Shown here piece after piece: positions 1 to 25,508 of a stretch of 25,508 nt of DNA. The DNA comes from a virus. The DNA is taken from IMG/VR virus record IMGVR_UViG_3300031141_000036, positions 1-25,508 of that record. One strand, 5' to 3'. The notes under the pieces were generated by a model. The model was not told the origin of the DNA, ran no database searches, and saw only the letters and a list, made by a program, of their open reading frames with translations. Within the stretch, counting starts at the first letter, position 1; each line of letters begins with the position of its first letter. The position numbers and the translations under genes are program-made.

Positions 1-68
1 TTCCAGCAGAGGATGAAGACGAAGAGGACATGAATTTAGACAAGGATGTTTATGAGGAGGAAGAATAA
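1..68 (+). CDS. C-terminal fragment of an acidic protein (5' truncated)
   Basis: An open frame enters from the left edge, with its first complete codon at base 3, and ends at TAA 66-68. The visible 21 residues are extremely acidic: 13 are Asp or Glu, and the end is VYEEEE. The stop overlaps the next gene's ATG (TAATG), the same coupling seen throughout this strand, which supports a real gene. Acidic tails of this kind occur on phage ssDNA-binding and other DNA-metabolism proteins, but too little is visible to assign a function. Confidence 0.6.
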   Translation, partial: PAEDEDEEDMNLDKDVYEEEE

Positions 69-367
69 TGAAACAGCATTTAGCACTGGCACGATACGCA
101 ATCAACACAATGGGTTTTACTATATCTGTTGATGACGGTGACCCAGATGGAGAGTGCACAGTCGTGCGTTCCTCGAGCGTCAAGGAAGTTATTGATGCGT
201 GTGAGGGTGTCGATGAAAGCCATATGTTCTTCTTCGACAAAGAAGGTAACCAAGAATCTTGGGCCTTCATAGTTCTGGGCAACGATGGCGGGGACGAGGT
301 CTGCGATTATGGCGAGGCCGATTGGATTGACGCATTTTTTGGAGAGGAGAAACAACAATGTCTATGA
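68..367 (+). CDS. Hypothetical small acidic protein (99 aa)
   Basis: The 99-residue protein starts at an ATG that overlaps the upstream stop and is preceded by a strong GAGGAGG Shine-Dalgarno at about 54-60. It is acidic, has no Cys motif pattern, membrane segment or repeat, and I do not recognise the family. A hydrophobic centre (WAFIVLGND, about residues 65-73) and an aromatic acidic end (DWIDAFF) suggest a small folded domain. It overlaps the next gene by 10 bases, so the two are probably translationally coupled. Its position in a run of tiny rightward genes fits an early accessory or host-takeover protein, which is inference only. Confidence 0.75.
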   Translation: MKQHLALARYAINTMGFTISVDDGDPDGECTVVRSSSVKEVIDACEGVDESHMFFFDKEGNQESWAFIVLGNDGGDEVCDYGEADWIDAFFGEEKQQCL

Positions 368-603
368 CAGCGAAAATCAAACTACGGGACGTTGACAACA
401 AAGTCATCTCGTCAACGTCTATCACCGCGGATCATTACGAAGACGGTCCAGATCCCGACGAATTTCTTAAAAACGCTTGGAAGATGGCCGATCAAATGGC
501 CGCCCATCTATCGTGTGCAGATGAGTGGAGGTTGACCTTAACATTCGACTTAGATCTGCGGGAAACTTTTGAGGAGATGATGGCAAGGCAGGGGAGATCG
601 TAA
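358..603 (+). CDS. Hypothetical small protein (81 aa)
   Basis: The 81-residue frame starts at ATG 358, inside the end of the preceding gene, with an AGGAG ribosome-binding site about 8 bases upstream. A second Met two codons later is an alternative start. The N-terminal half looks beta-rich (KIKLRDVDNKVISSTSIT), followed by an acidic loop and a helix, and the C-terminus is EEMMARQGRS. No family is recognised. The stop TAA overlaps the next ATG (TAATG), which places it in the same polycistronic unit as its neighbours. Confidence 0.72.
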   Translation: MSMTAKIKLRDVDNKVISSTSITADHYEDGPDPDEFLKNAWKMADQMAAHLSCADEWRLTLTFDLDLRETFEEMMARQGRS

Positions 604-881
604 TGGGACGTATGAAAGAAGAGTTCATGCGGTTGCAAGAGACGCCCGTCATGGACCCGTGCCCCGAGTGCCATGGAGATGGGACCGTGCTTGAGGACGC
701 ACCGATGCCTCAAGGCTTCGGCCGTGACATTGGGTACATGGACACCAAGACCGTGACTTGTGGGACGTGCAACGGCGGGAAAGAAATGGAGCGCCTGTGC
801 ACTGAGTGCGAGGGCTGGGTGACGTTAATCGTGGGCGAGGACGCCACGATCTGTGAGGAGTGTACCAATGAACCTCACTGA
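603..881 (+). CDS. DnaJ-type zinc-finger protein without J domain (92 aa)
   Basis: Cysteine pairs fall at CPECHGDG (about residues 19-26), CGTCNGG (about 53-59), CTECEG (about 66-71) and CEEC (about 84-87). The first two have the CxxCxGxG-like form of the DnaJ central zinc finger, and there are enough cysteines for two zinc sites. Between the first and second pairs lies the string GFGRDIG, which recurs in the protein at 1040-1285, so the two are paralogous. There is no J domain or substrate-binding domain, so it is not a complete co-chaperone. The family's zinc modules bind unfolded protein or nucleic acid; which applies here is unknown. The start has a GGGGAG site upstream and overlaps the previous stop. 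Confidence 0.82.
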   Translation: MGRMKEEFMRLQETPVMDPCPECHGDGTVLEDAPMPQGFGRDIGYMDTKTVTCGTCNGGKEMERLCTECEGWVTLIVGEDATICEECTNEPH

Positions 882-969
882 CTTCGCCGCGTTGATTGGC
901 TTTGCCTGCGGGATTATCGTAGGCGGAGCAATCTGTTTTTTTACTTTAACTTTTTTATGGGTGTGTTGA
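868..969 (+). CDS. 33-aa single-pass membrane peptide
   Basis: ATG 868 opens a 33-codon frame ending at TGA 967-969. A GAGGAG site at 855-860 sits 7 bases upstream, which is strong support for translation. The start overlaps the end of the zinc-finger gene by 14 bases. After a short polar start (MNLTD), almost the entire peptide is hydrophobic with small residues (GIIVGGAICFF, then LTFLWVC), enough for one transmembrane helix. No family is recognised. Candidate roles are a small inner-membrane effector, superinfection-exclusion peptide or holin-like peptide. Its early-type location, far from the hydrolase at 9.8 kb, argues against it being the main holin. Confidence 0.62.
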   Translation: MNLTDFAALIGFACGIIVGGAICFFTLTFLWVC

Positions 970-971
970 AC

Positions 972-1040
972 ATGAGTAGTCAAGATATGGATCGTCTATT
1001 GGACGAGGTATTCGCAAAAGTATTCGGGAGTAGATGGTGA
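972..1040 (+). CDS. 22-aa micro-ORF linking two genes
   Basis: ATG 972 follows the TGA of the membrane-peptide gene by two bases and runs for 22 codons (MSSQDMDRLL, ending VFGSRW) to TGA 1038-1040. That stop overlaps the next gene's ATG as TGATG. The peptide is a short amphipathic helix with no recognisable motif. It has no good Shine-Dalgarno of its own, so reinitiation from upstream is the likely route. It may be a functional peptide or only a translation bridge to the next zinc-finger gene. Confidence 0.4.
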   Translation: MSSQDMDRLLDEVFAKVFGSRW

Positions 1041-1285
1041 TGGCTAAATGGAAAGAAATACCGTTGGGCATACCATTGTGGTTAGATTGTAGGCTGAAAC
1101 AAAAGTTCGATAAAATGGACGCGCTCGCCGCGCTTCAAGAAACTAAGCAAAAAGAATGTAGCCAGTGTGGCGGAAAGGGCAATGCCGCACCCTTCGGACG
1201 TGACATAGGGGAATTGTATGGCGAGTGGCTGGCTTGCGAAGATTGCAACGGGTCGGGAAAAATTAACATCAAGGAGGATTGGTGA
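1040..1285 (+). CDS. Second DnaJ-type zinc-finger protein (81 aa)
   Basis: The protein carries CSQCGGKG and CEDCNGSG, two clean CxxCxGxG motifs of the DnaJ central zinc finger, separated by the string FGRDIG that is also in the zinc-finger protein at 603-881. One zinc ion could be held by the four cysteines. The N-terminal 40 residues are basic and helical and contain no J-domain HPD motif. I chose ATG 1040 over the in-frame ATG at 1034 because GGGAG at 1026-1030 is then 9 bases away and the upstream stop overlaps the start (TGATG). Its proximity to its paralogue suggests local duplication and divergence. Confidence 0.82.
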   Translation: MAKWKEIPLGIPLWLDCRLKQKFDKMDALAALQETKQKECSQCGGKGNAAPFGRDIGELYGEWLACEDCNGSGKINIKEDW

Positions 1286-1668
1286 TGTACCAAGTGACAT
1301 GGGAAAACACGAGTAGCGTACCAGCCAGGAACTACATGATCCTGGAAACGTGGGCCGAGGTTGAAGACTGGCTGGAAGTTGCCAAACATAAGCACAGTTA
1401 CTGGACTGTTGCCATGATCCTTGACGGGAGCGATGAGCAGGCTCAAGTGCCGGACGGTGACCTCGATGAGAAGGGTCGTTGGATTGCTTGCTTAAACCTG
1501 ATGATGCCAAACAACTTAACCTCAGAGGAGATTGCGTCTAGCCTAATGAGCTTGGCCTCCATGTATCTGGGCAAGAAGGACATGGCGCTGGCCTTCACTT
1601 CTATTGGTCGCATGCTGACCGTAGTGAACGAGGCTCAAGACTCAATCCCAAAAGGGAGCATGCACTAA
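1285..1668 (+). CDS. Hypothetical protein (127 aa)
   Basis: ATG 1285 is preceded at 7 bases by a perfect AAGGAGG (1271-1277), making this one of the clearest starts in the window; in-frame TTG and GTG codons just upstream are rejected. The stop of the preceding gene overlaps the start (TGATG). The protein has an aromatic N-terminal half (TWENTSS, WAEVEDWLEV, YWTVAMIL) that looks alpha/beta, and a C-terminal half made of helices (residues about 76-115, rich in Met, Ser and Leu). There is no catalytic motif, membrane segment or known signature, and I do not recognise the family. Confidence 0.75.
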   Translation: MYQVTWENTSSVPARNYMILETWAEVEDWLEVAKHKHSYWTVAMILDGSDEQAQVPDGDLDEKGRWIACLNLMMPNNLTSEEIASSLMSLASMYLGKKDMALAFTSIGRMLTVVNEAQDSIPKGSMH

Positions 1669-1856
1669 TGGCCGATAGTGATCTGACGGCGTTTCAAGCC
1701 TCACAACTACAGTTCTTAAAACAACAGGTAGACAAGTACCAAGAGGAGCAGTGGCGATGGCATGCGTCATCCGCAGCGCAGAACGATCTGTTTGCCGCGC
1801 GCGAAGAACTAAAAAACTTTGTAAAGAATTTAAGAGAGGGAGGAAAGATAATATGA
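1668..1856 (+). CDS. Small coiled-coil protein (62 aa)
   Basis: This 62-residue protein is almost entirely helical and charged, with heptad-like spacing (LQFLKQQVDKYQEEQWRW and AAREELKNFVKNL), so a short coiled coil or helical hairpin is likely. Its start is coupled to the previous stop (TAATG) with GGGAG just upstream. Its end overlaps the next gene (ATGA). No function is recognised; a small regulator or adaptor that oligomerises is the most that can be inferred. Confidence 0.7.
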   Translation: MADSDLTAFQASQLQFLKQQVDKYQEEQWRWHASSAAQNDLFAAREELKNFVKNLREGGKII

Positions 1857-2131
1857 GTGTTGAATATGAAGAGATGTATGCAAGATTGTGGAAGGCGTTA
1901 GTAAAGAAAGAGAACGATCACACTTCCAGTGCCAAGCAACGCGGTGTCGATATCAAAGATGGCATGGCGACTTCAACCAAAGATACACTGTCACCCCGTG
2001 CCAAACAGATCAATCGGATGATGCGCATGGGCATGTCTCAGAAAGATATTGCATCGGTGATGGACACATCACAGCAGGCCATCAGCCAAACCAGCCAGAA
2101 GTACGGGCTACCCCGTTCCATGGATATATAA
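1853..2131 (+). CDS. Helix-turn-helix DNA-binding protein (92 aa)
   Basis: A helix-turn-helix is visible at about residues 53-82: INRMMRMGMSQKDIASVM followed by DTSQQAISQTSQKYG. The turn-recognition layout matches sigma-70 region 4/Trp-repressor-like HTHs (GMSQKDIAxxMDTSQQAISQ). The first 45 residues are a charged helical extension. I place the start at ATG 1853 because it gives an ATGA overlap with the upstream stop and has GGGAGG upstream; the frame is open further upstream only because it overlaps another gene. It is probably a transcriptional regulator of the phage's early genes, with target sites unknown. Confidence 0.8.
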   Translation: MSVEYEEMYARLWKALVKKENDHTSSAKQRGVDIKDGMATSTKDTLSPRAKQINRMMRMGMSQKDIASVMDTSQQAISQTSQKYGLPRSMDI

Positions 2132-2147
2132 ATTAAGGAATAAAACT

Positions 2148-2594
2148 ATGAATGATACACCACAAAGAACCGCATTCGAAACACACCCCATGCGCATTAT
2201 GGTTGAAGACATCAGCGTTGCTGGTAGCGCGTTCGCATCCAACGAGGAGGGCGACACAGTGTTCCTCAACAAAAGGATCGTGGACCGGCTTAAACTAGAG
2301 GGCGCTGAGATACTCATGGCTCATTGCATCCCCAACTACGAGGACAAACGTAAAGCAATACCATGGCGGTGCATTCGTGCGGCTGTGCTTGATGTGGTGC
2401 CGTCTATCTCCTTATCTGAGCGCATTAAAGAGTATATGAGTAACCTGGATACTGGGTATGATGAGTTCATGTCTGCGGGAGAAGTAGCTGACGCACTTAT
2501 GATGCCAACAGAAGTCGAAGCTGTTCAGAAGTACTTTGATAGTGACGAAAACAACTACGAGATCCTTCGGTGCTACAGGTTTAAATGGATATGA
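2148..2594 (+). CDS. Hypothetical protein, possible small beta-barrel N-domain (148 aa)
   Basis: The gene starts 16 bases after the HTH gene with AAGGAA upstream. The first half, about residues 15-75, has alternating strands (MRIMVEDISV, TVFLNKRIV, IPWRCIRAAVLDV) with an internal GAEILMAHCIPNY segment that resembles small OB-fold or cold-shock-like barrels. That is a fold impression, not a family match. The C-terminal half is helical and contains MSAGEVADALMMPTEVEAV, which could form a helix-turn-helix-like hairpin. It may therefore be a nucleic-acid-binding regulator. The gene is followed by a 54-base gap holding a dyad before the next small DNA-binding protein. Confidence 0.72.
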   Translation: MNDTPQRTAFETHPMRIMVEDISVAGSAFASNEEGDTVFLNKRIVDRLKLEGAEILMAHCIPNYEDKRKAIPWRCIRAAVLDVVPSISLSERIKEYMSNLDTGYDEFMSAGEVADALMMPTEVEAVQKYFDSDENNYEILRCYRFKWI

Positions 2595-2614
2595 CTTGTG
2601 TATTAAGTACAAGT
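2594..2614 (+). promoter_or_regulatory. Dyad ACTTGT-N9-ACAAGT, candidate operator
   Basis: A perfect 6-base inverted repeat with a 9-base A/T-rich centre sits in the short gap before the ribbon-helix-helix-like gene, followed by TATATT at 2617-2622, a possible -10 element. Small ribbon-helix-helix repressors commonly bind dyads at their own promoter. No good -35 was found at the right spacing, so the promoter part is weak and the operator reading is inference. Confidence 0.3.
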
Positions 2615-2648
2615 TATATATTACAGACACAACTAAGGGGGGCAAAAC

Positions 2649-2843
2649 ATGGCTCGGACGAAAAAAGAAAAAGAGGTTACCGCTCCAGTGTTTCAGAATG
2701 TTGCGGTATTTAAAGAAGACGTTGGGATGTTGCGGAAGATGGCTGCATCAGAACAGAGATCCATGGCACGACAGCTCACTGTGATTATACGGGAGGCTGA
2801 CACGGCCAGATCAGAACTTGCCAAACAAGCCGAGTTAACTTAA
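2649..2843 (+). CDS. Ribbon-helix-helix-like small DNA-binding protein (64 aa)
   Basis: After a basic start (MARTKKEK), the pattern is a short strand (FQNVAVF), helix A (KEDVGMLRKMAASEQ) and helix B starting at RSMARQLTVIIREA. This is the strand-helix-helix order of the Arc/MetJ superfamily, and the 64-residue length is also typical. AGGGGGG lies just upstream of the ATG. It is the last gene before a strong terminator, so it closes the first rightward unit. Probable role: dimeric repressor, perhaps autoregulating through the dyad at 2594-2614. No signature was checked by search, so the fold call is by pattern. Confidence 0.68.
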   Translation: MARTKKEKEVTAPVFQNVAVFKEDVGMLRKMAASEQRSMARQLTVIIREADTARSELAKQAELT

Positions 2844-2859
2844 CAATTACCTACTGCTC

Positions 2860-2886
2860 GATGGACCTCAAGCCTGTGGTCCCATC
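2860..2886 (+). other. Imperfect hairpin upstream of the terminator
   Basis: GATGGACC (2860-2867) can pair with GGTCCCATC (2878-2886) across a 10-base loop with one bulged base. It stands directly before the intrinsic terminator at 2895-2919, giving two consecutive hairpins in the 3' untranslated region. It might stabilise the transcript end or be part of a small RNA; neither is demonstrated. Confidence 0.35.
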
Positions 2887-2894
2887 ATCAACTG

Positions 2895-2919
2895 GCCCCC
2901 TCACGGGGGCTATTTTTTT
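2895..2919 (+). terminator. Rho-independent terminator
   Basis: A perfect 6-bp GC stem (GCCCCC / GGGGGC) with a TCAC loop is followed by TATTTTTTT on the plus strand. It ends the first rightward gene cluster. The right stem arm reaches the stop codon of the convergent 80-residue minus-strand gene (stop at 2910-2912). On the minus strand the hairpin is preceded by A residues and not followed by a T tract, so it should terminate mainly rightward transcription. Confidence 0.85.
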
Positions 2920-3152
2920 GCCTCGTTTGGCTTGCCCTTCTTGCCAGCAATTTGGTAGGGCTTTTCTTTTGTGTAGCCTCGGATCTGTGTGACGTTGTTA
3001 CTCTTCATGCCTTTAAGAAGCGCGGCGGACACATCAGGCAGTAGACCAGCCAGATCGCTTAACTCTTTTGTTGCGCTATCTAGGTTGGTCCAGCCTTTCT
3101 TGAAATCACAGATCGCCTCGATCACATGCTCGTGGGTTTCAGACTTAGCCAT
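2910..3152 (-). CDS. Hypothetical partner of the SNF2 gene (80 aa)
   Basis: The 80-residue, Lys-rich protein lies directly behind the SNF2-type helicase gene and overlaps its end by 31 bases from ATG 3152, which has an AGAGG site about 10 bases upstream. An in-frame GTG at codon 10 would instead give a GTGA overlap with the helicase stop, so the start is not certain. The helical N-terminal part (HVIEAICDFKKGW, SATKELSDLAGLLPDV) is followed by a basic tail (AGKKGKPNEAKK) that could contact nucleic acid. No family is recognised. Co-transcription with the helicase suggests it modifies or assists that enzyme, which is inference. Confidence 0.7.
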   Translation of the reverse strand: MAKSETHEHVIEAICDFKKGWTNLDSATKELSDLAGLLPDVSAALLKGMKSNNVTQIRGYTKEKPYQIAGKKGKPNEAKK

Positions 3153-4591
3153 TCTCTTGCGTCCTCTCCTAGAACCTTTGCACCGATATCGATCTTGGTG
3201 CGTAGTGCTTTAACAATGCGCTCATCGATGCTGCCTTCACAGATCAGATCGATGTACGTCACGTTGTTCTTCTGACCGATCCGGTGAGCACGATCCTCTG
3301 ATTGGATGCGCGTCTCCAGATTAAAGTCATTGGCATAGTACACTACGAGATTTGCTTCTGTCAAAGTCAGACCGTATCCAGCGGTTGCTGGGTTGCCGAC
3401 AAAGAACTTGAGCGGGTGGTTGGGGTTCTGGAAGTTAACAACGGCGGCGGCTCGATCATCATCCGATGTGTCACCAAAGTATGACACCGCACAGCCTTCG
3501 CCAAACTTCTTGTTCAGCATCTCTGTGATCTGGATGATGTCGTACCGAAACCGTGACCAGATGATTGCTTTACCATCGTGCTCGTTAACGATCTCCTCGA
3601 GCGCGTCCATCCTCTTTGATGGGAAGTATAGCATGTCACCTTCGTCAGTCTTGAGATGACCAGACATTATCTGTTGGAGCCGGAGCATCTGCGTGATTAC
3701 AGCGGGCGCCGTGGACATCTCACCACTGTCGAGAAGCACCATTGCGTGGCGCCTGATCTGTTCGTACATCTCGAACTGTTGTGTTGTCATGCCGACATAA
3801 CGCGCGGTGTATATCTTGTCGGGGAGATCGAGGCAGTCCTTCTTGAGTACACGGAAGGAGAACATGTCTATTCTCTCGGTCAGTTCGTCAAGATTGCGGA
3901 ACCCTACGATCTGTTGGAAGGCTGCGGCGCCCATGGTTCTACGTTGCACCACTGCATAACGTCCTTGGAAAGCGTAGTATGATTCGAAACCCAAGAGACC
4001 TGGGCGGAGGAACTCGCACTGCGAATAGATATCCATTGGACTTTTTGTAACTGGAGAGCCTGTCAAGAGGCGTCTGTACTTGAAGCCCGCGGCTATCTTC
4101 ATTAAAGATTTAGTGCGTTTGGCCTTGTGGTTTTTTATTGTTGTTGATTCGTCTATTGCAATCATACCCCTTGCGCCAAGCGCACGAGCCATCCACTGCC
4201 CAGCCTTCTGTCCTTTGAGCGATGAGTATGATTCGACATTCATCACGAAGATTGTCAGCCCCTCGAATTTATCTTGGACTGAGCGCATCTCTTCCTTTTG
4301 TTTCTTGTTGGGCCCAGATACCCAGCGAATCACTCGATGCGGGATGTCATCAGACATATGCTCGGGGATTTCTTTGGCCACCCAGTTGCGGTACACACCC
4401 TTGGGTGCGATGACCAAAGCGAAGTCGATCTGCCCATCGAGGTACAGCATACCCATGTTATCTATAAGGACCTTGGACTTCCCTGTTCCCATCTCCATGA
4501 ACAAACCAAACTCTGCCCTGTCCCACCCAAATTCAAGGGCATCTATTTGGTGGTCAAATGGTTTTAATTTATATTTTAACTTGACAGTCAT
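3122..4591 (-). CDS. SNF2-family (SF2) DNA-dependent ATPase/helicase (489 aa)
   Basis: All main SF2/SNF2 blocks are visible: motif I MEMGTGKS (residues 32-39), motif II as IAIDEST (about 144-150; the usual box is DEAH/DESH), motif III LLTGSP (175-180), motif V GNPATAGYGLTLTEA (about 405-420) and motif VI SEDRAHRIGQ (about 430-440). The RAHRIGQ string is a hallmark of SNF2 enzymes. Length is that of a minimal two-lobe motor without extra targeting domains. Such phage enzymes translocate on duplex DNA and are linked to replication or recombination. The gene is opposite in orientation to the genes on both sides. GGAG lies 7 bases before the ATG. Confidence 0.92.
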   Translation of the reverse strand: MTVKLKYKLKPFDHQIDALEFGWDRAEFGLFMEMGTGKSKVLIDNMGMLYLDGQIDFALVIAPKGVYRNWVAKEIPEHMSDDIPHRVIRWVSGPNKKQKEEMRSVQDKFEGLTIFVMNVESYSSLKGQKAGQWMARALGARGMIAIDESTTIKNHKAKRTKSLMKIAAGFKYRRLLTGSPVTKSPMDIYSQCEFLRPGLLGFESYYAFQGRYAVVQRRTMGAAAFQQIVGFRNLDELTERIDMFSFRVLKKDCLDLPDKIYTARYVGMTTQQFEMYEQIRRHAMVLLDSGEMSTAPAVITQMLRLQQIMSGHLKTDEGDMLYFPSKRMDALEEIVNEHDGKAIIWSRFRYDIIQITEMLNKKFGEGCAVSYFGDTSDDDRAAAVVNFQNPNHPLKFFVGNPATAGYGLTLTEANLVVYYANDFNLETRIQSEDRAHRIGQKNNVTYIDLICEGSIDERIVKALRTKIDIGAKVLGEDAREWLSLKPTSM

Positions 4592-4610
4592 TACATAGCT
4601 CCACTATTGT
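4581..4610 (+). promoter_or_regulatory. Sigma-70-like promoter for the replication module
   Basis: A perfect -35 hexamer TTGACA (4581-4586) is followed, after 18 bases, by TATTGT (4605-4610; four of six consensus bases). It points into the 4668-12808 gene run, with an expected start near 4617. The -35 lies inside the first codons of the divergent helicase gene. The untranslated leader of about 50 bases carries AGAGGA before the first ATG. Confidence 0.55.
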
Positions 4611-4618
4611 CCACATTA

Positions 4619-4648
4619 CGGATAGCATGAAGCTACCGGATAAATCAA
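4619..4648 (-). promoter_or_regulatory. Weak divergent promoter candidate for the SNF2 gene
   Basis: On the minus strand TTGATT (complement of 4643-4648), an 18-base spacer and an extended TGCTATCCG (hexamer complement of 4619-4624) resemble a sigma-70 site and would start transcription about 20 bases before the helicase ATG. A bulged dyad, GGaTAGC-N5-GCTACC at 4620-4637, overlaps it and could be an operator. The hexamer matches are modest. Confidence 0.3.
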
Positions 4649-4667
4649 CCCTGAAGAGGAAAAACTT

Positions 4668-4880
4668 ATGAACAGCAATAAACCCGTCCGCATTTTGCGG
4701 ATGAAAGACCTACCATCAAGGGTAGGGTTTCGGCCACCAACAATTTACGAATTGATAACAAAGGGTAAATTTCCAGCCCCTTTTAAACTAGTCCAAGGCG
4801 GCAAAGCCTCGGGATGGCTTGAAAGCACAATTGATTCGTGGATTGAAAATGCAGCCCGTCAAAGCGAGGGGGAGCAGTAA
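4668..4880 (+). CDS. AlpA/excisionase-like winged-HTH protein (70 aa)
   Basis: The 70-residue protein shows the AlpA-type pattern: RILRMKDL, then a turn and a helix GFRPPTIYELITKGKFPAPFKL, then SGWLESTIDSWIENAA. The conserved IY.L, FPxPxxL and W…I..W spacing is typical of AlpA/MerR-like small DNA-binding proteins. Family members act as excisionases or transcription regulators. AGAGGA precedes the ATG. It is the first gene after the divergent promoter, a usual place for an autoregulator. A second AlpA-like gene lies at 7977. No integrase is visible in the window, so a regulatory role is favoured. Confidence 0.82.
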   Translation: MNSNKPVRILRMKDLPSRVGFRPPTIYELITKGKFPAPFKLVQGGKASGWLESTIDSWIENAARQSEGEQ

Positions 4881-5440
4881 TGAACGATATCTTTGAAGAC
4901 TATTTCGATGAGGCAGACGCAGTCGCCAACATTGATGTAGGAACTGGAAAGCAACTCAGCCAACTGGTTCGAAAACTACGTGAGGTAGAAGATCAAATTA
5001 CTACTTCTGAAACCCACCTTAAATCACTCAAGCAAAAGAAGCATAAGCTCTCTGTGGAAAACATCCCCGCTCTAATGGACGAGATGGGTGTTGAGCGTTT
5101 GGATGTTGACGGCCTTACTGTAGAGCGGAGGATGGTTGTTAGCGCATCGATCCCTGTTGACCGCAGGGAGGAAGCGTATGATTGGCTCCGCGACAACAAG
5201 CTAGACGACATCATAAAGAACGATGTCATTCTTTCTTTTGGCAAGGGCCAAGACAATGTAGCAGGCGACGTGGTCGGACTGTTGCAGGAGCGCGGCTTTG
5301 ATCCAAGTACCAAGACGCATGTACATCCATCCACATTGAAGGCGTTCGTAAGAGAGCGCATCACAGATGGTAAAGCGATTGATCTCGACATGTTCGGGGC
5401 ATTCGTAACAAACACAGCACAGATAAAGAGGAAAGCATAA
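4880..5440 (+). CDS. Coiled-coil phage protein of unknown function (186 aa)
   Basis: Residues about 25-60 form a clear coiled coil (LVRKLREVEDQITTSE continuing to LKQKKHKL), followed by NIPALMDEMGVERLDVDGLTVE, a beta segment with S-A-S-I-P, and a helical C-terminal part including HPSTLKAFVRERI. The start overlaps the AlpA-like stop (TAATG). I have seen this architecture beside phage replication genes but cannot name a family. The coiled coil plus compact domain resembles Gam-type DNA-end-binding proteins only in outline, so a DNA-end or recombination role is conjecture. Confidence 0.78.
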   Translation: MNDIFEDYFDEADAVANIDVGTGKQLSQLVRKLREVEDQITTSETHLKSLKQKKHKLSVENIPALMDEMGVERLDVDGLTVERRMVVSASIPVDRREEAYDWLRDNKLDDIIKNDVILSFGKGQDNVAGDVVGLLQERGFDPSTKTHVHPSTLKAFVRERITDGKAIDLDMFGAFVTNTAQIKRKA

Positions 5441-5610
5441 TGAGCATTTCAAAACAAATGATGATGAGGGAAATGGACCGCATCGAGCGTGAAGAGTACG
5501 ATGAGGACGGCAACCCCAAACGCCCATTGTCGAGATCATCATTTGATAACGACGAGTTGGTTGAAGTGATTCAAAACTTACAAAAGAAAGCGGAGAAAGA
5601 TAATGGGTAA
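5440..5610 (+). CDS. Small charged protein (56 aa)
   Basis: ATG 5440 overlaps the upstream stop (TAATG), and GAGGAAAG lies just before it. The 56-codon frame ends at TAA 5608-5610, overlapping the next gene by 8 bases. The peptide starts MSISKQMMMREMDRIERE and has an acidic turn (EEYDEDGNPKRPLS) and a C-terminal helix ending in QKKAEKDNG. It is too short and charged to assign. The tight spacing on both sides argues that it is translated, possibly as an adaptor for the neighbouring ssDNA-binding candidate. Confidence 0.62.
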   Translation: MSISKQMMMREMDRIEREEYDEDGNPKRPLSRSSFDNDELVEVIQNLQKKAEKDNG

Positions 5611-6400
5611 TCAAGTAGCTACGAAAAAAAGTGCAGAGTTAAGCACAGACTTAATGGACGACATCCTTGAGTTCGCGGGTGAAGGCGCAACATACGACAG
5701 TAGCGAGATGCAGATCCCGTTCGTTCGTGTGCTTCAAGCTATGTCACCACAGTTGAAGAAGCGCGAAGCAGACTACATCGAGGGCGCTGAACAGGGCGAC
5801 ATGTTTAATACTGTCACCCAACAGTTCTTTGCTGCGGACAAGGGCGTCACAGTGATCCCATGCTACCAGACCACTAAGTATCTGGAGTTCACACCGCGTG
5901 ATCAAGGCGGAGGATTTCGTGGCGAGATCAGCCCAACCGATCCTATCTTACAGCGCACCGAGCGCCAAGGAGCCAAAGAAATCCTACCTACTGGCAACGA
6001 GCTAGTGAAGTCGGATCAGCATTACTGCTTGGTGATAGATGGGGACGGCATTAGTCAGCCTGTCGTGATCGACATGAAGTCTACGCAGTTGAAGGTCAGC
6101 CGTCGTTGGAAGACCCAGATTGCTATGCAGAAGATCAAGCACCCTACGTCAGGGAAAATGATCACACCACCCTTGTTCGCAACGCAGTGGAAGTTTACCA
6201 CTGTCGAAGAGAGCAATGACCAAGGTTCGTGGTTTAACTACTCTATTGAGAAGCTCGGTCTGATCGAAGACCGTGACCTCATGCTCGAAGCCAAAGCGTT
6301 CAGAGATAGCGTGGCAGCGGGTGAAGCAAAAGCTGTGTCGGAGGAGGGGAGCTCCACTCCCGCCGCCACTAAACCTTTGGACGATGACATCCCGTTCTAG
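5603..6400 (+). CDS. Putative ssDNA-binding protein with SSB-like C-terminal tip (265 aa)
   Basis: The last six residues are DDDIPF, identical to the C-terminal tip that bacterial SSB proteins use to dock replication and repair enzymes. It follows a Ser/Ala/Thr/Pro-rich linker (about residues 240-258), again like SSB. The main body, about 30-225, is mixed beta with conserved-looking strings (IPFVRVLQAMSPQLKK, IEGAEQGDMFN, KGVTVIPCYQTTKYLEF) and does not match the canonical SSB OB fold by eye. The length is close to T7 gp2.5 (about 230). Gene order (primase and helicase next) supports a replication role. The ssDNA-binding assignment is inference from tail, size and context. A terminator-like hairpin follows. 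Confidence 0.72.
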   Translation: MGNQVATKKSAELSTDLMDDILEFAGEGATYDSSEMQIPFVRVLQAMSPQLKKREADYIEGAEQGDMFNTVTQQFFAADKGVTVIPCYQTTKYLEFTPRDQGGGFRGEISPTDPILQRTERQGAKEILPTGNELVKSDQHYCLVIDGDGISQPVVIDMKSTQLKVSRRWKTQIAMQKIKHPTSGKMITPPLFATQWKFTTVEESNDQGSWFNYSIEKLGLIEDRDLMLEAKAFRDSVAAGEAKAVSEEGSSTPAATKPLDDDIPF

Positions 6401-6412
6401 GTAGCAGCTTTA

Positions 6413-6450
6413 GGGGGGACACATGTCCCAATCAAGTGTCCCCCTTTTTT
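6413..6450 (+). terminator. Intrinsic terminator with competing hairpin
   Basis: GGGGGACAC (6414-6422) pairs with GTGTCCCCC (6436-6444), a 9-bp stem followed by TTTTTT (6445-6450). The same left arm can instead form GGGACA (6416-6421) with TGTCCC (6424-6429). The two structures exclude each other, as in attenuators. The element sits between the abundant ssDNA-binding candidate and the primase, so partial termination would reduce primase expression relative to it. Confidence 0.75.
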
Positions 6451-6469
6451 CACCAACAAGGAGCAGAAG

Positions 6470-7993
6470 ATGTCACAAGCAAGCAGGTTGCTGGCCACCT
6501 TTGCGGGGGCGGGTAATGCACATGGCACAACTATTGTCGGACGGGTAGGCCGTAACGGAAAGGCCGAGTCACAGAGCCGAATAATCCGAGAGCCGTTGAC
6601 CGAGGCGCTAGTGCAGGCCCACATTGATGGGAAGCAGGGTGTCGGCGCAATTCCTATTACTGATGAGAACAAATGCCAGTTCGGCTGTCTGGACATAGAT
6701 GTCTACGATCTAAACCACGGCGAGCTCCAGGCTAAGATACAAAAGATGAAGCTACCTTTGATGCACTGCCGGTCCAAGTCGGGCGGTGCCCACCTGTACC
6801 TGTTTATGCAGGACTGGGAGACGGCGGCACAAGTTAGAGATTACCTGTCGGAGATGTCGATTGCGCTGGGCTACAGCGGGTGCGAGATATTCCCGAAGCA
6901 GGACACGATCATTGCCGAGCGTGGAGATGTGGGCAACTTTATTAACATGCCCTACTTCAACGCCGAGCTGCCCCAGAGGTACTGCTTTGACGAGAAAAAC
7001 GAAGCGATGGAGCTTGATGAGTTCCTTGATGCAGTAGAGAAGGCTAGGATCTCTTTGCCAGAGCTTGAGGGCTTGAAGTTTGCGGGAGAGCGTAAGCATT
7101 TCACCGATGGGCCGCCGTGCTTGGAGCATCTGTTTGCCGAGGGTCCGATCAATGAAGAGCGCAACAAGACTATGTTTATGTGTGGCGTCTATGACAAGCT
7201 CAAATACAGCGATGACTGGGAAGCGCGTCTCGAGGAAGACAACCGTACTCTCTGCGCGGATCCGCTGCCGTCACATGAAATTCTGAACCTCCGCAAGTCT
7301 CTGACCAAGAAGGACTGGGGCTACACATGCAAGGACCAACCGTTCAAGAGTTACTGTGATCCAGTCGTGTGTGCCGTGCGTAAGTTTGGGATAGGCAAGG
7401 ATGCTCCTGATGCGCCCGAGGTGGGAGGTCTGACGATCATGTTGTCTGAACCCCGTGTCTACTTCATGGACGTAAACGGCGGACGCATTCAACTATCAAC
7501 CGAGCAGTTGCAGAACCAAGTTCTGTGGCAACGTGCTTGTATGGAGCAGATGAACATCATGCCTCCGACAGTGAAGGCTCAGAAATGGCAGACAATGATC
7601 AATCAGTTGATGCAGACAGCCACTTATCTAGAGGTTCCAGAAGAAGCCACCATAAAAGGCCAGTTTAAGGACCACCTCCGCTCGTACTGTACCAGCCAGA
7701 TCAGGGCCATGGCCCCAGAAGAGATGGATATGGGCAAGCCTTGGACAGACGGGGGCACCACCATGTTTAAGCTGGAAGGTCTGATTGAATACCTGCATCA
7801 CCGCAGGTTCAAGGTCGAGAACCGAGGCAATCTGATCCAGATGATTCGAGATATGGGTGGCGACTCCTCAAGACAGAATATCCATAAGTCTGACGGGACA
7901 AGGACAATCATAAGATGTTGGTGGGTCCCTGCATTTGAAGCCGATAAAATTGAACTACCAATCAAGGAGATGAACGATGACATACCCTTCTAA
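6470..7993 (+). CDS. Archaeo-eukaryotic-type (AEP) DNA primase (507 aa)
   Basis: The AEP catalytic triad of motifs is visible: CLDIDVYD with Asp75 and Asp77 (metal binding), SKSGGAHLYLF with His108, and GNFINMPYF at about 155-163, the arrangement seen in TOTE/PrimPol-like primases. A cysteine cluster, CKDQPFKSYCDPVVC (about 286-300), suggests a zinc or Fe-S site. The C-terminal 90 residues look like a winged helix. It should synthesise primers for the PolA encoded downstream. No helicase motor is fused. Unexpectedly, the protein ends NDDIPF, an SSB-type tip. GGAGCAGAAG precedes the ATG, and the end overlaps the next gene by 17 bases. Confidence 0.85.
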   Translation: MSQASRLLATFAGAGNAHGTTIVGRVGRNGKAESQSRIIREPLTEALVQAHIDGKQGVGAIPITDENKCQFGCLDIDVYDLNHGELQAKIQKMKLPLMHCRSKSGGAHLYLFMQDWETAAQVRDYLSEMSIALGYSGCEIFPKQDTIIAERGDVGNFINMPYFNAELPQRYCFDEKNEAMELDEFLDAVEKARISLPELEGLKFAGERKHFTDGPPCLEHLFAEGPINEERNKTMFMCGVYDKLKYSDDWEARLEEDNRTLCADPLPSHEILNLRKSLTKKDWGYTCKDQPFKSYCDPVVCAVRKFGIGKDAPDAPEVGGLTIMLSEPRVYFMDVNGGRIQLSTEQLQNQVLWQRACMEQMNIMPPTVKAQKWQTMINQLMQTATYLEVPEEATIKGQFKDHLRSYCTSQIRAMAPEEMDMGKPWTDGGTTMFKLEGLIEYLHHRRFKVENRGNLIQMIRDMGGDSSRQNIHKSDGTRTIIRCWWVPAFEADKIELPIKEMNDDIPF

Positions 7994-8192
7994 TAGACTC
8001 CTGCGAGTAGGAGAAGTTGCCGAGATGTTGGGCGTGTCCAAGTCATACATCTACAAACTGGTGGCTCAGAAGACTGACTTCCCTCAACCGATTGTGCTTG
8101 GAGACGAGCACAGCAAGCGGTCATCCAGCCGATGGGTGCTTACCGAGATCGAGGATTGGGTGAACAGCAGGCCAAGGGGGAAAGATCTATGA
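7977..8192 (+). CDS. Second AlpA-like HTH protein (71 aa)
   Basis: The sequence follows the AlpA scheme: NRLLRVGEVAEMLGVSKSYIYKLV, then FPQPIVL, a Ser/Arg loop, and RWVLTEIEDWVNSRP. It aligns by eye with the 70-residue protein at 4668 at the LLR, IY.L, FP.P and W..I..W positions. It is squeezed between primase and helicase: its first 17 bases lie in the primase end and its stop is ATGA-coupled to the helicase start. Probable DNA-binding regulator, or an origin or helicase-loading accessory given the position; the latter is speculation. Confidence 0.82.
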   Translation: MTYPSNRLLRVGEVAEMLGVSKSYIYKLVAQKTDFPQPIVLGDEHSKRSSSRWVLTEIEDWVNSRPRGKDL

Positions 8193-9718
8193 TACCTAAT
8201 TCAAAACTAATCTTGGGGCCACCGGGCTGTGGCAAAACATATCGCTTGATCCAAGAGATCAAGGGCGCCTTAGAAGCAGGCACACATCCTTCTCGCATCG
8301 GGGTAATTTCGTTTACTCGCAAGGCTATAGAAGAGATGGTCACTCGGTCGTGTGCTGAATTATCGTTGGAGCCTACGGACTTTCCATACATGCGGACGAG
8401 CCATTCATTTGGGTTCAATGGTCTAGGCTTGCAGTCGCAAGACGTTATGCAGGTCTCGGATTATCAAGAGGTTGGGGCCATAGTAGGGCTGGACTTCGAA
8501 GGCAATGATCGGACCAGCGTGGATGACGGGATAAACCTGCCTACGCTCGGAGGATCAGGCGCCCAGTACCTTCAGATGATTACCCGTGCACGATACCGTA
8601 TGATCTCTTTGGACCGAGAGTTCAACGAAGCCGCCGACCGGACCCTGTTCTACCCGAAGCTCGAGCAAGTTAGTGCTCAGATCGAAGAGTACAAGCAAAG
8701 GATGAGCAAGTATGACTTTGTTGATATGATCGACAAGTACATCGAGATAGGGGAGCCGCCCCACCTTGACTACCTGTTTATCGATGAGGCTCAAGACTTC
8801 ACCCCGTTGCAGTGGGAGATGGCAAAGAAACTGGCCGATTTTTCGCAGCACACGATCATTGCCGGAGATGACGATCAAGCTGTGCACCGATGGACCGGTG
8901 TGAATGTAGACCTGTTTATCAATTCATCTGATGATGTAGAGATTTTAAAACAGTCGTACCGCATTCCTGTTTCCGTCCATAGGTTATCACAGCATATCGT
9001 TCAGAAGATTACTTCTCGGGTTGATAAAGAGTTTCTTGCCCGTGAGGAACTGGGCGAGGTAGAATTTGTTTGGAACATGGAGGACATCCCGTTCAGCGAA
9101 GGATCGTGGACCGTGATGGCAAGGACAAACACCTATGTCAGAGAGATGGCAAAGTGGTTCTACAGGACTGGCTTTAAGTTCTCGATCAAGGGCCGGTCCA
9201 GCATATCGGAGAAGCTCATTGAGAACATCATGGCATGGGACGAGCTGTGCCAGGATAAGAAGCTGGGCGTTGAGCGGATTAAGAAGTTGTATTCGGGGCT
9301 GCCCAAGCAGGGAGATGACGCGGTGGTAAAGCGTGGCGCAACCAAACGACTGGACACTTTGGAACCAGAAGACGAGCTAGACATGGCGGCCTTGATGTCG
9401 GACTACGGCTTGTTGCGCGGCGCGGACCATGCGGCATACGATGTGTTGAAGGTGGCTCACAGCATGCGACTGTACATCGAGGCTATCCAGCGAAGAGGAG
9501 ACAATCTTTTGTCCCCGCCACGGATTAATATCTCTACGTTCCACGCTATGAAGGGGGGCGAGGACGACAACTGCGTGGTGTATACCGCGTCCACCAAGGC
9601 GTGTGTCGAGAGCAAGCACCCTGATGACGAGCACCGTGCGTTCTACGTTGGCGTCACAAGGGCAAGACACTCTCTGTATATTCTACAATCTAACAACAAC
9701 TACAGGTACACAATATGA
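8189..9718 (+). CDS. UvrD/Rep-like SF1 DNA helicase (509 aa)
   Basis: SF1A motifs are complete: Walker A GPPGCGKT (residues 10-17), Ia ISFTRKA, motif II DEAQD (about 198-202), motif III AGDDDQAVHRWTG (about 224-236), motif IV QSYRIP, motif V STFHAMKGGEDDN (about 448-460) and motif VI FYVGVTRARHSLYIL (about 482-496). The length is short for UvrD (about 720) because accessory 1B/2B domains are reduced. I set the start at ATG 8189, ATGA-coupled to the AlpA-like stop and preceded by AAGGGGG, because it is 7-8 residues from the Walker A strand. It is a 3'-5' translocase by family and the likely replicative or repair helicase here. Confidence 0.9.
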   Translation: MIPNSKLILGPPGCGKTYRLIQEIKGALEAGTHPSRIGVISFTRKAIEEMVTRSCAELSLEPTDFPYMRTSHSFGFNGLGLQSQDVMQVSDYQEVGAIVGLDFEGNDRTSVDDGINLPTLGGSGAQYLQMITRARYRMISLDREFNEAADRTLFYPKLEQVSAQIEEYKQRMSKYDFVDMIDKYIEIGEPPHLDYLFIDEAQDFTPLQWEMAKKLADFSQHTIIAGDDDQAVHRWTGVNVDLFINSSDDVEILKQSYRIPVSVHRLSQHIVQKITSRVDKEFLAREELGEVEFVWNMEDIPFSEGSWTVMARTNTYVREMAKWFYRTGFKFSIKGRSSISEKLIENIMAWDELCQDKKLGVERIKKLYSGLPKQGDDAVVKRGATKRLDTLEPEDELDMAALMSDYGLLRGADHAAYDVLKVAHSMRLYIEAIQRRGDNLLSPPRINISTFHAMKGGEDDNCVVYTASTKACVESKHPDDEHRAFYVGVTRARHSLYILQSNNNYRYTI

Positions 9719-9807
9719 TAGAAGAAATAATTAAGCGGTTAGCTCCGTGGGTGATTGTGTTCGCCTACTTTCTTATTGCTGTCACCGTAGCGGCGCAGTT
9801 CTTTTGA
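9715..9807 (+). CDS. 30-aa single-pass membrane peptide, holin candidate
   Basis: ATG 9715 overlaps the helicase stop (ATGA), and the frame ends at TGA 9805-9807. After MIEEIIKRLA the rest (PWVIVFAYFLIAVTVAAQFF) is one continuous transmembrane helix. It lies immediately before and partly within the SleB hydrolase frame. A tiny membrane peptide next to a cell-wall hydrolase fits a pinholin-like or antiholin role, but 30 residues with one helix is smaller than known pinholins. There is no strong ribosome-binding site, so translation probably depends on coupling from the helicase. Confidence 0.5.
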   Translation: MIEEIIKRLAPWVIVFAYFLIAVTVAAQFF

Positions 9808-10226
9808 TAGCGGCGGCGGCATGTTTATCGCTGGCCCTATACCATGAGGCTCGAGGTGAACCACTCCACGGTCAGCTAATGGTAGCGCGGGTGATCATGA
9901 ACCGCATGGAGTCTCGCAGGTGGCCATCGTCTATGTGCGCTGTCATTACCCAAGACCGTCAGTTCTCGTTCTATAGAAAGGGCAATGCGCCTACGCCCAG
10001 GGACGAAGTGGCTTGGGCCGCAGCACAGAAGCTTGCGGTTGAGATCATAAACGATCCTTACATCTTGCCGCCCAGTACTGCTGATCACTACCACACACCA
10101 GATGTTCGACCAGTTTGGCGCAAGAAACTACATAGGGTTGCGCGTATTGGGTATCATATCTTCTATTCGTATGACCATCCGACTGCTGTAAAGGTCAGCG
10201 TTAGACCTAAATCAAGAAGGGATTAA
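9747..10226 (+). CDS. SleB-type cell-wall hydrolase (endolysin)
   Basis: The domain begins at LALYHEARGEP and continues MVARVIMNRM, CAVITQDRQFSFY and ADHYHTPDV, the hallmark strings of the SleB/CwlJ hydrolase family, including the catalytic-type Glu in YHEARGE. The family cleaves peptidoglycan glycan strands. A hydrophobic N-terminus (AVLLIAAAACLSLA, about residues 17-30) may act as a signal-anchor or Sec signal. The start is unclear: GTG 9747 gives 159 residues, and TTG 9804 gives 140; neither has a good ribosome-binding site, and there is no ATG before the domain. The gene overlaps the 30-residue membrane peptide. It lies among replication genes, away from the virion block. Confidence 0.85.
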   Translation: MGDCVRLLSYCCHRSGAVLLIAAAACLSLALYHEARGEPLHGQLMVARVIMNRMESRRWPSSMCAVITQDRQFSFYRKGNAPTPRDEVAWAAAQKLAVEIINDPYILPPSTADHYHTPDVRPVWRKKLHRVARIGYHIFYSYDHPTAVKVSVRPKSRRD

Positions 10227-10230
10227 GAAA

Positions 10231-10386
10231 ATGAAATGCCCGCACTGTACGACAGAACTTATTTGGGGAGGAGACCATGACTGTGAGGATGACGAAGAAC
10301 ATTCTATCGTTTCAAATCTTTCCTGCCCTGAATGCTACACTTTTGTGTTAGTTTATTACCCAAAGGAGAAAGAAGATGAAACGTGA
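10231..10386 (+). CDS. Zinc-ribbon peptide (51 aa)
   Basis: The 51-codon frame from ATG 10231 to TGA 10384-10386 encodes MKCPHC near its start and LSCPECYTF at about residues 30-38: two CxxC knuckles about 26 residues apart, the layout of a zinc ribbon. The stretch between is acidic (HDCEDDEEH). A weak TTAAGAAA precedes the start, and the end overlaps the next gene by 11 bases. Zinc ribbons this small often bind nucleic acid or partner proteins. The specific function is unknown. Confidence 0.68.
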   Translation: MKCPHCTTELIWGGDHDCEDDEEHSIVSNLSCPECYTFVLVYYPKEKEDET

Positions 10387-10708
10387 TGAGATCCTAGACA
10401 CCGCAAAAGAACTGATCAATGGGCCGAGGGCCAAGGACTACGGCGATGCGTTCGACAACCACAGCAGAATAGCCGAGGGGTGGAACATCATCATGAACGG
10501 GGCTCTGATAAGCCACGGCTACCTGACTGCGCAGCACGTTGTGTTGATGATGGACTGGGTGAAGACAGCTCGGCTGCTTAATACGCTGGATCATGACGAT
10601 TCATGGACGGACAAGGCAGGATACACTGCCCTTGGGGGTGAGTTCTCCGAGAGGGTACGCGAATCCAACGAGCGCATGACTAAGTACGGAGTTACTAAGA
10701 ATGACTAA
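10376..10708 (+). CDS. DUF6378-like protein (110 aa)
   Basis: The sequence matches the pattern I associate with DUF6378: ILDTAKELINGPRAKDYGDAFDNH near the start, a middle helix with VVLMMDWVKTARLLNT, and DSWTDKAGYTALGGEF at the end. The YGD, K.AR and D..GY positions are the conserved ones. The family is widespread in phages and has no established function. GGAGAAAGAAG precedes the ATG, and the end overlaps the polymerase start by 8 bases, so it is probably made together with the polymerase. The YGD/KxxR/DxxGY pattern recalls small all-helical nucleotide-handling proteins, but that is speculation. Confidence 0.78.
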   Translation: MKRDEILDTAKELINGPRAKDYGDAFDNHSRIAEGWNIIMNGALISHGYLTAQHVVLMMDWVKTARLLNTLDHDDSWTDKAGYTALGGEFSERVRESNERMTKYGVTKND

Positions 10709-12605
10709 TCTATTTGGCAGCGATTTGCACCACCAGTTCAAGGGAGAGCTAAACTTAGTTGATCAGGACTGGCATATCCCTACGGAGTTTCCTGATTTAA
10801 CAGGCTACAAAGATGTGGCCGTGGACCTTGAGACCAAGGATCCTAACATCCAGACCTTGGGCCCAGGTTGGGCTCGTAAGGACGGTCACATCATTGGGAT
10901 TGCTGTGGCCGCCGGAGAATACAAGGGCTACTTCCCGATCCGCCATGCCAACGGCCACAACCTAGACGCTAAGATTGCAATGCGCTGGCTTGCCAAGCAG
11001 ATGGCCGTGCCTGACATGAACGTGATTATGCACAACGCAACCTACGATGCGGGGTGGATGAGAGCCGAGGGTGTAGAGATCAAGGGTCGGATCATTGACA
11101 CTATGATTACCGGTGCTCTGGTGGACGAGAACCGTTGGTCCTTTGGGCTTGACGCTATGGCTCGGGATTATGCCAGCGTTCGTAAGGATGAGAAGCTGTT
11201 GAAGGCTGCGGCTCAAGAGTGGGGCATCAACCCAAAGGCGGAGATGTGGAAGTTGCCACCTAAGTATGTTGGCGCCTACGCCGAGCGGGATGCCGTGGCA
11301 ACACTGGCGCTATGGAACGCACTGAAGATAGAGCTTGAAGAGCAAGAGTTGTGGCACATCTGGAACATCGAGACTGACCTGATCCCCTGCATGCTGGACA
11401 TGCGGAGCAACGGGGTACGGGTGGATTTGGACAAGGCCGAGAGGAACAAGAAGTTTATCCGTAATAAAACTAAAGAGCTTCGTAAATCTATTCAAAAGGA
11501 AAGTGGTGTAGAAGTTGACATCTGGGCGTCCGCATCCATTGCAAAGATGTTTGACAAGATGGGTCTGACGTACCCCAGAACCGAGAAGGGCGCTGTCTCG
11601 TTCACAAAATCGTGGCTCAACAGTCACCCGTCAGAAATCTGCCAACAGTTAGTTAAGCTCCGTGAGTTCGACAAGGCTGACAGCACGTTCATCGACAGCA
11701 TCCTGCGGCATGAGCACAACGGTCGCATCCATACCGAGCTACACTCCACGCGCAGGGACGAAGGCGGCACGGTTACTGGGCGGTTCTCTTCTTCGAACCC
11801 CAACCTCCAGCAGATTCCGGCGAGAGACAAGGACATCAAGAAGTTAATCCGTGGGTTGTTTATACCAGAGGACGGATACAAGTGGGGATCGTTCGATTAT
11901 TCTAGCCAAGAGCCAAGATTGTTGGTACACTTCGCGGCCAGCGTGGGGAGCATGCCTCGCAAGGATCTTCTTGACGACATCGTCCATGAATACAACACCT
12001 CAGACGTAGACTTGCACCAGATGGTTGCCGACCTAGCGGGCATTAGCCGCAAGGAAGCCAAGGCCGTGAACCTGGGAATCATGTATGGCATGGGGGCAGG
12101 CAAACTAGCCGACCAGATCGATGTCTCCTTCGAAGGGGCCAAAGAACTGATGACCCAGCACCGCAACAAAGTCCCGTTTGTTAAGGCGCTTGCTGAGATG
12201 GCATCTCGTAGAGCTTCTAGCCACGGGCAGATCCGTACTCTACTAGGCCGCAAGTGCAGGTTTCATCTTTGGGAGCCAACTAAGTTCGGCACCGGCAAAG
12301 CCCTGCCACATGATGAGGCTCAGAAAGAATACGGCGGCCCCAACGGCATCAAACGAGCGTTTACTTACAAGGCGTTAAACAGATTGATCCAAGGATCGGC
12401 GGCCGACCAGACTAAGAAAGCGATGCTTGATTGCTACCAAGCGGGACATACCCCTATGCTGACAGTTCATGATGAGCTATGCTTTAACATAGATAGCACG
12501 GAGCAAGCGAACCACATCAAAGAACTTATGGAAACAGGCGTAGAGCTCAAGGTGCCATCTAAAATTGACGTAGATATCCAAGCAGATTGGGGAGACATAG
12601 AATGA
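10701..12605 (+). CDS. polA: Family A DNA polymerase with 3'-5' exonuclease (634 aa)
   Basis: Exonuclease motifs: VDLETKDP with Asp42 and Glu44, MHNATYDAGW (about 113-122) and YAERDA (about 193-198). Polymerase motifs: A as FDYSSQEPRLL (about 397), B as RKEAKAVNLGIMYG (about 450-463) and C as VHDE with His590, Asp591 and Glu592. The order is that of T7-type and PolI proofreading enzymes without the 5' nuclease domain, and 634 residues is typical. The residue at the position of E. coli Phe762 is Leu458. It is the replicative polymerase by context, coupled to DUF6378 upstream and to the next gene by ATGA. No DnaJ-like cysteine module is inserted. Confidence 0.95.
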   Translation: MTNLFGSDLHHQFKGELNLVDQDWHIPTEFPDLTGYKDVAVDLETKDPNIQTLGPGWARKDGHIIGIAVAAGEYKGYFPIRHANGHNLDAKIAMRWLAKQMAVPDMNVIMHNATYDAGWMRAEGVEIKGRIIDTMITGALVDENRWSFGLDAMARDYASVRKDEKLLKAAAQEWGINPKAEMWKLPPKYVGAYAERDAVATLALWNALKIELEEQELWHIWNIETDLIPCMLDMRSNGVRVDLDKAERNKKFIRNKTKELRKSIQKESGVEVDIWASASIAKMFDKMGLTYPRTEKGAVSFTKSWLNSHPSEICQQLVKLREFDKADSTFIDSILRHEHNGRIHTELHSTRRDEGGTVTGRFSSSNPNLQQIPARDKDIKKLIRGLFIPEDGYKWGSFDYSSQEPRLLVHFAASVGSMPRKDLLDDIVHEYNTSDVDLHQMVADLAGISRKEAKAVNLGIMYGMGAGKLADQIDVSFEGAKELMTQHRNKVPFVKALAEMASRRASSHGQIRTLLGRKCRFHLWEPTKFGTGKALPHDEAQKEYGGPNGIKRAFTYKALNRLIQGSAADQTKKAMLDCYQAGHTPMLTVHDELCFNIDSTEQANHIKELMETGVELKVPSKIDVDIQADWGDIE

Positions 12606-12808
12606 TTGATCCGAAAATGGAGAGCCTCGGTTTTAAACAGATGCATCCGATGCAAGTAGAAGCCCTCATGGACTTCATCGGGACCACCTTAAACCTAGCA
12701 GCCCTAACCAATGACCGAGATGTGTTGGAGGAGACGGAAGCCGCAGCCGATGAGATAGTTCGGTTGTTCGGCGGCAATGGCATTAAGCTAACAGTCAGTA
12801 CTTACTGA
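12602..12808 (+). CDS. Small acidic helical protein (68 aa)
   Basis: ATG 12602 is ATGA-coupled to the polymerase stop; an open extension to 12587 lies inside the polymerase and is rejected. The 68 residues are mostly helical (QMHPMQVEALMDFIGTTL, VLEETEAAADEIVRLFG) and end KLTVSTY. No family is recognised. It is the last gene of the rightward module, and its final codons overlap the stop of the convergent 1511-residue gene by 7 bases. Coupling suggests a polymerase accessory, which is inference. Confidence 0.72.
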   Translation: MIDPKMESLGFKQMHPMQVEALMDFIGTTLNLAALTNDRDVLEETEAAADEIVRLFGGNGIKLTVSTY

Positions 12809-15800
12809 CCTCTTTGCGCCCGCTCTGCAATCTCTTGGTTCTTGCGGTCCCCGAAGTAACTTGGGGCAAAGGTTTTAGCACTTTCAATTATGTCCGTGCC
12901 AACATCCCCGATTGTATTTGCCGCGTTGCTTACGAAGCCACTCGCTGTGTCTAAAAGTGTTTGAGGCTCTGTCGGTTGAACTACCTCTTGTACCAGCGGC
13001 ACCGGAGCCTGAACTTGCACCGGAGCCTGAACTTGACCCTGACCTACGTTAGCTATAGCGGCGTCTGTTTCTTGAGCTATCTTAGCTCTTTTCGCAGCTA
13101 ATCGAGCAGCACGTTCTTGAGCCCCAACCTCTGGGGAAAGCGGCTGGTTGCGAACATCATTAGATAACCCATTAAACGTGCCCCATGGTATGTCTTGGAT
13201 GACCCGTGGAGCACGGTCCTCGGAGCGCATTGTCATTCTTATTTCTTTGATGAGCTCTTTAGAAGCCAACCCAGGCCAGAACCTACCATCTAAGATAGCC
13301 TTAACTTCAGCAGCCCCCAGTCCCGCGCTTTTTAGCTGACGTGTAAGGTCTGTGTCCGTAGCGTTTAGTTTCCGTGCTTGCTGTACATTGTAGTACAACT
13401 TGCTTTGCTCACGGTACAGGTTGTCAAGATATGTATTCCAAGATTCAGTCATCTGTTCTACTGTGCTGTCGGCTCGTTTAATCACACGAGTCGCCACGCT
13501 TTTTGCAGATGAACGGAGCGGCAAATATTCTCCGCCTTTAAATGTAAAGTCTTCTCGTGTGTTCAGAGTGATTGGAGTCATCCCTGTGACCGCTCTAGCT
13601 AACTCTTCGTTACCTGTAAACGTTTGCCCTCGAGTTCCTGGCTGTCCAGATAGAGCACGATATAAACGTCCAGCTTGAAGTTCTCCACCACGTTCTTCTG
13701 TAGCCATCCGGGCATAACCAGGGATGTACGCACTTAGCATATGCGTCACACCTTGAGATACTTTTGATCCTAGACTCTCTCCATCTTGATAAATCTTTGA
13801 ACCTGTCTGAGTTTCCCCACCTCGTCCTAGCCATGAAGAAGGGAGAACGTCCAGCGCGCGCTCAAAGATAATAGACTCAGAAGCGAAGGGCTCAAGGTAT
13901 CCAAGAATCCCGGCCCAAGAAGCAGCGGTAATTTTCTCTACGTCACTGGCGTTAAGCTCGCCTTTTTCTTGAAATGTACGCATGGCGTTGATGATTGGAT
14001 CTCGGACAAACCCGTAAGGATTAACAAAACTCTGATCGAACAACTGCATTCTGCCGCGGCCGTCATTGCTGATAACACCCAAGGCGTGGCCTTGGTAGAA
14101 CTCTCCTACCAGTGACTCCGCCGCGTCCATCTCTTCTTGCGTGGTTCCCGTTGCAAGCATCGAGGCTTTGGTAACGGCAGCAGGCGTACCCGCGGATACA
14201 GCTAAGAAAGATATTAGTCGTTGAGACCCAATGCCCCGGATCTGACGCTCTAGTATGCCAGCCCTTTCTTTACCAATAATCTTTTTTAAATCGTCATCTA
14301 CTCTAAACGAAAGTTCTTTTAATCCTCTGTGCATTGTGTTGTAGGAGTTGCGGATATTTTCAGAAGCAAACGATGTAAAGTTACCAACTACTGGAATGGC
14401 ATCTAACACGCGAACAGCTTTACCGATCCGAGAGTAGACAGGCATTGTGTCTTTGACCGTGTCCCCAGCCATAGTAAGTAGCAAGTTCGAAGGGCTGTCG
14501 GCCACAGCCAAACTACCTGCTCTTTTTGCAAGCCCTGAGTCCACAAGGTTTTTAGCTAACGCACTTCTAATGCCAACAGCGGAAGTACTTGACACTCCGC
14601 TGCCAAGTACATCCAAACCCGCTTTGCCCAAAGCGTTGGTCATCTTAGATTGCTCGGAAAAGACAGCCATCAGTTTAAAGAATGAGTCTGATTCAGAATA
14701 TAACTTCTCAAATTGTTTCATAAACGGAATGGCTTTGTTAATAGTTCCAAACACATTAGAGACTTTTTCACTGGCACTAAACTTTTGAGCAAAGTCCCTG
14801 TAGTCTCTTAAAGCACTGGTCACTAGGCTTGTGTCCATAACCCCCAAGGCCCCAAGTTCTTGCGAGAACCGAGCGAAACCGGCATCGTCCATGTGGTCTA
14901 CGTTAGCCGCGATTAAACGAAACGTGTCCACAAAGTCAGAGTCCCGGCCAAGATTCCCGTTACCGGCTAGGTACATTAAGTTCCCGTAGATGTTTCTAAC
15001 CTGAGAGATGGGGTTTGGAACAATAGCCATACGTTGCGCTTGCCCTTTGAGCGTTGCGCCAATGGCTACAGCTTGACCCAATCCGTCCAGCCCCATTCGA
15101 GCAGGCGTGGTTAACGCATCTTTAACCTCGGGTCGAACATATGCGCCTGTCATATCTGCAAATTTACCGCCGAATACTCCGGTGGTTAATTCTCCAGTGT
15201 CGTCCATTCCAATTCTAACGTAACCCAAACTTTTTAATCTGTCGTCAGCCGCGATAATTGCTGCGTCAGTCCCAGCATTTCCAACATCTGCGCCGGAACG
15301 TGCCTTTGCTACATCGGGAGTAGCGGCCCCTCGCCTATCAACAGATCTAATGATTGCAGGGAGCTCTCCTTTTGCAACCCTCTCCAATCCGTCTTCTAGG
15401 TTTGTCCCTAACTCACGGCCCACGCCTCGATAGAAGTTTGCTCCAGCCAGGGTGTTAGCCATATCCGATATAGTGCTCATAAACACTTTCTTTGGATCGA
15501 TGACCTCACCCTTTAACGCCCGTAGTTCAGGAAGCTCGTCTAGACCCTCAATACGTTTGATGAACATGTCATCGGCCAACCCAACAGCACGTCCTTCTTG
15601 GATGACTTCAGTTCTTCCAACTTTAAAACTATTTTGTAATTCAGTAAGGATTCTCTTTGCATCAGGCACATCTTTTGCACCCGCAAGTCCTATGTACTCG
15701 TACAGTTTGGAACTAGCCATCTCGTCCAATTCTTTTGAAGAGTAGGGAGCCTCTGGAAACACAGCACCTTCGAACTTCACCTGTAGTTTTTGTATCCCAG

Positions 15801-17337
15801 TAAGTGGCTTTTGAAGATTTTTATTTTCAAGAGCAGTTCTCAGTTCTTTATAGGCTGACTTAAAGGCTGGGCCCTCTATGTCTAACTGTTTATAGAACTC
15901 TTCCTTGTTATCGTATTGCTTAAACCGGCGACGAAGAAAGCCCGCGGTAGATGCCTTGTGCGCTTTGACATCTTCAAGCGCACTTTTAAGTCCTGGGTTT
16001 ACTTTGCCGGAGAGCACCATCTCGTCGTGTCTAAGCTCAAGTTCTTTAAATATGCTATCTTGAAAATCAAGGTCCAATTTAAGCATACGTTCTGCTGCTT
16101 GTTTAGCGCGAGGTGTGTACCCGTCAAGCGCGGTGCTGTTAGCCTCAGTTAGAAACTTATACAAATCTTTTTCTAGTTTAGCGCGCTGTTTTTTAGTTTT
16201 CTTGGTGACATCAACAATGGTCATAAACTGACCAGTGGAGTTCTCCCACTCCTCAAAAAACTTCAACGCTGTACGTTGCGCGTCGGCACCCACGGCCTCT
16301 ACGTCTAAGATCTCTTCCGCCAGCTTGGCGTACTTAGTTCCGGTGGCGCTTAACTGTTCCGTTAGAAACTTTTTGCTGGCTCCCACCCCTGGAATCTTAC
16401 CTATCTGTCTTCCGGCGGCGTTGAATATGCTGGAAGAAGTTCTCGCCAATGTAGACGTCACAGCAGAAACACCAGGCACAGTACCCAAGGACCTAGCAGC
16501 TATGCCCGCAACAGGAAGCCCCACGTCGAATGTTAAACTGGCAAATCCTCCTTCAAATCCACGTCGTAGTTTGTTCCTTATTATGCCACCCGCAAGGTCA
16601 GAACCTTCCATCTGAGAGGTATCTTCTGTTTGAAGCAGGGGCATTACATCAAAGGCGTCGGACATAGTAGCTCGACCATCTGGAGTAACGAGGGTTTCAT
16701 AGGCCCCAGTTGCCAAGGCTGTGGTTCCGATTAAACCCGTCCTAGATTTAAGAAGAGCTTTACCTGTGGCAGATTCCCCGAAGGCATCTGCGGAACGGAA
16801 GAACCTACTCTTAGCTTTCTTTGCACCTTTAGTCGTAACGCGGGCAAGGTTGGCGCCTTTGGCCACAGAACTAGCGCGGCCCAGCCATCCCGCTATTGGG
16901 ATAAACCCAAGGCCAAAACCCAACAACTCCTCGGTGACTTCGCCGGCGGTAGTCTTGGGGTCAAGGTCGTGTTCTTTTTTAAAACCCTCGAACGCCTCTG
17001 TAACAGGGCGGGCGTATTCTGTGCCCAAAGAGAGATCGAGGCCCGCCGCAGCAAACTCCGCAATACCTTGGGCCACGGTTACAGGAGCAACGACCAGCCC
17101 ACGGCCGATGTCCGTGAACGTAGATTCCTCATACGGGGCAAGAATATCAAGAGCTTGTTTCTTCAACGCCTTGGCTGATTTTACATCTCCATTTTCAAAT
17201 GCAGCAATTGCTTGCCCAGCTATTAACTCGTGTTCCTGTTGAGCAAGAGCTTGTTTTTTTAAACGCTTTGCTCCTTCGATGTCGCCGCTTTCGTATCGAG
17301 AAATCGCCGCTTGTTCTAGTTCCCGGAATGTTGGCAT
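12802..17337 (-). CDS. Large internal virion / DNA-ejection-type protein (1511 aa)
   Basis: At 1511 residues it is the largest gene here. Two similar N-terminal units, AISRYESGDIEGAKRLKKQ (from residue 11) and AIAAFENGDVKSAKALKKQ (from residue 43), form a helical repeat. Residues about 65-270 are rich in Gly/Ala hydrophobic stretches that could be membrane-active; long helical segments follow. NPYGFVRDPIINAM at about 1100 lies in a region resembling the C-terminal part of T7 gp16-type proteins in many marine podoviruses. A Gln/Pro/Val linker (about 1434-1446) precedes the C-terminus. No peptidase or transglycosylase motif was found by eye. By size and place, an ejectosome component is likely. 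GGAGAGGAG precedes the ATG. Confidence 0.78.
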   Translation of the reverse strand: MPTFRELEQAAISRYESGDIEGAKRLKKQALAQQEHELIAGQAIAAFENGDVKSAKALKKQALDILAPYEESTFTDIGRGLVVAPVTVAQGIAEFAAAGLDLSLGTEYARPVTEAFEGFKKEHDLDPKTTAGEVTEELLGFGLGFIPIAGWLGRASSVAKGANLARVTTKGAKKAKSRFFRSADAFGESATGKALLKSRTGLIGTTALATGAYETLVTPDGRATMSDAFDVMPLLQTEDTSQMEGSDLAGGIIRNKLRRGFEGGFASLTFDVGLPVAGIAARSLGTVPGVSAVTSTLARTSSSIFNAAGRQIGKIPGVGASKKFLTEQLSATGTKYAKLAEEILDVEAVGADAQRTALKFFEEWENSTGQFMTIVDVTKKTKKQRAKLEKDLYKFLTEANSTALDGYTPRAKQAAERMLKLDLDFQDSIFKELELRHDEMVLSGKVNPGLKSALEDVKAHKASTAGFLRRRFKQYDNKEEFYKQLDIEGPAFKSAYKELRTALENKNLQKPLTGIQKLQVKFEGAVFPEAPYSSKELDEMASSKLYEYIGLAGAKDVPDAKRILTELQNSFKVGRTEVIQEGRAVGLADDMFIKRIEGLDELPELRALKGEVIDPKKVFMSTISDMANTLAGANFYRGVGRELGTNLEDGLERVAKGELPAIIRSVDRRGAATPDVAKARSGADVGNAGTDAAIIAADDRLKSLGYVRIGMDDTGELTTGVFGGKFADMTGAYVRPEVKDALTTPARMGLDGLGQAVAIGATLKGQAQRMAIVPNPISQVRNIYGNLMYLAGNGNLGRDSDFVDTFRLIAANVDHMDDAGFARFSQELGALGVMDTSLVTSALRDYRDFAQKFSASEKVSNVFGTINKAIPFMKQFEKLYSESDSFFKLMAVFSEQSKMTNALGKAGLDVLGSGVSSTSAVGIRSALAKNLVDSGLAKRAGSLAVADSPSNLLLTMAGDTVKDTMPVYSRIGKAVRVLDAIPVVGNFTSFASENIRNSYNTMHRGLKELSFRVDDDLKKIIGKERAGILERQIRGIGSQRLISFLAVSAGTPAAVTKASMLATGTTQEEMDAAESLVGEFYQGHALGVISNDGRGRMQLFDQSFVNPYGFVRDPIINAMRTFQEKGELNASDVEKITAASWAGILGYLEPFASESIIFERALDVLPSSWLGRGGETQTGSKIYQDGESLGSKVSQGVTHMLSAYIPGYARMATEERGGELQAGRLYRALSGQPGTRGQTFTGNEELARAVTGMTPITLNTREDFTFKGGEYLPLRSSAKSVATRVIKRADSTVEQMTESWNTYLDNLYREQSKLYYNVQQARKLNATDTDLTRQLKSAGLGAAEVKAILDGRFWPGLASKELIKEIRMTMRSEDRAPRVIQDIPWGTFNGLSNDVRNQPLSPEVGAQERAARLAAKRAKIAQETDAAIANVGQGQVQAPVQVQAPVPLVQEVVQPTEPQTLLDTASGFVSNAANTIGDVGTDIIESAKTFAPSYFGDRKNQEIAERAQRGQ
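13000..13035 (-). repeat. Two tandem 18-bp direct repeats in the 1511-aa gene
   Basis: The plus-strand unit CACCGGAGCCTGAACTTG occurs twice head to tail, at 13000-13017 and 13018-13035. It encodes two copies of a six-residue Gln/Val/Ala/Pro unit, followed by diverged copies. It is a perfect in-frame duplication in a flexible linker, typical of slippage. Confidence 0.95.
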
Positions 17338-17358
17338 TGAGTTCTCCTCTCCGTATTA

Positions 17359-20016
17359 CTAGATTTCGTTAAGTGTTACTTTATTTGAACCGGCGGCTCC
17401 GCCACCGTAAGGCTCACCAGGAAACACTATATCAGAAAACCTTCTAAGCTGTGCGTCGGGAAAACCCATTTTTTCTAACGCAGTAATAGGGGTCTCGTCA
17501 GAGCCCAGCATATCATAATCAATTCCGTCAAACGCTTTACTTATAGCAGCCAGTGCAGGATCGGTTTTTAAAATACTCTTTGGGGTTTTAAACATCTCCG
17601 CTATTTTAAGTTTGGCTTCATACAATTCCAACGATTGCTCGGATTTCCGACCTTCATCTTTCAACCTCTGACGGGTCTCTAGCTCAGTTAAAGCAATTCT
17701 ATTTACCTGATCCTGTGATCTTTCGTCAGCTCTTACTCCTGCGGCAAGTGCTGTTCTTCGATCCTCTTCAGCCGATTGAATAGCCATCATATTAATCTTG
17801 TCTTGGCGAGCCTGTTCAATACTTCTATCTTCTTTCATCATCTTCGTGCCATCAAGCATGCCCTGTGCTATGTTGGTCAAGGCACTCGGATCTTGGCCCG
17901 CGGCGATAGCAAACCCGATCATAGCAAAGTCGTTCCATTTATCCTTGGCGCTGTCTTTGTCTTTGCCCCCAAGCATATCTGCGTACATCTTCTGGTAATC
18001 TTTGACCGTGCTAGGAGCGAAAAGGGTTTTCCCTGTACCCGCGGCACCTGCACCGTCGTCCTTTTCAATTTTATCTGCAACGTCAGGAACTATAGCCATA
18101 GAGTTCAGACTGCCTTGAGTAAGTTTTTCTTCTCTGGCCCTAAATTCTTTCGCCGTTTCGGGTTCAACTTTTGTTTCCGTGCCCGTTGGAACTTCGGCAG
18201 CGACAATCGCGTTTTGAGCTCTTATTTTTTCAGAGTCTTTAAGACGCATAGAGTTTAGCCCGCCTTGAGCGTTAACACGATCTTCTTCTTGTTTTCTGAA
18301 CTCTTGCGCTGCTTTGTCCTCAGAGGCTTTGGTAAAAGCTGCAAACCGAGCTTCATCGGTTGCGGGATCGTCGGTAAAGAAGAACTCAGAGCCGTCAATG
18401 TCTCGAACGGCTTCCATTTCGGAGCTAACCCCTGTGTTTGAGGCTGCATCTTCTGCAAGTTTTTCTGATGCGTCAAACACCTGAGTCCCCGCACCAGTGT
18501 CAAACACAGAAACAGCAGGTCCTACCGCTCTATTTCCAAATCCTGAAACTATTTTCCGGCTCACGTTCTTAGGAGTAATGGATTGACGAAGTATCCCTAG
18601 ATCGTACCCAGCCTCGATAGCTTCACGACGAGAGTTTAAAGCACTTCGTTCTCCGCTAGATAAACTTTTTCCAGCAAGCTGCTCGGAGATGCTTTGATAC
18701 TCAGCTATTTTAGCTTTGAGAGCTTCGGCTTGCGCAGCGTCACTCTCATCTTGTTGACTTATCCTAGCGTCAAAATACGAGGAGCCCGCATTAGTAACAT
18801 TCGCCAACAAGTTTTCTCCTGCGCCCATAATACTGCGCCCTAAATCCCCGATGCGCAAACCGGGCCGACCCGCCTGTGTTTGCCCACCGTCCTCCGCTTG
18901 CTCCGCTTGCTCTGCTTGCTCTGCTTGAGCCTTGATTATTTCGTTCACACGGCTTGAGGTAGATGTGCCGTCATCCGGGTTCACACGGCTTGAGATAGAT
19001 GTGCCCTCATCAATACGCGCGATAGCTTCCCCTGATGGGTCTCGCTCTGCAATTAACGCCATGGCCTCAGCCAAGATCCGAGCTTCGCGTTCTGCTGGAG
19101 TTTCCTCACCACCCTTGGCTTGCGATGCCAATAATTCCTCACTTTGAAGCGTGCCGTCGCTCTGAAACTGTTTCTCAAGTCGAGCTTGCTCTAACGCTGT
19201 GGGGAAACCCATGCTTGGGGGGCCACTCCTCGGGAAGTCTGTACTTTGAGATTGTGACATAGGTACGGTCAAACCCCCAAATGGTGATTGCATCGTTTTA
19301 CCTAAATATCTCGTGAGGTTTTCCTCTCTTCGAGCGGCGTCAGGGAACAAAGAAAAGTTAGAGAGTTGTTCTTTCAACTTAGCTAACGCCGCTCGACGGT
19401 TAGCTGTCCGAGGGTCCTCCTCCACAACATCGCCAAGTGTTCGGGGGCCGTCCGCGCGTGTCGAAGCTGCGTTCATCATCTGATCAATAGAAAGGTCGGA
19501 CAAGCCTTGTGGGCTCTCGGTGCGGATAGGACTGTCAGAAGAAAACCCTTGGAGGCTTAGTGGATTAACATCTATTGAAGGCGACCCAAGTTGATCCAAA
19601 GTTGTCTGCGCTAAAGGTTCCGCTTCAGGTAGTGCAACGTCAAGGCCGGCAAACATCCGCTTAACATAGCTGTTATCAGTAGTAACAACCTCTGCGAAAG
19701 AACCGTCTTTTTTGAGTTCAGATAATATTTCAGGCGTAGCTTCTTTGACCAAGAACAAGTCTCTAAACCTCCTGCCGTACACGCTTTGACTAAGAAGTTG
19801 CAACTCAGAAGACGTAAGATGTAAGAACTCGTTCCCTTCCATAAGACCAGGAATTTGAACAAGGAACATCGAGGGCGCCACGGCATCCTTACTTCCTTCA
19901 GAAAACCTCTGCGCTTCGCCCATCAGTTCAGGGGACGAGGTCATTATGCCGCCCATGTTTGCAAGTTTGGACCGAGCGTCACGGTTCGAGAAGAGCTTCC
20001 TATTTTCTACTTTCAT
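17359..20016 (-). CDS. Large repeat-containing virion protein (885 aa)
   Basis: The N-terminus (KLFSNRDARSKLANMGGIMTSS) is of a type I associate with marine podovirus structural proteins. The middle is low-complexity and disordered: a duplicated 12-residue unit GTSxSSRVNPDD (residues about 334-357), a QAE run (about 363-374) and two copies of an EFR…LNSM module (about 565-590 and 617-640). Residues about 680-800 are helical and charged (GQDPSALTNIAQGMLDG, then long Glu/Arg/Gln helices), likely a coiled coil. The gene lies 21 bases upstream of the 1511-residue gene in the same direction. Probable internal virion protein acting with it; not identified by name. Confidence 0.75.
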   Translation of the reverse strand: MKVENRKLFSNRDARSKLANMGGIMTSSPELMGEAQRFSEGSKDAVAPSMFLVQIPGLMEGNEFLHLTSSELQLLSQSVYGRRFRDLFLVKEATPEILSELKKDGSFAEVVTTDNSYVKRMFAGLDVALPEAEPLAQTTLDQLGSPSIDVNPLSLQGFSSDSPIRTESPQGLSDLSIDQMMNAASTRADGPRTLGDVVEEDPRTANRRAALAKLKEQLSNFSLFPDAARREENLTRYLGKTMQSPFGGLTVPMSQSQSTDFPRSGPPSMGFPTALEQARLEKQFQSDGTLQSEELLASQAKGGEETPAEREARILAEAMALIAERDPSGEAIARIDEGTSISSRVNPDDGTSTSSRVNEIIKAQAEQAEQAEQAEDGGQTQAGRPGLRIGDLGRSIMGAGENLLANVTNAGSSYFDARISQQDESDAAQAEALKAKIAEYQSISEQLAGKSLSSGERSALNSRREAIEAGYDLGILRQSITPKNVSRKIVSGFGNRAVGPAVSVFDTGAGTQVFDASEKLAEDAASNTGVSSEMEAVRDIDGSEFFFTDDPATDEARFAAFTKASEDKAAQEFRKQEEDRVNAQGGLNSMRLKDSEKIRAQNAIVAAEVPTGTETKVEPETAKEFRAREEKLTQGSLNSMAIVPDVADKIEKDDGAGAAGTGKTLFAPSTVKDYQKMYADMLGGKDKDSAKDKWNDFAMIGFAIAAGQDPSALTNIAQGMLDGTKMMKEDRSIEQARQDKINMMAIQSAEEDRRTALAAGVRADERSQDQVNRIALTELETRQRLKDEGRKSEQSLELYEAKLKIAEMFKTPKSILKTDPALAAISKAFDGIDYDMLGSDETPITALEKMGFPDAQLRRFSDIVFPGEPYGGGAAGSNKVTLNEI
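18892..18927 (-). repeat. Four tandem 9-bp repeats (QAE codons)
   Basis: CTCCGCTTG, CTCCGCTTG, CTCTGCTTG, CTCTGCTTG follow each other exactly. On the coding minus strand each is Gln-Ala-Glu. The C/T change is synonymous (GAG versus GAA-side wobble of the unit), so the protein repeat is kept while the DNA diverges. Confidence 0.93.
18944..19015 (-). repeat. Tandem 36-bp repeat in the 885-aa gene
   Basis: Two adjacent units starting TTCACACGGCTTGAG (18944 and 18980) agree at 30 of 36 bases and encode 12-residue units of the form GTSxSSRVN plus linker. The in-frame period indicates duplication of a short protein element. Confidence 0.9.
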
Positions 20017-20030
20017 AACAAGTCCTTACG

Positions 20031-21425
20031 TTACTGATTTGCTCGATACATACCATACAAACCACCGGCTAGGCCGCCAATTTGTGATACGGCGCTTGGT
20101 CCAGGGGCCGATGACTGAGTATAAGATGACTGCCCGATAGGCATACCCTGATAGATGTCTGAGTAAAAGCCCAAGTCTTGCATAGGCTGTTGGTACTGCT
20201 GATACTGGTTCTGGTATGTAGCGTCCAACTGTGCTTGGTTGAGGCCCTGCTGTTGCTGGCCAATTCGTGCAAGCTGATTGTAGTCGTTCATTGCCAGACC
20301 CTGCTGCGCTTCGCCCAGTTGAGCTTGCTGCATGCCCATGGATCCAAGGCCCTGGGCCATTGCACCGTACTGGTTGGCGGCATTCATGCCCATGTTGCCG
20401 TACTGGTAGCCTAGGTTCCCGACGTTCTGACCAAGTTGGCCCATCTGGTTGGCAGTCTGTAGGCCCATCTGAGCGCCTTGCATGCCCATGGCACCCGCTT
20501 GTTGAGCGCCCTGCATACCTAACTGAGTTGCGTTAAGACCTGTTGCGGCACCCGCTTGACCCATCTGGCTGGTCATCCCAGCGGCTGATTGCTGACGTTG
20601 TCTTGCTTGCTCATACGCATTTTGAGCGCGGTTGGATGCACTTTCATACCCAGCCTGACGCATTCCAGAGGCAGTCTTAGCCTGCTGATCAAGGGTGTTC
20701 CTAGAGATTTCGCCTTGTGCAATGCCCTGACGTGATCCGCCAAAGGAGCCCGCGCCAACGGCTCCAGCGCCAAGTTGGTTCTGTTGCTGCTGACCGGCTC
20801 GTGCCACGTCGGCCATGGCCGCATCAATTACGGACGACTCATACGGGTTCATGTACTTTTGAATAGAGGCTGGGTCAAACTCAGCAGCAGACCCCTGAAG
20901 ACCTGCGATGCCCGCTTGTGACGCGCCCATGCCATACTGGCCCATGCCGCGAGCGGCTTGCGAGGCTTGCATAATGCCTCTAGCACCAGCCCCGGCGGCG
21001 GCTTGGCCTCGGGCCCCTGCGCCTTGAGAACTTGTAATAGCATTTTTCATCTGCTCGGTTGCAAAATCACGGTACGGTGTTGCACCTTGATACGCATCGC
21101 CTATCATCTGCTGGGCGCGACCTACACCCTGAACACCAGAACCAACGGTATATGCCCCGGCTTGAAGCATCGGCATATAAGAGCCAACGCCGCTTGTAGC
21201 CATCGCATCTGCTTGGTTCTGAAGAGCAGTCCTGCCTGCAACACTGCGCGTTGGCATTTTAAGGTTGCGGAGTTGCTCATCGGTCATCGAGCCAGAACGC
21301 GCCCTGTAACCACGCATTGCTTCGTCAAGAATGCCAGAATAGTTTTTGTCCGAAGAGGACATATACTTCTTCATCCACTCTGGGATGTCAGTAATCTGTG
21401 TGTTCTGTGAAGTTTGCGTAGCCAT
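20031..21425 (-). CDS. Gly/Gln/Ala/Met-rich virion protein (464 aa)
   Basis: The N-terminus (PEWMKKYMSSSDKNYSGIL) is ordinary, but residues about 130-420 are dominated by Gly, Gln, Ala and Met, with quasi-periodic short words (GMQGAQ, MGQLGQN, YGNMGMN, QQQQ). The period is near 7-8 residues, compatible with long helices carrying small-residue faces or a flexible fibrous segment. The end, GGLAGGLYGMYRANQ, is a small glycine-zipper. Such compositions occur in podovirus internal virion proteins that form a translocation tube, which fits the neighbours. It overlaps the upstream gene by one base (TAATG) and has AAGGA-type sites nearby. No enzymatic motif. Confidence 0.75.
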   Translation of the reverse strand: MATQTSQNTQITDIPEWMKKYMSSSDKNYSGILDEAMRGYRARSGSMTDEQLRNLKMPTRSVAGRTALQNQADAMATSGVGSYMPMLQAGAYTVGSGVQGVGRAQQMIGDAYQGATPYRDFATEQMKNAITSSQGAGARGQAAAGAGARGIMQASQAARGMGQYGMGASQAGIAGLQGSAAEFDPASIQKYMNPYESSVIDAAMADVARAGQQQQNQLGAGAVGAGSFGGSRQGIAQGEISRNTLDQQAKTASGMRQAGYESASNRAQNAYEQARQRQQSAAGMTSQMGQAGAATGLNATQLGMQGAQQAGAMGMQGAQMGLQTANQMGQLGQNVGNLGYQYGNMGMNAANQYGAMAQGLGSMGMQQAQLGEAQQGLAMNDYNQLARIGQQQQGLNQAQLDATYQNQYQQYQQPMQDLGFYSDIYQGMPIGQSSYTQSSAPGPSAVSQIGGLAGGLYGMYRANQ

Positions 21426-22234
21426 TATGCTTGCCCTCGCTCAAAATCTCTCATCATGGCATACATATTAGCTGCCCCTTTTTTTCTATCGCCGTTGCCC
21501 GCGCCCGTAACCGCCGCCTCAGTCATTACAAACTCACCGTCTGACAACAACGCTTTCTGTACAGGGACACCGCCCTGTCGAATCTCCGCAGGAACCGAAT
21601 CACTGGTCCCAGTTCCGGGGCCCTCGATAAAGCCACCTTGGGCGCGCCTTAACGTAGTGGGCTCGGGCAAGTATTCCATGGGGTAACTAAATCCCATTTT
21701 TTCCTCATACTTTCGATCTTCGGCACTGGCTTCTGCCATAGTGTCAAACGGAGAGCCCGTGTGAAATGAGAAGTACTTGGGCTTTGAGGCATCTTGGTCT
21801 TGAGTGGCACCTGCGGCTGCGCCCACAATAGACCCTGCTGCCAAAAGATTAACGGGGTCAGACAAAAACCCTTCCATAAACCCTTTGTCTTTAACCGCTT
21901 TTTTAGCCAGTCCCGCCACTGACTCATTGGCAACGACCGCCGATGCGTTAGCGGTCACAGCATTTTGAGTAGCTAAATCCGCGATGCCCTGCGAAGTCCC
22001 GATGCCCGCGCTCCCAAGAGCGCCAGAGATTGTTTTGCCAATACTGGTTTCACGCAAGAATGGAGACGCGAATTTACCAATGACCCCCGCAGTTACAGCG
22101 TTCCGAATAGCTTTTTTTGGGCTGTCTCCGTCGAGCAAAGATCCAATGCCCGAGCCGAGGGCTGGGCCAATAAGAGGTCCAAGGCCTGGGATAAGAGCCC
22201 CTGCCAGTCCCCCGAGTGTGGAAAATAAACCCAT
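21425..22234 (-). CDS. Glycine-zipper virion protein (269 aa)
   Basis: Residues about 5-36 form a glycine-zipper-like hydrophobic stretch (GLAGALIPGLGPLIG) that could enter a membrane, and a second Ala/Gly-rich hydrophobic stretch lies near 128-142. The C-terminal 70 residues carry GGFIEGPGTGTSDSVPAEI, LLSDGEFVMTEAAVTGAG and GAANMYAMMRDFE, a signature I recall from many phage tail or ejection proteins (GTSDS…SDGEFV). The gene is between the tiny CxxC protein and the Gln/Gly-rich protein, both coupled through TAATG overlaps. A DNA-ejection or tail-tip role is likely; the exact role is unknown. Confidence 0.76.
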   Translation of the reverse strand: MGLFSTLGGLAGALIPGLGPLIGPALGSGIGSLLDGDSPKKAIRNAVTAGVIGKFASPFLRETSIGKTISGALGSAGIGTSQGIADLATQNAVTANASAVVANESVAGLAKKAVKDKGFMEGFLSDPVNLLAAGSIVGAAAGATQDQDASKPKYFSFHTGSPFDTMAEASAEDRKYEEKMGFSYPMEYLPEPTTLRRAQGGFIEGPGTGTSDSVPAEIRQGGVPVQKALLSDGEFVMTEAAVTGAGNGDRKKGAANMYAMMRDFERGQA

Positions 22235-22362
22235 TACGATTCGCCTCTGATAGCTTCTGGCGTGTCAACCCCGTTTTCACAGTTTTCACATGTGACTGTA
22301 TCAGAACTTGTCGCAGGATTCCAGAGGGATCCATTTTTAAGTGTGATAATAGTACCGATCAT
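22234..22362 (-). CDS. 42-aa protein with a CxxC knuckle
   Basis: ATG at 22360-22362 is ATGA-coupled to the upstream gene's stop, and the TAA at 22234-22236 is TAATG-coupled to the next gene, so the frame exactly fills a gap of more than 120 bases in an otherwise gap-free operon. The peptide reads MIGTIITLKNGSLWNPA, then a TCENCENG knuckle, then VDTPEAIRGES. Only one CxxC pair is present, so zinc binding would need dimerisation or a partner. No family is recognised; possibly a small structural or assembly protein. Confidence 0.65.
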   Translation of the reverse strand: MIGTIITLKNGSLWNPATSSDTVTCENCENGVDTPEAIRGES

Positions 22363-22673
22363 GATATAGTCACCGTTACTGCTCCTACGCCACCTGTTAC
22401 AGAGTTGCCTCTTAAATTGCTTATATCAGCAACTGCGATTTTTACAAAGCCCATCATTCCAGAAGCGTCGTGGTAGTTAAATAACTCCCCTGGAGGCAAA
22501 CCTTGATCATCCGTTTGCAGGTTTGTAAGAGCAAGACCCGTGTGCCGACCCTCCCCTGGGTTATGCATCTGAGTTAAATACACAGAAAACGACCGCATCA
22601 TCTCAACCATATACGCCTGATTGTACTCTTCGGGCGGTACAGGAAAGAACGGGAGGACTAAGTTTCTGGACAT
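22359..22673 (-). CDS. Small virion-module protein (104 aa)
   Basis: The protein begins MSRNLVLPFFPVPPEEYNQ and continues with a helix (MVEMMRSFSVYLTQMHNPG), a beta-rich centre (GLALTNLQTDDQGLPPG) and a Gly/Val-rich end (VTGGVGAVTVTIS). Its start overlaps the stop of the 705-residue gene (TAATG). I have seen similar short proteins next to stabilisation or tail proteins in marine phages but cannot name a family. Presumably a head-tail or tail component, by position only. Confidence 0.72.
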   Translation of the reverse strand: MSRNLVLPFFPVPPEEYNQAYMVEMMRSFSVYLTQMHNPGEGRHTGLALTNLQTDDQGLPPGELFNYHDASGMMGFVKIAVADISNLRGNSVTGGVGAVTVTIS

Positions 22674-24790
22674 TAACGGGACCCGTCAGGTTGTATTTCA
22701 ACCCGAGGAGATCCAAGCCTCCAAGCGACACCCGTATCTGTTGAGCCAATGCGGAAGGCAAACGACCTGCCCCGAAGACGTATGTGTAGCTGATCGGTGA
22801 ACTGCTCCACAGGAAGAGTAGTCGCCTTCACAACATTCTTAGAATTGGTCTCAAGATACGCCCCGCCTGGGAAGTTGCGGACTTTAAATGTCATGTTGGC
22901 TGTAGGGGTAATCGCGGTACTGTTTCGAAACGTCAGGTCAGGGATAACCCTTCGGATAAATACAAACTGATCCCCTTCTCCGATATCCATCTGACTGCTC
23001 TCGATGAACGAAGTAATGGCCGTGGGAGGAGTAGTGCTGTTGTCGTCGAATCCAGACTCGTGGTTGTATAAAACATGATCTGGAGCCGCCGCAATAGGAA
23101 GGCTTTCCACACCACGGTCCAACCATGCCGTGCGGCTGAGTGTTCCGTAGTACCAAATCTGCTGTTGGTAGTTGTAAATTACATACCGGTCATTCTCTGA
23201 ACTAGACGCTGACGGATAGAACCACCAGATTTCAGAGAACGCTGTGTTGGTGGATGCTGTTATCTTCTGTAGCTGATCTTTGTTTATATCGCTGAACACA
23301 TAGTCTCGAACCGTGCACGGTAATCTTTGAACAGCCCCGCCATAAACGTAGAACTCTTCTGCCCCCATCCAAAAAACATTGTCCTCCACTGCAATAGCCG
23401 CCAACGGCCCCGCAATAGTAATGTTTTCAGCCACAGTGTTAATCCCGAAGATAAACGGGGGTCCGAGGAATTGCATTGCATGAAGCGAAACGTCCGTAAA
23501 CACCAGCACCTGCTGACGTGTTTCTATCGCAGTTATAATCTCGGACCCAGAGCCAAGGCGCAAATCGCCCGCAGTGTTAGTCGGGGTCGGTGCCCAGTCC
23601 ACCAAGGACTCTTGGGAGGAGAACCTAATGAGCAAAGGATCTTGAGTGCCAGGGCTAGATTGACTGTCGCACCCAAACGCTATGATGTGCCGATCTCGAT
23701 CAGATACTAAAACCTTCTTCGCTATTGTCGGAGCAGATATCTGACCCGCTAACGAATCAAGAGATACCGCAGGAACTAAGCCCCCAGCCTTTGACCAGTA
23801 GTAGATCCCTGCGTCTCGCACATTAATCAGTAGGTTTTCACCGAAGTTATCATGGGACCAGATGCGAAGAGTTTGCCCAGACGTCAAAAGATCTGTGCCA
23901 GAGTTCCAAGTTCCGCGGCCATACGTTCCTGCACCCCAACCGTTGCCCACAATAGTTGTATCAAGCCCCGTATTAATTTGATACGTAGCAACCGTTGCGC
24001 TACCACCAGTGCCACTATCCGATGCGTTAGAAAACACAAAGGTGGGGTTTAACCCGTTTGTTGTTGTTATAGAAGCAATACTGGAAACAGTCCTAGCTTC
24101 AATTTGAAATACGTTGGCGTTCACAACCGCGGTCACTTGATATTCTTGATTGAGAACTGCTGCGGTAATTAAACCACCAGAACCCAACGCAGCGGCATCT
24201 GTAAAAGTTACAAAATCGTCTACTAATACTCCGTTAGCGTTCTCAGTCACGCTAACTGTTGCACAAGTAATTGCCACACCGTCCGCATGCGAGGCTGCGG
24301 TTGTTCCATTCACGCCTCTGACTATGCCAATCAGTGTCTTGGTAGATATAGCAGCGTAAGTCATTTCCTCACTGCCAATTTTAATTCTTCCTGAAACAGG
24401 GAACCTCGCCACGCTGTCCAGAAGAATTGATATGTCTGTTGCGGTTATGGCTCCGTCTATTGTGTTGGCACCAGTAGCAAACGTAGCGTCTCCAGCCCCT
24501 GAAATAAGCCTGATCGGAGTGATGTCATTATACTGACCGCCCTCGTTAATGTAATATTTTAAGTGAGTTCCAACGCCCAAGTACCTGTCACCTGCTAGAC
24601 TGACCCATGGATGCAAGGCCCTGCACGTTCCAAGAAAAAAGGTGAGTGAGCTTTTTATCCACCCGCCTATTTTTTCAGCAAATCCAAACCTGAACCTAAC
24701 CTTGTCCATGTCAAACCAACCGCCTTCATTGCTGTAGGAGGTTGTTTCCCGGTTAATACCGGGGCGAAACTGGAGTTTGGTCAGGGGCAT
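22673..24790 (-). CDS. Phage stabilisation / tail-tubular-type protein (705 aa)
   Basis: The N-terminus, LQFRPGINRETTSYSNEGGW followed by VRFRFGFAEKIGGW, is a pattern I associate with P22 gp10-like stabilisation and tail-tube proteins of podoviruses. Residues about 90-290 are an inserted beta-rich region, including GSEEMTYAAI and a short RGVNGTTAASHADG motif found in phage distal proteins. The rest is a beta-propeller-like series with repeated VLVSDRDRHIIAFGC, EDNVFWMGAEEFYVYGG and EIWWFYPSAS strings. The protein probably seals the head or forms the tail tube. GGCGGAG precedes the ATG by about 7 bases, 13 bases after the previous gene. Confidence 0.8.
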   Translation of the reverse strand: MPLTKLQFRPGINRETTSYSNEGGWFDMDKVRFRFGFAEKIGGWIKSSLTFFLGTCRALHPWVSLAGDRYLGVGTHLKYYINEGGQYNDITPIRLISGAGDATFATGANTIDGAITATDISILLDSVARFPVSGRIKIGSEEMTYAAISTKTLIGIVRGVNGTTAASHADGVAITCATVSVTENANGVLVDDFVTFTDAAALGSGGLITAAVLNQEYQVTAVVNANVFQIEARTVSSIASITTTNGLNPTFVFSNASDSGTGGSATVATYQINTGLDTTIVGNGWGAGTYGRGTWNSGTDLLTSGQTLRIWSHDNFGENLLINVRDAGIYYWSKAGGLVPAVSLDSLAGQISAPTIAKKVLVSDRDRHIIAFGCDSQSSPGTQDPLLIRFSSQESLVDWAPTPTNTAGDLRLGSGSEIITAIETRQQVLVFTDVSLHAMQFLGPPFIFGINTVAENITIAGPLAAIAVEDNVFWMGAEEFYVYGGAVQRLPCTVRDYVFSDINKDQLQKITASTNTAFSEIWWFYPSASSSENDRYVIYNYQQQIWYYGTLSRTAWLDRGVESLPIAAAPDHVLYNHESGFDDNSTTPPTAITSFIESSQMDIGEGDQFVFIRRVIPDLTFRNSTAITPTANMTFKVRNFPGGAYLETNSKNVVKATTLPVEQFTDQLHIRLRGRSFAFRIGSTDTGVAWRLGSPRVEIQPDGSR

Positions 24791-24803
24791 TCATTTACTC
24801 CGC

Positions 24804-25031
24804 CTAGTTTACAATTTCTGCTTCTTCTGGCTCAGTCGATAAAGATGCTGTTAGCGTATTCATAAACGCCATACGTCCCATTTTCAACTGGTCTATGTTA
24901 AAATTAGCAGAGCCAATCTTTCTATCTAAGTCAGCAACGTGGTTCACCATTACCTTCTGGGTGTCTGTTAGTTGGTCTTCAGTGTAAGATTTATTGTTGA
25001 TCGTAATGGTGTTTGTTTTTTTCTCAGCCAT
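24804..25031 (-). CDS. Small helical protein (75 aa)
   Basis: The protein starts TITINNKSYTEDQLTDTQK and then forms one long helix (VMVNHVADLDRKIGSANFNIDQLKMGRMAF) ending in an acidic tail (EPEEAEIVN). The strand-then-helix layout, with NNKxYxxDQL and a heptad-like helix, resembles small phage proteins classed as DUF6447, which I offer as a tentative match. AAGGAG is 6-7 bases before the ATG. It lies between a small virion protein and the 705-residue tail-type protein, so a structural or chaperone role is plausible. Confidence 0.72.
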   Translation of the reverse strand: MAEKKTNTITINNKSYTEDQLTDTQKVMVNHVADLDRKIGSANFNIDQLKMGRMAFMNTLTASLSTEPEEAEIVN

Positions 25032-25060
25032 TGTGATCTCCTTTCGGGGTTGGGGTTAAA

Positions 25061-25384
25061 TTACCACGGTAGAGGTTCTACAGTAGGGGTTATGGGAGGG
25101 GTTGCCATTGAGTTGATCTGCCCGTCTAAATTCTCTTTAAAGTTACCAACACCTTCTTCGCCAAGGTCATCTTGCACCCAGCCAAGAACTTGAGTTTCTG
25201 TTAGGTCTGCATACGGAGTAAAGTCATCACCCTCAACTTGAGTGAGTCGAGTGCTTCCGCCGCTAATTGCGGTATTTGTGCCGTCTGTACCTGTTAGTGT
25301 CCACAGAATGTTCACCACGAAATCTAATTCTGGGGTGGGCATTGTGGACATACTGTCAACAGTCCAAGTGTATGTATTAGGCAT
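25061..25384 (-). CDS. Small virion-type protein (107 aa)
   Basis: The sequence opens YTWTVDSMSTMP, followed by a beta-strand VVNILWTLTGTDGTN, then GDDFTPYADLTETQVLGWVQDDLGEEGV, and ends with a Pro-rich PTVEPLPW. I recall this overall pattern (N-terminal beta sandwich, TPYxDLTExxVxGWV helix) from small proteins near tail-fibre genes in marine phages; no function is established and I give no family name with confidence. AAGGA lies 6 bases before the ATG. The gene is directly behind the C-terminal end of the protein that runs off the window. Confidence 0.74.
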   Translation of the reverse strand: MPNTYTWTVDSMSTMPTPELDFVVNILWTLTGTDGTNTAISGGSTRLTQVEGDDFTPYADLTETQVLGWVQDDLGEEGVGNFKENLDGQINSMATPPITPTVEPLPW

Positions 25385-25387
25385 ATC

Positions 25388-25508
25388 TTATCCTTCCAGT
25401 GTTGCTATACGAGCCAAGGCTGCGTCTAATGCTGTTGACAGTTCTTGTACTGACTTTACCAGATGCCAAGTAAGGTTGTCAGCGTTTACTGAAAGCACAC
25501 CTTGAGAT
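25388..25508 (-). CDS. C-terminal fragment of a probable tail fibre (truncated by window edge)
   Basis: A minus-strand frame enters from the right edge and ends with TAA at 25388-25390, four bases before the next gene. The visible 39 residues read SQGVLSVNADNLTWHLVKSV and then QELSTALDAALARIATLEG. A segment of this kind, LVK-x-VQEL followed by a short coiled coil, is the usual end of tail-fibre proteins with an S74-like intramolecular chaperone. Only the tail is seen, so the identity is inference. Confidence 0.55.
   Translation of the reverse strand, partial: SQGVLSVNADNLTWHLVKSVQELSTALDAALARIATLEG

Follow-up and report, generated by a model that had tools for sequence, protein, structure and literature searches.

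Organization of the replication cluster

The window, meaning the whole 25,508-base stretch of phage contig that was analyzed, carries a replication cluster in which a SNF2-type helicase lies on the minus strand and the remaining cluster genes lie on the plus strand. The plus-strand genes are, in order, an AlpA-like HTH gene, a gp33-like DUF7307 gene, a gp34-like gene, an AEP primase, a second AlpA-like HTH gene, a UvrD-like helicase, DUF6378 and DNA polymerase A (PolA). The features considered here are listed below.

3122..4591, minus strand: SNF2-type helicase belonging to this replication cluster, an alternative receptor candidate (ORF and profile matches)
4668-4880, plus strand: first AlpA-like gene (ORF)
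4880..5440, plus strand: gp33-like DUF7307 protein, upstream neighbour of gp34 and an alternative receptor candidate (profile match)
5603..6400, plus strand: gp34-like putative ssDNA-binding protein, 265 aa; Pfam PF23977 Pam3_Gp34, PHROG 2402 (profile match; AF2 model with OB-like core)
6332..6397, plus strand: gp34 C-terminal linker and tip, residues 244-265, predicted disordered (AF2 pLDDT; linker varies among relatives)
6380..6397, plus strand: gp34 tip DDDIPF (translation; conserved in close relatives)
6470..7993, plus strand: AEP-superfamily primase, 507 aa; PF22548 AEP-TOTE, phrog_21866 primase (profile, CAPP fold match, invariant motifs)
7931..7990, plus strand: primase C-terminal tail, residues 488-507, predicted disordered (model pLDDT)
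7973..7990, plus strand: primase tip NDDIPF (translation; conserved in close relatives)
7977..8192, plus strand: AlpA-like HTH gene, starting inside the primase tip in another frame (ORF, profile match, overlap in relatives)
8132..9718, plus strand: UvrD-like helicase, an alternative receptor candidate (profile matches)
10701..12605, plus strand: PolA, leading candidate for the presumed shared receptor (profile matches; PolA co-occurrence)

A gene of similar size to gp33 is found upstream of gp34 in the relatives as well. The sequence MEDIPF also occurs in the UvrD-like helicase, where it is internal and not C-terminal.

Translation of the two central ORFs gives C-termini of ...KPLDDDIPF for gp34 and ...KEMNDDIPF for the primase. 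The first-pass annotation had reported adjacent proteins with DDIPF ends written in different codons, and both observations are borne out: the plus-strand ORFs at 5603-6400 and 6470-7993 end in LDDDIPF and NDDIPF, with tip codons GACGATGACATCCCGTTC in gp34 and AACGATGACATACCCTTC in the primase. The bodies of the two proteins come from separate families and their tips are encoded differently, which rules out recent copying of one tip from the other. These are the only two proteins of the window with the same last three residues, and such sharing was found in just 5 of 11,335 within-genome pairs (359 predicted genes from six genomes).

Identity of the two tip-bearing proteins

gp34 belongs to the Pam3_Gp34 family (PF23977), matching over residues 14-243 with 221.9 bits against a cut-off of 27 (E 1.3e-65), and matches to the family were obtained in 503 phage records. 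With the gp34 sequence as query, no solved structure was matched. The AF2 model has a confident core and a disordered tail, with pLDDT below 50 for residues 249-264. The solved folds closest to this model are phiC31 RDF (Z 8.3), T4 gp32 and RB69 gp32 (both Z 6.9) and then OB-fold SSBs. The VIA-align superposition on T4 gp32 covers 155 residues at an rmsd of 4.5, which is modest, as a Z below 8 can reflect a common arrangement, and Foldseek, with a best E of 0.027 and no clear hit, does not by itself give a confident fold. The bacterial SSB profile PF00436, which finds a match in 10 of 14 genomes used as controls, is absent from the window and from 19 related records, making gp34 a reasonable candidate for the SSB of the phage. 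As in the bacterial SSB C-terminus (SSB-Ct), its acidic-IPF tip stands on a disordered linker (pLDDT below 50 in gp34). We regard gp34 as a candidate phage SSB with a predicted OB-like fold that may be near that of T4 gp32 and through which it may bind ssDNA.

With phiC31 RDF as the nearest fold, there is a hint that RDF gp3 and the gp34/gp32-like proteins may have common ancestry. In Vibrio phage K300 (L164) the annotated SSB (5146-5625) ends FDDGIPF, and gp34 (3917-4711) ends DDIPAEM, lacking a terminal tip.

The primase matches AEP-TOTE (PF22548) with 49.9 bits against a cut-off of 27, placing it in that family, and its predicted structure resembles the prim-pol domain of CAPP (E 5e-10). 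Residues D75, D77, S102-K103-S104 and H108 are invariant, as are cysteines 217, 287, 296 and 301. Profile searches of the primase gave no match to a helicase domain. Beyond the last strand of the model (478-487) the block pLDDT is 48-50, and the last 20 residues are probably disordered.

Conservation of the tips in close relatives

Among close relatives in IMG/VR, all 145 complete primases and 144 of 145 gp34 proteins end in xIPF, counts that are to be read knowing that the loci overlap, and so are not all independent, and that the primase set is partly selected, one of the six search patterns (PIKEMNDD) falling in the primase tail. Within the window clade, gp34 entropy is about 0.1 bit at each of the last three positions and 2.6-3.0 bits at positions -7 to -9; the linker differs among relatives in both sequence and length, and acidic residues occur at -4 to -6 in nearly all tips. 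At one locus (L075, 3587-4408) the gp34 frame shifts just before the tip and extends to the primase, through either a sequencing error or a natural frameshift.

Two near-complete relatives (44 and 40 kb) contain no [ILV]PF ends beyond those of gp34 and the primase, and in HTVC027P, MW202510, the window and these two relatives the tip is found on just two proteins per genome. When a third tip-bearing protein was sought in five phage genomes and the two near-complete relatives, the only finds were, in DSL-LC04, an ORF of 62 aa that ends APF and, in Barton-type phages, a separate DDDLPF protein.

Co-variation of the tips across distant clades

To collect distant relatives, gp34 proteins of several phages served as queries, supplemented with annotated phages, and 288 non-identical pairs were obtained. 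Across these, the last residues of gp34 and of the primase are paired as IPF/IPF, DIV/NIV, xPF/SPF, PFA/PFV and PEL/PDL; two phages read later add SEF/AEF and GEF/SEF. IPF/IPF accounts for 66 pairs, DIV/xIV for 46, xPF with SPF, APF or TPF for about 50, and AVF/AFF for two. The HTVC027P pelagiphage clade combines DIV on gp34 with NIV or EIV on the primase; the DSL-LC04 clade combines xPF with SPF or APF, and includes the AVF with AFF case; MW202510 has PFA with PFV, and the locus L415 has PEL with PDL (EPEL/EPDL in full). A scan for further pairs of the MW202510 type found none. In MW202510 itself (L411, MW202510.1 13704-14597) gp34 was missed in the GenBank annotation, where an opposite-strand and probably spurious ORF is shown instead.

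Not every clade conforms. Weaker cases are the 023Pt clade (TPY/xxF, with aromatic ends as the only common feature) and L416 (SEM/PEL). In about 58 HTVC023P-type pairs gp34 ends VPF against FRT (FHTGKFRT) on the primase, and in Nanhaivirus gp34 ends VPF against GQD or GEA, so that in both groups the primase is without the tip; L418 is a mismatch (STD against SEF). Three phages whose gp34 had previously been unread were checked later: Kokobel2 (HSEF/KAEF) and Bhz9 (GGEF/KSEF) match, while PSA28 (NNDM/RSEF) does not.

When the primases were shuffled among 11 clades, p lay between 2e-4 and 1e-3 for comparisons of two to four terminal residues, and there was no signal at residues further inside. 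Because some of the 11 clades had been defined partly by their tips, the test was repeated with clades cut by primase-body identity only. Permutation p was then 0.03-0.07 at 40% identity, 0.002-0.02 at 45-50% and about 1e-4 to 4e-4 at 60%, to be read with the independent clades being few (6-11) and mutually related and the coarsest cut only borderline. The tips thus change together across distant relatives, at p 0.0001 to 0.07 depending on the clade cut. The refuting case named in the first-pass annotation, homologous primases without an acidic-IPF end and a tip peculiar to this sequence, does not hold among the close relatives, which uniformly retain xIPF; distant primases do end otherwise, in most clades in agreement with their own gp34. 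The tip observation is real and conserved, and more informative than had been supposed.

Overlap of the primase tip with the AlpA-like gene

The second AlpA-like gene (ATG at 7977) begins within the primase tip, so that 17 nt, stop codon counted, are common to the two genes, an arrangement overlooked in the first-pass annotation and kept in 65 of 67 relatives. In the window clade the overlap takes in the last 14 nt before the primase stop, and the TTC codon is invariant. Conservation of the primase tip within this clade is consequently weak evidence when taken alone, and does not independently prove that selection acts on the protein. The primase tip could be a by-product of the downstream overlap, held in place by a start codon and ribosome-binding site and having no docking role, with the gp34 tip alone being functional. 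The near-universal retention of the overlap and the invariant TTC agree with this, and overlaps can indeed dictate tails: in HTVC023P-type primases (L161, L419-L498) the conserved FHTGKFRT end overlaps the start of the helicase gene, and gp34 there keeps [VT]PF. However, the isoleucine and proline codons of the window clade vary only synonymously (ATC/ATA and CCA/CCC, in few events) while the other frame does change its residues (MTSHSN, MTYPSN, MKSHSN). In the SPF, IV and xxF clades the overlap is at most about 4 nt, yet the tips are kept with free synonymous variation. Primases of the SPF type lack a long overlap, and their tips draw on all four proline codons and both phenylalanine codons; this free codon use shows that the protein itself is selected. 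A by-product would also not be expected to match the tips of gp34, as the primase tips do. On this codon and overlap evidence the by-product reading appears already weakened, and we consider it very improbable.

Resemblance to host SSB tips

The first-pass annotation proposed competition with host SSB for partners such as PriA, RecO, RecQ and chi. More broadly, both tips might fill the SSB-Ct pockets of host PriA, RecO, RecQ, chi, ExoI and DnaG, recruiting or blocking these proteins. The window-clade tips, DDDIPF and NDDIPF, are perfect SSB tips, nearly all tips of the clade have acidic residues at -4 to -6, SSB-Ct pockets are common to many host proteins (PMC5872125), and [IV]PF ends were present in 31 of 31 alphaproteobacterial SSBs sampled. 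This sample is not specific to Pelagibacter, for which the rhodopsin bait had retrieved mainly SAR86 and betaproteobacterial sequences.

Nevertheless, the tips of other clades depart jointly from the SSB sequence (DIV/NIV, EPEL/EPDL, xEF/xEF), and the GSPF tails of DSL-LC04-type primases are net positive, at +0.73 over nine residues. Furthermore, Barton, Bhz9 and PSA28 place a host-type DDD[IL]PF end on a separate protein of 104-109 aa, with gp34 and the primase ending differently, so that the two tip types look functionally distinct. Small proteins of this kind (84-109 aa, ending DDD[IL]PF or DDIPF) adjoin PolA in Acinetobacter/Pseudomonas-type relatives (L413 30725-31048; L617 4868-5194; L619 5820-6131; L417 7820-8074); Barton's has no Pfam match and that of Bhz9 is annotated as SSB. 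In view of the joint drift and of this third small protein, we rate host mimicry as secondary and, as an account of both tips, unlikely. Competition with host SSB is likewise disfavoured as a general mechanism, although binding of host partners by the perfect SSB tips of the window phage is possible.

A proposed shared docking site

As the two tails change together, the simplest reading is one shared pocket, and the co-variation supports the other suggestion of the first-pass annotation, a receptor shared with the ssDNA-binding protein. gp34 and the primase would each end in a flexible tail that bears an equivalent docking peptide. The OB-type core of gp34, judging by its predicted fold, would coat ssDNA with the tip held out, and the primase would present the same tip; one pocket on a common replisome partner may accept both, and exchange or avidity at that pocket would coordinate ssDNA coating, priming and primer hand-over. 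Both tips probably dock on a common partner, most likely a phage-encoded replication protein, and on balance we lean towards one phage-encoded partner serving gp34 and the primase alike.

By analogy with T7, this partner would most likely be the phage's own PolA. PolA is encoded by the window and by all 13 other examined records having both gp34 and this primase, which makes it the first candidate; overall it is found in 16 of 19 related records, plus the window. We infer this identity from co-occurrence and hold it tentatively, as a specific claim that is on the unlikely side. The helicases, gp33 and gp34 itself are further receptor candidates. Hera, SG1 and Pluto have gp34 (ending AEQF, AEEF and ADNF) without a PolA match, so the gp34 tail has at least one other use. 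Counting against a shared tip are the HTVC023P and Nanhaivirus clades, with a PF tip on gp34 and none on the primase, together with the PSA28 and L418 mismatches and the aromatic-only match of the 023Pt clade.

Were gp34 itself the receptor, its own tail would fold into its ssDNA groove, a behaviour proposed for T7 gp2.5, and the same groove would recruit the primase tip to gp34-coated DNA. Pairwise co-variation would then be explained with no third protein, as would the persistence of the gp34 tip where the primase has none. There are precedents in the Enc34 SSB, whose tail inserts in a neighbouring molecule's groove in crystals, and in T7, where competition between the gp2.5 tail and ssDNA is reported (PMC5686142, with its reference 14). 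The tail is, however, unplaced in the AF2 monomer, which tests little. We judge this arrangement distinctly unlikely.

Returning to a common partner, the tip could be regarded as a replisome address tag: carried by an SSB-like protein and a primase in phages with PolA and an AEP primase, it would drift with one evolving pocket as a lineage code (IPF, IV, PF, EF, EL), and some lineages would add the host-type DDDIPF code on a third small protein. This broader picture is possible, but we give it somewhat less than an even chance.

Comparison with known systems

The window tips have the sequence of the bacterial SSB-Ct (DDDIPF) and likewise end disordered, variable linkers. Unlike in bacteria, their bearers lie outside the SSB family (no PF00436 match), one of them is a primase, and relatives carry non-SSB tips yet keep the match between gp34 and primase. 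The Enc34 ORF6/DUF2815 T7-type SSBs are phage OB-fold ssDNA-binding proteins with a disordered C-terminal tail (PMC5686142), as candidate gp34 would be; however, no sequence relation to gp34 was found, and the gp34 model is nearer gp32 and phiC31 RDF. The Pam3_Gp34 family (PF23977, PHROG 2402), of which gp34 is a member, is annotated without function, and both its SSB-like fold and the pairing of its tip with that of the primase are proposals made here. The AEP-TOTE and CAPP (CRISPR-associated Prim-Pol) primases share the primase's catalytic domain, to which the match is confined. No earlier report of SSB-like tips on phage primases was found in the open-access literature, which is weak evidence of novelty.

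The closest parallel is T7, and the first-pass description of a tip-bearing primase as unusual is only partly right, since the T7 gp4 primase-helicase ends ...DWSNDTDF and gp2.5 ends ...EADEDGDF. The A-family polymerase gp5 has basic patches to which the tails of gp4 bind (PMC12593628), and the gp2.5 tail has been implicated in contacts with the polymerase and primase-helicase (PMC5686142). In both phages the SSB, or candidate SSB, and the primase of one replisome have disordered C-terminal tails with short tips that match each other (DGDF and DTDF in T7), and the window phage also encodes an A-family DNA polymerase, the receptor in T7. The differences are that T7 has a primase-helicase fusion, where an unrelated AEP primase is found here; that the SSB candidate is of another fold class, nearer T4 gp32; and that the window tip is of PF type, switches identity between clades and has a presumed receptor. 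The mechanism is probably one in which two proteins share a docking tip as in T7, with the partner proposed by this analogy.

If this is true, a DDIPF end in a phage should not always be taken as host SSB mimicry. A function would be suggested for the unnamed gp34 family, with natural paired variants available for locating the partner and its pocket. The T7 solution, an SSB and a primase with matching tails, would then recur, from unrelated parts, in aquatic phages that form a large and abundant group.
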